Part shown: in pieces, positions 1 to 64,000 of the stretch
How positions within the stretch are numbered: position 1 is the stretch's first letter
Layout of the letters: every line of letters starts with the position of its first letter
From: Candidatus Calescibacterium sp.
GTDB lineage: Bacteria; Calescibacteriota; Calescibacteriia; Calescibacteriales; Calescibacteriaceae
Reading direction: 5' to 3'
DNA length: 64,000 nt
Assembly: GCA_025060505.1 (NCBI GenBank)
Contig: JANXBU010000005.1
Coordinates: 1-64,000, forward strand
Notes under the pieces: generated by a model
Told to the model about the DNA's origin: nothing
Seen by the model: the letters and a program-made list of their open reading frames with translations, nothing else
Database searches by the model: none
Position numbers and translations under genes: made by a program

Positions 1-27
1 CAACTTACTTTTTTCTTCTTCTGGCAT
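1..27 (-). CDS. possible start of a gene leaving the left edge
   Basis: Read on the minus strand, an ATG at 27 opens nine codons (MPEEEKSKL) that run off the window. There is no Shine-Dalgarno in front of it, so this is only a weak hint of a divergent gene. Nothing can be said about its function. Confidence 0.2.
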
Positions 28-105
28 ACATATGGGGAAAATTTATAATTGAATCTCAGTAATTAGTGGATAAAATAATTATAATGCTTTATCAATTATT
101 GAAAC

Positions 106-191
106 TTGCAAGCATTTTTTTTGTATAATATCATTCTACCACATAACACTCAACGCTTATCTTGGAGAACAATATACAAATCTGTTATGAT
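106..191 (+). promoter_or_regulatory. promoter-like region upstream of the nos operon
   Basis: A consensus TATAAT lies at 124-129, preceded by TTGAAA at 99-104 with a long 19-base gap. A second candidate pairs TTGGAG (162-167) with TATGAT (186-191) at an 18-base gap. The second would start transcription just before the operator pair at 222-255. Which one is used cannot be decided from sequence. The 456-base leader contains no convincing gene. Confidence 0.35.
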
Positions 192-221
192 ACAATGATG
201 ATACACAATCCGCTTATTAAT

Positions 222-235
222 TCTCATTCTTGAGA
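222..235. promoter_or_regulatory. operator-like inverted repeat, copy 1
   Basis: TCTCA-TTCT-TGAGA: two 5-base arms around 4 bases. It is identical in its arms to the copies at 242-255 and 330-343. Its centre lies exactly 20 bp from that of copy 2, about two helical turns, which would allow two dimers to bind the same DNA face. The 5-4-5 geometry is that of CRP/FNR-family sites, but the half-site differs from the FNR TTGAT. Confidence 0.55.
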
Positions 236-239
236 CATC

Positions 240-257
240 ATTCTCATTTATGAGAAT
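240..257. promoter_or_regulatory. operator-like inverted repeat, copy 2 (best palindrome)
   Basis: ATTCTCAT-TT-ATGAGAAT is a perfect 8+8 palindrome and contains the core TCTCA-N4-TGAGA (242-255). It is the strongest of the three copies and lies between the likely promoters and the first nos gene. The AT-rich GAGAAT arms also faintly recall Fur-type sites, so the binding protein is undetermined. Confidence 0.55.
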
Positions 258-329
258 CACGAGATAACCAGAAACATTTACTTCTTTTTTTCACAAAAAA
301 ATGAAAAAATCTTAAAATTGAACTATTTT

Positions 330-343
330 TCTCATCATTGAGA
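330..343. promoter_or_regulatory. operator-like inverted repeat, copy 3
   Basis: TCTCA-TCAT-TGAGA, the third copy with the same arms and spacing. Its centre lies 88 bp downstream of copy 2 and about 115 bp before the first nos start codon. It could block a promoter or its elongating transcript. The three copies argue for a dedicated regulator. Confidence 0.5.
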
Positions 344-456
344 TAAATTTTATTTGGAGCCATGATTTATGCAAGAGAAAAAGTGATACGGAATTCAAAA
401 GCCTGCTGGAACAAATTTTTCCCTTACTTGTGTCTTCTATTTATGGAGGTAAAAAG

Positions 457-1179
457 ATGGAAGGAAGACAAATAAGAAAAAGAGAAGAAAAAAGTGGCGG
501 ATTGATAGAAAAGCTGATACCAGGTCCAGTTCTTCAAAGGGAGAGAAGAATAATTATTGGGATATTGATTTTATTATCCGCAGCTTTGATATTTTTTTCA
601 TTCTTTCTACCATTTTGGAACTTTACCTTGCACGCTCCGCAGTATCCGGAAGGCCTGCACCTGAAGCTTTATCTAAACAAAGTAAAGGGCGAAGTTATGG
701 AAGTCGATATTCTGAACCACTATATAGGTATGAAGAAACTTGAGGAAGCAGCAAAATTTGAAAGGAAAATAGCTTTCTGGGGAGTTCTACTACTTTCACT
801 TGGAATGCTTGGATTTGTATTCTCTGGAAGAAAATCTATGATACTTTTCTCACTTCTTCCTATTGTTTTTCTCATAGCTTTTGTTGGTGATCTGTTCTTC
901 TGGCTTTACAAATATGGTCACGACCTTGATCCAGCAGCTCCAATAAAAATAGAACCTTTTACACCAAAAATTTTTGGAAAAGGAAAAGTTGGACAATTTG
1001 AAACAGTCGCTAGTTTTGGTGCAGGATTCTATATGATATTACTAGCGTTCGTGTTTTCTATTTCCGCATTCTTTCTGAGAGTTGGGGTATGCAATGCTTG
1101 TCCAGCCAAAGAAAAATGCTCAGTTGTATGTAAGCTAAGATGGAAAGCGAAACCAGAGGATTATGAAAGAGTTAGCTGA
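457..1179 (+). CDS. four-helix membrane protein of the nos operon with a cysteine tail
   Basis: I choose the ATG at 457 over the upstream GTG at 430 because GGAGGT lies 6 bases before it, giving 240 residues. About four membrane helices are visible, with a large first outer loop containing a Pro-Gln-Tyr-Pro-Glu-Gly stretch and an Asn-His-Tyr-Ile-Gly-Met motif. I associate this type of protein with clade II (Sec-dependent) nos clusters, where it occurs beside nosZ. The C-terminus carries Cys-x2-Cys-x5-Cys-x3-Cys, predicted cytoplasmic if the N-terminus is inside, and perhaps binding a metal. The stop lies 65 bases before nosZ, so the two are cotranscribed. The role is inferred only: copper delivery, electron transfer or membrane tethering of NosZ. 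Confidence 0.75.
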   Translation: MEGRQIRKREEKSGGLIEKLIPGPVLQRERRIIIGILILLSAALIFFSFFLPFWNFTLHAPQYPEGLHLKLYLNKVKGEVMEVDILNHYIGMKKLEEAAKFERKIAFWGVLLLSLGMLGFVFSGRKSMILFSLLPIVFLIAFVGDLFFWLYKYGHDLDPAAPIKIEPFTPKIFGKGKVGQFETVASFGAGFYMILLAFVFSISAFFLRVGVCNACPAKEKCSVVCKLRWKAKPEDYERVS

Positions 1180-1199
1180 TTGGGAGAAATGTCAAAAAA

Positions 1200-1226
1200 C
1201 TCGGTGGATTCTACAAAACCACCGAG
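1200..1226 (+). promoter_or_regulatory. perfect stem-loop just before the nosZ ribosome site
   Basis: CTCGGTGG (1200-1207) and CCACCGAG (1219-1226) form a perfect 8-bp stem with an 11-base loop, followed one or two bases later by the AAAGGAGGT of nosZ. There is no T-run, so it is not a terminator. It is probably an mRNA processing or stabilising element that sets nosZ expression apart from the upstream gene. It could instead be a translational control hairpin. Confidence 0.55.
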
Positions 1227-1244
1227 AGAAAGGAGGTGCAAAAC

Positions 1245-3248
1245 ATGAAAATAAAAGAAAAAACAAAAAATATAAACCAAAAAATAGCGGCAGTTGGTTT
1301 GTTCCTATCTGGTATTATAGTAGGCACAACAATAGTTGCCACAGTCTCTGCACAACGTGAGACTGACAAAGTCCTTGAAATAGCAAAAGCAAGAGGTCTC
1401 AACCCAGATCACATAGAAGCTGCTCTGAAAACCTATCATCCCACAGGTATGAAAGATGAGTATATTATGTTCTCCTCTGGTGGGCACTCAGGGCAGGTTA
1501 TAGTCATTGGAATACCATCTATGAGAATCCTCAAGTACATAGCCGTCTTTACACCTGAACCTTGGCAAGGTTGGGGATACGATGATGAGAATATAGAAAT
1601 ACTTCGCGGAGATCTATGTGATCCACAACGTGCAAAACTCACATGGGCAGACACACATCACCCAGCAATATCTGAAACCAACGGAGATTATGATGGTCAG
1701 TTTCTGTTCATTGGAGATAAGGCTAACTCACGTCTAGCAGTCATATCTTTGAAGGACTTCGAAACAAAGCAGATAGTATGCAATCCTCTTGGAAATTCAA
1801 ATCACGGTGCAGCTTTTGTGACACCTAATTCCGAGTACATAATAGAGCCATCACAGTATGCTGTTCCACAAGGAGGAAGATACGCACCAATAGATAAATA
1901 TGCAGAGCAGTTCAGAGGCTATATTACATTCTGGGCGTTTGATAGAGCAAAAGGTAGAATAGACACTGAAAAATCCTTTGCAGTAGAGGTTCCTCCATAC
2001 TGGCAGGATCTTTGCGATGCAGGAAAGGGTCCAAGTTACGGATACGCATTCTGCAACTCTTTCAATAGCGAAATGGCAACTGGTAGAAAAACTCTTGATA
2101 GTAAAGAACCTCCGCTTGAAGTTGGTGTTTCCGCGAACGATATGGACTACCTTCACATAATCAACTGGAAAAAAGCAGAAGAACTTGTAAAAGCAGGGAA
2201 ACACAAAGAGGTAGTAGGTGTTGGAGGATTCAAATTCAAGGTTATTCCACTTGATGTCGCAGCAAAAGAAAGGATACTGGTATTCACACCGGAACCGAAG
2301 TCTCCACACGGTGTAGATGTATCTCCGAATGGAAAATGGATAGTTGTTGGTGGAAAACTTGACACAAATGTCAGTGTATACTCCATAGAGAAAATAAAGA
2401 AAGCAACAGAAGCAAACAAGTTTGAAAAGACAGATAGGTACGGTGTTCCAATAATAGCTTTCAAAGATGCTCTTGAAGCCCAGGTTCAGATTGGTCTTGG
2501 ACCTCTTCACACTGTTTTTGATGATAAAGGCTTCGCGTACACTTCTGTTTTCATAGAGTCTGTTGTTGCAAAATGGAAACTTGAAGAATGGAAACTTGTT
2601 GAAAAACTTCCGGTTCACTACAACATAGGACACATCGCAGCAGCAGAGGGAGATACAGTCGCTCCCGACGGAAAATATGTTATAGCTCTGAACAAGTGGT
2701 CTATCGATAGGTTTTCACCTGTTGGACCCCTTCATCCACAGAACTTTCAGCTCATAGATATATCTGGTCCGAAAATGAAGCTTCTTTACGACATGCCAAT
2801 ACCACTTGGAGAACCTCACTACGCACAGGTGATAAAAGCAGATAAACTTTCTCCATGGCTGGTCTATCCAGAAGTTGGTTTCTCTCCTGCTAAAATGAAA
2901 AAATCGGCACACGCAGTTGAGTTTGGGAAGGAAAAGATTGTAAGAAAAGAGAACAAAGTAGAAATATACATGACTGCCATAAGATCAAGATTCACTCCTG
3001 AAATAATAGAAGTAAATCAAGGAGATGAAGTTACATTCTACATCACAAATGTTGAAAGAGCAAGAGAAGCTACACACGGTTTTGCTCTCGGTGGATATAA
3101 TGTCAACATATCAATAGAACCAGGGGAAACAGGTTCATTCACAATAAAAGCGGATATGCCCGGGGTATTCCCATTCTACTGCTCTGAGTTCTGCTCTGCT
3201 CTACACCTTGAAATGGCGGGGTACCTGCTTGTAAAACCTAAAAAATAA
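1245..3248 (+). CDS. nosZ: nitrous oxide reductase, Sec-type (clade II)
   Basis: It reduces N2O to N2 in the periplasm. The ATG at 1245 follows AAAGGAGGT with 7 bases between, giving 667 residues. The N-terminus is a hydrophobic Sec signal ending near Val-Ser-Ala-Gln with no twin arginine, as in clade II enzymes. A seven-bladed propeller follows with the histidines expected for the CuZ centre, including His138-His139 (Thr-His-His-Pro) and later Asn-His-Gly, Pro-His-Gly, Pro-Leu-His and Leu-His-Pro motifs. The C-terminal cupredoxin domain has the complete CuA motif Cys646-x3-Cys650-x3-His654-x2-Met657. Nothing is truncated. The downstream small exported gene and nosDFLY complete the operon. 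Control is presumably through the triple operator upstream. Confidence 0.97.
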   Translation: MKIKEKTKNINQKIAAVGLFLSGIIVGTTIVATVSAQRETDKVLEIAKARGLNPDHIEAALKTYHPTGMKDEYIMFSSGGHSGQVIVIGIPSMRILKYIAVFTPEPWQGWGYDDENIEILRGDLCDPQRAKLTWADTHHPAISETNGDYDGQFLFIGDKANSRLAVISLKDFETKQIVCNPLGNSNHGAAFVTPNSEYIIEPSQYAVPQGGRYAPIDKYAEQFRGYITFWAFDRAKGRIDTEKSFAVEVPPYWQDLCDAGKGPSYGYAFCNSFNSEMATGRKTLDSKEPPLEVGVSANDMDYLHIINWKKAEELVKAGKHKEVVGVGGFKFKVIPLDVAAKERILVFTPEPKSPHGVDVSPNGKWIVVGGKLDTNVSVYSIEKIKKATEANKFEKTDRYGVPIIAFKDALEAQVQIGLGPLHTVFDDKGFAYTSVFIESVVAKWKLEEWKLVEKLPVHYNIGHIAAAEGDTVAPDGKYVIALNKWSIDRFSPVGPLHPQNFQLIDISGPKMKLLYDMPIPLGEPHYAQVIKADKLSPWLVYPEVGFSPAKMKKSAHAVEFGKEKIVRKENKVEIYMTAIRSRFTPEIIEVNQGDEVTFYITNVERAREATHGFALGGYNVNISIEPGETGSFTIKADMPGVFPFYCSEFCSALHLEMAGYLLVKPKK

Positions 3249-3267
3249 GAAAAGGAGGTGAAGTATT

Positions 3268-3645
3268 ATGAACACCATTAAGATCGGATTGTTTTTTATC
3301 TTTGTTTTTTCAGTTATTCCGAATGTAGCATTCTCAGATGAAACGAGTGCGAAAAAGTGGGTAAAAACAGCGGAAGATACTATGGCTCTGGCCGAATCAA
3401 CTGTAAAAGAGCTCATTGAAAAAGGTATAGAGGAGATCTCAAAAAGAAATGATGCAGTGAGAGAGGAGTGGAAATCAGCGGGTCAGTGGCTGAGCCTTGC
3501 AAAAAAGAAATTAGATGAAGCAAAAAAGCTCTGCATTGATAAAAAGTGGGACGAATGCGAGAATATAGCCAACGAGAGCTGGCAATATCTTGTCAAAGCC
3601 GCCACAGCTGCTATAAACGCCGGCAGAGCAGCCGGTATAAAGTAA
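3268..3645 (+). CDS. small exported helical protein of unknown function in the nos operon
   Basis: 125 residues, preceded by AAAAGGAGGTG. A Sec signal peptide covers about residues 1-23 (cleavage near Ala-Phe-Ser-Asp). The mature part is almost entirely amphipathic helix, rich in Lys, Glu and Ala. It has only two cysteines, in Cys-x8-Cys, which could form a disulphide across a helical hairpin. I do not recognise a family. It sits between nosZ and nosD and is followed at once by a GC-rich hairpin, so it is made with nosZ at high level. A periplasmic copper carrier, NosZ stabiliser or small scaffold are possible. None is demonstrated. Confidence 0.75.
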   Translation: MNTIKIGLFFIFVFSVIPNVAFSDETSAKKWVKTAEDTMALAESTVKELIEKGIEEISKRNDAVREEWKSAGQWLSLAKKKLDEAKKLCIDKKWDECENIANESWQYLVKAATAAINAGRAAGIK

Positions 3646-3650
3646 AGAAC

Positions 3651-3680
3651 GGGGGAGACAGGCTCTCCCCCCTAAAGATT
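3651..3680 (+). terminator. hairpin terminator or attenuator between nosZ and nosD
   Basis: GGGGGAGA (3651-3658) and TCTCCCCC (3664-3671) form an 8-bp GC-rich stem with a 5-base loop, directly after the stop codon at 3645. The T-tract that follows is poor, so termination may be partial. That would give more nosZ and small protein than NosDFLY assembly factors. Confidence 0.6.
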
Positions 3681-3724
3681 CTCCAAATAAGGTTGTGCTT
3701 GCAAGTATGCTAAATTAAAAAACT

Positions 3725-5023
3725 ATGACCTTTGAAATACTGTTTCTGTTGATATTTTCAGTCCAAGAATCATCAGCAGATAAATTAAACGAAGCTATAC
3801 AAAAAAGCAAAGACGGTGATACGATAATTGTTAGAGGAGGCAAATTTCAAGGAAATCTTGAAATAAACAAAAAACTCAAAATAATTGGGCTCAATAAACC
3901 TGTAATAGATGGACAAGGCAAAGGAACAATTATCAAAATCACAAAGCCAGCAGAATTCAGAGGTTTCATAATAAAAAACACAGGAAATACACTTGAAAAT
4001 GAAGACTCTGCAATATTTGTTGAAAACACATCTGAAGTAATTATAGAGGAAAACTTATTTGAGGATGTTCTATTTGGTATTTACTTAAAAAGCGTACAGT
4101 TTGGCGTGATAAAAAAAAATAAAATAAAAGGGAAAAAACTGGATATATCTCAGCGTGGAGATGGAATAAGGCTATGGAATACAAGAGATATATTGATAGA
4201 AGAAAACATAATAGAAGATTCAAGAGATGCTGTCATATGGTATTCAGAAAATGTAACTTTCAACAAAAACAAGGTTTTGAACAGTAGATACGGACTGCAT
4301 TATATGTATAGTAACAATAACAGACTATCTGAAAACGAATTTATAGGAAATGTTGTCGGAACATTTATTATGTTCTCAAAAAACATTTTGGTTGAAAACA
4401 GCGTTTTTGGAGGAGCCAAGGAACTTTCTGGTATGGGAATTGGCTTTAAAGACGCATCAGCTGTTGTTGTCAGAGGAAATCTGATTGCAGACAATACAGT
4501 TGGAATGTATTTCGCAAACTCCCCAGAATATATAACAGAGGAAAAGGTTTCACCTGAAGACGCGTCTGAAGAAAAAATAATAACAGGAAAAGTTCACGGC
4601 AACCTAATTAAAAACAATGTGTTCGCTTTCAATACAGTTGCCCTCAGAATACTACCACCATCTTTCCCAAATTATATAATAGAGAACACTTTCTGGGGAA
4701 ACATAATTTTGTGCGAATTTGAACAGGTTCTTGAAGATAAAAACTTATGGTATTCAAACTACTATGAAAATTATAGAGGTTTTGATCTCGATGGAGATGG
4801 GTTCGGTGATTTCCCTTTCAGATACGAATCGCTGTTTATAAAACTTCTTCTTGATTATCCAGAAATAAGATTTCTTTACTTTTCTCCACTGAGAACTCTT
4901 TTTGAGTATATAAGCAATGTTCTGCCATTTTTGAAACCAGAAGCAATATTTTCCGACCAAAAACCCAAAATATCTCCGGAGTTTTTCGGCTGGAAAAACA
5001 GAGGTATAGAAAAATGGAACTAA
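3725..5023 (+). CDS. nosD: NosD periplasmic copper-site assembly protein
   Basis: 432 residues. A short N-terminal hydrophobic segment is followed by parallel beta-helix repeats (carbohydrate-binding/sugar-hydrolase-like fold) spanning about residues 25-330, with the recurrent Ile-Glu-Asn-Asn and Asn-x-Ile motifs of NosD. A C-terminal hydrophobic region follows. NosD works with the ABC transporter NosFY to deliver sulphur or copper needed for the CuZ site. No clear Shine-Dalgarno precedes the ATG at 3725, but no better start is visible and the beta-helix begins soon after. The gene overlaps nosF by 10 bases, suggesting coupled translation. Confidence 0.93.
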   Translation: MTFEILFLLIFSVQESSADKLNEAIQKSKDGDTIIVRGGKFQGNLEINKKLKIIGLNKPVIDGQGKGTIIKITKPAEFRGFIIKNTGNTLENEDSAIFVENTSEVIIEENLFEDVLFGIYLKSVQFGVIKKNKIKGKKLDISQRGDGIRLWNTRDILIEENIIEDSRDAVIWYSENVTFNKNKVLNSRYGLHYMYSNNNRLSENEFIGNVVGTFIMFSKNILVENSVFGGAKELSGMGIGFKDASAVVVRGNLIADNTVGMYFANSPEYITEEKVSPEDASEEKIITGKVHGNLIKNNVFAFNTVALRILPPSFPNYIIENTFWGNIILCEFEQVLEDKNLWYSNYYENYRGFDLDGDGFGDFPFRYESLFIKLLLDYPEIRFLYFSPLRTLFEYISNVLPFLKPEAIFSDQKPKISPEFFGWKNRGIEKWN

Positions 5024-5760
5024 GAGTAAAAGAAAATATCCATTCATCAGAAAATCCAAATCAAATTATAGTTGAAGTAAGGAATCTATCAAAAAGGTTC
5101 AACAATTCAGAATTAGTTCTACAAAACATAAGCTTTTATGTAAGCAGTAATGAAAAAGTGGTTCTTTTTGGGCACAACGGTTCCGGTAAAACCACACTTC
5201 TAAGATGCATTATGGGCTTTGAAAATTTCGAAGGAGAAATAAAAATATTCGGAGAGAATATAACAAAAGATGGCGCAACACACATAAAAAAGTTCTTAGG
5301 ATACATTCCACAGATTCATCCAATTATGTCTTACAATGTTTCAGACTTCGTAGAATTTGCCTTGATTTCAAAAAATGCAAAAATAGAAGATTTTGAAAAA
5401 CTTGCGGAAACATTTGAACTTAAAACAGAATCTATCTTGAAAAAGAAACTGAACGAACTTTCTGGTGGAATGAGACAGAAACTGTTTTTAATACTTGCGC
5501 TGATAAATAGTCCAAAATTGCTTCTTCTTGATGAACCTTTTTCAAATCTTGACATACATTCCCAAAATAAGCTCTCAGATATTCTAAGAGAGCTGAAATG
5601 TGCGCAGATAATATCAACTCACAGAATAGAAGATGTGTACTTTGCAGATAGAGTAATATACCTTCAATACGGTAAAATGCAAGCAGATCTTCCAAGAGAA
5701 GATTTTTTAAAAAGTTTCAGTTTTATTTTGAAGGGAAGGAGGCAAGGAAACAATGAATAA
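5014..5760 (+). CDS. nosF: NosF ABC transporter ATPase
   Basis: 248 residues, the nucleotide-binding subunit of the NosFY exporter needed for NosZ maturation. Walker A is Gly-His-Asn-Gly-Ser-Gly-Lys-Thr-Thr at 53-61. The signature Leu-Ser-Gly-Gly-Met, Walker B Leu-Leu-Leu-Leu-Asp-Glu-Pro and the switch histidine Ser-Thr-His are all intact. It overlaps nosD by 10 bases and nosL by 8, the typical tight nosDFLY packing (here the order is D-F-L-Y). Its partner permease is the gene at 6198. Confidence 0.94.
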   Translation: MELRVKENIHSSENPNQIIVEVRNLSKRFNNSELVLQNISFYVSSNEKVVLFGHNGSGKTTLLRCIMGFENFEGEIKIFGENITKDGATHIKKFLGYIPQIHPIMSYNVSDFVEFALISKNAKIEDFEKLAETFELKTESILKKKLNELSGGMRQKLFLILALINSPKLLLLDEPFSNLDIHSQNKLSDILRELKCAQIISTHRIEDVYFADRVIYLQYGKMQADLPREDFLKSFSFILKGRRQGNNE

Positions 5761-6193
5761 CCACAAGAAAAAAAATATATACATAGCTAAGATGGCTTTA
5801 ATATTCATCTCCTTAGCAATTATCTTGAGCTGCAAAAGAGAATTCAAGCCTGTTGAAATTCTCCCGGGAGATGCGTGCGATCTATGTAAAATGCATATAA
5901 CAGATAAAAAATTCTCGGCTCAATACATACTAAGAGATAGAACGGTCAGGAAATTCGATGATATTGGTTGTATGGTTGAATCTTACATAAAAGAGAAAGA
6001 TAAGATAGCAGTAGCTTACGTTGTTGACTTTGAAAGCGGTCGTTGGATAAAAGTTCAGGAAGCAATATTTCTCAAAGGTTTCACTACTCCCATGGACTAC
6101 GGTTTCGCTGCTTTTGAAAAAGGCAAAAGAGACGGTATAAGTTTCGAAGATTTAGTCAAAATAATCCAAAAACAAATGGAAGAAGATCAATAA
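5753..6193 (+). CDS. nosL: NosL copper chaperone lipoprotein
   Basis: 146 residues. GGAAGGAGG precedes the ATG at 5753. A lipobox Ile-Leu-Ser-Cys places Cys27 at the lipidated N-terminus of a periplasm-facing protein. The NosL hallmarks follow: Cys42-x2-Cys45-x-Met47, Gly-Cys-Met in the middle, and Thr-Pro-Met-x-Tyr-Gly near the C-terminus. NosL binds Cu(I) and hands it to the NosZ maturation machinery. It overlaps nosF by 8 bases, and nosY starts 4 bases after its stop. Confidence 0.94.
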   Translation: MNNHKKKNIYIAKMALIFISLAIILSCKREFKPVEILPGDACDLCKMHITDKKFSAQYILRDRTVRKFDDIGCMVESYIKEKDKIAVAYVVDFESGRWIKVQEAIFLKGFTTPMDYGFAAFEKGKRDGISFEDLVKIIQKQMEEDQ

Positions 6194-6197
6194 AACC

Positions 6198-7070
6198 ATG
6201 AACGATCAAAACAAAACAAATAAACAGAACAATAAAATCAGAAGATTTCTTTCACTACTGACTATGGACACAAAAGAACTTATAAGATCAAAGTGGACAC
6301 TGTTTTACTTCCTTACATTCTCAATTATATCAGTAGGTATCATATTTTCCGGAGAAGCAAGTGAAATATACGGATTTTCCGGAATAAGCAAATTTATTGC
6401 ATCTCTTGTCAACATATCTTTTCTCCTTATCCCGATATTCTCTCTTGGTCCATCAAGCATATCTATATCTGGTATGAGAGAAAATTTATCTTTGGAATAT
6501 ATGCTATCATTCCCTGTCACGAAGAAAGAAATTTATCTTTCTAAGTTTCTCTCAATCTTTCTTGTTTCAATATCTACCCTGTTTTTTGTATTGTTCATTG
6601 CTCTATCTTTTTTTAGGTTCAGAGAAGTTGATACGAAAATAATAACAGCATTTCTGTTCATTCTACTTCTTTCGTTTGTATTCATATCTATTGGATTTCT
6701 CATTTCTGTTTTATCTAAAACAAAAAGTAGCGCTATAGCTTTGTCTTTGTTTGTGTGGTTTATCATAATAATAGGTGGAGAACTCGGAACTTTGGGATTC
6801 ATATCTGTATCAAAAATACCAGAAATATCTTTTTTCCCAATAATATTTCTCAATCCAGCAGAGACATTCAGGGTTGCTGTAATAGCAATATTTTCAAGTT
6901 CTCTTGATATTCTCGGTCCTTTTGGAATATACATATACTCAAAGCTTGGGAAATCTCTGATACCAATATCCGCATTACTTATGTCTATTTACGGTTTTCT
7001 TACACTTGTGATTGGATACAAGCTCTTTTCTATGCAAAAAGTATCAACAGATATAATACGAAGGAGATGA
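6198..7070 (+). CDS. nosY: NosY ABC-2 type permease
   Basis: 290 residues with about six membrane helices and the ABC-2 permease pattern: a cytoplasmic N-terminus with 'TMDTKELIRSKWTLFYF', paired hydrophobic segments, and a large outer loop near residues 205-230. It partners NosF. It is the last gene of the operon. After it, 7071-7281 holds no gene, and the next gene converges from the right. No nosR, nosG, nosH or c-type cytochrome genes follow, unlike many clade II clusters. Confidence 0.92.
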   Translation: MNDQNKTNKQNNKIRRFLSLLTMDTKELIRSKWTLFYFLTFSIISVGIIFSGEASEIYGFSGISKFIASLVNISFLLIPIFSLGPSSISISGMRENLSLEYMLSFPVTKKEIYLSKFLSIFLVSISTLFFVLFIALSFFRFREVDTKIITAFLFILLLSFVFISIGFLISVLSKTKSSAIALSLFVWFIIIIGGELGTLGFISVSKIPEISFFPIIFLNPAETFRVAVIAIFSSSLDILGPFGIYIYSKLGKSLIPISALLMSIYGFLTLVIGYKLFSMQKVSTDIIRRR

Positions 7071-7281
7071 AAACTTTATCTCTTCTGGTCTTGGATCTAA
7101 TTCTTTGATGCTCCGCAATCCAAAACCACAACAAAATTAAGTAAATCTCTGCTTGTTGCAAAATGATTTACAACTTTTGAATAAGTTATCAAATTTAATT
7201 CAGAAAGAGCTTTATTCCGATATATGCAATAAATCAAAAATCAAAAAAGAGAAAAAATAAAAGTTAAAAAATAAAACAAAG

Positions 7282-8514
7282 CTAAGTTCCCTCCTCCCAG
7301 CTTGAAAGATATTTTCTCTGCTCTTCTGAGAGTTCCTGAATCTTTATACCCATAGATTTGAGTTTGAGTTCCGCAACTCTTCTGTCAATTTCATCAGGGA
7401 CTTTATACACTTTTTTCTCGAGTTTTCTGTGGTTTTCAAGTATGTAGAGAGCACTCAAAGATTGGTTAGCAAAAGACATATCCATAACAGCAGATGGATG
7501 TCCCTCAGCAGCTGCAAGATTTACCAATCTTCCTTGCGCCAACAGATAAACTTTCTTGCCGTCAACATCAAACTCCTCAACAAAAGGTCTTATTTCTCTT
7601 GATTTGAATAATTCCCTCATTTTTGCAACCTCTATCTCGACATCAAAGTGACCAGAGTTTGAAAGAATAGCGCCATCTTTCATCTTCTTTATGTTTTCTA
7701 TTGTGATCACACTTTTGTTTCCCGTAACTGTAACGAACACATCTCCTATAGTGGCAGCAGAATCCATATCCATAACCTCAAAGCCATCCATAACTGCTTC
7801 AAGAGCTCTTATTGGGTCAACTTCAACAACTATAACATGAGCTCCCATACCCCTTGCTCTTATTGCAACTCCCTTACCACACATTCCGTATCCAGCTACA
7901 ACAAACTTTTTTCCAGCCAGAAGAATATTTGTTGCTCTCAGGATTCCATCTATTGTGCTTTGTCCAGTTCCATATCTGTTATCAAAAAGATGTTTTGTTT
8001 GAGCATCGTTTACAGCTATTACTGGAAATTTCAAGTTTCCAGATTTCTCCATAGATCTCAGTCTTATTACACCAGTTGTTGTCTCCTCTGTTCCACCGAG
8101 CGGTATTATGTTTCTTTTGTGAGCTTCAACAGTTAGATCGCAACCGTCATCAATAGTTATATCTGGCTTTTTCAAAATAACAGATTCAATATGTTCATAG
8201 TACTTTTTATTTGATTCTCCCTTTATAGCATAAACATCTATCCCCTCTTTAACTAAAAAGGCAGCAGCATCATCTTGTGTTGAAAGCGGATTTGAAGCAC
8301 ACAGAGAAACATCTGCTCCACCTTCTTTCAAAGTCAAAACAAGATTCGCCGTTTCCGTTGTCACATGAAGACAGCACCCGATCTTTATTCCCTTGAATGG
8401 TTTTTTAGATCTGAATTCCTCTCTTATAAGCTTTAAAACTGGCATTTCTCTTGAAGCCCACTCTACTCTCTTCTTCCCTAAATCAGCCAATCCTATGTCT
8501 TTGATATCTGGCAT
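7282..8514 (-). CDS. ahcY: adenosylhomocysteinase
   Basis: 410 residues. It hydrolyses S-adenosylhomocysteine to adenosine and homocysteine, recycling the product of methyltransferases in the cytoplasm. Recognised from the N-terminal Cys-Leu-His-Val-Thr-x-Glu-Thr-Ala-Asn motif, Asp-Asp-Gly-Cys-Asp, the NAD-binding Gly-Tyr-Gly-x-Cys-Gly-Lys-Gly, and the C-terminal Gly-His-Pro-Ser-x-Val-Met-Asp-x-Ser-Phe-Ala-Asn-Gln. AGAAGGAGG stands before the start codon. Length is normal for the shorter bacterial and archaeal form. It is monocistronic and transcribed toward nosY. Confidence 0.96.
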
Positions 8515-8589
8515 AAAATATCCTCCTTCTTCAAAACATAATCAGCAAAAAAATTAAAAAATCAAAAAATCCAAAATAGATTTTGCTTG

Positions 8590-9270
8590 ATGAACAAAAT
8601 CAAAAACCTATCTCAGAAAGAGATTCAAAAAATATATGAGATGGAAAAAATAATTCAGTCAAACAGACATACATATCCTATTGATCAAATAATAAGTGAA
8701 GCGAGAAAAGAAAAAGCTCTGGACATCATCGTAAAGACCATACTCTCTCAGAATACATCAGACAAACTAAGAGACATAGCGTTTTCAAATCTCAAAAAAG
8801 AGTTTCAGGATTTAAGACATATACTAAAAGAGAAACCAAGCAAAATTCAGAAACTTATAAAAATATGCGGGCTCCCTAGAGTTAAAACCAAGAGACTGAA
8901 AACATCTCTGAAAGTTATACTGAAAATGTTTCCTGATCCAGAAGAAATGAGAAAAGAACCAGAAGAAAAACTGTTTTATTTTCTGAGTTCAATCCACGGT
9001 ATCGGACCAAAGAGCGCATCTGTTATAATGGCTTTCTTAGGCTTTGACGCTTTTCCCGTCGACACTCACGTATCAAGAATAATAAAAAGATTAGGAATAG
9101 CAGATGGGTCTCGCGAAAGGATATTCAAACTTGTTTCACCCCATATAAAGGACAAAATAGTGTCACACCTTTTTCTCATAAATCACGGAAGAAACATCTG
9201 CAAAGCACAAAAACCAAAATGCGAGATCTGTATTTTCAGAAAAATATGCAACTTCTATCAGAAAAAATAG
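8590..9270 (+). CDS. nth: endonuclease III-family DNA glycosylase/AP lyase
   Basis: 226 residues from the ATG at 8590 (a TTG sits directly before it). A helix-hairpin-helix GIGPKSA carries the catalytic lysine, and Val-Asp-Thr-His carries the catalytic aspartate, so a bifunctional glycosylase/lyase is expected. The 4Fe-4S loop Cys-x6-Cys-x2-Cys-x5-Cys closes the protein. The sequence departs from standard Nth in places (Ser-Gln-Asn-Thr-Ser-Asp for Ser-Ala-Gln-Thr-Thr-Asp), so a thermostable or pyrimidine-specific subfamily is possible. It is divergent from ahcY. No Shine-Dalgarno is visible. Confidence 0.9.
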   Translation: MNKIKNLSQKEIQKIYEMEKIIQSNRHTYPIDQIISEARKEKALDIIVKTILSQNTSDKLRDIAFSNLKKEFQDLRHILKEKPSKIQKLIKICGLPRVKTKRLKTSLKVILKMFPDPEEMRKEPEEKLFYFLSSIHGIGPKSASVIMAFLGFDAFPVDTHVSRIIKRLGIADGSRERIFKLVSPHIKDKIVSHLFLINHGRNICKAQKPKCEICIFRKICNFYQKK

Positions 9271-9477
9271 ACCAAATTGCCCCACTTAAATCACGTCGCA
9301 ATTAATCCTGTTCGGAAACAACATTGTTACTAGAGATTATCCGAAGTTTGAGCAGATTCTTCTTGATTCATGTTGATTTACTTAGACTTGCATTAAAAGA
9401 TATTGCTCTAAATAAATCCCATAAAATCAGTTGCCATCTTAAAGTGAAGCGACAAAATTCTGCTACTTTCGTTAGAG

Positions 9478-9510
9478 CTGAGCTTGAAGCCGCTTTAGCT
9501 CAGTGTTTTT
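9478..9510 (+). terminator. rho-independent terminator, plus strand
   Basis: CTGAGCT (9478-9484) pairs with AGCTCAG (9497-9503), with an inner AAG-CCG-CTT extension, followed by TGTTTTT. It lies about 200 bases after the endonuclease III gene. The 3' arm is also identical to the first 15 bases of many tRNA genes (GCCGCTTTAGCTCAG, 9489-9503). The stretch 9271-9477 holds one doubtful 62-codon frame that I do not accept as a gene. Confidence 0.65.
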
Positions 9511-9522
9511 GAAGTTCCAAAA

Positions 9523-10362
9523 TTACTTTCTACATTTGGGTTCGTTCAGAAACCTTGAATTATACATGTTCACTACATCCCATCCTTCTATGTGTGCCGA
9601 GTTGATCCTTGATCCACCTATACCGACCACTACAAGCGCAGGTATTGAGACCAGACCAACTCCGATTCCAACAGTTCTGTTGCTAGGGTATATTATTAAC
9701 CCTCCGACAATTGCAGCCAAAGCTGTTGCTCCTCCTGCGATCTGCATTATTCTCCCACTTCTTGCTTTTCGGTTCACATCTCTGGCTCTGCTTTCAAGAT
9801 CTGACATGCAGCTTACCATATTTGAAAGTCCATCCCAAAAAGGTGGTTCAGAATAAACATTTTCCTTTGATACTTTGACCTGTCCCTCCCCAGCATAAAG
9901 CCAAACTATTTCCTCCCCTTCTTTTGGTATTGTATTGACGCATGAAGGTGATCTATTGTGGTGTTTTATTGAATCAATCATATTAAACAATGCTGCTTCT
10001 TTTTTTGATTTGCCATGCGCTTCGGCAATTCCACCAGCTGCTCCCAGTACGGCTCCAACCACCCCTCCACCACCTCCTCTTACCAATGTACCCGCAGATT
10101 CAAACGCTCCTCCGACTCTATAGTCCTGTACAGCTTTTTGAACATTTGCAAGGATTTTATCATCACAAGCAAAAAGGAAAGACGGATCGTTCTTCTCTAT
10201 TAAGACCATCTGTCCATTCTTCATAATTGCAAGTTGGTTTTCTTTTAGTCCGAGATATGCTCTTCCATCTTGTGGAGGTATATATTTGGTTGACATGCTA
10301 GCACAAGACAAAGCAATCGATCCGCCTATTACCAAAATCAGATAAGATTTCACTTTATTCAT
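9523..10362 (-). CDS. lipoprotein with glycine-rich and hydrophobic segments, unknown function
   Basis: 279 residues. A lipobox Ala-Leu-Ser-Cys puts a lipidated cysteine at about residue 20. A Gly-rich stretch with alternating Val/Ala (about residues 97-115) and a pair of hydrophobic segments (about 205-250) suggest membrane association like glycine-zipper proteins. Four scattered cysteines are present. CAGGAGG precedes the ATG. I do not recognise the family. The neighbour upstream on the same strand is the HprK-like gene 193 bases away, with no shared leader evident. Confidence 0.75.
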   Translation of the reverse strand: MNKVKSYLILVIGGSIALSCASMSTKYIPPQDGRAYLGLKENQLAIMKNGQMVLIEKNDPSFLFACDDKILANVQKAVQDYRVGGAFESAGTLVRGGGGGVVGAVLGAAGGIAEAHGKSKKEAALFNMIDSIKHHNRSPSCVNTIPKEGEEIVWLYAGEGQVKVSKENVYSEPPFWDGLSNMVSCMSDLESRARDVNRKARSGRIMQIAGGATALAAIVGGLIIYPSNRTVGIGVGLVSIPALVVVGIGGSRINSAHIEGWDVVNMYNSRFLNEPKCRK

Positions 10363-10555
10363 TGTATTTCCTCCTGATATTTTTTAGTTTTATCCTAATC
10401 ATCTTGCATAAAAAATATCGTTTTGCTGATGAAATATAGTGTGTTGTTTGGAGCTCTAAGCTACCCATACCTTCACACAAACGCAACAAAAAATCTCAAA
10501 TATTTCTTTCAAGATTTCCAAACAATTTCTCAAGAAACACTACAAGTTTCCAACA

Positions 10556-11335
10556 TCAAATCTTTCTCAGAAGATAAAAATCATTAGAACTCCTTGAAAT
10601 TATTTTTAGATAACTGCTTTCATCTAAATTCCTAAGATTTGCCGTGTTTCTGAGAACCATCAGAACTCCATCAACAGCTTGAAGTTTCTCTAAGTGAATT
10701 TCCGGAGTATTTCTGAATATACTCACAAAATCTCTGTAATCCTTCTCACTCTTTATTTGACGTTTCAGTATAATGAAAGCAATTTTTTTTCTACCAATTT
10801 TTATCTCTTTATTCACATCATAAACTGGATATATCTTGATTCCTTTTGCAGATTTTATCTCAATGGGCTTTGGAAATACAACCAGCACTTTTTTCTTCAC
10901 ATCAATAATAACAGTATCATCTGATATATAACCAAAGCCTTTTTGAAGAAGGATCTTACAAGCCGTTGATTTTCCGAATCCGCTCTTCCCCAGAATTATG
11001 TATATTTTTCTCCTATTGTATACAGCAGAAGCGTGAATGAAAGCTAATTTTTCTCTTTCTGAAAGAAGAGTTTTTCGTACTATGTATCTCGTAAGTCTTT
11101 TATATATCTTCCAAAAATCTACAAAAGAGCTACTTGATACAACGAATAATTTCTTTTTCCTTTTATGTCTTACTTCTGCATCTTGCTTTTCTAATATATT
11201 TTGTTTTCTAAGATCAAATCCTCCGAAAATTTTTTTAGCAAAATTGTACCATCTGACTCCATCCCCTGAGAATCTTACACATACAGAAACCTTTCTGAAA
11301 GAGAAATAAAGAGACCTGATTTTTCTTCGTCTCAA
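10556..11335 (-). CDS. HPr kinase-like P-loop protein
   Basis: 259 residues. The C-terminal half resembles HPr kinase/phosphorylase: His101-Ala-Ser-Ala-Val, a P-loop Gly116-Lys-Ser-Gly-Phe-Gly-Lys-Ser-Thr124, then Ser-Asp-Asp at 138-140. The N-terminal 90 residues are basic and not recognised. There is no HPr gene nearby, so it is probably one of the HprK-related kinases acting on another protein or small molecule. The only upstream start in frame is TTG at 11335, with no Shine-Dalgarno. It lies 23 bases after the PyrK-like gene, so the two may be cotranscribed. Confidence 0.7.
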   Translation of the reverse strand: MRRRKIRSLYFSFRKVSVCVRFSGDGVRWYNFAKKIFGGFDLRKQNILEKQDAEVRHKRKKKLFVVSSSSFVDFWKIYKRLTRYIVRKTLLSEREKLAFIHASAVYNRRKIYIILGKSGFGKSTACKILLQKGFGYISDDTVIIDVKKKVLVVFPKPIEIKSAKGIKIYPVYDVNKEIKIGRKKIAFIILKRQIKSEKDYRDFVSIFRNTPEIHLEKLQAVDGVLMVLRNTANLRNLDESSYLKIISRSSNDFYLLRKI

Positions 11336-11358
11336 TGTGAATCAATAAAATTCCAAAT

Positions 11359-12126
11359 TCACCAGACAATTTCTTCGTTGCTGAAAGCTGGTCCGTATTT
11401 GCAGCAGAGTTTCATTCCATCTTTTGTTTTGACAGCACAAGAAAAGCATATTCCGATTCCACAAGCCATTCTTTCTTCAAGCGCAAATATTAGTGGTTTA
11501 TTTATACCTTTCTGTTTGAAAAATTCAGAAACAGCCTTCATCATAGGAACTGGTCCACAGGAAAACACTATATCAAAAGAATCAACATTCAAGTTGTGTA
11601 AAACATCCGTAACCCGTCCCTTTGTTCCAGCACTTCCATCTTCTGTTGAAACGAATATCTCAACTCCAAGCTTAGAAATTTCATCAAGCAGAATTATATC
11701 TTTGTTTATCCTTCCACCAAATACAAGAGTATTTTTTGAATTCTTGAAATATCCAAAAAGAGAAAAAACAGAAGCAATACCAACACCACCAGCTATAAAA
11801 AGTATTTTTGAGAAATCACTGTTTATTCCATATCTTGCCAAAGATGAAATAAAACCAACACCACAAGGTCCAACTACATTGACAAAATCACCAACTTCGA
11901 GTTTTGAGAACTTCTCCGTCCACAATCCATAAATTTTAAATAACACACTCAAGCCGTCTCCATTTGAGAGTATAGAAAATGGTTTTGGAATGATCCAGGG
12001 AATAGATGGACTACTTATCATCACGAACTGACCGGGTTCATATTCAAGATGTAAATCAAACTTGAAAAGAAATGTTTGTGGTGCAAGCTCTTTTTTTTCT
12101 ACAATTTTGGTTTGAATCATCTGCAT
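11359..12126 (-). CDS. pyrK: PyrK-like iron-sulphur flavoprotein reductase subunit
   Basis: 255 residues. A ferredoxin-reductase fold with an FAD-binding barrel (Pro-Gly-Gln-Phe-Val near the start), an NAD-binding domain with Gly-Gly-Val-Gly-Ile-Ala, and a C-terminal 2Fe-2S motif with Cys222, Cys227, Cys230 and Cys241/242, as in the electron-transfer subunit of dihydroorotate dehydrogenase B. No pyrD is next to it, so the partner must be elsewhere or the protein serves another oxidoreductase. The start lies 3 bases after the stop of the upstream lipoprotein gene, implying translational coupling. A second ATG at 12120 is equally possible. Confidence 0.8.
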   Translation of the reverse strand: MQMIQTKIVEKKELAPQTFLFKFDLHLEYEPGQFVMISSPSIPWIIPKPFSILSNGDGLSVLFKIYGLWTEKFSKLEVGDFVNVVGPCGVGFISSLARYGINSDFSKILFIAGGVGIASVFSLFGYFKNSKNTLVFGGRINKDIILLDEISKLGVEIFVSTEDGSAGTKGRVTDVLHNLNVDSFDIVFSCGPVPMMKAVSEFFKQKGINKPLIFALEERMACGIGICFSCAVKTKDGMKLCCKYGPAFSNEEIVW

Positions 12127-12129
12127 GGA

Positions 12130-13341
12130 TTATTTAGAAACTCTGATCTGAAGCATTTTTCTGTTCTGAACTACTGGGCTGATCTTCATCCCCCTCTTGC
12201 TCATTTTATCTTGAAGATCAAACAGAACCTCATCTGACTTACCTTTGAACCAGATACGGAAAGTCATTAGGTTTTTAGTAGAAACTTCGCGTTTGTAGTC
12301 AGAAGATATTTCCTTAATAGAGTCAACGGCCTGCTTTTGTCTTTCCAGTTCAGTAAAATCACCGTAAAGCATTATAAGGAACTGCTTACCCTTTTTGATA
12401 TCTGACTTCCAGTAGTCCATAACTTGCGTCAGAACTTTGTCAACAGCATCTCTGACAGCTTCTGACATAGTGACCCTATCTTTGCCCGGGCCTGCTACAA
12501 GCTCCTTTGAAAAGCCTGTTGAAGATCCAATCAATCTTCCAGTAGTAGTTTCAAAAGCTTTCAGAGAAGCAACAGCTTTGACAGTTTTATCTTTTCCAAC
12601 CTGCTTTTCTTCGAATTTCCCTTCAAATGTTATGTATATATCTGAACCAACAGAAAGAGCTATTTTCGCGGTAGGATCTTGCGGGAGCCCTTCAAGAGCT
12701 TCAATTTGACCAGCCATATTATAAAGTTTATCAAGAGTATCTGGATTCAAAACCTCGAATTTTCTTGTTGTAAGGTAAGAGTTGACTTCATTTGCTACAA
12801 ATTCTGCCCAATTTTCATTCTTCACTGCATCGGAAGGTATAACAACAATTGAAGGATTCTCAAGAATTTCTATTATTTCCTCTCTTTTCTGAATGTATCC
12901 GGCGGAGACCAATGATTCTTCAAGAAGTTTTTTTCTGACAACAGCTGTTATTTCTATATTTATTTTTCCTTCTGGTGTTTGTTTTCTTCTGGGGCTACCT
13001 TCAACCATAACGAATCTATCTATGTCAGAGTATATTCTTTCTTTGTTTCTCTCAACAAGGAGTTTTTCTTGGTCTGTTTGAGCAAGGGTTTGTATAACAG
13101 CCCAAACTGCATTCATTTTCGCTTCAAGCAAAGCACCTTCACCATTATCCCACGTTCCAGAACTTCTAACCTGAACAGTTTCTGGGTCCAAAGAAGTTAT
13201 TATTTGAGCATCATAAGTATATGGATATTTCGGAAGACTCTTTGCACAAGAGACAAAAAAAACAGAGATAAGAAAAATGAGAAAATACGAAGGAAACCTG
13301 CTTCCACTGAAAGTAAGATCTCCGATGGACTTTCTATTCAT
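12130..13341 (-). CDS. lipoprotein related to FlgT/LPP20-type or DUF6175 proteins
   Basis: 403 residues. After a long basic N-terminus and membrane segment, the lipobox Phe-Val-Ser-Cys gives a lipidated Cys at about residue 32. An N-terminal region with Glu-Ala-x-x-Asn-Ala resembles the LPP20/FlgT domain. A following block beginning Asn-Pro-Ser-Ile-Val-Val-Ile-Pro-Ser resembles curli- or FlgT-associated domains. The C-terminus is alpha/beta. The role is envelope-associated but unknown. No flagellar genes are in the window. It is coupled to the PyrK-like gene downstream. Confidence 0.65.
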   Translation of the reverse strand: MNRKSIGDLTFSGSRFPSYFLIFLISVFFVSCAKSLPKYPYTYDAQIITSLDPETVQVRSSGTWDNGEGALLEAKMNAVWAVIQTLAQTDQEKLLVERNKERIYSDIDRFVMVEGSPRRKQTPEGKINIEITAVVRKKLLEESLVSAGYIQKREEIIEILENPSIVVIPSDAVKNENWAEFVANEVNSYLTTRKFEVLNPDTLDKLYNMAGQIEALEGLPQDPTAKIALSVGSDIYITFEGKFEEKQVGKDKTVKAVASLKAFETTTGRLIGSSTGFSKELVAGPGKDRVTMSEAVRDAVDKVLTQVMDYWKSDIKKGKQFLIMLYGDFTELERQKQAVDSIKEISSDYKREVSTKNLMTFRIWFKGKSDEVLFDLQDKMSKRGMKISPVVQNRKMLQIRVSK

Positions 13342-13431
13342 GTGCTTGAACCCTCCATTTAATTAGTAATCAGTCTATTTTCCTTTTTGTCATTTCTTGA
13401 CTTTTATTTATACTACTTTGAGATTTGCCAA

Positions 13432-13962
13432 TCAGAAGATTTCTTGTTCTGCTTCCTCCTCAACCTCCTCAACCTGCTGTTTTCTTGTTTTCATCTCCTC
13501 AGATGGTGGAGCAAAGGTGGGTTTAGGCAGTATCTCAGGTATATACCTTGTAAGAAATACATCTATAAGGTACAGATCAGAGTATCCAAGTGGATGAACT
13601 GAAACTTTTTCCTTCCCCATAACAATATCTATGACAAAACCGTCATCTACTCTGGAAATTCTTAAAGTTTTTTCTTCTCCTTTTCTCCCGAATCTTTCAG
13701 GTGTGTGAGTTATTTCAATTGGGAGTTTTTTTATTTCAGCTCCAGCGAGCATCCTGCGAGCAAAAGCACCGAGTATTGAAGCTTCATTTCTGTTCAGAGA
13801 TATTGTTATCTTTTCATCCCACATGTATTTTCTCTCACCTCTTTGAGTTTTTTCGAATTTGCCTTCAATAGGTCTCGCAAACGAAACGAATATCAAACCT
13901 CTTATCGAATCCGGAGCTAACCTCATAGCACCTGATCTTTTATATATTGTCAAAACAGACAT
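13432..13962 (-). CDS. possible single-strand DNA-binding protein with an SSB-like acidic tail
   Basis: 176 residues from the ATG at 13962, which has AAAGGAGGT 8 bases upstream. The body is a beta-rich domain with Lys-Ile-Thr-Ile-Ser-Leu-Asn and a following helix, a pattern seen in PC4/Whirly-like nucleic-acid-binding folds, then a second beta unit and helix. The C-terminus is a low-complexity linker ending EEVEEEAEQEIF: acidic residues capped by a hydrophobic pair, like the protein-docking tip of bacterial SSB. I do not recognise a named family. The function is inferred from architecture only. It is transcribed divergently from sufS across a palindrome-bearing spacer. Confidence 0.6.
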   Translation of the reverse strand: MSVLTIYKRSGAMRLAPDSIRGLIFVSFARPIEGKFEKTQRGERKYMWDEKITISLNRNEASILGAFARRMLAGAEIKKLPIEITHTPERFGRKGEEKTLRISRVDDGFVIDIVMGKEKVSVHPLGYSDLYLIDVFLTRYIPEILPKPTFAPPSEEMKTRKQQVEEVEEEAEQEIF

Positions 13963-14055
13963 CAAAAACTACCTCCTTTTTATATGTTTCACTATATTTA
14001 ATAACTTTTGTGTAATTTTGCTATTTTTTTGCATCGTTGATTATTGCCCTCTCAT

Positions 14056-14075
14056 ACCTCAAATATATTTGAGGT
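14056..14075. promoter_or_regulatory. perfect 20-bp palindrome between divergent genes
   Basis: ACCTCAAATA-TATTTGAGGT is fully self-complementary and sits in the 322-base spacer between the SSB-like gene and sufS. The half-site ATACCTCAAA occurs at 14054-14063 and again at 14121-14130. It is a good operator candidate. Because sufS makes sulphur for Fe-S clusters, an Rrf2/IscR-type regulator is possible but not shown. The rest of the spacer (13963-14284) is AT-rich promoter-like DNA without a gene. Confidence 0.6.
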
Positions 14076-14284
14076 TCTATGATGGGGTTTATCTTTCAAG
14101 AATTACTTATTCCTCCCCCCATACCTCAAAAGGTTCAATAATCTGAGAAGATCTATGATGGCAAATTCAAATTACATAGTAATTTGCGATTTCTGAAATG
14201 GAATAGCATTTTGTTTTTCTTTACTTTCTTTTCTCGAAATGGTAATATATAAAGAATGCACGTATAGCTTGGAAATTTCAGACT

Positions 14285-15529
14285 ATGACTAAAACGGATA
14301 AAATTGTAGAAAAAAACTACGATGTTAGAAAAGACTTCCCATCTCTTCAAAGAAAAATAAACGGATACAACATTGTGTATTTTGATAGTGCGGCAACTAG
14401 TCTGAAACCTCAAGTAGTAATAGACGCTGAAAATGAATACAACACACTATATCCAGCAAACATACACAGAGCAGTACATACTATGTCTCATGAAGCAACG
14501 GAGAAATATATAGATGCACACAAAAAAGTAGCCCAGTATATAAACGCTAAATCTTGGAGAGAAGTGATCTTTACGAAAAATGCAACAGAGGGTGCAAATC
14601 TGCTCGCATACTCACTTGGACTACACAGAATATACGAAGGAGACAAAATCATTATAACCATCATGGAGCACCACGCAAACTTGGTTCCATGGCAATTTAT
14701 TGCAAAATACAGAAAGGCTCAACTTATCTATGCCGATATAAATGAAGACGGAAGTCTCAAAGAAGAAGAACTGATAGATAAAGTCGACAAAAAAACGAAA
14801 ATCGTCTCAATATCAGGAGCATCAAACGTTACAGGATATATGCCAAACCTCAAAAGAATAATAAAAGCAGTGAAGGAGAAAAATCCAGAAACTCTTGTCA
14901 TAGTAGATGCGGCTCAGCTTCTGCCACATGTAAGATTAGATGTCAGGAATTTAGGTTGCGATTTCATTTTTGCATCAGGACACAAGATGCTTGGTCCCTC
15001 CGGAACCGGATTTGTCTGGGGTAAAGAACAAATACTTGAAGAGATTGAACCCTTTATGTATGGCGGAGATATGATTTCACGCGTGACTTTAGAGGGTGCT
15101 CAGTGGAATGAACTTCCTTACAAATTTGAAGGCGGAACTCCTAACATAGCAGGAGGAATCGGACTCGGAAAAGCTGTTGAATACCTCTCAGAACACCAAA
15201 ATATAGAACACGAAAAAGAACTTTATACATACGCTATGGAACAAATCAAAAATATAAAAAACATAAAACTATGTGTTGAACCAAAAGATTACGAAAATTA
15301 CCTTGGAATAATCTCATTTAACGTTGAAGGAGTGCATCCGCATGATATTTCTGACTTTCTAAACAGATACGGAATAGCGGTGAGATCAGGACATCACTGT
15401 GCTCAACCACTTATGACGAGACTAAAAATAGAAAACAGCGTGAGAGTTTCGTTCTACATATACAATACAAAAGAAGAAGTTGATTTCTTTATTGATGTGC
15501 TTAAGAAAGCCGTAAATATTTTCACATAA
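14285..15529 (+). CDS. sufS: SufS-type cysteine desulfurase
   Basis: 414 residues, a PLP enzyme that removes sulphur from cysteine for Fe-S cluster assembly. The PLP lysine is Lys234 in Ser-Gly-His-Lys-Met-Leu-Gly-Pro. The catalytic cysteine is Cys372 in Arg-Ser-Gly-His-His-Cys-Ala-Gln-Pro, placing it in the group II (SufS/CsdA) class. The N-terminal Tyr-Phe-Asp-Ser-Ala-Ala-Thr-Ser and His-Arg-Ala-Val-His motifs fit. No sufU, sufBCD or sufE is adjacent. Only a weak Shine-Dalgarno precedes the ATG. Confidence 0.93.
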   Translation: MTKTDKIVEKNYDVRKDFPSLQRKINGYNIVYFDSAATSLKPQVVIDAENEYNTLYPANIHRAVHTMSHEATEKYIDAHKKVAQYINAKSWREVIFTKNATEGANLLAYSLGLHRIYEGDKIIITIMEHHANLVPWQFIAKYRKAQLIYADINEDGSLKEEELIDKVDKKTKIVSISGASNVTGYMPNLKRIIKAVKEKNPETLVIVDAAQLLPHVRLDVRNLGCDFIFASGHKMLGPSGTGFVWGKEQILEEIEPFMYGGDMISRVTLEGAQWNELPYKFEGGTPNIAGGIGLGKAVEYLSEHQNIEHEKELYTYAMEQIKNIKNIKLCVEPKDYENYLGIISFNVEGVHPHDISDFLNRYGIAVRSGHHCAQPLMTRLKIENSVRVSFYIYNTKEEVDFFIDVLKKAVNIFT

Positions 15530-15598
15530 TCAACCCTTCGCAATCTCAGAAGATTCTGAATACTTTTCCGAAACTTGAAAAAAACAAACTAAAAGAAA

Positions 15599-16372
15599 TC
15601 ATCTGATATTCTGACTTATTATGTCCACAACTTCAGATGAAAAAAGTACAGAAAAATGACCGGAATTCTTCACGAAAATATCTTTATCTCGAACAGGGAA
15701 AATAAACTCATCGTATTCGCCGACCAAACTCACAATGTTATCTGATTTGTTTGGAATTTGATTTACAAAATCAGATTCATATCTCATTTGCTTCATAGAC
15801 TGACCAAATGGAATCAGATAAGCTAAACGGGTTCCAATATGAGGTGTTCCCAACGTTATACAACATTTAACTTTCAGATCAAAATCTTGCTCCTTTGAAG
15901 CTATGTATTTTGCAGCTAATCCGCCAACTGAGTGCCCAACCAAAATAACCTCTTTTGTCCCAATTATTTCACATATCTCCTTTATATTTCTTGCTATATT
16001 TTCTGAAACCTCCTCAATTCTTCCAAGAAATGGAAAAGAATTTATTATGAAAAGGTTTTCAAATCCTCTGTTCCTGAGAGACAAGAACAGAAAATACATG
16101 GAACTTTTGGTCATAAGAAAACCGGGGATAAAAAATATCGGTGTAGAAAGATCTGATCTTTTTCTTGGTATGAAGCTTTCTAAAGAAGTAAAGCCAAAAA
16201 CCCATATAAGAAGAATAAGGAAAAAAGATATAATTTCTTTCACATAGCTTATGAGAAAAAATCTGAGGTCTATTGCCTGTTTTGATGCTAGCCTTTCATA
16301 AAGCAGTATAAACTGGAATACAGAGACAAATGCGAAAGATGCTATAAGAAGAGATTCAAAAATAAGCTTCAT
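15599..16372 (-). CDS. membrane-anchored lipase-like alpha/beta hydrolase
   Basis: 257 residues. Two N-terminal membrane helices (about residues 5-25 and 48-66) anchor a cytoplasmic or periplasmic alpha/beta hydrolase. The nucleophile elbow is Gly-His-Ser-Val-Gly-Gly, followed by Leu-Gly-Thr-Pro-His as in triacylglycerol lipases, and the final histidine is in Asn-Ser-Gly-His. The substrate is unknown, perhaps a lipid ester. A TATGAT at 16380-16385 lies 7 bases before the ATG and there is no Shine-Dalgarno, so the mRNA may be leaderless. Confidence 0.8.
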   Translation of the reverse strand: MKLIFESLLIASFAFVSVFQFILLYERLASKQAIDLRFFLISYVKEIISFFLILLIWVFGFTSLESFIPRKRSDLSTPIFFIPGFLMTKSSMYFLFLSLRNRGFENLFIINSFPFLGRIEEVSENIARNIKEICEIIGTKEVILVGHSVGGLAAKYIASKEQDFDLKVKCCITLGTPHIGTRLAYLIPFGQSMKQMRYESDFVNQIPNKSDNIVSLVGEYDEFIFPVRDKDIFVKNSGHFSVLFSSEVVDIISQNIR

Positions 16373-16389
16373 CTACCACATCATAATGA

Positions 16390-17316
16390 TTACTTTTTCT
16401 TTTCTTTTTCTACATCTTTCATTTTTGATATTCGCATGAGGTATACCCAGTTTACCGTTCTTACTGCGTACTCTTCTATGACTGCAAGAAGGTTATTTGC
16501 CCTTGAAGAAATCATAGCAAAAAGAACGACACCTATTATAGCAGCAATAAGTCCAAAAGCTGTGGAGTGCATAACGATAGCAATTGATTTTGAGAGATAA
16601 AGCTGTCTTTGAGCTGGATCAAGTGCTCCGACTCCAGCGAAAGCTTCTATAAGACCCACAACCGCTCCGAGCAATCCAAGAAGAACAGCTGTATTTGCGA
16701 AGATGTGAACCAGAGGTATTCTTTTTTGTATCTTCGGAACAGCTCTGAGGAACTCTTCTTCCACAGCTGAGTTTATAAGTTCTTTGAGCTCTTTTTCATC
16801 TATATTAGAGGGATTTGTTTCCTTTGCGACTTTAAGTGCTGAGAAAAATATAGAACCTGTTGGATATTTTGAAAGACTTTGGGCAACCTCTATTGCTCTA
16901 TCTATTCCACCCTCTTCAAATGCTTTTCTTATTTCCTCAAATATCTTTGATGGATCCTTTCCATAGATTATGTAAACAGCTATAATCCTTTCAATTGCAA
17001 GAACCAATATCAAGATTAAAAATAGTAAGATAAAGTGCATTGGCCAGTCACCGACCACATATGCTTCAAGTAGTTTTGCAAATATACCTTTTTCCTCTTT
17101 TTCTTCAGCCTGGCCTGCCTGTGCTCCTTCTTGGGGTTCTCCTACAGCTTGTTGAGCTGGTTGCTCACCACCTTGTTGCTGAATCTGCTGTTCAGCAGCA
17201 GGTGGAGTTTGACCTTCCTGAGAAACCGCTACTCCCACCAAAAACATGAAAGATAAAACAACCGCAGAAAATGAAAACCACACACCTGTTCCATTAATTC
17301 TTAAAGATCTTCTCAT
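16390..17316 (-). CDS. MotA/TolQ/ExbB-family proton channel subunit
   Basis: 308 residues. A signal-like first helix is followed by a Gln/Ala/Glu-rich exported linker (about residues 33-75), then three further helices with the TolQ/ExbB core (Ala-Asn-x-Ala-x-Leu-Leu-Gly-Leu-Leu-Gly-Ala-Val-x-Gly-Leu-Ile). Such channels convert proton flow into work through an ExbD/TolR partner, but no partner gene is next to it. The long N-terminal extension matches ExbB variants with an added periplasmic domain. GGGAGG precedes the ATG. Confidence 0.85.
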   Translation of the reverse strand: MRRSLRINGTGVWFSFSAVVLSFMFLVGVAVSQEGQTPPAAEQQIQQQGGEQPAQQAVGEPQEGAQAGQAEEKEEKGIFAKLLEAYVVGDWPMHFILLFLILILVLAIERIIAVYIIYGKDPSKIFEEIRKAFEEGGIDRAIEVAQSLSKYPTGSIFFSALKVAKETNPSNIDEKELKELINSAVEEEFLRAVPKIQKRIPLVHIFANTAVLLGLLGAVVGLIEAFAGVGALDPAQRQLYLSKSIAIVMHSTAFGLIAAIIGVVLFAMISSRANNLLAVIEEYAVRTVNWVYLMRISKMKDVEKEKKK

Positions 17317-17382
17317 AACTTATTCCTCCCTTTTCAAAATTTATAACTACTGTAATTAAATAAAGAAAAATTTTGCAATTTT

Positions 17383-17838
17383 CTACCTTTTTTTATTACT
17401 GTATCCCAAAACTTGTGCTAAATTCTTTATCCAAAGAACATAAAATGAAATCAAAAGAAGAAGAAATGGAGGTAAAATAAAAGCCAATAACCCCATGTAG
17501 TTGTTAGCCAGACTCGCTAAAAAACTATCAAAGGAAAGGTTATAACGGAAATAAAAAATAACAATCTGTGAAATCAAATAAGATAACCAGAGCGAAAAGA
17601 CGATGTACAGCTTCACTTTCAATCCTATTCTCTGATTTATCTTTTCATCAATACCCGGAACTTTGAAAATAATTGAAAGGAAAGGAAAAGCTCTTACAAA
17701 AAGACCAATACCAACAACAAAGAAAACCATACCTGGAATGACTGGAAGAAAAATACCCAAAAATCCAACCAGTATGAAAAATATAGACAAAGTGAAAAGA
17801 AAAAATCGAACTATATTCCTTTTAAAAAAGCCAAACAT
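17383..17838 (-). CDS. DUF454-like small membrane protein
   Basis: From the ATG at 17838 the protein has 151 residues. A TTG 72 bases further upstream is less likely. The first two helices carry Gly-Phe-Leu-Gly-Ile-Phe-Leu-Pro-Val-Ile-Pro-Gly, the DUF454/YbaN pattern, followed by Phe-Val-Arg-Ala-Phe-Pro-Phe. Two more helices make up the C-terminal half. The function is not known. It may be cotranscribed with the ExbB-like gene 66 bases downstream. Confidence 0.65.
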   Translation of the reverse strand: MFGFFKRNIVRFFLFTLSIFFILVGFLGIFLPVIPGMVFFVVGIGLFVRAFPFLSIIFKVPGIDEKINQRIGLKVKLYIVFSLWLSYLISQIVIFYFRYNLSFDSFLASLANNYMGLLAFILPPFLLLLISFYVLWIKNLAQVLGYSNKKR

Positions 17839-18017
17839 ATTTGAGATAAACAAAATCTGATCGTGTGCGTAATAAAAGTTTAACAACAGACCAGATACAA
17901 ACCAAAGCAATCTGAAAAATTAACCATTTTGAAGATACAAGAAATAATATCATCTACCAGAAACAAGAAATCCCGCAAAAACAAATTCTGAAAAACATCT
18001 TCTTATAGTAGGAAAAT

Positions 18018-18043
18018 TATAATTATTCCTTCATAAAAGGAGG
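18018..18043 (+). promoter_or_regulatory. -10 element and strong ribosome site of tuf
   Basis: TATAAT at 18018-18023 is followed by AAAGGAGG at 18036-18043, nine bases before the tuf ATG. No convincing -35 hexamer is present at the expected distance. Here the leader is short but SD-bearing, in contrast with the leaderless-type starts elsewhere. Confidence 0.5.
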
Positions 18044-18051
18044 AAACTATT

Positions 18052-19245
18052 ATGGCAAAAGCAAAGTTTGAGAGAAGAAAACCACACGTAAATATAGGTA
18101 CGATAGGACACGTAGATCACGGAAAAACAACTCTCACATCTGCAATAACAAGAGTCTTATCTAATTTGGGTCAAGCTCAGTTCTTAGCATACGAGCAAAT
18201 AGATAAAGCTCCTGAGGAAAAAGCAAGAGGACTAACAATAAATATTTCTCACGTTGAATATGAAACAGAAAAGAGACACTATGCGCACATAGATTGTCCA
18301 GGACACGCCGACTATGTTAAAAACATGATAACTGGAGCAGCTCAGATGGATGGAGCTATTTTGGTTGTCTCCGCCACAGACGGAGTGATGCCTCAGACAA
18401 GAGAACATGTCCTTCTGGCAAAACAAGTCAATGTCAAAAAACTTGTTGTATTTATAAACAAAGTCGACGCTGTTGATGATCCGGAACTCGTTGACTTGGT
18501 TGAATCTGAGGTAAGAGACCTACTTTCAAAATACGGATACCCAGGAGACAGTGTACCGGTTATAAAGGGAAGTGCCCTAAAAGCTCTTGAAGAAGGTGGA
18601 AAGGGTCAATGGAGCGAAAAAATACTCGAACTTATGAAAGCTGTTGATGAATATATAGAAGAACCAATAAGAGAAGCCGATAAACCTTTCCTTATGCCAA
18701 TAGAGGATGTTTTCCTGATTCAAGGTAGAGGAACTGTTGTTACAGGAAGAGTCGAAAGAGGTACACTCAAACCCGGGGAAGAAATAGAAATTGTAGGAGG
18801 CTCAGACAGACCACTAAAAACTGTAGCAGTATCTATAGAGATGTTCAGGAAAATACTGGATGAAGCTCTACCAGGGGATAATGTAGGAATACTTCTGAGA
18901 GGACTTTCAAAAGAGGAAGTATGGAGAGGTCAGGTTGTAGCAAAACCTGGATCAATAAAAGCTCACAAAAAATTCAAGGCAGAAATATATGTTCTCACAA
19001 AGGAAGAAGGAGGAAGACACACTCCATTCTATTCACACTACAAACCTCAATTCTACATAAGAACCGCTGATGTTACAGGTGAAGTTATTCTTCCAGAAGG
19101 TGTAGAAATGGTTATGCCCGGAGACAACGTTTCTATAACAGCAGAGCTCATAGAATATGTTGCTATTGAAAAAGGATTGAGATTCGCCATAAGAGAAGGT
19201 GGAAAAACCGTAGGAGCCGGAGTTATATCAGAGATCCTCGATTAA
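18052..19245 (+). CDS. tuf: elongation factor Tu
   Basis: 397 residues, the GTPase that delivers aminoacyl-tRNA to the ribosome. G1 Gly-His-Val-Asp-His-Gly-Lys-Thr, G3 Asp-Cys-Pro-Gly-His and G4 Asn-Lys-Val-Asp are intact, with the usual domain 2 and 3 motifs (Gly-Arg-Gly-Thr-Val-Val-Thr-Gly-Arg). It heads the tuf-rpmG-tRNA-Trp-secE-nusG block, a conserved bacterial order. Confidence 0.99.
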
Positions 19246-19265
19246 AAACATAGCAAACAAAAGCA

Positions 19266-19421
19266 ATGCCAAGAGATATAATAGGACTCGAATGTACAGA
19301 ATGCGAACGAAGGAACTACCACATAACCAAAAACACCAAAGTGAAGAGGGAAAAAATCAAATTGCGAAAATACTGCAAATGGTGCAGAAAACATACCGAA
19401 CATAGAGAAGTCAAAATATAA
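19266..19421 (+). CDS. rpmG: ribosomal protein L33
   Basis: 51 residues, translated by hand. [13 protein letters not shown] starts a small zinc-ribbon protein with Cys-x2-Cys (residues 10 and 13) and a second Cys-x2-Cys (Cys-Lys-Trp-Cys), the zinc-binding (C+) form of L33. It lies 20 bases after tuf and upstream of tRNA-Trp, the standard place for rpmG. The four-cysteine form implies dependence on zinc. Confidence 0.93.
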
Positions 19422-19504
19422 AAAACCATAAACACTATTTTGCTATTTGTATATACAGGCTTATATTTTTTAATTTATTTTTATGTAATTTTGCTTTATA
19501 ACAC

Positions 19505-19581
19505 AGGTCCGTAGCTCAACAAGGTAGAGCACCGGACTCCAAATCCGGAGGTTGTGGGTTCGATTCCCACCGGACCTGCCA
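19505..19581 (+). tRNA. trnW: tRNA-Trp (CCA)
   Basis: A full cloverleaf: acceptor AGGTCCG/CGGACCT, discriminator G, encoded 3' CCA, D-arm GCTC/GAGC, anticodon stem CCGGA/TCCGG with loop CTCCAAA (anticodon CCA), and T-arm GTGGG/CCCAC. It lies between rpmG and secE as in many bacteria. secE begins 7 bases after its end. Confidence 0.97.
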
Positions 19582-19588
19582 AAGAGCT

Positions 19589-19771
19589 ATGCTATCAAGA
19601 ATCAAAGAAACAATAAACAACTCAATTTCTGAAGTAAGAAAGGTTAGCTTCCCAGATTTCCCAAAAACAAGAATAACCACTATTGGTGTTCTGACCATGA
19701 TATTCATTGTTGCAGGAATAGTAGGACTGATCGACTTTATACTTTCAAGATTATTTAAACTAATATTCTGA
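19589..19771 (+). CDS. secE: preprotein translocase subunit SecE
   Basis: 60 residues. A short amphipathic region with the conserved Glu-Val-Arg-Lys-Val-x-Phe-Pro precedes a single membrane helix (about residues 33-52). It stabilises SecY in the Sec channel. The size is the minimal one-helix form. It is placed directly after tRNA-Trp and 14 bases before nusG. Confidence 0.94.
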   Translation: MLSRIKETINNSISEVRKVSFPDFPKTRITTIGVLTMIFIVAGIVGLIDFILSRLFKLIF

Positions 19772-19785
19772 AGGAGGATAACTAC

Positions 19786-20361
19786 ATGGAAAGTATAACT
19801 GAAAAACCCAAACAAGAAGAAAAGAAAGAAGACGAAGAATTCAAATGGTGGATAATAAAAGTTGCAGGGGGAAAAGAAGATGAAGTAAAATCTCATATAG
19901 AAAGAATTGCACAAAGCGACCCGAGAATAAAAGAAGTATTTGTTCCAGAAGAAGAAGAAAAATTTAAAAAGAAAACAAAAGAGGGAGAAAAAGAAATAGT
20001 AAGAAAGAAAAAAATAATCTCAGGCTATGTATATGTCAAAATGAAATTAGATAACGAAATATGGAACAAGATAAGAGAACTTTCCTCAGTTGGATACATA
20101 TTAGGAGAAAAGGGAACTCCAATACCTGTTCCGGAAGAAAATATAGCATCACTTAGAGAGAAAGTCGTTGGCGGAGAGGTATCAAAAATATTCCAAATAT
20201 CTGTTGGAGACAAAGTCAGAATAAAATCCGGCCCACTCAAAGGTCTTTCTGGAATTGTGGAATGGATAAGCGAAGACAGAAACAAAATTAGAGTTCTGAT
20301 CTCTATATTCGGAAGGCAAACACCCCTTGAAATAGAAACCGCACAAGTAGAAAAAGAGTGA
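19786..20361 (+). CDS. nusG: transcription factor NusG
   Basis: 191 residues. GAAGGAGG precedes the ATG. After an acidic and lysine-rich leader comes the NGN domain (Trp-Trp-Ile-Ile-Lys-Val-Ala-Gly-Gly-Lys-Glu), with Gly-Tyr-Val-Tyr-Val-Lys, and the C-terminal KOW domain (Val-Gly-Asp-Lys-Val-Arg-Ile-Lys-Ser-Gly-Pro-Leu). It controls RNA polymerase pausing and couples transcription to translation. Its stop overlaps the GTG start of the Kdo transferase gene; the usual rplK does not follow. Confidence 0.96.
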   Translation: MESITEKPKQEEKKEDEEFKWWIIKVAGGKEDEVKSHIERIAQSDPRIKEVFVPEEEEKFKKKTKEGEKEIVRKKKIISGYVYVKMKLDNEIWNKIRELSSVGYILGEKGTPIPVPEENIASLREKVVGGEVSKIFQISVGDKVRIKSGPLKGLSGIVEWISEDRNKIRVLISIFGRQTPLEIETAQVEKE

Positions 20362-21548
20362 TAATCGGTCTCCTGCATGACATAATTCTTGTTTCTCTCT
20401 CACCCTTTATAATACCATATACCTTAGTTAGATACAAAGATAAAATAAAAAAAGGAACAGCTCCACGGTTTGCACTCACACATATTGTATCCGATATTAT
20501 TGTACACTCTTCATCTATCGGTGAAACCAAAAATGCTCTGCTCTTCTCTGAGCATATAAGAAAAATATTTCCACAAAAAAAAATTATAAACACAGTTTTT
20601 ACACAAACGGCCATGAAGACCTTTCCAGAAACCGTGTCTATGACAATACCTCTTTTCACTGTACAATCCCTACTCATAAATACAAAAAACCTTATATTTT
20701 TTGAAAGCGATATATGGCCATCTTACATTCTATCTGCCAAGAGAAACAAAAGCAAAATTCTTCTGGTAAGTGGGAAAATATCTCAAAAAACCGCAGAATA
20801 CTGGAAAAAAATACCAATACTTACAGAAGCTAAAAAACTCATCGACCATGTTTTTGCGAAAGATGAAGAGAATCTTGCAAGATTCAAGTACGCTGGCTTC
20901 CCATCAGTATCTCTATCTATAGATTTAAAAAATCTTATATTTCTCAGAGATAGAAAAAAAATGAAAATCAAAACCAACAAAAAAATACTTCTCGGATTAT
21001 CTACAAGAGGAGCAGATGAAATAAAGTTTTTACTCCAAAGCTATGTTCCAAATAAAATCGGCCTTATAATAGCCCCAAGACATGACTTCGAAGAAGCAGA
21101 AAAAATTGTATCCGAATATGCAGAATACATAAAGCTAACCGAGATCATGCAAAAATCACAGAATAAAAAAATAGAAACAATAAAAGAGCAAATAGAAAAC
21201 AGTATAAACAACAACAAAATCATCCTGGTAGATACATATGGAATAACGGAAGAAATTCTCAAAATATCTGATCTATGCTTTTTAGGCGGGACAATATCAA
21301 ACATAGGAGGACACAACGTACTTGAGCCTATATCATTCGGAGTACCCGTATTCGCAGGTCCAAACAACTGGAACATACCGAAAGAAATAATAAATGAAGG
21401 AATAGTAAAAGAGGTAAAAAGTCCAGATGAACTGAAAAATTATGTCGTCAAAAGCGAAAATATGGAAGAGAAAATTTATGGATTCATAAAACAAAAATCA
21501 TCAAAAGTAAAAGGTGAACTAGAAAAAATAGCTTCATACATCGTATAA
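20358..21548 (+). CDS. waaA: Kdo transferase (GT30)
   Basis: 396 residues with a GTG start that overlaps the nusG stop by 4 bases. It adds Kdo sugars to lipid A precursor at the inner membrane. Family marks are an N-terminal membrane helix, His-Ser-Ser-Ser-Ile-Gly-Glu (usual His-Ala-Ser-Ser-Val-Gly-Glu), Phe-Glu-Ser-Asp-Ile-Trp-Pro, and the C-terminal Gly-Gly-His-Asn-Val-Leu-Glu-Pro. It is lysine-rich and diverged but complete. It is the clearest sign in the window that the cell makes LPS. Confidence 0.88.
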   Translation: MIIGLLHDIILVSLSPFIIPYTLVRYKDKIKKGTAPRFALTHIVSDIIVHSSSIGETKNALLFSEHIRKIFPQKKIINTVFTQTAMKTFPETVSMTIPLFTVQSLLINTKNLIFFESDIWPSYILSAKRNKSKILLVSGKISQKTAEYWKKIPILTEAKKLIDHVFAKDEENLARFKYAGFPSVSLSIDLKNLIFLRDRKKMKIKTNKKILLGLSTRGADEIKFLLQSYVPNKIGLIIAPRHDFEEAEKIVSEYAEYIKLTEIMQKSQNKKIETIKEQIENSINNNKIILVDTYGITEEILKISDLCFLGGTISNIGGHNVLEPISFGVPVFAGPNNWNIPKEIINEGIVKEVKSPDELKNYVVKSENMEEKIYGFIKQKSSKVKGELEKIASYIV

Positions 21549-21685
21549 ACTCTATAACAAAAATCTATCTTTTGCTGAAATTAATTCAACTCTTTGAAAA
21601 AATCGCAACACTTCCAGAAAAAATATCTGAAAAATAATCTAAGAAAAAATCAACAAGATAGAAATGAGAGTACATCTGTTTCAAC

Positions 21686-22203
21686 GAGTATGAGATAATA
21701 GACCTGAAAAATGTTGAAGCAGAAAAATTTTGGAATCAGAAAATCCAGATGTGTATATGCTTGGAATACTTGGGAAGACTCAATCAAAGGTTATAAGGAA
21801 TATAATATCAAGACTCAGTTTTGAGAAAGGTGAAATAAGCAAACAGAACTTATATAAGAGAAGATTTGAAAAAAGAGGACGAGAAAGAAAAGCAGTGATA
21901 GATATAACAAAAATTCGGCTTTATCGGGATGCAAGAAGGAATACAGAAATGTAGAGAAAAGGTAATAACAGAAGGAATACAAAGAGGGATAAGGAAAGAG
22001 AAAAAGAAGAAGGCACAAGTGAGAGAATAAAGAAATAATTCATGAAGCATTTATATTTGCTACACAGATTAATTGAAAAAATATCTAGATCAAACAAGAA
22101 AGAGATAATGCAAATTAATGCTATTGATAAGCTTGGATTTCTAAAAAGGGAAGTACTGAAGATAAAGAATCTAAAAGAATTTGGGAAAAGATCTGATCTA
22201 TAA
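21686..22203 (+). pseudogene. decayed Rpn-type (PD-(D/E)XK) nuclease/transposase-like gene
   Basis: Fragments of one protein appear in different frames: Glu-Tyr-Glu-Ile-Ile-Asp-Leu-Lys near 21690, then a frame from 21730 with NPDVYMLGILGKTQ and VIDITKIRLYRD, a shift near 21925 into GMQEGIQKCREKVITEGI, a stop at 22027-22029, and a last fragment Leu-Ile-Glu-Lys-Ile to about 22203. This order matches the C-terminal two thirds of Rpn-family proteins, including their Gly-x-x-Glu-Gly repeats. The nuclease domain is missing. The rest of 21549-22457 shows no gene. Confidence 0.65.
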
Positions 22204-22422
22204 AACAAAATGTGTAAACACCTGAGACAAAATTAGAACAACTCAGTAAAATTCATTTAGCAAAAGGAACTAACGAAAAAAACAGAATGTGTATAGATAA
22301 CTGTTATAATCAAATGCATAAAAGTCTTTATTTCCCTTGTTTCAATGGAAATCTCCAAGCCTCAGTAAGATTTCAACAAAATCTGTAATTTAGATTTTTT
22401 ACTTTTGATTTTTTAAGAAGCA

Positions 22423-22445
22423 GACGGGGAAATCTCATCCCCGTC
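22423..22445 (-). terminator. hairpin after the DsrE-like gene
   Basis: GACGGGGA (22423-22430) pairs with TCCCCGTC (22438-22445) around a 7-base loop, 12 bases after the stop codon on the minus strand. The T-tract is weak (TGCTTCTT), so termination may be partial. It could also stabilise the mRNA end. Confidence 0.6.
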
Positions 22446-22457
22446 CGACGATGTATT

Positions 22458-22979
22458 TCACCATGTCATAGTTCTAACATTCAATTCAGAAAGTCTTTGA
22501 GATACTATATCTATATTTGCAGTTTTCAGACGATTATCAAAGAAATCTTCAACAGAAACCCCATAATAATCCATACACATTGGACATACAATTACTGAAA
22601 CCCTATCTGGATGCTCCTGAGTATTGTAAGTGAAAAGTTCAGCAATATCGGTCTGCTGAGTAGGATACCTATTAGAGGATCTTTTTGAAGCAGCGAAAAC
22701 AGCTCTATCGTTGAGAAAGAGAGTCAGGTGAGCTACTTTGTTATTCTTCAGATGCAACTTAGCGAAATGAACAGCCATCTTAACACGATGAGGATCATCG
22801 CTTATAAGATTTATAAACAATGAATATTTTTCCGTTTGCTCGTGAGAGTGTCCCTCATGAGCAGTTGCTTTCTTCTCAGCACATGAATATAGACCGAAAG
22901 ATAAACCAAGAACAAAAAAGAGAACAAAAGAATAAGCCGCCACTTTATACTGTTTTAACATATTTAAAGACTTAACCAT
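22458..22979 (-). CDS. exported DsrE-like lipoprotein
   Basis: 173 residues. A membrane segment ends in Gly-Leu-Tyr-Ser-Cys, a plausible lipobox at about residue 33, followed by a His-rich stretch (His-Glu-Gly-His-Ser-His). The domain matches the DsrE/peroxiredoxin-like family: Leu-Ile-Ser-Asp-Asp-Pro-His-Arg-Val-x-Met-Ala then Phe-Leu-Asn. A Cys-Pro-Met-Cys-Met motif near residue 130 could carry sulphur or bind copper. DsrE proteins are normally cytoplasmic, so the envelope location with His and Cys-Met metal ligands is unusual. TAGGAGG precedes the ATG. Confidence 0.75.
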   Translation of the reverse strand: MVKSLNMLKQYKVAAYSFVLFFVLGLSFGLYSCAEKKATAHEGHSHEQTEKYSLFINLISDDPHRVKMAVHFAKLHLKNNKVAHLTLFLNDRAVFAASKRSSNRYPTQQTDIAELFTYNTQEHPDRVSVIVCPMCMDYYGVSVEDFFDNRLKTANIDIVSQRLSELNVRTMTW

Positions 22980-23069
22980 AGGTTTTACCTCCTATATAAA
23001 TAAATAGCAATATTCTTAAGATCGGGAGATTTTCAGATAACTTTATGAATAAATAAATATCTGAAGAGA

Positions 23070-25643
23070 TTATATTTGTTCAAAGAGACTCTTGATATAG
23101 TCTGCGATTTCACTTCTTCCTCTTTTGGTCCTACCTTTTCCTTCTGCAAAAGTTTGTTTCCCTCCGCCACTCCCACCTAAAAATTGAGAAATCTTTTTCA
23201 CAAGATCCCCGCAGTCAACCTTTGTTGAATTTGTACCACATACAATATCAATATCTCCGGAGTTCTCTGAAATCAACACTATAACAGAATTGCTGAACTT
23301 CTCTTTTAATCTATCTGTGAGAAAACCGAGTTCCTTCCTTGAAAATCCACGAAGATAGTCAAAAATAATCTTTAGTTCTTTGACATCAAAAATATCTGGA
23401 TTAGATGTTCTTGTTATTAGCTCCTTTTTGAGCGATTCGAGTTCGCTTTTGATAGCAATGTTTTCTTCAACAATATTTTTCAGCCTTGTCATCAGTTCAG
23501 ACGGAGAGACCTTTACGATTTTAGATAATTCAGATATAAACTGTTCCTTCTCTCTTACATATTTTAAAAGTTCCCATCCAGCAATAGCCTCTAATCTTCT
23601 TACACCAGCAGAAACTCCCGATTCTCTGACTATCTTGAATATTCCAGCTTCACCTGATTCAGAAAGATGAGTTCCTCCGCAAAGCTCCAAAGATACATCA
23701 CCAATCCTGACAACACGAACTATTTTCCCGTATTTATCTCCAAAAAAAGCCAAAGCTCCCATTCGAATTGCTTCATCAATCTTCATATATTCGTGTGAAA
23801 CCTCGTAGTCTGCCATTATCCATGTGTTCACGAGATTTTCGATCTGCTGTATATCTGAATCAGAAAGTTGAACCGGATGAGAAAAATCAAATCTCAGTCT
23901 TTTAGGTTCTACCAAAGAACCCATCTGTCGGACGTGTGTTCCCAAAATCTTTCTCAAAGCAGAGTGAAGAAGATGAGTTGTGGTGTGATGTTTAGCAGAT
24001 TGCTCTCTGTGATTTTGGTCAACCTCAAGAATAACCTTCATATCTTTTCGTAAATTTCCTTTTTTGACTTTAACCTTATGAACTATAAACTCTCCGACTT
24101 TCTTCGTATCAAAAACATAGCCTTCAAAAGCATCTCCTCTTATGAATCCAACATCTCCAACTTGCCCTCCTCCTTCTGGATAAAACGGAGTTTTATCTGT
24201 TATGACCAAAATTTCTCCATTACCTATATCAGTATGTCTTCCATCTGGGAGATATATACCCAAAACCTTTGCATCGGATATAAGATTGTAGTACCCCAAA
24301 AACTCTGTTCCAGATGTCTCAGAAGAAATAGGAACACTTATATGAATCTGTATCTTCTCCTCCTTTTTCTTCGCCTTCTTTTTTGCAGACTCAATAAGGT
24401 TTTCAAGTTTAGCGTCATCTAAATAAAGAGAATTTTCCGAGAGAATCTCCCTCATTACATCCAAAGGAAGACCGTGTGTATCCCAGAAAGCAAAAACTAT
24501 ATCTGCTGGAAACTCCTGAGATTTGATTTCCTTTTTGAAGTCGGAAACTTCCTTTTCGAAAATGGGAAGGACTCTGGATATTGTATCAAAAAATCTTTCT
24601 TCCTCTATTTGCAAAGTCTTCTGTATTATATCTGAGTGCTGAACCAGATGAGTCCAGAAATCAGACATGGTATTTACAACCTCTTTAGCAACTTCGTTCA
24701 AAAATGGTCTATCAACATAATTCATAGAGTATCTGAGAGCTCTTCTTATTATTCTTCTTATAACATAACCTCTTGATTCATTTGAAGGCATTATACCATC
24801 TGCTATAGCGAATGCAGAACACCTTACAGCATCCATTACAACTCTCAGAGCAAAGGTATCAATCTCCGGAACAAGATTCAAAACAGCGTTCTTTACAGGA
24901 ACAAAAACATCTGTGTCAAAAACACTCGGGACTTTCTGTACAATCATAGAAACTCTTTCAAGTCCCATTCCAGTATCTATGTTTTTAGTTTTAAGTGGCT
25001 CCAGAGTACCGTCTGCTCTCATATTGTATTGCATAAAAACAAGATTCCATATTTCAAGGAACCTATCGCAATCGCAAATAGGTTCTTGACACTCGTGACC
25101 AGAATCAATATCGTCTCTTACAACAATCAGCTCAGAGCAAGGACCACAGGGACCTTGCTCTCCCATAGTCCAGAAATTAGATTCCTTCCCTGCTCTCACA
25201 ACTTTTCGAATATCTGTCTCTCTGAACCATATCTTCTCAGCTTCATCATCTTCTTCATACACAGTAGCAATGATTTTTTCTTTAGGTATTTTGAGGAAAT
25301 TTGTAACGAAATCCCAAGCAAATACTATTGCTTTTTCTTTGAAGTATCCACCGAAGGAGAAGTTTCCAAGCATCTCAAAAAAAGTCATGTGCCTTGATGT
25401 TCTCCCAACATTTTCAAGATCGTTATGTTTTCCGCCAGCCCTTATGCATCTTTGAACTGTTGCAACATTTTTGTGATCCGGAGTAATTTCGCCGAGAAAA
25501 TATTTTTTGAACTGAACCATACCAGCATTCGTGAAAAGCAAGGTTGGATCATCCTGAGGTACAAGTGATGAAGATGGTAAAATCTTGTGATCTCTTTTTT
25601 CAAAGAAATCTAAAAAAGCTTGTCTTATTTCAAATACCTTCAT
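23070..25643 (-). CDS. alaS: alanyl-tRNA synthetase
   Basis: 857 residues from the ATG at 25643, where the conserved start of the family begins; the frame is open 36 bases further upstream. The catalytic core (Phe-Thr-Asn-Ala-Gly-Met-x-x-Phe), the editing-domain zinc motif His-His-x3-His (Lys-His-His-Thr-Thr-Thr-His) with Cys-Gly-Gly-Thr-His, and the C-terminal Gly-Gly-Ser-Gly-Gly-Gly-Lys-x3-Ala (C-Ala) are all present. Full length and intact. Confidence 0.97.
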   Translation of the reverse strand: MKVFEIRQAFLDFFEKRDHKILPSSSLVPQDDPTLLFTNAGMVQFKKYFLGEITPDHKNVATVQRCIRAGGKHNDLENVGRTSRHMTFFEMLGNFSFGGYFKEKAIVFAWDFVTNFLKIPKEKIIATVYEEDDEAEKIWFRETDIRKVVRAGKESNFWTMGEQGPCGPCSELIVVRDDIDSGHECQEPICDCDRFLEIWNLVFMQYNMRADGTLEPLKTKNIDTGMGLERVSMIVQKVPSVFDTDVFVPVKNAVLNLVPEIDTFALRVVMDAVRCSAFAIADGIMPSNESRGYVIRRIIRRALRYSMNYVDRPFLNEVAKEVVNTMSDFWTHLVQHSDIIQKTLQIEEERFFDTISRVLPIFEKEVSDFKKEIKSQEFPADIVFAFWDTHGLPLDVMREILSENSLYLDDAKLENLIESAKKKAKKKEEKIQIHISVPISSETSGTEFLGYYNLISDAKVLGIYLPDGRHTDIGNGEILVITDKTPFYPEGGGQVGDVGFIRGDAFEGYVFDTKKVGEFIVHKVKVKKGNLRKDMKVILEVDQNHREQSAKHHTTTHLLHSALRKILGTHVRQMGSLVEPKRLRFDFSHPVQLSDSDIQQIENLVNTWIMADYEVSHEYMKIDEAIRMGALAFFGDKYGKIVRVVRIGDVSLELCGGTHLSESGEAGIFKIVRESGVSAGVRRLEAIAGWELLKYVREKEQFISELSKIVKVSPSELMTRLKNIVEENIAIKSELESLKKELITRTSNPDIFDVKELKIIFDYLRGFSRKELGFLTDRLKEKFSNSVIVLISENSGDIDIVCGTNSTKVDCGDLVKKISQFLGGSGGGKQTFAEGKGRTKRGRSEIADYIKSLFEQI

Positions 25644-25961
25644 CTCTACAACTATCCTGTTATATAACAGTAGTTTCAATACAAAAGTTTTTTTTAAATT
25701 TCAAAACTGTTAAAAAGCTATGCTTTGTCGCAATGGTGGGATTTTGACTTACATGATTTTCCGTCTCCGATATACACTTCCTATATACACCGTAGTATTC
25801 TATTTCTACGACAGAGAAAAGAAAGAGCAAAAAAGTTATTTCTCAAATTACTCTGAAAAAAACAGCACAGAAGTTAAACCAGATACAAAGCAGCTCGGAA
25901 ACAAAAATACAAAAACTGCAAAATCTACAAATCTATAGGAACAGAATCAAAGTATGAGAAA
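25644..25961. other. spacer between alaS and GH57 gene
   Basis: The 318 bases between these divergent genes hold promoter-like AT-rich DNA for both. One 72-codon frame (25720-25938, plus) has no ribosome site and low-complexity sequence, so I do not accept it as a gene. Confidence 0.5.
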
Positions 25962-27410
25962 ATGAGTAGAAAACTGTATCTTGTAATCTGGTGGCATATG
26001 CATCAGCCACTTTATAAAGATCCTTTCTCCGGAAAATATATACTTCCTTGGACATTTCTACACGCGCTGAAAGATTACTACAGCATGCCAGCAAAAGCAA
26101 GAATGTACAACATAAAGATAAACTTCAACCTCACACCAGTGCTTATAGATCAAATTCAAGATTATGAAACAGAAATACCATGTTTGTTCACAGAAAAATT
26201 TTTGAGATCAGAAGACAAGAGCTTTTGGGAAAAGCTTATAAAAACTATGCCATATCCTCTTGCAAGAAGAGTTCCAGAACTTCAAAAAATAAAAGAAGAA
26301 ATAGATAGAAAAGGAAAAACAGATGAAAGCTTGAAAAAAATTTCATCGCTCTACCTTTTAACATGGTTCCCAGAAGAAAACGGAATATTAACAGAAATAG
26401 AACAGAAAATAGTTTATGGTGATATATCAGACCAAGATATCAAAGAAATCTTCAAACAATCAAAAGGAGTAATAAGGAAGATAATGCCAGAGTATATAAA
26501 ACTCAAACAAGAGAACAGAGGAGAAGTTTCCATATCACCCTACTATCATCCGATAATCCCGCTACTGATAGATTTCTCAAGCGCAGAGGAATCTTCACCG
26601 GGTATAAAGCTACCGCAAAGAGTCTCACTAAAAGATGATGCAGAAGAACAAGTAAAAAGAGCCATAGAAAAATATGAAAAGATTTTCGGCGAAAAACCTA
26701 TATGTATGTGGCCTTCCGAGGGCGGAGTTAGTAAAGATGCAATTGAACTCTTTTCAAAATACGGAATCAAAATCATCGGAACAGATGAAGATGTTCTTTT
26801 CAACTCAATCGGAAACAGAGATAAAAGTCTGATATATCAAAAATACAAATTTGGAGAAATGACGATAATTTTCAGAGATAAAGAGCTCAGTGATCTGATA
26901 GGTTTTTCATATCAGCACTGGAATCAAAAAGATGCCGTAGCAGATTTTATAGCAAGACTAAGAAGAATATATGAAAGCTCCCACTATATGAACCCAGTTG
27001 TGAGTGTCATTCTTGATGGAGAAAACTGCTGGGAGTATTATCCAGACAACGGGAACGAGTTTATACATAATCTCTACTCAGAACTTGAAAAAAATAAAGA
27101 TTGGTTAAAAACCGCCGATCTTAAAGAGATTATACTAAACGATGATATAAATTCCGAAGAACTTCCAAAAATAACAGCAGGAAGCTGGATATACGGGAAC
27201 TTTCTCAAGTGGATTGGGCATCCGGAGAAAAATAAGTTTTGGAACGATGTCATAAAAGCAAAAATCTCTGTGAACAACCCAAGAGATAAAACCAATCTGC
27301 TTGTTGCAGAGGGAAGTGATTGGTTCTGGTGGCAAGGAGAAACACACCAACCAGAATTTGATAAACTGTTCAAAGCAAACCTGAAAAGATTCGTTGAGAT
27401 AAACTCGTAA
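25962..27410 (+). CDS. family GH57 glycoside hydrolase/glucanotransferase
   Basis: 482 residues, no signal peptide, cytoplasmic. GH57 motif 1 is Trp-Trp-His-Met-His-Gln-Pro. The motif Trp-Pro-Ser-Glu-Gly-Gly-Val carries the nucleophile glutamate, Gly-Thr-Asp-Glu-Asp carries the acid, and Asp-Gly-Glu-Asn plus Trp-Trp-Gln-Gly-Glu close the barrel region. The family acts on alpha-glucans (amylase, branching or 4-alpha-glucanotransferase); the subclass cannot be fixed here. A glycogen role is likely. It is a single gene with no other glycan enzymes nearby. Confidence 0.88.
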   Translation: MSRKLYLVIWWHMHQPLYKDPFSGKYILPWTFLHALKDYYSMPAKARMYNIKINFNLTPVLIDQIQDYETEIPCLFTEKFLRSEDKSFWEKLIKTMPYPLARRVPELQKIKEEIDRKGKTDESLKKISSLYLLTWFPEENGILTEIEQKIVYGDISDQDIKEIFKQSKGVIRKIMPEYIKLKQENRGEVSISPYYHPIIPLLIDFSSAEESSPGIKLPQRVSLKDDAEEQVKRAIEKYEKIFGEKPICMWPSEGGVSKDAIELFSKYGIKIIGTDEDVLFNSIGNRDKSLIYQKYKFGEMTIIFRDKELSDLIGFSYQHWNQKDAVADFIARLRRIYESSHYMNPVVSVILDGENCWEYYPDNGNEFIHNLYSELEKNKDWLKTADLKEIILNDDINSEELPKITAGSWIYGNFLKWIGHPEKNKFWNDVIKAKISVNNPRDKTNLLVAEGSDWFWWQGETHQPEFDKLFKANLKRFVEINS

Positions 27411-27509
27411 ATATTAACTTTTGTGTTCCGTCTGCCGTGAAATCGGAAAGTTCCCTGATAGAGCATATAAATAGCATACCATACAAAAACTATTTTTGCA
27501 ATAAAAAAT

Positions 27510-28553
27510 TCAGCCAATACCCCCAGATGGTTTGAGCCTGTATGTTGGATTTATCTCTTCTTTAAGATCAGATAGCTGACCAAACACCAAGTTCCTGAGT
27601 CCCCCAAGAAAAGCTATCATTGTTCCGTTATCCATACAGTATCTTGGATGAGGGAAAACAAACTTTATTTTTCCATCTGCTTTTAAGAGCAAACTTCTCA
27701 TGTATGAGTTCCTTGCAACTCCACCAGTTATTGCGATATATATAGGTTCTGGAAAATTTTCAGAAATCTCCGAAACTTTATTCACTGTTTTCCTAAAAAG
27801 TTCATCAACAATCTTTTTCTGAGCCGATGCTAAGAATTCCGGAAGAGGAAATGGGCCAAACCAGTTTTTCGCTGTTCTTATGCAGAAAGTTTTGAGTCCA
27901 GAAAAACTGAAGTCTTCGGATTCAACATCTGGGAAGTAAAAGATTGGTTCTTTTCCTTGTGAAAGAGAATCTATCACTGGACCACCGGGATAAGGTAATC
28001 TGAAAATCTTTGCTATTTTATCGAAAGCTTCACCTGCGGCATCATCTTGAGTTTTAAGCAGTGGTTCATAGTTTCCTATGTCTCTAACAAGATAAAGAGA
28101 AGTATGTCCACCAGAAACTATGAGAGAAAAGAAGGGAAACGGAATATCATTTTCAATAAGTGGAGAGACTATATGTGCTTCAACATGATTTACCATTATT
28201 ATCTTCTTAGATAAAGCCTGAGCAAGTCCTTTCGCAAAGTTTACACCAACCATAAGCGAACCCGGCAAACCCGGTCCGTTTGCAACAGATATAAGGTCAA
28301 TATCTTGCAATTTTATTCCGGCTCTGTCCACTGCTTCCCTGAAAACAGATAATATGTTATCAAGATGAGATCTTGAAGCAAGCTCTGGAACAACACCACC
28401 GTACTTTGAATGTATTTCCTGACTCAATATAACCAAAGAAAGTTCCCTGATCTGAGGTATTTTTTTGTTTTTTTTTCTGCTTTGCCCCAAGAACTCAACA
28501 ATACCAACAGAAGTTTCATCGCATGTTGTTTCTATTCCTACGACGATTGGCAT
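27510..28553 (-). CDS. tsaD: tRNA threonylcarbamoyladenosine transferase TsaD
   Basis: 347 residues. It transfers the threonylcarbamoyl group to A37 of ANN-reading tRNAs. Motifs: Gly-Ile-Glu-Thr-Thr-Cys-Asp-Glu-Thr at the N-terminus, Asn-His-Val-Glu-Ala-His (metal ligands), Val-Ser-Gly-Gly-His-Thr, and Gly-Gly-Val-Ala-x-Asn. Its first 38 bases lie inside the end of lnt, and the conserved N-terminus shows that this long overlap is real. Confidence 0.97.
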   Translation of the reverse strand: MPIVVGIETTCDETSVGIVEFLGQSRKKNKKIPQIRELSLVILSQEIHSKYGGVVPELASRSHLDNILSVFREAVDRAGIKLQDIDLISVANGPGLPGSLMVGVNFAKGLAQALSKKIIMVNHVEAHIVSPLIENDIPFPFFSLIVSGGHTSLYLVRDIGNYEPLLKTQDDAAGEAFDKIAKIFRLPYPGGPVIDSLSQGKEPIFYFPDVESEDFSFSGLKTFCIRTAKNWFGPFPLPEFLASAQKKIVDELFRKTVNKVSEISENFPEPIYIAITGGVARNSYMRSLLLKADGKIKFVFPHPRYCMDNGTMIAFLGGLRNLVFGQLSDLKEEINPTYRLKPSGGIG

Positions 28554-30117
28554 ATAAGTAAAAAATATAGATTACCGACCCCAAAACAACACATAATACT
28601 GAAAACAGATCCCCGTACTTTGTGTAAAACGTCTGGATATGCATAGGTTTTATCTTGACCAAAAATGATGTTCTTTCAAGAAGTTTAGTTTGCTTTAGGA
28701 CTTTTCCGGTTGGAGAAAAAGCTCCAGATATTCCGGTATTTGCACTTCTTAAAACAAATCTCCTTGTTTCAACAGCTCTTATAGCGGAGACAGAAAAGTG
28801 TTGAAACGGACCAGAGGAGTATCCGAACCAAGCATCGTTTGTGATGACAGCTATAATAGAAGCTGCATCTTTTACAAAATGTCTTGAGATTTGAGGGAAT
28901 ATTGATTCAAAACATATGGGAACACCAACTCTGAAATCACCCTCACCCATGGAATTAAGCGCTTCTCCGGGAACAAAATCTCCAGCCACTTTTTCAACTT
29001 CTTCTATAATCTTTCTGATGAACGGAATTTTTTCGAGAAAACCTCTCAAAGGAATATACTCACCAAACATAACAAGATGTGTTTTGTCATATTTGAAAAT
29101 TTCTCCCTCAGGGGTTATAAAGAAAGCTCTGTTGTAGAACCTGTATCTACCTCCCTCTTGTGAGAACCCGAGTCCACCAGATATTATGTAGAAACCTTTT
29201 TTAGCCAAGTCCAAAAGCTCCTGTTTGAATTTTGGTTCATGTTCAAGGTAAAATGTAAGACCTGTCTCCGGCCATACAACGAGAACATTGCTATACGGAT
29301 AATCTAACGCAGAAAAAGTAAGATCTATATTCTGACGAAAGTATCTTTCCTTGAACTCCGGGGTCCACTTCTGATCTTGCGGTATTGCTGGCTGAACTAC
29401 TACCGAAACTATTTCTGAAACCTGCTCCTCCACAATCTTCTCTATTTGATTTCTCCTGTATACTCCATACACTACCACGAAACATACCAAAAGCAAAGTA
29501 AAAAATCCGGAAAACACAAGCTTTTGATTCGAGAGTTTATTTTGACCTGTAAAACTACTTCTCAACTTCTCATACACGTCACATATAAAACCTGAGATTG
29601 AAAGAACAAAAAAAGATATGATGTACACTCCTCCTATATCTGCAATCTGTATGAGCACATCTTTTTTCCAGAGCGTATATCCAACCAGAGCCCAAGGAAA
29701 ACCTGTGAAGAGAAAAGTTTTTATATATTCAGTTGATACCCATACAATAGGATCCACAATAGAATAAGGAAGCTTTGAAAAACTGTAAAGCTTTTCTCTA
29801 ACATATCCGAATATCAGAAAGAAAAATCCAAGTACAGCTGAAAGCAAAGATAAAGGAACAATTGCAAAAATGTAAGGAAATCCTCCATAATAAGTTATAG
29901 CGTGTGTTATCCAGTGTACAGTAAAGAAAAACGAAAAAAATCCACCAGCAAAATATACCCAGATATTACCTGTTTTTCGGTAATATATGTGTAGCGGTAT
30001 ATAAAAAAAAGGGGATAAAAAATATAGGTCAAATTTTGGTTGAGAGAGCATATATATGACTCCACTGAAAATAGCAATAGAAAAGAAAGTGATTTTCGAT
30101 CTAAAAGAGCTCTTCAT
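28516..30117 (-). CDS. lnt: apolipoprotein N-acyltransferase
   Basis: 533 residues. It adds the third acyl chain to lipoproteins in the inner membrane, fitting the lipobox proteins around it. About seven N-terminal helices precede a nitrilase-like domain with the triad Glu284 (Trp-Pro-Glu-Thr), a lysine in Tyr-Asp-Lys-Thr-His-Leu-Val and Cys402 (Pro-Ile-Cys-Phe-Glu-Ser). A final helix closes the protein. Its 3' end overlaps tsaD by 38 bases. A diderm marker. Confidence 0.95.
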   Translation of the reverse strand: MKSSFRSKITFFSIAIFSGVIYMLSQPKFDLYFLSPFFYIPLHIYYRKTGNIWVYFAGGFFSFFFTVHWITHAITYYGGFPYIFAIVPLSLLSAVLGFFFLIFGYVREKLYSFSKLPYSIVDPIVWVSTEYIKTFLFTGFPWALVGYTLWKKDVLIQIADIGGVYIISFFVLSISGFICDVYEKLRSSFTGQNKLSNQKLVFSGFFTLLLVCFVVVYGVYRRNQIEKIVEEQVSEIVSVVVQPAIPQDQKWTPEFKERYFRQNIDLTFSALDYPYSNVLVVWPETGLTFYLEHEPKFKQELLDLAKKGFYIISGGLGFSQEGGRYRFYNRAFFITPEGEIFKYDKTHLVMFGEYIPLRGFLEKIPFIRKIIEEVEKVAGDFVPGEALNSMGEGDFRVGVPICFESIFPQISRHFVKDAASIIAVITNDAWFGYSSGPFQHFSVSAIRAVETRRFVLRSANTGISGAFSPTGKVLKQTKLLERTSFLVKIKPMHIQTFYTKYGDLFSVLCVVLGSVIYIFYLYANRRRNRNNMR

Positions 30118-30192
30118 CGTAAATGTAAAGAAAATTAATCAGATACTCATAAAAATGAATAAGCTGGAAAATATTCGTTTGGAATTTTGTCT

Positions 30193-31251
30193 TTAATTGT
30201 ATATATCTTCCTTTTTGTGAAATCCTTTCTTTATGAGAATGTCTATGTTATCTTTCTTTATAACTTCCACAGGAATGTTGATAACCTTTACATCAACTTT
30301 TCCGTTGTTTAAAGTTGTTTGGAAAGAAGGTTGTTTACCATTGATTATTTCATAGGCTACTCTTACAGCAGTTCTTGCAAGCGGTTCTATATCTTTTAAT
30401 ATTTCCAATTTTTGTTTTTCCTGTAACAAAAGCTTTATGTTTGGCAAGTCAGCATCCGCTCCGGCGACGAAGATCTTTTTTGTATCTATTCCTTCTTCCT
30501 CAAGAGCTCTTATTGACCCCCTGGCCAAAGATGAATTGTTTGCAAGAACACAGCTTATGTTTTTTTCAGTCTTGAGCAAGTTTTTAAGAGTTGTGTAAGA
30601 CTCCTTTTCATCCCACCCTTCGTGATAATATATCCCAAGAATTTTGACATTCGGATGTTTTTCAAGTATCATAAGATTACCAGTAGTTATTTGCTTTGCA
30701 ACAGAATGGTTTTTACCGCCAGAAATTACTACGACTCTCTTTTCATCCTTGAAAAAATTCACACATTCACGAGCTTGAACAATTCCAACCATAATTGAAT
30801 CATGTGTCACGTAGTAGTCCACATCTGCATCATATATGATTCTATCGTACGCCACAACGGGAATTTTTTGAGCCTTAGCAATCTCAACCGCTTTTTTCGC
30901 CTGAAATGAATCTACCGGCTGAATAACAATGGCTTTTACTCCTTCTTTTACAGCTTTTGAAACAAGCTCGTTTTGTTTTTCTTGATTATTGTCTGAACTA
31001 CCGAAGAAAATTTCTATTCCAAGTTTTTTCCCCTCATCTATAAAAAACTTTTTATCTCTTTTGTATCTTTCTTCTTTTTCGGTAGCTATTATAAAAGCTA
31101 TACGCTGAGCAAAAGAATTATTGGGAACGACAAACAAGAAAAAGTAAAACGAATAAAAAAATCTCAAAGAAAATGCAAGAGCATGAATTAAAGCTTTAAA
31201 GAACTCAAGATAATTTGATTTATGAAAAGAGGAAAAAGTTAAAAAATTCAT
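30193..31251 (-). CDS. XylF-like periplasmic sugar-binding protein
   Basis: 352 residues. A long N-terminal region (about 49 residues) ends in a hydrophobic signal and Ser-Phe-Ala-Gln cleavage site. The mature part is a type I periplasmic binding protein with Ile-Gln-Pro-Val-Asp-Ser, Val-Ala-Tyr-Asp-Arg and Gly-Ala-Asp-Ala-Asp, closest in feel to D-xylose-binding XylF. No permease or ATPase is nearby, so the transporter is encoded elsewhere or the protein acts as a sensor. The downstream neighbour lnt lies 75 bases away on the same strand. Confidence 0.82.
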   Translation of the reverse strand: MNFLTFSSFHKSNYLEFFKALIHALAFSLRFFYSFYFFLFVVPNNSFAQRIAFIIATEKEERYKRDKKFFIDEGKKLGIEIFFGSSDNNQEKQNELVSKAVKEGVKAIVIQPVDSFQAKKAVEIAKAQKIPVVAYDRIIYDADVDYYVTHDSIMVGIVQARECVNFFKDEKRVVVISGGKNHSVAKQITTGNLMILEKHPNVKILGIYYHEGWDEKESYTTLKNLLKTEKNISCVLANNSSLARGSIRALEEEGIDTKKIFVAGADADLPNIKLLLQEKQKLEILKDIEPLARTAVRVAYEIINGKQPSFQTTLNNGKVDVKVINIPVEVIKKDNIDILIKKGFHKKEDIYN

Positions 31252-31295
31252 CAGTTCAAATTTAATAACTTTTCAATCCGCTAATCATAAAAATC

Positions 31296-31943
31296 TCAGA
31301 ATATCAAGAATGGATTGGATACTTTTTCACGGGCAATTGTTGTTGTTGGACCGTGCCCTGGATAAACTATGGTTTCAAGCGGCAAAACAAGCAGTTTGCT
31401 TTTTATACCATAAACAAGTTGATTATAGTTTCCACCTGGCAGATCTGTTCTACCTATACTTCCGGCAAAAAGTATATCTCCTGTAAAAAGATGATTCTTA
31501 TCCCCATCAGATATAAAGTAAGCAGTTCCACCGGGTGAATGTCCGGGAACGTGTATCACTTTTATTTTTAATCCTACAAAATCAAGCTCATCGCCATCCT
31601 CCACAAAACCAGAAGGTTTCGGAGGTTCGTTTATTTCATATCCAAAGTATCTTGCCATAGATGGAGCAAGCTCAAGCAGAAAAAGATCAGATTTATGCAT
31701 AAGTATTGGAGGATTTTGTCCCTTCTTTTGCATCTCCTCAGAAATCTCTTTCAGAGCACCAACATGGTCTACATGTGCGTGGGTCAAAAGTATATATCTT
31801 ACATCAAGATTTTTACAAGCACTTAAAATCTCATCTGCATCGTCTCCTGGATCCACTATGAAAGCATCTGATCCAGAAGAAACAACGTAGCAGTTTTCCT
31901 GAAATAATCCAGTAACAATAGTCTTTATTCTCAGGTTTGCCAT
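31296..31943 (-). CDS. metallo-beta-lactamase fold hydrolase (glyoxalase II-like)
   Basis: 215 residues. The binuclear metal motif Thr-His-Ala-His-Val-Asp-His is complete, followed by Pro-Gly-His-Ser-Pro-Gly-Gly-Thr, Gly-Asp-Ile-Leu-Phe-Ala-Gly-Ser-Ile-Gly-Arg-Thr-Asp and Pro-Gly-His-Gly-Pro. This is the compact YcbL/GloB-like class that acts on thioesters such as lactoylglutathione, or broader substrates. Cytoplasmic, single gene. Confidence 0.88.
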   Translation of the reverse strand: MANLRIKTIVTGLFQENCYVVSSGSDAFIVDPGDDADEILSACKNLDVRYILLTHAHVDHVGALKEISEEMQKKGQNPPILMHKSDLFLLELAPSMARYFGYEINEPPKPSGFVEDGDELDFVGLKIKVIHVPGHSPGGTAYFISDGDKNHLFTGDILFAGSIGRTDLPGGNYNQLVYGIKSKLLVLPLETIVYPGHGPTTTIAREKVSNPFLIF

Positions 31944-32016
31944 ATTCTTTATTTTTCTATTTTTGTAACCGCTTTTTCACAATGTCAGAATGATATTCTA
32001 CAAGAATTTCACAAAA

Positions 32017-32634
32017 TTATAAATTCAGAAAGTTCTGAATCAATTTCAAACCTTTGCTTCCACTTTTTTCTGGATGGAATTGAACTCCATAAATATTATT
32101 CTTCATTATCGCAACAGGATAAATTATCCTTGATGAAAAATTAGCAATCACAAAAGATTTGTCTTGTGGTTCAACATAGTATGAGTGTATGTAGTAGAAA
32201 TATTCATTTTCTCTCATTTCAGAGAATATGTCAAGCTTGCCTATCAGATGGGTTCTGCCCCATCCAATGTTTGGAACCCTTATAGATCTATCAAGATTAC
32301 CGAGATGTTTTACTCTACCCGAAATCAAAGATAAACCCCGATGTTCTGGACTTTCCTCCGAAGAATCCAAAAGAAGCTGCATACCAAGACATATACCGAG
32401 AAAAAATTTATTCTTCTCTCTTATCTCATCAATCAAAGGTTCTATGAGGTTTCTTTCTTTTAAGTTTTCGATTCCCTTTCCAAAAGCACCTACACCGGGG
32501 AGAACTATTTTATCTGCTTTCGTTTTTGGATCTCCTGAAACAACAACATCTACCCCAAAATATGCAAAAGCACCGTAAACACTCTGCAAATTTCCAAGTC
32601 CATAATCCACTATCCATATTCTCTGTTTGAACAT
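32017..32634 (-). CDS. hisH: imidazole glycerol phosphate synthase glutaminase HisH
   Basis: 205 residues. A class I glutamine amidotransferase that feeds ammonia to HisF in histidine synthesis. The N-terminal Asp-Tyr-Gly-Leu-Gly-Asn-Leu and Leu-Pro-Gly-Val-Gly-Ala-Phe are diagnostic. The nucleophile is in Gly-Ile-Cys-Leu-Gly-Met-Gln, and the triad is completed by Phe-His-Pro-Glu-Lys-Ser. No other his gene is adjacent, so the pathway is dispersed. Confidence 0.95.
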   Translation of the reverse strand: MFKQRIWIVDYGLGNLQSVYGAFAYFGVDVVVSGDPKTKADKIVLPGVGAFGKGIENLKERNLIEPLIDEIREKNKFFLGICLGMQLLLDSSEESPEHRGLSLISGRVKHLGNLDRSIRVPNIGWGRTHLIGKLDIFSEMRENEYFYYIHSYYVEPQDKSFVIANFSSRIIYPVAIMKNNIYGVQFHPEKSGSKGLKLIQNFLNL

Positions 32635-32727
32635 AGAGAAAAACTTGAGTTTCTAAATTTCTTGATCATATAAAGATAGCTGTTTAATTATAAGTTTTAC
32701 AAACAACAATAAAATTGTATAAGTTCA

Positions 32728-33258
32728 ATGGTTAATTACTGGAAACTTCCAATTGGAGACGAATACCCTGAAAAATTTCATGTAGTTGTTGAAGTTCCGA
32801 AGGGAAGTCAAAACAAATACGAATACGATAAAGAACTTAATATTTTTCGTTTAAGTAGAACTCTATTTTCTCCGGTACATTATCCCGGTGATTATGGTTT
32901 CATACCAAGCACACTATCTGATGATGGGGATCCTCTTGATGTACTTGTTTTGGTTGATGAACCAAGCTTTCCGGGCTGCGTACTCGTTGCACGACCTATT
33001 GGTATCCTGAAAATGATAGACCAAGGAGAGGGAGACGAAAAAATACTGGCTGTTCCAGTAGATAATCCCAGATACGACAGCATCAAATCATACCATGATG
33101 TATTTCCGCATATGATACGCGAGATAGAGCACTTCTTTAGAATATACAAAGAGCTTGAAGGGAAAAAGGTAGAAACAAGAGGATGGGAAGATATAAAACA
33201 AGCAATGGATATGATAAAAAAATCTCATGAAAACTTTCTGAAAAAAATTGGAAAATAA
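32728..33258 (+). CDS. ppa: inorganic pyrophosphatase
   Basis: 176 residues, the family I soluble enzyme that splits pyrophosphate. Active-site stretches Glu-Val-Pro-Lys-Gly-Ser, Tyr-Pro-Gly-Asp-Tyr-Gly-Phe-Ile-Pro, Asp-Gly-Asp-Pro-Leu-Asp-Val-Leu-Val and Pro-x-Asp-Asn-Pro-Arg-Tyr are all present. TATAAG at 32718-32723 stands 4 bases before the ATG with no Shine-Dalgarno, suggesting a leaderless transcript. Confidence 0.97.
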   Translation: MVNYWKLPIGDEYPEKFHVVVEVPKGSQNKYEYDKELNIFRLSRTLFSPVHYPGDYGFIPSTLSDDGDPLDVLVLVDEPSFPGCVLVARPIGILKMIDQGEGDEKILAVPVDNPRYDSIKSYHDVFPHMIREIEHFFRIYKELEGKKVETRGWEDIKQAMDMIKKSHENFLKKIGK

Positions 33259-33420
33259 ATTTACTCTGTTTTAACTTGGAATAATCTCCGGATAAGAAAA
33301 AAATCAAAACAAGAGTTCCCTGATTTCAACAAATCAATCTGAAAATATTCCATTGAAAACATATCTTTTAGTGGCGCTTCTCAAAAACTCTTCTCAAGAT
33401 AGTTCCAAATAAACTATACC

Positions 33421-34236
33421 CTAAACCATCTTCTGTAAGCACAAATATACTGTTCCAAAACCTTTCTCTCTGATGTATGTTTCATATAGATCTTCGCCAT
33501 AAAGGAATTTTTGGTCTATAATCTTGAAACCATCGATGATACTTCTCAAATATTCCATGCTAAAAGCTCTATGAGCGTTAAAGTATACTTTATTTCTCTG
33601 ATCTATATGTACAGATATAAGTGCAATTCCAAGCGGTCTGAGAATTCTTTTTATCTGCTTTATAGCTTTTTCCGATCCATCTGGATCAATTTTATCTCCA
33701 TATCTTCCAAGACCAATATGTTCTATTACACAAAGAGAAGAGATAAAATCTACAGAGTTATCTCTGAAAGGAAGAGAAAGCATATCTCCCTTCACATATT
33801 CAAGACCTTTATTGTAGGTGGTCTGATATCAACAAAGAAAACTTTTACAAACTGAGATATAATTCCCAAGAATGCAACAGGTGATCCTATATCAAGAATA
33901 TATTTTGGTTTGAAGTTGAATATGTGTCTTGCAGCCCAAGCGTTCTGGATATATAGGGTCAACAGGAGTATATCCCAAATTATCGTTCAAGCACGGATAA
34001 AGCTCTATCTGATATTCCGGAGCCTTTTGATTGCGTATATATTTGAAGAGCAATGAAAAATACCAATAATAAAGTTTCAGCGCCCTCTTAATATCTAACC
34101 TGAAAAAATCGTATGTTGTGAGAAAAAGTCTCCTCAGAGACCTACGCAGTAAGAGCAGATGATCTGGGAGTAATTCCTTTATTTTTTGGCTAATTTCTGA
34201 CTCTAATTTCTTTTGATCTGTATTTTCAGATCTCAC
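33421..34236 (-). pseudogene. frameshifted DUF268-like methyltransferase
   Basis: The 5' part (GTG at 34236, overlapping the MaoC gene stop by 4 bases) reads in frame to about 33945. There a shift is needed to continue as Ile-Gln-Asn-Ala-Trp-Ala-Ala-Arg-His and Asp-Ile-Gly-Ser-Pro. A second shift near 33812 leads into Lys-Gly-Asp-Met-Leu-Ser-Leu-Pro-Phe and Glu-His-Ile-Gly-Leu-Gly-Arg-Tyr-Gly-Asp, typical of DUF268-like SAM methyltransferases. All three pieces together give a plausible full protein of about 270 residues. It is either a recent pseudogene or two sequencing errors. Confidence 0.75.
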
Positions 34237-35069
34237 TCAATTTCTAGGAAAGCATTTTTTAGAACCTCTTCACCATTATCATTAACAGCTACAACATCTA
34301 TTCTTCTTTTTCCTATTTCTGGTTTTTCTTTGCTTTCATAACCAGTAAATGTTAAAGTTTGCTCCGGTAATACCGGCTTTGAGAACCTAACACGAGCCCT
34401 TTTCACTTTGGTTGGATCTCCACCAAGAACATTATCCACAACAGATTTAATAGCAAAAGCCATTGTACACATTCCGTGAAGTATTATAGTTGGAAATCCC
34501 ATAGCTCTTGCAAAGTTCTCATCTGTATGAATTGGGAATCTATCTCCAGATCCTTCTGCGTACTTTATTGGTTGATCCTTCGCAACTTTTATTTTCCATT
34601 CATAAAGTTTATTCCCATACTCTGGTTTGCTCTCCACTGTTTCCTTCTTCTTTTCTCCTTTCTTTTCTCCCCTTATGAAATAAAGATGGTATCCTTCACC
34701 TATTTTTTCTCCGGTGTTTTCGTTATATTGTTCTGCTTTGACTATAAAAATAGTTCCGGTTTCTTTTTCTTCTCTTCCAAGAAACTTTGAGATAATCTTG
34801 ACTCTATCACCAGCTTTCACAAGCTTAAATATACGCGAATCTTGCTCACCGTGAACCACCCTTGTTGGATTTATACCCTGATTAACTTCATCATCTATTA
34901 ACACTCTACCTGTAAAAGGTATAGCAAGAGCAGTAGCATAAAGTGGAGGAGCAACTTGATTCCTCATAAAAAAAGGATTATCCTCACTTATTCCCTCAGC
35001 ATACTTTCTTATAGACTCTGCCGATATTTCAACAACCTCCGGTGGATACTCCTTTATAACCTTTTCCAT
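34233..35069 (-). CDS. two-domain MaoC-type hot-dog dehydratase/hydratase
   Basis: 278 residues from the ATG at 35069. A TTG at 35132 lies inside a tandem repeat and is unlikely. The N-terminal hot-dog half resembles FAS1/MaoC N-domains (Tyr-Ala-Glu-Gly-Ile-Ser-Glu-Asp-Asn-Pro). The C-terminal half carries the hydratase 2 motif Tyr-Ala-x-Gly-Ser-Gly-Asp-x2-Pro-Ile-His and Gly-Phe-Pro-Thr-Ile-Ile-Leu-His-Gly. It probably hydrates an enoyl-CoA or enoyl thioester. No other fatty-acid gene is adjacent; an enoyl-CoA hydratase lies 5 kb away. Confidence 0.82.
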   Translation of the reverse strand: MEKVIKEYPPEVVEISAESIRKYAEGISEDNPFFMRNQVAPPLYATALAIPFTGRVLIDDEVNQGINPTRVVHGEQDSRIFKLVKAGDRVKIISKFLGREEKETGTIFIVKAEQYNENTGEKIGEGYHLYFIRGEKKGEKKKETVESKPEYGNKLYEWKIKVAKDQPIKYAEGSGDRFPIHTDENFARAMGFPTIILHGMCTMAFAIKSVVDNVLGGDPTKVKRARVRFSKPVLPEQTLTFTGYESKEKPEIGKRRIDVVAVNDNGEEVLKNAFLEIE

Positions 35070-35113
35070 AGTAAAATCAAACTTAAAGTCAGTATATATA
35101 TTTATAATTTTAC

Positions 35114-35153
35114 CGAAATTTTCAGTGCCCAAACGAAATTTTCAGTGCCCAAA
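35114..35153. repeat. exact tandem duplication of 20 bp
   Basis: The same 20-base unit (starting CGAAATTTTCAGTG) occurs at 35114-35133 and 35134-35153 without a gap. The stop codon of the ZIP transporter gene (35142-35144) lies in the second copy, so the duplication repeats the 3' end of that gene, including its Gly-His-stop, into the spacer before the MaoC gene. Confidence 0.85.
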
Positions 35154-35864
35154 TAAAAGTTTCGTCAATAAAACAATGATTAGAGCTCCTAGCGTAAAAG
35201 AAGCAAAATCTTTAGCGGAATTCAATGCCGGTATGAAATCGTGTATTGCAACATATATAAGTATTCCACCAGCTATCGGAGAAAATATATCAGATATACT
35301 GAAAATAGAAATACTGAAATATGAAAAAAATAATCCAACAATGTTGAAAAGAGAAACGATCATTATACGAACCATAGACCTAACTTTATCGTATCCAGAA
35401 AAAGATATAAACAAAATAAACCCGTCAACAAATTTATGAGCGATAACTGGTATAGAAGAAACAGCAAAGCTTTCCGATGATATAAGAAATCCTCCGAGAA
35501 AAAATCCATCTAAAAAATAGTGTAAAGATAAAGCGATAGAAAAATCAATACGAAATGGTTCTTCACATTTCCAACAAGAAAGCTCATCTTCGCTCAAATG
35601 CGCTCTTTTGAAAAAATTTATCTTATCAAACAGAAGAGATATAAAAATTCCTCCAAGCATAAGAATCGGAAATAATTCGGAATGATTATGCTCATATATA
35701 TCCGGAACTATCTTTATAAACACATAAGAAAGAATCACCCCGGAACCAAATCCAAGTATCACTCTACCCTTTGGTTTTACAAAGTATAGAAGGAAAAATG
35801 AAGAAATCACCGGTGTAAGAAAAAGTATAGCGGAAGAAACTGCTAATGCAGAGAGATATTCCAT
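35142..35864 (-). CDS. ZIP-family divalent metal transporter
   Basis: 240 residues with about seven to eight helices. The ZIP metal path is visible as Leu-His-Tyr-Phe-Leu-Asp-Gly-Phe in helix 4 and Ala-His-Lys-Phe-Val-Asp-Gly in helix 5. The helix 5 residue that is usually Glu is Lys here, which may alter selectivity. A loop Cys-Trp-Lys-Cys-Glu-Glu (about residues 96-101) between helices 3 and 4 could bind metal. It probably imports Zn or Fe. It is a single gene. Confidence 0.83.
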   Translation of the reverse strand: MEYLSALAVSSAILFLTPVISSFFLLYFVKPKGRVILGFGSGVILSYVFIKIVPDIYEHNHSELFPILMLGGIFISLLFDKINFFKRAHLSEDELSCWKCEEPFRIDFSIALSLHYFLDGFFLGGFLISSESFAVSSIPVIAHKFVDGFILFISFSGYDKVRSMVRIMIVSLFNIVGLFFSYFSISIFSISDIFSPIAGGILIYVAIHDFIPALNSAKDFASFTLGALIIVLLTKLLFGH

Positions 35865-35925
35865 GCTTTTAACAATTAGTTCGTTGAGCTACTGTTCTGC
35901 TTCCAAACAGAAATTTAGGTTATTA

Positions 35926-37170
35926 CTAGGTTCTTATATGCCCATCACCAAAGACAACCCACTTTAAAGCTGTTAGTCCTTCCAGCCCCATAGGACCGTA
36001 TGCATGAAGTTTTGTTGTAGATATTCCAACCTCTGCTCCAAGACCATATTCATAACCATCTGAAAATCTAGTTGAAGCATTAACCATAACAGATGATGAA
36101 TCTACTTCGTTTATAAACCGCATAGCATTTGTGTAGTTTTCAGTAACTATAGCATCTGTATGCGATGATCCGTATTTCTTGATATGCTCTATTGCTTCGT
36201 CAATGTTCTCGACAACCCTGACAGCCAATATAAGGTCAAGATATTCCGCATACCAATCGTCTTCCGTTGCCGGTTTTGCCCATTTAACATATCTTCTCGT
36301 GATTTCACATCCTCTTAGCTCTACATTCTGTTCCTTGTAGATTTCAGACATCTTTGGAAGAAAACTTTCGGCTATGTTCTTGTGAACAAGAAGAGTTTCC
36401 ATAGCATTGCAAACAGAAGGTCTTTGAACTTTTGCATTAAGACATATCTTGAACGCTTTTTCAAGGTCAGCATACTCGTCAACAAAAACGTGGCAAACAC
36501 CTTTGAAATGTTTAAGGACAGGAACTCTTGAGTTCTCTGTGACAAATCTTATAAGGCTCTCTCCACCCCGAGGGATAACAAGTTCGAGTAAATCTTCAAG
36601 TTTTATCATTTCAACAATTCTTTCACGCGATGTATCTTCTATAAATCCAATGATTTCGGGAGAAATTCCTTCTGATGAGATCGCATCTTTTATTACTTTT
36701 GTGAGAACAAGGTTTGAGTTTATAGCTTCCGACCCCCCGCGCAGCACAACAGCATTAGATGATTTTATAGCCAAAGCAGCAATGTCTACTGTAACATTTG
36801 GTCTGGCTTCGTATATTACACCTATAACTCCAAGGGGAATTCGCATTCTACCAACGATCAGACCGTTTGGCCTTCTGTTCATCTCAACAATCTTGCCAAC
36901 AGGATCCGGCAAAGAAGCGACCTCTTCAACAGATTTTATCATACCTTTTATTCTTTTCTCATCGAGTTTGAGCCTATCTATCATCGCAGAACCAACACCA
37001 TTCTTCTTTGCGTTTTCTATATCTTTGAGATTGCTCTGAATTATCTCGTCTCTTCGGTTCCAAAGTTCCTGAGCAATTTTTTGCAAAATTTTGTTTTTCT
37101 TGTCTGTAGATGCTTTTGCTATCTGAGGCTGAGCTCTTTTGGCTTTCTCCGCTATCTCCCTGACACTCAT
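35926..37170 (-). CDS. proA: gamma-glutamyl phosphate reductase
   Basis: 414 residues from the ATG at 37170. It makes glutamate semialdehyde in proline synthesis. The aldehyde-dehydrogenase catalytic cysteine is in Gln-Arg-Pro-Ser-Val-Cys-Asn-Ala. Gly-Val-Ile-Gly-Val-Ile-Tyr-Glu-Ala-Arg-Pro-Asn-Val-Thr-Val-Asp and the C-terminal Asp-Gly-x-Glu-Tyr-Gly-Leu-Gly-Ala-Glu-Val-Gly are diagnostic. proB is not adjacent. Confidence 0.96.
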   Translation of the reverse strand: MSVREIAEKAKRAQPQIAKASTDKKNKILQKIAQELWNRRDEIIQSNLKDIENAKKNGVGSAMIDRLKLDEKRIKGMIKSVEEVASLPDPVGKIVEMNRRPNGLIVGRMRIPLGVIGVIYEARPNVTVDIAALAIKSSNAVVLRGGSEAINSNLVLTKVIKDAISSEGISPEIIGFIEDTSRERIVEMIKLEDLLELVIPRGGESLIRFVTENSRVPVLKHFKGVCHVFVDEYADLEKAFKICLNAKVQRPSVCNAMETLLVHKNIAESFLPKMSEIYKEQNVELRGCEITRRYVKWAKPATEDDWYAEYLDLILAVRVVENIDEAIEHIKKYGSSHTDAIVTENYTNAMRFINEVDSSSVMVNASTRFSDGYEYGLGAEVGISTTKLHAYGPMGLEGLTALKWVVFGDGHIRT

Positions 37171-37402
37171 AATATACAACAATTAATGAGTTTAGAAAGA
37201 AAATATTTTTTTGCAGAGTTCTACATTATAAAAAAACACAACTCAAAGCAAATATTGAGAATACAAATGCACCCTGCACAATCATAGGATGCATCTGAAA
37301 TGCGAAGAATATCGCACAGGAACTTTACAAGATGGTTTCTCATAACTCCGACAAACAAATACAAAGTCAACAGATGAAAAACAGAAAACTTCACAGAAAA
37401 AA

Positions 37403-38281
37403 TTAGCCCACCATACCTTGAACAGACAAAACAACACGATGAAGGCAGTCCATCATAGAAACTAATTCTGATACCTCAATAGACAAATCCATAATATTCT
37501 TGCTGATTTCCTGAATAACTTTTGACTGCTCCTCAACAAATTGAGAAATATTGATAGTTTCATCTCCAACAGATTTAAGCGAGCTCGATACATTAACGAA
37601 ATATCTTTTGAGCTCATTCAGATCATTTGATATATTGTTCATAAAAGATACTAACTCCTCCATTATTGACTTCAACTTTCCTACTATCTCTGAAAACTTC
37701 TGAGCTCTTTTCTTTTGCTCCTTCGATATGTTCATTATCTTCTCGGAAAGCTTTCTTATTTCAACAGCTACAACCTCAAAACTTTTTCCATTAGCTCCCG
37801 CACGAGATGCTTCTATGGAAGCGTTAAGAGAAATAAGATTGGTCCTATCTGCTATATCCTCTATCTCGTTGAAAGACTTCAAAAGAGCATCAGATATTGA
37901 AAGAAGTTCTTGAACAACTTTCAAAAGTTCTTGAATAACCTTCAACCTATCTGTAATCACTTTGACCTTTCGATCTAAGTCCTTCTCATAGTTAATCACA
38001 CCAGACAAAACATACCTAACCCTTGAGTCTATCTCACTAACTCTCCTTGATATTTCCTGTATGGTTGAAGAAAACTCCTCAGTAGCATTTGAAACAGATG
38101 TTGCCTGAGATGATATATTTGAAGCTTGTTTCTTTACAATATCAAACGAATGTAAAACCAAGTCAGACGAAAGAAGATAACCAAAAGGATATCTTGAAAT
38201 GTTTTTTAGAGAAGACATAAGATGAACTTCCACTCTGTTTGAATTATTTGGGTTCTGATCTTCTTTCCTATTCCAAAACAT
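37403..38281 (-). CDS. soluble methyl-accepting chemotaxis-type receptor
   Basis: 292 residues, no membrane helix and no recognisable ligand domain. Long coiled coils flank a receptor tip at about residues 143-180 ([14 protein letters not shown]), the site that contacts CheA and CheW. AAGGAGG precedes the ATG. It lies 35 bases after the oxygen-binding di-iron-like gene on the same strand, so it probably takes its signal from that protein. Such a soluble receptor/ODP pair is known from Treponema denticola. Confidence 0.87.
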
Positions 38282-38316
38282 AGTTTTCTCCTCCTTGTTT
38301 TACTTTTCTATAAAAA

Positions 38317-39099
38317 CTAAGTTCCATATATTTCATCTATTATATCCCCACCGCAACGCAAATTCTCAAGCCAGTTCAGAAATTTTTTAACATTCTCGCC
38401 ACTCATTATAGCACCATGCTGTGGAGCTATTATGTTTATCTCAAACCTTCTAACAATAGATACCCACTTCCTCAGAACATCGTTCCCCTTCATATATCTC
38501 CTGTGAAACCATTCCATATATCTGGTATGCTTCTCAAAGTTCTCTACCTCAAAATATAAATCTTCATCCGGCATCACTGAAGCACCTATGTCTCCAGAAA
38601 ACAAAATCTTTGCCCGAGGATCATATAGAGAGAAATTACCTTCAGAATGAAGAAAATGTGCCGGTATTATCTTCAAAGTTGTTCTTGAAAGATTAAAGTC
38701 CATTCCCTTATCTGGTATAGTCTCAATTCTATTAACATCAGTAAACCCAAAGTGAGGCACAAACCTGAGCCATAGACGAGAAATAAGAATCTTGACGTTA
38801 GGACAAACATTCATAAAAAGACCTATACCAGATGAAACATCTGGATCCTGGTGTGAGTAGAACAGATATTTTATTTTATCAAGCGGAATGTACCTTGAAA
38901 CAGTTGTTATCACATGCGGAAACACATGTACTCCACCCGGATCAAGAAGAACACCCTCATCACCATCCACTATAAGGAACTGATTGGCTTGAAATTCACC
39001 TGATTTCTTGTAAGACCACCCAAGCCAAATAAACTTATGATCTTTATCCGAGTAAAGGACCTTTCCCTTTTCCATCTCATCTTTAGATATTCCGCGCAT
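38317..39099 (-). CDS. oxygen-binding di-iron-like protein (ODP, metallo-beta-lactamase fold)
   Basis: 260 residues. The ATG at 39099 is chosen because AAAGGAGGTG lies 9 bases before it; an earlier ATG at 39135 lacks this. Putative iron ligands are His83-x-Asp85-x-Asp87 (the loop His-Gln-Asp-Pro-Asp replaces the hydrolase His-x-His-x-Asp-His), His148, Asp170 and His228. This modified set is that of flavodiiron-related oxygen-binding proteins rather than hydrolases, and no flavodoxin domain is attached. With the soluble receptor directly downstream, an oxygen or redox sensor for chemotaxis is the likely role. Confidence 0.78.
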   Translation of the reverse strand: MRGISKDEMEKGKVLYSDKDHKFIWLGWSYKKSGEFQANQFLIVDGDEGVLLDPGGVHVFPHVITTVSRYIPLDKIKYLFYSHQDPDVSSGIGLFMNVCPNVKILISRLWLRFVPHFGFTDVNRIETIPDKGMDFNLSRTTLKIIPAHFLHSEGNFSLYDPRAKILFSGDIGASVMPDEDLYFEVENFEKHTRYMEWFHRRYMKGNDVLRKWVSIVRRFEINIIAPQHGAIMSGENVKKFLNWLENLRCGGDIIDEIYGT

Positions 39100-39309
39100 G
39101 TCCACAACACCTCCTTTTTGTTGCAAACCGTTCATAAAAAATACACTTTATAGAGTTGATTGTCAATATCAAAAACCTCCTAACTAAGATGTAGTTTAAT
39201 AACTTTTGAGTGTAATTTATTCTTTTATTTCAGTTTTTCACAAATAAATTACCAGAATAAAAATCGGAAAAAAGCAAAAAACATAACCAGAAAAATTATC
39301 TTTCAAACT

Positions 39310-39660
39310 ATGCTCGGTTCTGTAAAAGATAAAAAATATATAAAACTCATAGAGGATAAATTTGTAAGGAAAGACCTTCCAGAAATAAAACCTGGGCAAA
39401 TAGTTCGTGTTTGGTATAGAACAGAAGAAAAAGAAAAAAAGAAGCTCTCTTCTTATCAAGGAATAGTAATCGCAGTAAGAGGATCCGGAGCATCAAAAAC
39501 ATTCACGATAAGAAATGTTCTCAGTGGTGTAGGTGTAGAATGGATCATACCTATAAATTCTCCGCACATCGAAAAAATAGAAATAATAAATCAAACGAAT
39601 GTGAACAGAGCAAAACTCTATTACCTCAGAAACGTAAAAAGTTCAGAATTACCAACATAA
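39310..39660 (+). CDS. rplS: ribosomal protein L19
   Basis: 116 residues. Recognised from Pro-Glu-Ile-Lys-Pro-Gly-Gln-x-Val-Arg-Val, Tyr-Gln-Gly-Ile-Val-Ile-Ala-Val-Arg-Gly-Ser-Gly, Thr-Phe-Thr-Ile-Arg and Ala-Lys-Leu-Tyr-Tyr-Leu-Arg. It is found alone, without trmD, rimM or rpsP, between sensory genes. The next 220 bases (39661-39881) hold nothing I can identify. Confidence 0.96.
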   Translation: MLGSVKDKKYIKLIEDKFVRKDLPEIKPGQIVRVWYRTEEKEKKKLSSYQGIVIAVRGSGASKTFTIRNVLSGVGVEWIIPINSPHIEKIEIINQTNVNRAKLYYLRNVKSSELPT

Positions 39661-39881
39661 TACATATTGAATAGCTTTAACAATATATAAGACACAATGC
39701 ATAAACGCTAAGGATTCAGGAGATAGTGTAAAACTTACAGAGGTTGATAGAAACACAGCAAAAACTCATTTCCATCAATGCATCTGTAGTAGCCAGGTGG
39801 CTCGCTGTAGCTTATGGTTATAGTGAATGCTTACTCTGTTTGAAAAATCTTTTTCAGTTCAGAAGAATCTTCAAGTAGGAG

Positions 39882-40259
39882 CTATCTGATTGAATCCTTC
39901 CACTCCATCATAGCTTTTGTTAGCCTCGCTGATGCTTGAGAGAAATCTCCACTAACAGAAAGCATTTTTTCCGCTTCATCTACTCTACCTTGGTTTATGT
40001 ATTCTATAACTCTGGCGGCGGTCTTGTGGAATTCTGCATGAAGTTCTTTCACTTTTCTGTAATATTCTGAGATGTCATTGACTGAATAGAGCCACTTGCC
40101 AAAATCACAGTTCCTATCTGACCTTACAAAATCAACAGAAAAATCTATTTTCTTGTTTTGGATGGCTTCTTTGAATCTTGCTTTCCAAAGATTATGAGCC
40201 GCAATAGCCTTGTCTATATTTGATTTGATTTCGTTCCCGTTCGCTTCCCCGTTGTTCAT
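39882..40259 (-). CDS. free-standing CZB zinc-sensing domain
   Basis: 125 residues, a helical bundle with the chemoreceptor zinc-binding (CZB) pattern: His22-x-Leu24, Cys51-x-Phe-Gly-x-Trp56, and His74-x3-His78. The 3His/1Cys set binds zinc and responds to oxidants such as hypochlorous acid in known receptors. CZB is usually fused to a chemoreceptor or a diguanylate cyclase. Here it is a separate gene 0.8 kb from the soluble receptor/ODP pair, with rplS between. AAAGGAT precedes the ATG. Confidence 0.82.
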   Translation of the reverse strand: MNNGEANGNEIKSNIDKAIAAHNLWKARFKEAIQNKKIDFSVDFVRSDRNCDFGKWLYSVNDISEYYRKVKELHAEFHKTAARVIEYINQGRVDEAEKMLSVSGDFSQASARLTKAMMEWKDSIR

Positions 40260-40507
40260 ATCCTTTTAATTATAATAAACTTTGATACATAAAATCATTT
40301 TTTCAAAATTTTTTCTCTCAAATAACATCATATAGTAAAGAAGAACACAAAGGAAAAATTATCTATCGTGAAAACCATTCCGTATGATGAAAGACTGAAA
40401 AAACCAACAATGCAACAGAACACATTTGATATGCAATTGCAGATGGCCTGAAACAAATATTCCAGATTTTGTCAAATAGATATACGGACGAACTAACTCC
40501 ATAACTT

Positions 40508-41302
40508 ATGGAAGCAGTGATATATGAAGAACTTGAAGATGGAAAAATAGCAAGAATAAAGTTCAATAAACCAGATAGGAGAAATCTTATGGACCCAGAA
40601 ATAGTTGACGGATTTTTAAAGGCTGTTCAGAATGTCAAAAGCTCAAAGAGCGTAAGATGCGTTATAGTTACTGGAACTGGCAACTCGTTTTGCGCAGGTG
40701 CAGATTTTTCTACGCTTCAGAAATTCGCCCAAGAATCGGGATACAGCGGAGCAGCTGCAATAAGAGAAGGAGTAATAAGATTTTATAATTCGTTTATGAC
40801 CGTTCTTGACATAGAACAACCAGTGATAGCTTCAATAAACGGATATGCAATCGGAGGTGGGCTTGCGTTTGCTTTACTTTGTGATATAAGAATAGCTTCC
40901 CAAGATGCAAAACTAGCGGCAAACTTTGCAAGAGTGGGGATACACCCGGGGATGGGAATAACTTATACTTTACCCAAACTTGTTGGTATCGAAAGGGCAT
41001 CTGAACTTCTGTTTACAGCAAGATTTATAACAGGGGAGGAAGCAGAGAGAATTGGACTTGTATCAAAAGCAGTGGAGCCTGCTAAACTTGAAGAAGAAAC
41101 ATTGAACTTGGCAAAGACGATATCAGAAAACGCTCCGTATATAATAAAGCTCACAAAAAAAATTCTCAGAAAAGACTTCAACGCAAGAGCTCAAGGTGAA
41201 ATCGAGTCGCTCGCTCAGTCTCTATGTGGTCAGATGGAAGATGCGCAGGAAGGTGTAAGAGCATTCTTTGAAAGAAGAAAACCAGAATTCAAAGGCAGAT
41301 GA
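40508..41302 (+). CDS. enoyl-CoA hydratase/isomerase family protein
   Basis: 264 residues, crotonase fold. The oxyanion hole stretches are Gly-Asn-Ser-Phe-Cys-Ala-Gly-Ala-Asp-Phe and Asn-Gly-Tyr-Ala-Ile-Gly-Gly-Gly-Leu-Ala. The position of the second hydratase glutamate reads Gly-Ile-His-Pro-Gly-Met-Gly, so the exact reaction (hydratase or isomerase) is open. It overlaps the inositol phosphatase gene by 4 bases (ATGA), forming an operon that continues to anmK. Confidence 0.88.
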   Translation: MEAVIYEELEDGKIARIKFNKPDRRNLMDPEIVDGFLKAVQNVKSSKSVRCVIVTGTGNSFCAGADFSTLQKFAQESGYSGAAAIREGVIRFYNSFMTVLDIEQPVIASINGYAIGGGLAFALLCDIRIASQDAKLAANFARVGIHPGMGITYTLPKLVGIERASELLFTARFITGEEAERIGLVSKAVEPAKLEEETLNLAKTISENAPYIIKLTKKILRKDFNARAQGEIESLAQSLCGQMEDAQEGVRAFFERRKPEFKGR

Positions 41303-42096
41303 TATTTGATGAATGGAAAGCTTTGCAAGTCGCAAAGGAAACAGCTCTCAAATCCGGAGAACTACTCAAACAGTATTTTTACTCAGATGAATCAAGATTT
41401 GAAGAAAAAGGAATAAGCGACTGGGTTAGTGAAGCAGATAGAAAATCAGAGCAAGCAATAGTAGAAACACTACAAGAAAAGTTCCCAGCAGATTTTGTTG
41501 GTGAGGAATTTGGAGAAAGACGAAAAGGCAGCGACTTTGTTTGGTACATAGATCCTCTTGATGGAACAAAAAATTTTGTGAGAAAAATCCCTCTGTTCTG
41601 TGTATCAATAGCTCTCGCTTACAAAAACGAAATAGTGTTGGGGGTTGTATACTCACCAATAGATCAGAAGATGTTCTGGGCAACAAAAGGAGGTGGAGCA
41701 TACATGAACAGCAAAAGGATCAAGGTATCAGAGGAAAGAGATCTAAAAAGATGTCTTGTAGCAACTGGTCTTCCTTTCAGAAGCAAAGATTTCATAGATA
41801 AGCATCTTTCATTTTACAAAAATATATTCTTGAAAGGAGCAGGAATAAGACACATTGGGTCAGCAGCTCTTGAGATGTGTTATGTTGCAAGCGGAGCAAT
41901 TGATGGATTCTGGGAAATAGGACTTTCTTCCTGGGATCTTGCAGCTGGCTCCCTTATAGTTAAAGAAGCCAATGGAATAGTCTCTGACATATGGGGTGGG
42001 AACAGCTTCTTTGAAACAGGTTGTATCATATGCTCAAACAGAGAAATCTATCCAGAAATACTCAAAAGTACAAAGGAGATATTCTCAAATATATAG
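41299..42096 (+). CDS. suhB: inositol monophosphatase-family phosphatase
   Basis: 265 residues. Mg-dependent phosphatase marks: Gly-Glu-Glu-Phe, Trp-Tyr-Ile-Asp-Pro-Leu-Asp-Gly-Thr-Lys-Asn-Phe, and Trp-Asp-Leu-Ala-Ala-Gly-Ser. It could act on inositol phosphates, fructose-1,6-bisphosphate or PAP. The family is clear but the substrate is not. It is translationally coupled to the crotonase gene upstream and ends 1 base before the anmK start. Confidence 0.88.
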   Translation: MIFDEWKALQVAKETALKSGELLKQYFYSDESRFEEKGISDWVSEADRKSEQAIVETLQEKFPADFVGEEFGERRKGSDFVWYIDPLDGTKNFVRKIPLFCVSIALAYKNEIVLGVVYSPIDQKMFWATKGGGAYMNSKRIKVSEERDLKRCLVATGLPFRSKDFIDKHLSFYKNIFLKGAGIRHIGSAALEMCYVASGAIDGFWEIGLSSWDLAAGSLIVKEANGIVSDIWGGNSFFETGCIICSNREIYPEILKSTKEIFSNI

Positions 42097-42097
42097 T

Positions 42098-43207
42098 ATG
42101 CTTGTTATAGGATGTCTTTCTGGAACATCAATGAACGCAAAGGAGTTTATTCTTTGTGAAATAAAAAAAGATAAAATAAAACCAATTAACTACTTCTCAG
42201 AGAAATATGACGAATACGAAAGAAGTATTCTAAAAGATATTACCATTTTCGGAGGAGATGTTCAGAAAATAGCAACCGCGCACGACCTGGTTGGAATATC
42301 TTTCAGTAGCTCACTAAAAAAATTCTTAGAAAATAACCTTTTGAAGAAGAACGTACCAGAAATCATAGGATTTCACGGACAAACTATATTTCATTCTGAG
42401 TTAAGCAGATCTTATATAAAACATCAGAAGCTAATAAAAACAAGAGCAATCACATTCCAGATAGGTGAGCCCGCGTTTTTAGCCAGAATAAGTCAAAAAC
42501 CTGTGGTTTATGATTTCAGAAAAATAGATATCAGCGCTGGTGGAAGAGGAGCTCCACTTTCTCCACTTATACACTACATACTTTTCAAAAAATATGGTAA
42601 AAAAGTGTGTGTTTTGAACCTCGGTGGTATAGCAAACATATCAATAATTCAGGGAGAAAATTTTTCACAGGTAAGAGGATTCGATGTGGGTCCTGCAAAC
42701 GCTCTTTGCGATCACATAGCTAAAATTAAGCTCAAAACCGAATACGATCCAGAAGGAAGATACGCCAGAGAAGGTAAAATACTTGAAAGAGATTTTTCGA
42801 AATTGTACAGAATCTTCAAAACAAAAAACAGATCGCTTGGAGTAGAAGTAGAAAAAGCAAAGATAATCTCCGAAAAAATATTCAAAGATAAAAACCCCAA
42901 AGATTCCCTGAGAACTGCTCTTGAAGTATCTGTAAGACTTATTACTGATACCATAAATAAAATAAGACCTAATATAGTTATATTGTGCGGAGGTGGTGTG
43001 AGAAATAAATTTTTTGTTGAGAGAATCAGTGAAGAGTCAAAAACAAAAGTAATTTTGAGCGATGAATTGGGTATGAAAGCAGAATATGTTGAACCTATAC
43101 TCTTTGCATTCCTTTCTTATCTGAGAATAAGAAACATAAGAATAAATATGCAAAACATAACAGGAGCGAAAATTCCGTATCTTCCGGGAAAGATATGCAC
43201 TTTCTGA
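42098..43207 (+). CDS. anmK: anhydro-N-acetylmuramic acid kinase
   Basis: 369 residues from the ATG at 42098. An earlier in-frame start would overlap suhB by 100 bases and has no support. It phosphorylates 1,6-anhydroMurNAc recovered from the cell wall. Marks: Gly-Cys-Leu-Ser-Gly-Thr-Ser-Met-Asn, Gly-Phe-His-Gly-Gln-Thr (usual Gly-His-Asp-Gly-Gln-Thr), Asn-Leu-Gly-Gly-Ile-Ala-Asn, Gly-Phe-Asp-x-Gly-Pro-Ala-Asn, and Cys-Gly-Gly-Gly-Val-Arg-Asn. With mpl at 54.7 kb it shows murein recycling. Confidence 0.93.
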   Translation: MLVIGCLSGTSMNAKEFILCEIKKDKIKPINYFSEKYDEYERSILKDITIFGGDVQKIATAHDLVGISFSSSLKKFLENNLLKKNVPEIIGFHGQTIFHSELSRSYIKHQKLIKTRAITFQIGEPAFLARISQKPVVYDFRKIDISAGGRGAPLSPLIHYILFKKYGKKVCVLNLGGIANISIIQGENFSQVRGFDVGPANALCDHIAKIKLKTEYDPEGRYAREGKILERDFSKLYRIFKTKNRSLGVEVEKAKIISEKIFKDKNPKDSLRTALEVSVRLITDTINKIRPNIVILCGGGVRNKFFVERISEESKTKVILSDELGMKAEYVEPILFAFLSYLRIRNIRINMQNITGAKIPYLPGKICTF

Positions 43208-43290
43208 TTTAAGAAATCCGAAAAACCGGAAAAACTATATTCGTAATTCCGCATTGGTAATTGATTTTTTTATACAGTGATTTTAAAACT

Positions 43291-43968
43291 ATGTTACCAT
43301 TAAGAGATATAAATAGAACAAGAAACCTTCCAATTGTAACAATACTGCTTATAATAATAAACTCCGCTGTATGGATATACTCTGTAACACTTGGGGCAGG
43401 ATTTGAATCCTTCATAAGAGAGTTTGGACTTGTCCCGAAAAATATAATAAACAATCCGATAACCATCTTGACCCATATGTTTTTGCATGGAAATTGGTTT
43501 CACATAATAAGCAACATGTGGGTTCTGTGGATATTTGGAGACAATGTAGAGGATGCAATGGGTAAACTGAGATTCATAATCTTTTATCTTTTATGTGGGC
43601 TTGGCGCCGCTGCACTTCAAGTTGGAATAGGTTTCATTTTTGGAAGCTCAGACATACCTATGGTTGGAGCAAGCGGAGCAATAAGTGGCCTTCTTGGAGC
43701 TTACATGAAATTCTTCCCCGGCGCAAGAATACTTTCGCTTGTATTTTTCTTCTTTTTCGTATCCTTTGCACAAATACCAGCAATCATATTTATTGGCTTT
43801 TGGTTCATATCACAAGTAATCAATGGAATTCTAACCCTACCCTTCGCTGGAATCGGGGGAGTAGCGTGGTGGGCACATATCGGTGGGTTCCTAACCGGAA
43901 TATACCTTTGCAAAAAATTCAGAATATACCCCAGAAGAAAAAAAGTTTTTATAGTAAAATATCACTGA
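43291..43968 (+). CDS. rhomboid-family intramembrane serine protease
   Basis: 225 residues from the ATG at 43291. Six or seven helices. The outer loop has Phe-Leu-His-Gly-Asn-Trp-x-His, the catalytic serine is in Gly-Ala-Ser-Gly-Ala-Ile-Ser-Gly, and the catalytic histidine is in Trp-Trp-Ala-His-Ile-Gly-Gly-Phe. It cleaves membrane proteins within the bilayer. Targets are unknown. It converges with plsC 12 bases away. Confidence 0.93.
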   Translation: MLPLRDINRTRNLPIVTILLIIINSAVWIYSVTLGAGFESFIREFGLVPKNIINNPITILTHMFLHGNWFHIISNMWVLWIFGDNVEDAMGKLRFIIFYLLCGLGAAALQVGIGFIFGSSDIPMVGASGAISGLLGAYMKFFPGARILSLVFFFFFVSFAQIPAIIFIGFWFISQVINGILTLPFAGIGGVAWWAHIGGFLTGIYLCKKFRIYPRRKKVFIVKYH

Positions 43969-43980
43969 AACTTCAGATCA

Positions 43981-44736
43981 TCAATGTACTTTCTTTGAGA
44001 GTTCAACTATTTTCTGTCTCATTATCTCAGAAATAAACTTTCTTCTATTCTTTGGATTTTCTGAAATAAAATCCTGATAAGTTATTGGCTCCCCCACAAA
44101 AACAGTTATAGATCCACTTGAAGGTATAAACGATCCAACAGGAAAAACTTTCTCGGTTCCAGAGATGAAAACCGGAACCAATTTTTTCTTCATAACATCA
44201 AACAGAAAAGATATTCCATCTTTGAAGGGTAGAATATTTCTGGCATCCCTTCCTCGTGTTCCCTCTGGAAATATACACAAACAATCTACATCTTGCCTTT
44301 CAATAGTTTTTATACAAGATTTTACAGATGAGAATTCAGAGCCTCTTTTAACTATTGGATGATTCTGAATCTTCAGACCCCAACCTATCACAGGATATTT
44401 CAGAACCTCTTCCTTTGCGAGAAATTTTACTTTCTTTCCTTGAAAGGCCAGCACCACGGCTGGAATATCAAGAAAACTCAGATGATTTGAAAAAATTATA
44501 AATTTTTCATTCGGAATCTCTGACCCCTTTCTTAATTGAAGTTTTATACCGAAAATCCAAAACATCAACCTGAACCAAGATGCACAGAACCTCTCAGAAA
44601 GGTTTTCTCCTCTCAGACCACCTATAATCAGAGGAAAAACAATTATGAGAAAAAAATATGGTATAGATAAAATTACAAAAACAAATGCTCTGAAAAATCT
44701 ATCTATACTTTTGATCAATTTTCTGAAAAAACGCAT
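43981..44736 (-). CDS. plsC: 1-acyl-glycerol-3-phosphate acyltransferase
   Basis: 251 residues with an N-terminal membrane helix. Motif Asn-His-x4-Asp (Ser-Asn-His-Leu-Ser-Phe-Leu-Asp) and Phe-Pro-Glu-Gly-Thr-Arg-Gly are intact. It makes phosphatidic acid in phospholipid synthesis. It begins 4 bases after the stop of the large cyclase gene upstream on the same strand, so they are probably cotranscribed. Confidence 0.92.
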   Translation of the reverse strand: MRFFRKLIKSIDRFFRAFVFVILSIPYFFLIIVFPLIIGGLRGENLSERFCASWFRLMFWIFGIKLQLRKGSEIPNEKFIIFSNHLSFLDIPAVVLAFQGKKVKFLAKEEVLKYPVIGWGLKIQNHPIVKRGSEFSSVKSCIKTIERQDVDCLCIFPEGTRGRDARNILPFKDGISFLFDVMKKKLVPVFISGTEKVFPVGSFIPSSGSITVFVGEPITYQDFISENPKNRRKFISEIMRQKIVELSKKVH

Positions 44737-44740
44737 AAGA

Positions 44741-47700
44741 TCAAACGAGAAATTTAAAGGAATCCACCGAAAAATCTGGAAACTTTCTGAGAATATTTTT
44801 CAGTTCCCTTTCGTAATTTTCTTTTTCATCTTGAAAAACAACTGAATCTGTTGGGTAAAGAGACATAACTTTCATAAAGTTCAAAATGGCGAAAATTCTC
44901 TCGGAATCTCTTTGAGATTTTGATATGCAATCCTTAGACAACTTATAAGCCACTTCAAAATTACCTCGTCTGACCTGGATCTGTGATAAAGCAATATTGT
45001 AGTATACATCATTCATTACATCAGGAATTAATTGTTTTGCTTTTTCAAGATAACTTTCAGCTTCATCAATCATATTCTTTCCAACAAGAGCCATAGCAAT
45101 AAAAAGATTATACTTCGATTTTTTAACATCAGACTCGGTGCCGGAAATAAGCTCATTTTCAACAATTTTTATAGCTTCGTCGTACTGACCAGTCATAACT
45201 TTCATATTTACTATTATTTCGAGTGTTTCAGTAGTTCCATATTTATCTTTAATTGCTCTGAATATTTCAAGTGCTTCATAAGCCCTTTGCTGAGCTTCGA
45301 TTACCTTTCCGGTCTCAAATAGAACCTGAGAAATGTTAATAAGAGCAATAGCGGTTCCTCTTGTATCCATTATTGATCTTGATAATTCGAGGTACTGCTT
45401 AAAGAAAAGTAAAGCAGACTCCAGCTCACCCAGAGAGTAAAGAGAAACAGCGTAGTTAGACATAGCAACACCCTTTATTCTTTGGTTATCTATTTTAAGA
45501 GCCAATTCGTAGAATTCCATAAAGAACTTTTTTGCTTTGTGAACATCTCCAATAGAAAGGTATGCTCTTCCGAGAGCGTTTATTACATCAGAGCAAATTT
45601 CTTTTTGTTTTTCCTTAAAATTCTCATCACACACCTCCAGAGCTTTTAAACCAAACTCCACACCCTTTGTAGGCTCACCTTTATCAACAAAGAGATGACA
45701 CAAAAGAGCGAGAGTTTTTACAAGTTCAGTTTTCAGCGTGATATCTTTTTCTGCCTGAGATATTATATCTCTGTATATCTTTTCCGCCTCGTCGAATTCG
45801 CCGAGCATCTGCATACAATCTCCCCTGAGCCTTCTTGCACTGATGACCTGTTGCTCGGTGTTTGCAAACTTTTCTGCCATAGTAAAACAATTCTTTGCCC
45901 TCTGAAAATCACCAACATGATACAGCATCTCACCGAATTCTATGAAAAACTCATAAAGATCTTTGACAGAACCCAAATCTTTTATATCATTCATTACCCT
46001 GTAAGCATTTTCAAAGAAGTAAATCGCCTGAGAAAAGTTTATTTTTGATTTAGCTAACTTCCCAGCTTTTCTATACATCTCAAAGGCATCCGTGAACCTC
46101 TCAGATTTCTCAGCCTGCTCAGCCGCTATATATATCAAATCTATATCGTCCTTCGCTATCTCAGAAGCACACTCAAATAGCTTTGAATGTATTTCATATC
46201 TTCTTGATTTCAGAAGCCTATCATATATCACATCTTTGTATAAAACCTGCTTGAAATTGAAAAAGTTCTCTCGTTCTTCAACAAGAGCATTCTGTTTCAG
46301 AATATCTATACCTTTCGAAAAATTTCTGAGATCATCTTCAAAAAATTTATATAAGACTTCTTTACTCTGAGTATTCATACAAGACATAACATCAAGTATG
46401 GCTCTTGCATTTTGAGGAAGCTTATCGATTTTCGAAAGAATAACTTGTCTTATACCTATTGCTTTCGGTATAACAACACCAGATTTCATCTTCAAAACTC
46501 CATCTGATACCTGAAAGTAGTCAGAAGCTTTAAGGAGTTCATAAAGCTCAGATATAAAAAGAGGATTTCCACCAGTTATTCTGAAAATTGTCATAACAAG
46601 TTCATCATCTGGTATTAAACTTTCACCAGAAAGGTAATATATAAACCTTTGAGTTTCATCTATGTTGAAATTCGAAAGCTCAATTAATTTCCATTTTTGA
46701 GAAATTTGTTCTGGATCTATTGTTCCTTTATCAAAGCCAATTATTACAGAGAAGTTCGGAGATTTTTCTGGAATTCCAAGAAAAAATTTTTTCGTATATC
46801 TATCTGCTTCAGAAAAAGAATCTATAATTATGATCTTGTTACTGAACATTTTATTCATAAGTTCAGAAAGAGTGTTGAATGTTTCGTATTCTATCTGCTC
46901 TGGGGGAAGATACCTTAGCGGAGATTGAGGGAAAACAACACCAAAAACATATCCTAAGAAGTGGGGAGAAACGTTGTACATCTGAGAGAGTTTAAAAACA
47001 GTATTTTCTTTTCCATCCGATAGGTCATAAACAGATGATATTATATCTTTTATAGTTCCAAAAAAACCGTGATCTGATGCGACAAATTTATATGAATTTT
47101 GAAGATTGCTTTGTAAAAAATCGATAAAGCTTGAAATACCAACCCCTGGTTCTCCGTAAACTCCTACAAATGCATTACCCGAACTCAAAATATTTGATAT
47201 TTCCTGAAATTCTTTATCTCTGCCTATGAAAAACTTTGAAGCTTTTTTCTTACCAACAAGCTCATAAACTTTCAGCTCCTTCGTCTTTCCTTTAAGCTTT
47301 ATACTTCCAAAATATTTGTATTCAAAACTTCCAGATGTAATTATGTATGTATTCTCATCTACCAAAAACTGCCAAGAAACCGATTCTTCTTCCAGGCGTT
47401 TTGCGATATTAACGGTATCACCCATAGCAGTATAGTCCTGAGGTCTATCTGATATTGAACCAACCACAACATCACCTGTAGCTATACCGCCGTGCAGTGA
47501 TATATCTTTGTAGTTTTCTCTTATAAAATTGAGCATCTCATAAGCTGTTTTGACTGCTCTCTTTGTATCATCTCCCATAGCCTGCGGAGCGCCAAATAAA
47601 GCCATAACCTCATCTCCTATGAACTTATCAACATATCCTCCATTTCTTCTAACTATTTCGGCTAGCTTGTTAAGAACATCGCCTATAAATGCCCTGAGCT

Positions 47701-48103
47701 CCTCAGGGTCAAGCTTTTCTGAAAGCTTTGTGAATCCTGAAATATCTGCAAATAGAACAGATATTGGCCTTCTTTCTGCTTCCCTACCATCTTTTTTTAC
47801 TTCTTCTCTTTTATCATCCCCTTCCCCCTGCTCAGCTGCCCTATGTGATAGCTGAAAATCTTTTGATTCAACTTGCTTTGCTTCTGTCTTGGAAGTCAAG
47901 TAATCCTTGATTCTCTCCTCTTTCTTTGATTCCTCCCTCGAGAATTCAGAAGTTAATAATCTCGTTCCACATTCACCACAAAATTTAAAATTGGGTGGAC
48001 TCTCAAAACCACAGTTTTGACATATAATCTTTAATTTTGCACCACACTCACCACAAAATTTAAAACCCGCCGGATTTTCAAATCCGCATTGCTGACACCT
48101 CAT
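44741..48103 (-). CDS. zinc-ribbon, class III cyclase, ATPase-like and TPR signalling protein
   Basis: 1120 residues. Two zinc ribbons (Cys3/6/17/20 and Cys28/31/42/45) are followed by an acidic linker and a class III nucleotide cyclase domain (about 110-290) with metal aspartates Asp120 and Asp164, Lys160, Asp223, and the transition-state pair Asn232 and Arg236, so cyclase activity looks intact and adenylyl-type. An AAA/STAND-type ATPase region follows (about 295-620), but its P-loop at 317-325 has Ile323 in place of the lysine. TPR-like helical repeats fill the rest to the end. The domain order is that of large cyclase/ATPase/TPR regulators. The input signal is unknown. Confidence 0.88.
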   Translation of the reverse strand: MRCQQCGFENPAGFKFCGECGAKLKIICQNCGFESPPNFKFCGECGTRLLTSEFSREESKKEERIKDYLTSKTEAKQVESKDFQLSHRAAEQGEGDDKREEVKKDGREAERRPISVLFADISGFTKLSEKLDPEELRAFIGDVLNKLAEIVRRNGGYVDKFIGDEVMALFGAPQAMGDDTKRAVKTAYEMLNFIRENYKDISLHGGIATGDVVVGSISDRPQDYTAMGDTVNIAKRLEEESVSWQFLVDENTYIITSGSFEYKYFGSIKLKGKTKELKVYELVGKKKASKFFIGRDKEFQEISNILSSGNAFVGVYGEPGVGISSFIDFLQSNLQNSYKFVASDHGFFGTIKDIISSVYDLSDGKENTVFKLSQMYNVSPHFLGYVFGVVFPQSPLRYLPPEQIEYETFNTLSELMNKMFSNKIIIIDSFSEADRYTKKFFLGIPEKSPNFSVIIGFDKGTIDPEQISQKWKLIELSNFNIDETQRFIYYLSGESLIPDDELVMTIFRITGGNPLFISELYELLKASDYFQVSDGVLKMKSGVVIPKAIGIRQVILSKIDKLPQNARAILDVMSCMNTQSKEVLYKFFEDDLRNFSKGIDILKQNALVEERENFFNFKQVLYKDVIYDRLLKSRRYEIHSKLFECASEIAKDDIDLIYIAAEQAEKSERFTDAFEMYRKAGKLAKSKINFSQAIYFFENAYRVMNDIKDLGSVKDLYEFFIEFGEMLYHVGDFQRAKNCFTMAEKFANTEQQVISARRLRGDCMQMLGEFDEAEKIYRDIISQAEKDITLKTELVKTLALLCHLFVDKGEPTKGVEFGLKALEVCDENFKEKQKEICSDVINALGRAYLSIGDVHKAKKFFMEFYELALKIDNQRIKGVAMSNYAVSLYSLGELESALLFFKQYLELSRSIMDTRGTAIALINISQVLFETGKVIEAQQRAYEALEIFRAIKDKYGTTETLEIIVNMKVMTGQYDEAIKIVENELISGTESDVKKSKYNLFIAMALVGKNMIDEAESYLEKAKQLIPDVMNDVYYNIALSQIQVRRGNFEVAYKLSKDCISKSQRDSERIFAILNFMKVMSLYPTDSVVFQDEKENYERELKNILRKFPDFSVDSFKFLV

Positions 48104-48175
48104 ACAACATTTAGAAGTATAAAATTAATAAAGGTAAATCGGAAAATGTAATACACAATTTTGGTAAAATAAGAA

Positions 48176-49042
48176 ATGGATATGACAAGAGAAATTCTAA
48201 ATAAAATTAAGATAAAATCTTTTCGTAGCAGAAATAAATTCCGGATTCAAAAAAAAGAAATTTATATCTATTTCGTTCTAATTACAATATTCTACTTCAC
48301 CAAACTCTGTTACGCTGATACCAGAACGAAATATATTTATATATTTGGGGGGTTTCCGGATATAAGATTTCAAGGGGGAGGAATAGTTCATCCAAATTCA
48401 GAAATGAATCCAGCTACTCTTGAAATATCTCAAAAATACGACATAAATCTCTCCGCTGGCTTATCAAAATATAAATCAGTTCTTGCAAAGATAACAGATA
48501 AATCAACATCTGTAATCGGTGGAGGACTTTATTTCAAATGCATATCTGAAAAATTTTTATGTTCCGGAGAAAACACGAATATCTTATCAGGAGATATATC
48601 ATATTCGTTCAATATTACAGATATACTCGTTGGTGCAGGACTTTCTATAAAATGGAAAACAAACAATGGATTTGAAAGCGAACTCGGTAAAAAAACAACA
48701 ATAGCTGGACTCGGTACTATATTCAAAAAAGATTTTGAAAAAATAAGCCTATTGGGTGGATTTTCTTCTTTTTTATTTTATGATGATCTCGCAGGTGGAC
48801 TAGGTATTGGTGTAATTTCAGAAGATTTTTTTTCTTTCACACAAATATTTTATATAGAGAAAAAATTGATCCCTGCAGCTGGTATAATTACAAGAGCTCT
48901 GAACTGGTTCAGATTATTTGCAAGCTACCATCTTGATCTAACAGGAGGAATAGCTTTCATATCACCAAGACTATACATTTGGACTGGATACTCAACAATT
49001 AGCAAAGGAAAATTTCTTATAAATATAGGAATAATACTGTGA
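48176..49042 (+). CDS. probable outer-membrane beta-barrel protein
   Basis: 288 residues (a second ATG at 48182 is possible). A basic start and a hydrophobic segment end at Cys-Tyr-Ala-Asp, a signal-peptidase site near residue 48. The mature part alternates short amphipathic strands with Gly/Ser/Asn turns, a porin-like pattern, and ends in a hydrophobic residue (Ile-Ile-Leu). The family is not recognised. TAAAAT at 48165-48170 stands 5 bases before the ATG without a Shine-Dalgarno. It is divergent from the cyclase gene. The 170 bases after its stop hold no gene. Confidence 0.7.
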   Translation: MDMTREILNKIKIKSFRSRNKFRIQKKEIYIYFVLITIFYFTKLCYADTRTKYIYIFGGFPDIRFQGGGIVHPNSEMNPATLEISQKYDINLSAGLSKYKSVLAKITDKSTSVIGGGLYFKCISEKFLCSGENTNILSGDISYSFNITDILVGAGLSIKWKTNNGFESELGKKTTIAGLGTIFKKDFEKISLLGGFSSFLFYDDLAGGLGIGVISEDFFSFTQIFYIEKKLIPAAGIITRALNWFRLFASYHLDLTGGIAFISPRLYIWTGYSTISKGKFLINIGIIL

Positions 49043-49212
49043 GATCACTTTGATTGCTTTGATTGCTTTGTGGTACTAAAAACCTTGCCAATACCTCAGG
49101 TATGCTGTACAACAGAAAACATGCAATGTGTTTGATATTCTTGATTGTTTCATTTCTTGGCAGAGTGCCTTTCAAGATATGCTTACAAAAAGAGTCCGCA
49201 TAGGAAGTATAT

Positions 49213-50382
49213 TTACATATTCACTTCTTTTTTGTTATCTACACTCTGCTCTTCCTTCTTATATTTTCTAATTTTCTTTATCTCACGCGGAGGAATAAAA
49301 GGTTTTATATTTCCTCTTATTTCTCCCTCAACAACAGACCACGAATAAACAACTGGATCTTGTTCAATTCTGTTCATAAAATCTATTGATCTTAACTTAA
49401 ACTTATATAGGCCGGCCTTCATATTTGAAATTTTATATGGAGATGAGCAAGCAAACCAGCCAGAATCATTAAGACTACACTCAAATCGAACATCATCTTC
49501 ATCTGCGTCAAATTCAAAAACAGCTTCATGAGAGTTTGTAATAGCTGAAGGTGCTGATATAAGGAAAGAAACAGGAGGTCTTGCATCAACCCTAAATATA
49601 TATTCCTTAATCTGCCTTTCTTCATTACCGGCAAGATCTATTGAGTAAGCAGAAATCTTATGCCAACCTTCTTCAAGGTTTGAAAGATTTATAGAACTTC
49701 CGGAACAATCCATCCAAAAACCGTCGTCAACCCTACAAAGTAAAACCCTATAAGGCTCACTGACATCAAGTTTAAATCTTGCTTCTGGAGAAGTTACCAT
49801 CTCAGAAAAACCTACCGGAACTATTTTGGTCTCCGGAGGAGTAGTATCAACTATGAAAGATATTTTTATGAGGTCTACCTCACAACCTATTTCATCCTTA
49901 TACTTAACTTCGAAATTTTTTAAGCCGTCTTCTAAGTATTCTACACTTATTCTGTTTGAGTTTACACCGCATGGGAACTCAAAACCTTCTGTTTTACAGG
50001 TAAAAACCAATCCGGGAGAGAAAATTATGTCAACCATTTTCCTATTAGTATATTTCCGTGGAGCTTCAAGAATAACAGGCGAAAATTTTGGTATAGAACA
50101 AGTCGGAGGAACCGGAAATGTTGTTACCTCCGCTTTATACATAGTTATGTGAGTTTGGAAAAATTCCTGAGCGGGTTTGCCTTCTATAAAAACTTTTACT
50201 CTCTCTTGCTGAATTACCTCGGTTGTAGGTCTCTCCGGAAAAGATTTTTCAGAGATTTTTCCTTCTTCTTTTTTAGAAGGACATCTTGAAAGAAGAATAC
50301 CGATAATTAATCCAAGAATAAAGGTTATAGCGGAAATCACAATTGTGGAAACATCTTTTTTTCTCTCTGCTTCCCCGTTCAC
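49213..50382 (-). CDS. membrane-anchored protein with Ig-like repeats
   Basis: 389 residues from the GTG at 50382 (TTG just before it is an alternative). One membrane helix at about residues 12-33, then a Pro/Glu-rich stalk and at least two to three Ig-like repeats. The last two have Asp-Thr-Thr-Pro-Pro-Glu-Thr or Asp-Ala-Arg-Pro-Pro-Val linkers and paired cysteines (Leu-Leu-Cys-Arg-Val-Asp-Asp-Gly-x-Trp-x-Asp-Cys; Phe-Glu-Cys-Ser-Leu-Asn-Asp-Ser-x-Trp-x-Ala-Cys). The C-terminus is Lys-rich. It is probably exposed to the periplasm. The function is unknown. It lies 10 bases after tRNA-Arg and is likely cotranscribed with it. Confidence 0.72.
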   Translation of the reverse strand: MNGEAERKKDVSTIVISAITFILGLIIGILLSRCPSKKEEGKISEKSFPERPTTEVIQQERVKVFIEGKPAQEFFQTHITMYKAEVTTFPVPPTCSIPKFSPVILEAPRKYTNRKMVDIIFSPGLVFTCKTEGFEFPCGVNSNRISVEYLEDGLKNFEVKYKDEIGCEVDLIKISFIVDTTPPETKIVPVGFSEMVTSPEARFKLDVSEPYRVLLCRVDDGFWMDCSGSSINLSNLEEGWHKISAYSIDLAGNEERQIKEYIFRVDARPPVSFLISAPSAITNSHEAVFEFDADEDDVRFECSLNDSGWFACSSPYKISNMKAGLYKFKLRSIDFMNRIEQDPVVYSWSVVEGEIRGNIKPFIPPREIKKIRKYKKEEQSVDNKKEVNM

Positions 50383-50392
50383 CAAAAATATA

Positions 50393-50464
50393 TGCGCCTG
50401 GCGGGATTTGAACCCGCGACCATCGGATCCGGAGTCCGAAGCTCTTCCTCTGAGCTACAGGCGC
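50393..50464 (-). tRNA. trnR: tRNA-Arg (CCG)
   Basis: A full cloverleaf on the minus strand: acceptor GCGCCTG/CAGGCGC, discriminator A, D-arm GCTC/GAGC, anticodon stem TCGGA/TCCGA with loop CTCCGGA (anticodon CCG, reads the rare codon CGG), and T-arm GCGGG/CCCGC. No CCA is encoded, unlike tRNA-Trp in the same window, so a CCA-adding enzyme is needed. Confidence 0.95.
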
Positions 50465-50609
50465 CAAGCAAAAAAACACAAATAAAAAAATAAAATCTCA
50501 TAATATAGTTTAATTTTATCAATTTAACGAATTAGTGAAGTATTATATGAAAGTGTATAAGATGTGATGGGAGAAAAAGTATATACACCAAGTGATAAAA
50601 AATTAATTT

Positions 50610-51905
50610 TTAATCTTCTGATTCTTCTGAAATTGGTTCTTTCTGGTTCTGTTTCACCTTCAATGGTTCACCCCTTATGATAGAGATCGCGAATTTTACC
50701 TCCTCATCATACTCTGGATGTTGTCTTCTTTCGAGTATTTCCTGAGGAGTCATTTCAGCAAAAGATCTTTCTTCTCCCTTTGGTTTAAATAAAATATCTG
50801 GCTGTATTCCTTTTTCTTCTATGTTCGTTCCAAGCGGGGTGTAGTAATGAGCTGTTGTCAGGCGAAGAGCTCCGCCATTTGATATAGGAATTATCGTCTG
50901 AACAGATGCCTTTCCAAATGTTCTCTGTCCAACTATTATTCCCTTCTTGTTATCTTTTATTGCACCGGCTACTATTTCTGAAGCAGAAGCAGAACCCCTG
51001 TTGACCAAAACCACCAAAGAAACACCAGCAGGAAAATCATTCCTCTCTTTTCTACCTCGGTAATCCTTAGAGGAATTTCTACCTCTTGTTGAAACTATAA
51101 CCTCATCTCCTACAAACAAGTCCCCAACCTTTATAGCTTCAGAAAGGAGTCCACCCGGATTATTTCGCAGATCAAGAATAACCCCCTTTATTTTACCTTC
51201 GTATAGACCGGATTTCTTTAAAGTATCCAGCAGATCATCGGAAGTTCTCTCCTGAAAATTTGTGAGCCTAACATATAGTATATCCTTTTCTATTGTGGAT
51301 GCCCTGACACTTTTGACCTTTATTATATCGCGTATGAGTTCAATATCTTTCGGTTCATCCCAACCACTACGTTCAATTGTTATAACAACCTTTGTACCTT
51401 TCTGTCCCCTCAGGCGTCTTACAGCATCTTGAACAGTCATATCTCTCGTAGGTTCCCCATCTATCTTTATAATTCTATCTCCCGGAAGTATTCCAGCTCT
51501 CCAAGCTGGTGTATCCTCAATTGGTGTTATAACCAAAATGTAATAATCTTTCTTGGTTATCTCTATACCAAGCCCACCGAACTGTCCACGAGTTTCTACC
51601 TCCATATCCTTTAACTCAGCTGGAGACATGTATGCTGAAAATGGATCAAGAGAGTTGACCATCCACTTTATAGCTCTCATTATAAGCTCTTCATCTGAAA
51701 CCTCATAGACATAGTTATCGGATACCTTTTTCATAACTTCGTTGAACAAGTTTATTTTTTCATATATTGACTGATCTGTTGCGCTCTTCCTGTTACTCTC
51801 TTCAGCTCCTATATTTGAAGATAACTTCCAGAAACTGAAAGCAGAAAAAGAAAATAAAACCACAATAAGCCAATCCTTAAAAGAGCCCTTAAATTTTTTA
51901 TCCAT
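50610..51905 (-). CDS. ctpA: carboxy-terminal processing peptidase (S41, PDZ)
   Basis: 431 residues from the ATG at 51905, which has TACAAT 8 bases upstream; an ATG at 51911 is too close to it. One N-terminal membrane anchor, a PDZ domain (Gly-Gly-Leu-Gly-Ile-Glu then Pro-Gly-Asp-Arg-Ile), then the S41 catalytic region: serine in Gly-Ser-Ala-Ser-Ala-Ser-Glu-Ile-Val and lysine in Thr-Phe-Gly-Lys-Ala-Ser-Val-Gln. It trims or degrades periplasmic proteins. Intact. Confidence 0.95.
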   Translation of the reverse strand: MDKKFKGSFKDWLIVVLFSFSAFSFWKLSSNIGAEESNRKSATDQSIYEKINLFNEVMKKVSDNYVYEVSDEELIMRAIKWMVNSLDPFSAYMSPAELKDMEVETRGQFGGLGIEITKKDYYILVITPIEDTPAWRAGILPGDRIIKIDGEPTRDMTVQDAVRRLRGQKGTKVVITIERSGWDEPKDIELIRDIIKVKSVRASTIEKDILYVRLTNFQERTSDDLLDTLKKSGLYEGKIKGVILDLRNNPGGLLSEAIKVGDLFVGDEVIVSTRGRNSSKDYRGRKERNDFPAGVSLVVLVNRGSASASEIVAGAIKDNKKGIIVGQRTFGKASVQTIIPISNGGALRLTTAHYYTPLGTNIEEKGIQPDILFKPKGEERSFAEMTPQEILERRQHPEYDEEVKFAISIIRGEPLKVKQNQKEPISEESED

Positions 51906-52165
51906 AACCATAAATTGTATTCATCTTGCAAAAATTCAGAAAAAATCCAGACTTTTTTCAATTTATATCCTTCGATTATTTCAGAAATACAAATTCATCA
52001 ACGTTAAAAATAAAGATTATAATATCCACAAGTTGTATATCCATATAATGTCGATTCCTTACTTTGTAACCAGAGAATCTTTTCTGTTCTTAAATCTATT
52101 CACTCGTATATAGAAAGTTAATTAATAATCTCGTAGTAGCAACAAGAACATCAGATCTGGACAAT

Positions 52166-53035
52166 TCATTGAATAATACCGTGCTTTTTCAGAAACCTCT
52201 CGATCTCAGGGTTTATCTTGTCTGGAAATTCAAGCGGAGTGTAGTGAGAACCGTTTTCAACCTCGAATACTTCTGCATCTTTTATTTTATGAGCCATCTC
52301 AAGAGCAAATCTTTCTGGTGTGAAAAGATCTCTTGTTCCATATATCACAAGTGCTGGACATTTTATCTTCTCAAGAACATCCTCGGCATTGTGCTTACCA
52401 AGTTCTCTGAAATTCTTAACATATTCTTTCATATCAAGCGATAACCAAGCTAAGACGAGTTCCCTTGCTACATCCCTATACTCGCTCATTGTAAATACAC
52501 CTATTGATGAAGCTAATTTGAGTATTACACTTCTTTTTGCCAATATTCTTGCGGCTGGAAAGAACATACGAAATCCATCTTTCATAAAGTGAAAAAATAT
52601 CTGCCATACAAAGTTCGGTATTCTACCATTGAAAGCTTTCTCAAAGGGTTTTCCAGCAACACCGTTTATAAGTACCATTGCTCTGAATATATCAGAATGA
52701 TTCCTGTAAAATTCAAGACATAACTGCACCCCCATACTCCATCCGAAAAATACTGCTTTCTTTACTCCAAAGTGCTCTATTATAACTTCAAGATCTCTTG
52801 CGTGATGTTCTATCTTGTAGTTTTTCTTTTTGGGTCTTTCACTTTTGTATAGTCCTCTGTAATCCCAAGAAATAAACCTTATTTTTGTTTGAAACTTATC
52901 TAATATAGGTCTCCATGCTCTTATGTCTCCGCCAAGTCCGTTGCAGAGTATAGCTACATCTTGCGCTCCACCTACATCATAAACAGTGAGATAAGTACCA
53001 TCCCAACTCCTTAAAACCTTCTCTTTTATATCCAT
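52166..53035 (-). CDS. alpha/beta hydrolase (esterase-like)
   Basis: 289 residues from the ATG at 53035. The nucleophile elbow is Gly-Trp-Ser-Met-Gly, the acid is in Tyr-Gly-Thr-Arg-Asp-Leu-Phe-Thr-Pro, and the histidine is in Gly-Ser-His-Tyr-Thr-Pro-Leu-Glu-Phe-Pro. It is cytoplasmic. The substrate is unknown, possibly an ester or lactone. TATAAT (53044-53049, read on the minus strand) stands 8 bases before the ATG without a Shine-Dalgarno. Confidence 0.87.
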   Translation of the reverse strand: MDIKEKVLRSWDGTYLTVYDVGGAQDVAILCNGLGGDIRAWRPILDKFQTKIRFISWDYRGLYKSERPKKKNYKIEHHARDLEVIIEHFGVKKAVFFGWSMGVQLCLEFYRNHSDIFRAMVLINGVAGKPFEKAFNGRIPNFVWQIFFHFMKDGFRMFFPAARILAKRSVILKLASSIGVFTMSEYRDVARELVLAWLSLDMKEYVKNFRELGKHNAEDVLEKIKCPALVIYGTRDLFTPERFALEMAHKIKDAEVFEVENGSHYTPLEFPDKINPEIERFLKKHGIIQ

Positions 53036-53258
53036 CAATGAAAATTATAAAAAAGTTCAGCTCTCTTATTTTCAACACACAAACTCGCGTGCAAGCAGAT
53101 ATGCTTGGCTTTCTTTCTATTCAATTACTCAAATACCCTTTCTTTATTTATTCTTCTATTTATTACAACAATCATTTATTCATTCAGTCATTTATTCATC
53201 CAGTACATCATTTGTTCAATATTCTTCTCAACATTCATTTAACATTCTTCTTATAAAG

Positions 53259-53308
53259 TTCAAATAAATTCTTGCTTTTCTCTTTCAAATAAATTCTTGC
53301 TTTTCTCT
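53259..53308. repeat. exact tandem repeat of 25 bp upstream of rplU
   Basis: The unit beginning TTCAAATAAATTCTTGC occurs at 53259-53283 and 53284-53308. It follows a longer stretch (53120-53250) rich in loosely repeated ATTTATTCATTCA-type words. The whole 53036-53345 spacer between divergent genes has no gene. The repeat may arise from slippage and may affect the rplU promoter, whose TAAAAT is at 53336-53341. Confidence 0.8.
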
Positions 53309-53335
53309 TATTGTTTGAAAAAACATATTAAAATG

Positions 53336-53341
53336 TAAAAT
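53336..53341 (+). promoter_or_regulatory. -10 element immediately before rplU
   Basis: TAAAAT ends 4 bases before the rplU ATG, with no Shine-Dalgarno between. If this is the -10 box, transcription starts at or next to the A of the start codon, giving a leaderless mRNA. Confidence 0.5.
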
Positions 53342-53345
53342 CTTT

Positions 53346-53678
53346 ATGGAAGCTATAATAAAAGTCGGAGGGAAGCAGTACAAGGTTTCTGAAGGAAGTG
53401 TCATAAAAACAGAAAAGTTAAATAACCTGAACGAAGGGGAAACATTTGAGATAAAAGATGTGCTAGCTATAATTAATAACCAGAAGATTGTTGCTGGAAA
53501 ACCTAATGTTGATGGAGCAAGTGTTGTTGTAAAAAAGCTGGAAGATGGTAAAGGAAAGAAAATAATTGTATTCAAATTCAAAAGAAAGAAAAGATATAGA
53601 AGAAAATACGGACACCGCCAGTGGTACTCACTACTTAAAGTAGAAAAGATAAACTGGGAGGAAAAGCAGAATGCATGA
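53346..53678 (+). CDS. rplU: ribosomal protein L21
   Basis: 110 residues. Lys-Val-Gly-Gly-Lys-Gln-Tyr-Lys-Val at the N-terminus, Val-Phe-Lys-Phe-Lys-Arg-Lys-Lys-Arg-Tyr-Arg-Arg-Lys-x-Gly-His-Arg-Gln in the C-terminal half. The usual partner rpmA (L27) does not follow. Instead the ThiF/MoeB gene begins inside the last 8 bases of rplU, so the two are translationally coupled. Confidence 0.96.
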   Translation: MEAIIKVGGKQYKVSEGSVIKTEKLNNLNEGETFEIKDVLAIINNQKIVAGKPNVDGASVVVKKLEDGKGKKIIVFKFKRKKRYRRKYGHRQWYSLLKVEKINWEEKQNA

Positions 53679-54528
53679 TAACAACAGATTGAAGGATGAC
53701 AGCAGACTAAAAAACATAAAACTAACAGATGAAATGATCACGAGATACTCCCGTCAGATAATACTCGATGAAGTAAGTGGTATTGGACAGAAAAAAATTC
53801 TTGCTTCAAGCGTTTTCATAGCTGGAACGGGAGGTCTCGGAGTTCCAGTTGCAATGTACCTTGTAGCAGCTGGAGTTGGAAAAGTTGCAATCTCTGATTT
53901 TGACAATGTAGATCTTTCTAACCTTCAAAGACAAGTTCTTTACTCCACAGAAGATATAGGAAAGCCAAAAGTAGAAGTAGCATATGAAAAATTGAAGAAA
54001 CTTAATCCAGATGTGGAAATAGTAAAAATCAACGAAAAATTAAGCGCATCAAACATAATGAACCTAATTAAAGATTATGATATTGTTGTAGATGGTTCTG
54101 ACAACTTCCCAGCAAGGTATGCTGTATCTGATGCATGTGTTATTTTGGGAAAACCCTACATCTACGGAAGCGTTCTGAGATTTGAGGGTCAGGTTTCAAC
54201 ATTCGTTCCAACAGAAGGAGCTTGTTACAGGTGCCTCTACCCTGAACCTCCTCCGCCGGGAGTTATGCCATCGTGTCAGGAAGCAGGTGTTCTTGGAGTT
54301 GTTCCCGGAATAATAGGACTTCTACAAGCTAATGAAGTACTGAAAATGATTCTCGGAATAGGTGAGCCACTTATGAATAAACTCCTTGTGTTCGATGCTC
54401 TTTCTTCAAACTTTGAAATATTCAAAATAAGAAAAAGAAAAGACTGTCCAGCTTGTGGAACCAACCCAACAATAAAAACCCCGCAAGACATAGAATACTG
54501 GTGCTCGGTAAGATTTGGCTCCGCATAG
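53671..54528 (+). CDS. ThiF/MoeB-family adenylyltransferase (E1-like)
   Basis: 285 residues. It adenylates the C-terminus of a small beta-grasp sulphur carrier in thiamine or molybdopterin synthesis. Marks: Arg-Tyr-Ser-Arg-Gln, the ATP loop Gly-Thr-Gly-Gly-Leu-Gly, Asp-Phe-Asp-x-Val-Asp-Leu-Ser-Asn-Leu-x-Arg-Gln, Asp-Gly-Ser-Asp-Asn-Phe, and zinc cysteines Cys-Tyr-Arg-Cys and Cys-Pro-Ala-Cys. No carrier gene (thiS or moaD) is adjacent, so the pathway is open. It is coupled to rplU by an 8-base overlap. Confidence 0.9.
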   Translation: MHDNNRLKDDSRLKNIKLTDEMITRYSRQIILDEVSGIGQKKILASSVFIAGTGGLGVPVAMYLVAAGVGKVAISDFDNVDLSNLQRQVLYSTEDIGKPKVEVAYEKLKKLNPDVEIVKINEKLSASNIMNLIKDYDIVVDGSDNFPARYAVSDACVILGKPYIYGSVLRFEGQVSTFVPTEGACYRCLYPEPPPPGVMPSCQEAGVLGVVPGIIGLLQANEVLKMILGIGEPLMNKLLVFDALSSNFEIFKIRKRKDCPACGTNPTIKTPQDIEYWCSVRFGSA

Positions 54529-54680
54529 TTCAAAAATCATCGCATACTGAAAAAAGATATACCAAATACCTTTCTAATCTAAAGAAACCCGCCACACTCT
54601 GCTTTAATGCAATCATAGAAGAGAACAAAAGGTATAGTCTTTGAATTATCAGAGAACTTCAAGTCTTTGAAACAAAGATG

Positions 54681-56069
54681 TTATACTTCAATGAACTTTC
54701 TGAAATTAGCTATGAATTTATCTTTCTCTCCGTAAAAATCTCCACTTGTCATAAAAACAACCGAGATCTTTTTATTTTTGATTTTTGAATTTGCTACATA
54801 ATCTATAATCTTATCAGCAACATTTTCAGAATACACAGCATATATACCTTTGCTCTGAAGATATGAAACTATATCTGAAGGATCCAATCTTTTCTCTTGA
54901 GGAATCTTCTCTTCTCTGAATATTTTCCCTATAAATACAGCATCAGCAAGTTCAAAAGCTTTTTTGAAACCTTCCTGATGAACTTTTGTTCTAGAAGTAT
55001 ATGAGCGCGGTTCAAATGCCACTATTATAGTATCAAAAAATTCTCTCAGAGACCTTATACCAGATTCAATCTCAGTCGGATGATGGGCAAAATCATCTAC
55101 AACATAAAAATTCTGAGAAGAATATAAAACTTCAAGTCTTCTCTTTACTCCTTGAAAATCTCGAAGATATTCACCGAACTCATCTGGACGAATTATATCG
55201 TTTGTTAAGGCAAAAACAGCAATGGCGTTCAGTATATTGTGCCTTCCAAATGTTCTCAAATTGAAATCTATGTCGTATCTGTTTATACGGAAATTATATT
55301 TTCCATCTAAAATCTCAATTTTCGTTGGATAAAAATCCGCCGGATTTTCATAATGATACGAGAATTTTTGTTTCACATTAGAATCGGAAGTTATCTGCTG
55401 AACAACCTGAGAATTGAAATAAGAAAGTCTGTAATCAACCATCTTTGCAAAATCTGAGAAAGCTTTTTTATAATCCTCAAAGCTCTGGTACATATCTACA
55501 TGATCTACTTCAACAGGACCGATGACTGCTCTCTTTGGTTTGAAATGGAAAAACTTAGGTCTTTTATCAAAGAAGGAAGTGTTGTATTCATCTCCTTCAA
55601 TAACGAATATATCACCAGAACCAACCTTTGCACTTACTCCAAAATTTATTGGGATTCCTCCTACCAAAAAAGATGGATTATATCCAGCTCTCCAAAGAAC
55701 ATAAGTTGCAAGGGAAGTTGTCGTTGTCTTACCGTGTGTTCCAGTTATAACAAAGAAATCTTTTGATCCAAAAAATTCATTTATTATATCTGGATAAGAG
55801 TAAAGTTTTTTGCCAATAGCTTGAGCTTCAAGAACTTCTATGTTATCTCTACCCACTGAGTTTCCAACAACAACTATATCTTTATCTTTGACATTTTCTG
55901 GAGAGAATTGAAAAGTCTTTATACCGTACCTTGAAAGCTGCGTAGAAATCGGAGGAAAAAACATAGAGTCTGACCCAGAGACATCAAAACCAAGTTCCTT
56001 GAGAATAACCGCAACTCCCCCCATAGCGGTTCCGCAAACTCCAATTATATGCACCTTTCCCTTGCTCAT
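54681..56069 (-). CDS. mpl: murein tripeptide ligase
   Basis: 462 residues from the ATG at 56069 (a TTG 33 bases earlier also fits). It joins recycled L-Ala-D-Glu-meso-DAP to UDP-MurNAc. Mur ligase marks: His-Ile-Ile-Gly-Val-Cys-Gly-Thr-Ala-Met-Gly-Gly, ATP loop Gly-Thr-His-Gly-Lys-Thr-Thr-Thr, and Glu-Gly-Asp-Glu-Tyr-Asn-Thr-Ser-Phe-Phe-Asp-Lys-Arg, which separates Mpl from MurC. It implies DAP-containing, recycled peptidoglycan, as does anmK. Confidence 0.92.
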   Translation of the reverse strand: MSKGKVHIIGVCGTAMGGVAVILKELGFDVSGSDSMFFPPISTQLSRYGIKTFQFSPENVKDKDIVVVGNSVGRDNIEVLEAQAIGKKLYSYPDIINEFFGSKDFFVITGTHGKTTTTSLATYVLWRAGYNPSFLVGGIPINFGVSAKVGSGDIFVIEGDEYNTSFFDKRPKFFHFKPKRAVIGPVEVDHVDMYQSFEDYKKAFSDFAKMVDYRLSYFNSQVVQQITSDSNVKQKFSYHYENPADFYPTKIEILDGKYNFRINRYDIDFNLRTFGRHNILNAIAVFALTNDIIRPDEFGEYLRDFQGVKRRLEVLYSSQNFYVVDDFAHHPTEIESGIRSLREFFDTIIVAFEPRSYTSRTKVHQEGFKKAFELADAVFIGKIFREEKIPQEKRLDPSDIVSYLQSKGIYAVYSENVADKIIDYVANSKIKNKKISVVFMTSGDFYGEKDKFIANFRKFIEV

Positions 56070-56149
56070 TACTTTGTCAATTTTGTCAAAACCTTTGAAC
56101 AAAACATTTTTTTTGAAATTTTAGAATTTTACTGTATGTCTTCTATTAT

Positions 56150-57556
56150 TCAGGTCTTCCATTCAATAAAAGTTATTTTGATTTTCCCAACATATTTGAG
56201 AACTTCAATCCATTCTGAAACATTTCCATCGCCAATCTTTATTCTCAGAATATCGGCAGGAAAGAGTCCCCAGGTTGGGTCAAAGCTTATCCATTTTTCC
56301 CCATCGTAGAATTCAACCCAAGCGTGATAGAAAAATGCTCCTTCGTTGTAAACAAGACCAAAGGCTACACGGGAAGGAATTTTCAGAGCTCTTAAAATTG
56401 CAACAGACAAAATCGCATGCTCATTACAATCACCCCTGCGAGACCTCAGAACCTCAACAGCTGATGGCATAGATAAAACAGATACTTTTTCCAAATTCCC
56501 GTAGACCCAGTCAGATACAGATTTTGCTATCTCCACAGGATTCTTTTTTCCAGAAGAAATTTGTCTCGCTAATCTCCTTATCTCCTCCGAATCTGATTCT
56601 ATCAAAGGTTCCGGCAAAATATAAGAAGAAGAAACAGATTTTTCATAAAGGTACTCCTTCCTCAAAGAAACATAGAATTTTTCTCCATCTTTTGATACTG
56701 TTTGAAATGGTAAAAACTCAGCAACTCTATCGACTCCCTCAACTAAAAGCTTCACATAAGTTATATCTCTTCTGTCTTTAGTCGGAAGACTTCCCTCAGC
56801 TCTTGAAGATGTTGAAAATATTATATCAACATCTGTTTTCAAAGAAGAGATAACATCTTCATAGTTAGATTTCAGAAGCTCAATTCCAGCAGGCCCCTCC
56901 TCCTTTACAAAATCTCCTGTATCCGAAAAATATAATTTGGAAACTATTCCGGCATACGATTTTGAAAAAACTATAAGCCCTGCTGCATCCTTCTTTTCAT
57001 ATTTTATTTTGAGAATATCAAATTTCAGAACAGATGGATCAAAGTATGGAATTTCTAAACCATCTTGATAATTCCCTAAGATGATTTTATTGCTCAAAAG
57101 AAATATATAAGCTGCTCCGGTATAAACTTTATTTTTGATTTCAATCTCTTTTATCGTTGGTCCAATTCTCAGACTGAGTTTCCCACCATAAACTCTTCCG
57201 ATAATAGAGTTCTTAGAGTCGTTAGTTTCAAGATCAAACACGAAATTTTTTAGGGAAAAATCGGGTTCTTTGTACCAAACAAGACTTGTTTTCACTTCTC
57301 TTGAGCTACCAAGCGCCCTTATAATCATATTCATGTTTTCTTGTATCATATTCCCTTTCACCCTAAAAACAGCATAACCTATTGTAAGGCCTTGCAAGTT
57401 TATTTTCTGCCAGAGTTCATATTCCTGATTGAAGGTTACCCGCTGTATTTCGGTTTTTGTTTCGCCTTTACTTTTCAGCTTCTGGCAATTAAGAGAAAAG
57501 GAAAGCAAAAAAAATGGCAATACAACAGATATGACAAGATTACGAGATGAGAGCAT
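56150..57556 (-). CDS. lipoprotein with transglutaminase-like domain
   Basis: 468 residues. The lipobox Phe-Ser-Leu-Asn-Cys gives a lipidated Cys at about residue 24. The C-terminal domain (about 330-450) is transglutaminase/papain-like with Arg-Arg-Gly-Asp-Cys-Asn-Glu-His-Ala, His-Ala-Trp-Val-Glu and Asp-Pro-Thr-Trp. The long N-terminal part is beta-rich and not recognised. It is probably a periplasmic cysteine peptidase or crosslinker. TAAAAT lies 8 bases before the ATG, with no Shine-Dalgarno. Confidence 0.82.
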   Translation of the reverse strand: MLSSRNLVISVVLPFFLLSFSLNCQKLKSKGETKTEIQRVTFNQEYELWQKINLQGLTIGYAVFRVKGNMIQENMNMIIRALGSSREVKTSLVWYKEPDFSLKNFVFDLETNDSKNSIIGRVYGGKLSLRIGPTIKEIEIKNKVYTGAAYIFLLSNKIILGNYQDGLEIPYFDPSVLKFDILKIKYEKKDAAGLIVFSKSYAGIVSKLYFSDTGDFVKEEGPAGIELLKSNYEDVISSLKTDVDIIFSTSSRAEGSLPTKDRRDITYVKLLVEGVDRVAEFLPFQTVSKDGEKFYVSLRKEYLYEKSVSSSYILPEPLIESDSEEIRRLARQISSGKKNPVEIAKSVSDWVYGNLEKVSVLSMPSAVEVLRSRRGDCNEHAILSVAILRALKIPSRVAFGLVYNEGAFFYHAWVEFYDGEKWISFDPTWGLFPADILRIKIGDGNVSEWIEVLKYVGKIKITFIEWKT

Positions 57557-57589
57557 AGGGAAATATTTTATGGAAATTACAAAGAAGAC

Positions 57590-59173
57590 TCAAATTTGCG
57601 ATACAATCTTTGTTGAGCTTTTGACGGCAAATCTTTTAGCTCTATTGTGTGCTGCATCTCTTAGTCGAAGGATAAAAGAAAGAAGCTTGCCCTTTGGTTT
57701 TATCTCCTGACCATCGTATATCAGAGTTATCATTCTTGTGTTTCTATTTTCTTTTTTTACACACGCGAATGGAATCTTCAAACCAACAGAATTCATGACA
57801 GATTTTGCTGCAGAGTAATGTCCCTTTCCTCCATCTATTAGTATAAAGTCTGGTGCAGGAACATCTTTCTGAGAAATCACATCTTTTAGTCTTCTTTCAA
57901 GAACATTTTTGAGTGCCATAATATCATCATAGCTGTATTTATCAACTTTATATAGCCTGATACGATCTGGGACAATCTTACCAAACTCGAAATGAACTTT
58001 GACCCCAACCAAATTTTTTCCTCCGAAATTTGAAAAATCATACACCTCTATTCTTTTTGGAACTTCCTGAAGCATCAGGAATTTTGAGAATTCCTCATGT
58101 GTTCTTACAAGCTCAGAATCTTTATCTCGCATCTGGAGTATATGTTCAAGGGCACTCTTTTTAGCAAAAGCGAGAATTTCTTTTTCCTCATCAGATTTAG
58201 GAGGTCTGAAAACAAAAGTTCCAATCTTTTTTTCGGTTTCAAATACTTCAGATACACATTGTGAAACATCTGACAATTGTGTAAAAACCATTGAAACCAA
58301 TTCTTCCAAATCTTGTCCACCATATCTGTATACACCTCCGTAGCTCCCAAAGAATCTCCCATCTCTAACTTTCACTCCCGAAACCCCGACTTTATCTCCA
58401 AAAATTTCAACGGAAATGTAATCCGATGCTCTGTAATCTTCGAAGACAACTCTTTTGTAGTCAAGAGTTCTCAGAAGAGTATTGAGCTGATCTCTGTATT
58501 TCGCAGCGAGTTCAAAGTTTTCTTTCTCAGATTCAGCCCACATTCTTTCTTCAATTTGCTTTATTACCTCCTTGAACCTTCCGCGCAAAAAATCAGAACA
58601 CATAGAAACCTTTTTCATATACTCAGTCCTATCGACCTTATATGCACAGGGAGCCGGACATAAAGAAATCTGGCCGTCAAGACATGGTCTTTGAGCTTTC
58701 CTGAACATTTTGAATTTCTGCTCAGTACAGGAACGAATATTGAAAACACGTCTTACACATTCAAAAAGTTCTCTTGCATCCTTCGCATTAAACGGACCAA
58801 AGTACAAAGAAGGATCTCTTCTGAGAATTCTTGTTATAGCTACGGAAGGAAATTCAAAATCCATATTTAGCTTTATATATTTTATGCCCCTCGTATCTTT
58901 TATTTTCACATTGTATTTCGGGAGATTTTGTAATATGAGTCTTTGCTCCAAAAATATGGCATCCTCTTCAGATGGTGTAATTATCCATTTTACCTCATCA
59001 GCTTCCTCAATTATCTTTGGAACACTTTCTCTTGAATCTGTAAGGTCAACATAAGCTTTCAATCTTTCTCTTATGTTCTTTGATTTTCCAACATATATTG
59101 GTTTTCCCGCGGAAAGGAAAATGTACACACCCGGACTTTGTGGTGCAAGCGAAATCTTTGAGCGATCCAACAT
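57590..59173 (-). CDS. uvrC: excinuclease ABC subunit C, lacking the C-terminal HhH domain
   Basis: 527 residues. The GIY-YIG nuclease domain (Gly-Val-Tyr-Ile-Phe then Tyr-Val-Gly-Lys-Ser), the four-cysteine iron-sulphur region (Arg-Ser-Cys-Thr and Cys-Leu-Asp-Gly-Gln-Ile-Ser-Leu-Cys-Pro-Ala-Pro-Cys), a UVR motif and the RNase H-like domain (Tyr-Asp-Phe-Ser-Asn-Phe, Ile-Asp-Gly-Gly-Lys-Gly) are present. The reading frame ends about 15 residues after Arg-Asp-Ala-Ala-His, so the usual C-terminal tandem helix-hairpin-helix of about 70-80 residues is missing. It makes the 3' and 5' cuts in nucleotide excision repair. Confidence 0.93.
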   Translation of the reverse strand: MLDRSKISLAPQSPGVYIFLSAGKPIYVGKSKNIRERLKAYVDLTDSRESVPKIIEEADEVKWIITPSEEDAIFLEQRLILQNLPKYNVKIKDTRGIKYIKLNMDFEFPSVAITRILRRDPSLYFGPFNAKDARELFECVRRVFNIRSCTEQKFKMFRKAQRPCLDGQISLCPAPCAYKVDRTEYMKKVSMCSDFLRGRFKEVIKQIEERMWAESEKENFELAAKYRDQLNTLLRTLDYKRVVFEDYRASDYISVEIFGDKVGVSGVKVRDGRFFGSYGGVYRYGGQDLEELVSMVFTQLSDVSQCVSEVFETEKKIGTFVFRPPKSDEEKEILAFAKKSALEHILQMRDKDSELVRTHEEFSKFLMLQEVPKRIEVYDFSNFGGKNLVGVKVHFEFGKIVPDRIRLYKVDKYSYDDIMALKNVLERRLKDVISQKDVPAPDFILIDGGKGHYSAAKSVMNSVGLKIPFACVKKENRNTRMITLIYDGQEIKPKGKLLSFILRLRDAAHNRAKRFAVKSSTKIVSQI

Positions 59174-59584
59174 CTATTCATTAAAATTATTATTCCTAAA
59201 TGGTATATCGCAAAGTTTGTATTTTCTTATTTTTGAACTAAGGAAATTTATATAGTATAAGATCATATCAATGCTCCAAGATCCTTTCGCTTTAAGCTTA
59301 TTAACTTAGTAGCAAGCTCAACTGCTTCTCTTAAAAGATCAAAATTACATCTCAGATATGTTTTTTGAACAAATATACAAGCACTCTTGAAAAATTCTCA
59401 GCGGTTTTGTTACCTCATTATGTGACGGAACAATCAGTTTACCTATCTCAAATATTTATCATCTATTGCATATCTATTTTGACGATATAATTTTGCAACG
59501 AATTGTTTTTAGAGAAGATATTTCCTACCACTGATATTTTTTAGCCAGAGAGTATTCAGTATTTGCGAAAAGAGATAGAATTTT
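59174..59584. other. gene-free spacer with a possible coding remnant
   Basis: No intact gene. On the minus strand about 59275-59410 reads without stops as a 45-residue fragment containing Asp-Leu-Leu-Arg-Glu-Ala-Val-Glu-Leu-Ala-Thr-Lys-Leu-Ile. It has no start codon context and may be the tail of a decayed gene. The rest is AT-rich without recognised signals. Confidence 0.35.
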
Positions 59585-61234
59585 TTATCTTTCCAAGCGC
59601 TTCAGTACAACTTCCTCTATTATCTGGATTGGAATTCCTCCCAGAGATAGTATTAGGTCATGAAATTCTTTTATAGACATAACTCTGAGAGCTTTTTCTC
59701 TGAGTTCCATAATTTTTTTCATTCCAATATAGTATGCCAGTGCTTGGGCAGGCCAGGTAATGTATCTATCTACTTCATTTATAACCTCTACATTCTCAAG
59801 CCCTGTATTATGTAGGAAAAATTCTATAGATTTTTCTCTTGACCATCCAAAGGAGTGTATTCCGGTGTCAACAACAAGCCGAACAGCGCGCCAGACCTGC
59901 ATAATTAACATTCCGAACTTGTAAATAGGTTCCGTGTAAAGTCCCATCTCATCTCCTAATCTTTCGGAATAAAGCCCCCAACCTTCCGTAAAAGCATCCC
60001 AATCTATGTGTTTTCTGAAAGGATGATCAATTACCTCCTGTGATATTGATATTTGCAAATGATGCCCCGGAACAGCCTCATGAACAGCTAATGAGTAAAG
60101 TTCATATCTTGGTCTTTCCTCTGGTTTGTATGTATTTATATAAAATATCCCCGGCCTCGAACCATCTTGGGAAGGTCTGTAATAAAAAGCACCAACTGAA
60201 TCTTTTTCCCTGTAATCCTCAACAGGTCTCACAACAACTTTCGCTTTCGGCAGAACACCAAAAAAATCTGGTAGCTTATGGTAAATCTTTTCCACAGCAT
60301 CAGTATATGCTCTGACAATCTCCTCTCTTGAAGAGAAAAAGTTTTTTTTATCTTTTCTAACCTCCTCTATTATTTTCCTGACTTCACCATCTCTCACACC
60401 GAGTTTTGCTCCAACATCTTTTATCTCATCATGAATTTTTTTGATTTCATCAATACCCAATTGATGAATTGATGCTGGATCAATTTCAAGGTTTGTATGA
60501 TGCTTGATAAGATACCTGTAGTTCTTATCCCCATCTGGTATGCTGTTTATTCCTGCCTTATCTCTTGGCTTATATCTTTTCAAATACTCAACAAACTCTA
60601 AGAGAGAATTTTTTATCTTTTCGTTATAAATATCTTTGAGTATATTTTCATATTTGTCCTTCTGACCACCCTGATATTGATTCAAAGTTTCCTGAAATGG
60701 AGTTTCCTCAAATTTTCCTTTCAATATGTTTTCAATCTGTTCTATACACCTTTGAACTTGTATATAGAATTGAACTCTCTTTTTACTTTCACCAATTTTC
60801 AGATTCTCAATGTGCTGCCTCATCAAATTTGGAAACTTGTTTAGCCTTTCTATAAATTTTTCCATTCTTTCTGGCGTATCTGTTTTCTGAAAATTCAGAA
60901 GATCAAAAGGTAGAAGGTGATAACCATTCATATGATCTATATTGAAATCTTCAAGATCTTGATCAAGTTCTTCAATTGAATCATCAATGAACCAGAGCAA
61001 AACTTTTTTATCTATATTCTCCTTCTCGTTTTTTGGGTTTGTATCAGATGCTTTTTGCTTGAACATTTTCAGATCACTTCTTCTCTTCTCCTTTCTTTCT
61101 TTTGATATATCTGGCATCCTATCATCGTACCTCTGATCTCCTATGAATGTAGCATAAATAGGATTTTCCGAAAGTATCCACTCCCAAACCCCATCCATAA
61201 CTTCTTTTACATTTGATTTTCCGCTCTCCTTCAT
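59585..61234 (-). CDS. DUF885 putative zinc peptidase
   Basis: 549 residues, no signal peptide. An almost all-helical protein whose C-terminal third carries the DUF885 metal motif Ala-Val-His-Glu-Ala-Val-Pro-Gly-His-His-Leu-Gln, then Glu-Gly-Trp-Gly-Leu-Tyr-Ser-Glu, as in M3/M32-like metallopeptidases. Substrates are unknown, probably small peptides. TATAAT lies 15 bases before the ATG. Confidence 0.88.
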   Translation of the reverse strand: MKESGKSNVKEVMDGVWEWILSENPIYATFIGDQRYDDRMPDISKERKEKRRSDLKMFKQKASDTNPKNEKENIDKKVLLWFIDDSIEELDQDLEDFNIDHMNGYHLLPFDLLNFQKTDTPERMEKFIERLNKFPNLMRQHIENLKIGESKKRVQFYIQVQRCIEQIENILKGKFEETPFQETLNQYQGGQKDKYENILKDIYNEKIKNSLLEFVEYLKRYKPRDKAGINSIPDGDKNYRYLIKHHTNLEIDPASIHQLGIDEIKKIHDEIKDVGAKLGVRDGEVRKIIEEVRKDKKNFFSSREEIVRAYTDAVEKIYHKLPDFFGVLPKAKVVVRPVEDYREKDSVGAFYYRPSQDGSRPGIFYINTYKPEERPRYELYSLAVHEAVPGHHLQISISQEVIDHPFRKHIDWDAFTEGWGLYSERLGDEMGLYTEPIYKFGMLIMQVWRAVRLVVDTGIHSFGWSREKSIEFFLHNTGLENVEVINEVDRYITWPAQALAYYIGMKKIMELREKALRVMSIKEFHDLILSLGGIPIQIIEEVVLKRLER

Positions 61235-61334
61235 ATATCTCTAAAAATTATTATACAGTGTTTAGAGAAAGCTTATGATCTGAAAAAATCATATTAGGAT
61301 CTGAGAAAATGCAACCGGTAACTTGATATTTTGT

Positions 61335-62192
61335 TCAAACTTGTTGAGCCTCCAGAGCGTTTTTACCAGATACGATGTCTATAAGTTCTTTTGTTATGGC
61401 TTCTTGCCTCGCTTTATTCATCTGAAGAATGAGTTGTCTCTGAACTCGTTCTGAGTTTTGTGTTGCCATATCCATAGCTCTCATTCTGGCAGCATGCTCA
61501 GATGTTATAGAAGATTGGAAACAGAAAAAGAGCTTAGACCTTACATAAGACATAATGAAAAACCTTGCAAATTCCTCAAAAGATGGCTCAAATATTCTTT
61601 TTGGTTCCCATACAAGAGATACAGACACAGGAAAAACTCGCTCAATATATGGAACCTGTGTTCCCATACTCTTGAACAAAGTGTATATACAATATACCTC
61701 GGCGAGTTCCCCGGAAATTATTCTCTGTTCAATCATATTGTACACTTTCTCGAATTTCTCATACGAAAAATCTCGCCAAAAGTCCTCATAAGGCTGAATT
61801 TGAAATTTCTTTGATAAAATCCTAATCAATCTTCTTCCAAAAACCCATATCTCTGAATTATCTTGAATGTTTATGTTGCTCTGAACAAACTTTGAGATGT
61901 TGGAATTAAAAGATCCACATAGCCCCTTATCTGAACCCAAAATTATATAAAGCTTTCTAGAAGAATCTGTTTTAATTGAAAAATATTTTTCAGCATTTTC
62001 AGTTTCTCCATTGTATGAAATTTTGAATATTCTCTCCATATTCTTTGAGAATTCCGAAGAAATTTGAAGAACAGGTTGAGCTCTCCTTAACCTAACAGAT
62101 GAAACTGACTTCATTGCTCTTGTAACTTTCCTCAGATTCTGTATGGCTCTTATTCGCTTTCTCAAAAATTTTATACCACCCTTTACTGCCAT
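61335..62192 (-). CDS. atpG: ATP synthase gamma subunit, isolated
   Basis: 285 residues. N-terminal helix with Lys-Arg-Ile-Arg-Ala-Ile-Gln-Asn-Leu-Arg-Lys-Val-Thr-Arg-Ala-Met-Lys and Val-Ser-Ser-Val-Arg-Leu-Arg-Arg-Ala, mid-domain Gly-Ser-Asp-Lys-Gly-Leu-Cys-Gly-Ser-Phe-Asn, and C-terminal Ala-Arg-Gln-Glu-Ala-Ile-Thr-Lys-Glu-Leu-x-Asp-Ile-Val. This is the central shaft of F1. No other atp gene lies on either side, although the gene is usually between atpA and atpD. Confidence 0.95.
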   Translation of the reverse strand: MAVKGGIKFLRKRIRAIQNLRKVTRAMKSVSSVRLRRAQPVLQISSEFSKNMERIFKISYNGETENAEKYFSIKTDSSRKLYIILGSDKGLCGSFNSNISKFVQSNINIQDNSEIWVFGRRLIRILSKKFQIQPYEDFWRDFSYEKFEKVYNMIEQRIISGELAEVYCIYTLFKSMGTQVPYIERVFPVSVSLVWEPKRIFEPSFEEFARFFIMSYVRSKLFFCFQSSITSEHAARMRAMDMATQNSERVQRQLILQMNKARQEAITKELIDIVSGKNALEAQQV

Positions 62193-62268
62193 AGCTGTTA
62201 TGATAACAAAGATACAAAGAGGTTAAAAAAAATCTGAAAAGATTAAACAATTGCTAAATTATATTTTT

Positions 62269-64000
62269 ATGAAATTTTTATTCGCTTTGAAATTTTTATC
62301 TGTTTCCCTTGTGAATCTCCTTATTCTCTTTGGAATCTCATTGCTTCTTTCAAATTGTGGAAGAAAAACCAATCAAAAAACATTACAAAACAAATTATAT
62401 GGGGTAATCTCTTTTGAAGGCTCCCCGGTAAGCTCAGCTTATATTACAAACCTATCAAAAAAGCTAAGAGAAAAATCTGATACACAAGGTAGATTTTCAA
62501 TCATAGCAGACAAAGGTGACAAAATACTTTTTGAATCGGATGACAAATCTCTTCTGATTGAAGTCGGAGAGCAAAAATATGTTGAGATAAACTTAAAGCC
62601 AAATATGAAAAAGATATTTCACTTGAAAAATTTTGAATCATATCTTTTTGAAGGCGAAATACTTGTAGTTATACCTTCAACAAAGTTCATCTCTCCTGTC
62701 CTGTCAGATGGCAGAGTTATTTTTTTATACCCAGATGGAGTAACCGAAGCTGTAATATTCACAAGAAAAAGCTACTCCACAATAAATATACTGAAAATAG
62801 AAGATTTTTCATTCTTAGATATCAATGAATTAGAATTTCATAGCATTCCGGAAAGCATAACTTTTGTAAATGCCTCAGATAAAGAAGCAAGATTGTTCAT
62901 GTATTCAGAATTCATCACAAAAGTCTCTTCTGGAGATGCAATACAAATCAAACCTGGTATATATAGCATATCATTTGGAGAAAATGTTATAGAGAATGAA
63001 TTTTTAATCAACAATTTTGTTTTAAACGGAGGAATGCTCAAAAAAGACGAACCAGAATTGCTTGTTGAAGGTTCAGCAAAAACCAAAAATGGAGAAGGAG
63101 ATATACTTATATGGGTTGAGGGAACAGGTATTATTTCAAAATCAACACCAAATTTCTCCATCAAAATTCCAACTTACTCAAAGAGAATTCATTTCTCAAA
63201 ATTCGGCTGGTATCCATATTCGGCTGAACTTATGAAATCCGGATCAATACCTTCAGATCTAGGAGATGTAGAACTTCCACCACAAGCATATATTTCCGGA
63301 TCGGTCTCTACATTCGGATCAAAACCAGAAAAAATTCAAATAGATATCATATCAAAAAAAGATAAAAGCAACATATCATCATTTGTTATCAGGAGCACAG
63401 ATTTCTCAATCATAGCTCCACAGGGAGAAGAATTCCTCCTAAACGTCTCTTCAGCTGGATACATACCGAAAATTCTTGAAATTTATTTACCGTTACATTA
63501 TCTTGACGTTGGAACGATTTACTTGTGTTCAGCAGAAGATGAAAGATGCTCCATTGAAGAAGGTAAAAGATTTCTGAAATACGGAATGTATAGAAAAGCA
63601 AGAGATGCGTTTTCATATTCAAAATCTATACCGGGGAAAATTGGTCTGTTCTTATCAGACATTGGAATATTACTTTCTGAAGAAAACTTCTTTGAGCTCT
63701 CAGAAAGATCAAAGAGAAAATCCTTTGAGCTTTCAGATATATACTCAGAAGCCGAAGAGCTCTCCAAAATTCAAGTATCTGAACCTCTCTGCGTTGACGA
63801 TTTCATAATTAACTTGCCTTTCCTGGGAGTTTTGGTAGGATTTTCCGGCAATTTGTACGGATGTGTTGGACAGAAATCTTTTGAGTTTTTCAGATCAATA
63901 TATCATATCATAAAGTTCATAAGAAATTATGTTTATTCACATAAATTGTTCGAAGACCCACCTAACCCCATACTATCAATAGAACCAGAAAAAATATTTG
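62269..64000 (+). CDS. large lipoprotein with carboxypeptidase-regulatory-like domains, cut by window end
   Basis: At least 577 residues; the frame is open to base 64000. The lipobox Leu-Ser-Asn-Cys gives a lipidated Cys at about residue 34. Beta-sandwich segments of the carboxypeptidase-regulatory type are suggested near residues 45-90 (Gly-Val-Ile-Ser-Phe-Glu-Gly-Ser-Pro-Val) and 345-420 (Ala-Tyr-Ile-Ser-Gly-Ser-Val). The later part (about 420-500) has short helices resembling a TPR (Ala-Arg-Asp-Ala-Phe-Ser-Tyr-Ser-Lys-Ser) and several cysteines. TAAATT 8 bases before the ATG, no Shine-Dalgarno. Function unknown. Confidence 0.75.
   Translation, partial: MKFLFALKFLSVSLVNLLILFGISLLLSNCGRKTNQKTLQNKLYGVISFEGSPVSSAYITNLSKKLREKSDTQGRFSIIADKGDKILFESDDKSLLIEVGEQKYVEINLKPNMKKIFHLKNFESYLFEGEILVVIPSTKFISPVLSDGRVIFLYPDGVTEAVIFTRKSYSTINILKIEDFSFLDINELEFHSIPESITFVNASDKEARLFMYSEFITKVSSGDAIQIKPGIYSISFGENVIENEFLINNFVLNGGMLKKDEPELLVEGSAKTKNGEGDILIWVEGTGIISKSTPNFSIKIPTYSKRIHFSKFGWYPYSAELMKSGSIPSDLGDVELPPQAYISGSVSTFGSKPEKIQIDIISKKDKSNISSFVIRSTDFSIIAPQGEEFLLNVSSAGYIPKILEIYLPLHYLDVGTIYLCSAEDERCSIEEGKRFLKYGMYRKARDAFSYSKSIPGKIGLFLSDIGILLSEENFFELSERSKRKSFELSDIYSEAEELSKIQVSEPLCVDDFIINLPFLGVLVGFSGNLYGCVGQKSFEFFRSIYHIIKFIRNYVYSHKLFEDPPNPILSIEPEKIF

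Follow-up and report, generated by a model that had tools for sequence, protein, structure and literature searches.

The locus described here raises the question of whether adjacent genes of redox-sensor families make up one sensory module. The window, a 64,000-nucleotide stretch of a Candidatus Calescibacterium contig, encodes an oxygen-binding di-iron protein (ODP), a sensorless cytoplasmic chemotaxis receptor (MCP) and a stand-alone CZB protein, which a preliminary description had joined into a three-part sensor. The three open reading frames it had proposed were all recovered, and each exceeds its curated Pfam cut-off, with E-values that place the family matches far above chance level. The best explanation of the locus, to which we assign a probability of roughly 0.87, is a vertically inherited sensor pair of ODP and soluble MCP with an unrelated CZB gene as its neighbor.

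The ODP and the membrane-free receptor are encoded as an operon on the minus strand (37403-39099). The ODP gene (38317..39099, minus strand) specifies 260 amino acids (Pfam PF19583, E 1.4e-76). A longer frame begins at 39135, and its second ATG (M13), at 39099, is preceded by AAAGGAGGTG. Because this ribosome-binding site, the length of ODP relatives (~260 aa) and a promoter-like site all agree with it, 39099 rather than 39135 is most likely the true start. The promoter-like site, TTGACA-17-TATTTT (39138..39166, minus strand), lies upstream of the operon with 10 of 12 consensus matches; as the product of a consensus scan it marks a candidate promoter and is not proof of function. The receptor gene (37403..38281, minus strand; 292 aa; Pfam PF00015, MCPsignal, E 9.8e-25) follows on the same strand after a 35-bp gap, with the ribosome-binding site AAGGAGGAG. 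A terminator scan found none. The CZB gene (39882..40259, minus strand; 125 aa; Pfam PF13682, E 3.5e-13) is set apart from the pair by rplS, which the preliminary description had omitted. This gene for ribosomal protein L19 (39310..39660, plus strand; TIGR01024, 104.2 bits against a cut-off of 90.7) reads the other way, so the CZB gene shares no direct transcript with the pair.

Pfam and PDB matches identify the ODP as an MBL-fold protein of the ODP family without a flavodoxin or rubredoxin domain. Its matches to solved ODP structures are strong (PDB 6qrq, E 1e-92; 6qnm, E 3e-89), and flavodiiron NO reductases are weak matches far below them. Six residues, H95, D97, D99, H163, D182 and H240 (272-aa numbering), are invariant in 82 sequences and probably constitute the iron ligands, all of them retained in the window protein. 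Their roles were assigned by alignment to flavodiiron proteins. ODP domains also occur fused to a GGDEF diguanylate cyclase (L043:6069-7712) and to an adenylate/guanylate cyclase (L046:5981-7606), and such fusions suggest that ODP may feed second-messenger signaling outside chemotaxis.

The gene directly downstream of ODP, read in the same direction, encodes a sensorless MCP at 79 of the 80 closest loci, a count that holds for this clade and not for all ODP-domain proteins; the single exception is a Thermococcus. These loci come from phyla that include Aquificota, Spirochaetota, Thermotogota, Nitrospirota, Synergistota, Campylobacterota, Thermodesulfobacteriota and Dictyoglomota, and the pair is thus tightly kept over many phyla. 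The family relatives G001, G003 and G004 carry it with unchanged gene order at different sites of their genomes, G014 also has an MCP directly after ODP on the same strand, and no close ODP was found in the family relative G002. Distances between ODPs and between their MCPs correlate (r 0.865, a raw value uncorrected for shared ancestry). In the ODP tree, the window protein groups with Calescibacteriota relatives (Candidatus Calescibacterium nevadense, HR19) with support of 99/99. The ODP–receptor pair is also known from Thermotoga, and the window extends it to Calescibacteriota, bacteria of hot springs that are uncultivated and possess nosZ and oxygen reductases. In two Nitrospirota loci (L099 and L107), a 658-aa MCP lies directly after the ODP-MCP pair, with a CZB match in L099.

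This conserved arrangement bears on whether the ODP is a sensor at all. It distantly resembles flavorubredoxin and flavodiiron NO reductase, and with a denitrification gene close by it could be a flavodiiron-like enzyme that scavenges NO or O2. Such an enzyme is highly unlikely here, as the protein has neither of the two accessory domains, its best match by far is ODP, and its coupling to a receptor is almost invariant among the closest loci.

The receptor has no transmembrane segment (maximum 19-residue hydropathy 1.26) and is predicted by AlphaFold to form a single helical hairpin, with helices at 14-160 and 162-291 (mean pLDDT 88); together, hydropathy and the predicted hairpin indicate that it has no membrane or sensor domain. 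At 6 of 20 near-invariant positions, all of them close to the signaling tip, its residue is not the consensus one; no other intact ODP-coupled receptor compared has as many departures. In addition, position 163 is A, a site occupied by E or D in many relatives. With the six departures, the receptor may couple to CheA/CheW less strongly or in a changed way. They could also be taken as the mark of a degenerating receptor, whose signaling tip drifts as the ODP is retained for some other role, but the reading frame is intact behind a good ribosome-binding site, N153, E157, R160, F168 and E174 are retained, and the tip changes are mostly conservative. The MCPs of relatives are fast-evolving as well, at 35% identity versus 72% for ODP, and we regard degeneration as improbable. 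Because core residues are kept, the divergent tip is better read as adaptation or drift than as loss. Another MCP of the same genome (L051:2419-3957; G000:C93) is broken by one in-frame TGA and represents a pseudogene or an assembly error.

The CZB gene is the only one in its genome. Its product has a predicted CZB-like fold, for which the top match is the DgcZ CZB domain (3t9o; probability 1.00 with a weak E of 0.065), and its putative zinc ligands, H22, C51, H74 and H78 (3His/1Cys), are invariant in stand-alone relatives. Those relatives (34-44% identity) are isolated genes in two genomes (G258 and G107) and on two proteobacterial plasmids; tblastn searches returned two lone CZB genes from plasmids and no match from phages. 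The nearest full-length relatives sit away from chemotaxis genes, and the plasmid settings include transposases alongside. An origin as the remnant of an MCP-CZB fusion was rejected, since the full-length stand-alone relatives share both ends. CZB domains are proposed to sense how much Zn is available, as a proxy for redox state (PMC13370339), which makes a stress or redox role likely for this protein.

In the three-part sensor, the free CZB would dock on the receptor coils and add a zinc/oxidant input to the ODP-receptor pair. The genes do lie within 3 kb, and CZB is fused to soluble receptors elsewhere (PMC8262984) and within the same family in G004, where the single CZB resides inside a receptor on another contig. 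Against such docking stand the opposite-strand rplS between CZB and pair, the unrelated settings of the stand-alone relatives, such as plasmids beside transposases, and the distribution of the genes. No CZB was found in the family genomes G001, G002 and G003, of which G001 and G003 are sister genomes that carry the pair. Single absences are weak evidence in family assemblies that are 82-86% complete, and a test of 50 other pair-bearing genomes is firmer. A CZB domain occurs in 24 of these 50, in every case within a long frame except for one cut by a contig end, and a confirmed stand-alone CZB in none (0/50). The short CZB of G061 was considered as a stand-alone gene of a pair-bearing genome and rejected, its frame being cut by the contig end. 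Among the 80 ODP loci, just one has a CZB domain within 5 kb of ODP, and there it is part of a 658-aa MCP.

The co-occurrence in relatives that the preliminary description had looked to as a check of its three-part sensor therefore failed, and with CZB unlinked to the pair in every relative examined, the sensor itself is not supported. We consider it very doubtful, and a physical CZB–receptor interaction in trans is unsupported. Least probable of all is a change confined to one lineage, in which the free CZB has come to influence the ODP-coupled receptor in trans and the divergent tip reflects that change; if true, the receptor would combine oxygen, iron and zinc input. The locus is a warning that adjacent redox-sensor genes should not be taken as one module without a test of linkage.

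The sensor pair has partners available elsewhere in the genome. The CheA and CheW genes that the preliminary description had suggested looking for are present, two of each, and one CheA-CheW set adjoins a flagellar export gene. FliG is encoded as well, and 11 MCP domains exceed the cut-off. The genome also encodes two COX1 proteins (haem-copper oxidases), and nosZ lies in the window at 1422-3239 (TIGR04246, above cut-off) and is common to all five family genomes; the premise of a facultative N2O respirer holds as gene content. With CheA, CheW, FliG, the oxidases and nosZ all encoded, a role in oxygen/iron taxis is plausible. By analogy with Treponema denticola, the di-iron ODP would bind Fe(II) and O2, and contact between the two proteins may relay its iron-peroxo or apo state to the hairpin of the sensorless receptor. 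The hairpin, sitting among the receptor arrays of the cell, would change CheA activity through CheW, again as in T. denticola, and the change in CheA would steer swimming by oxygen and iron state. The CZB protein would have no relation to the pair and act separately, as a stand-alone protein that is transcribed on its own and responds to zinc/oxidant.

Each half of the locus can be set beside known systems. With soluble CZB receptors of the TlpD/McpA type it has the CZB domain in common, and differs in that its CZB is neither fused to nor genetically linked with a receptor. The window protein instead resembles CZB-only proteins, a known and common class that makes up 27.1% of CZB sequences (PMC8262984), in its 3His/1Cys motif, lone domain, ~125-aa length and the absence of an Arg after the Cys, with no clear difference. 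For the pair, the comparison is with T. denticola (Muok et al. 2019, cited in PMC7666581), in which TDE2498 is the ODP and senses oxygen, and the MCP TDE2496, devoid of membrane and sensing modules, modulates CheA (PMC7666581). As that pair is already described, the window pair belongs to a known kind of sensor, and the likeness proposed in the preliminary description is borne out by ODP identity, ligands and gene order. Judged from its sequence, the window operon clearly adds a new member to the known ODP–soluble-MCP sensor pairs. Compared with T. denticola, the two genes and their order are alike, the ODP is close over its full length with metal ligands kept, and the receptor likewise has no membrane or sensor domain. 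The window pair differs in its lineage, Calescibacteriota, in a genome with two CheA genes where T. denticola has one, and in the greater divergence of its receptor tip.
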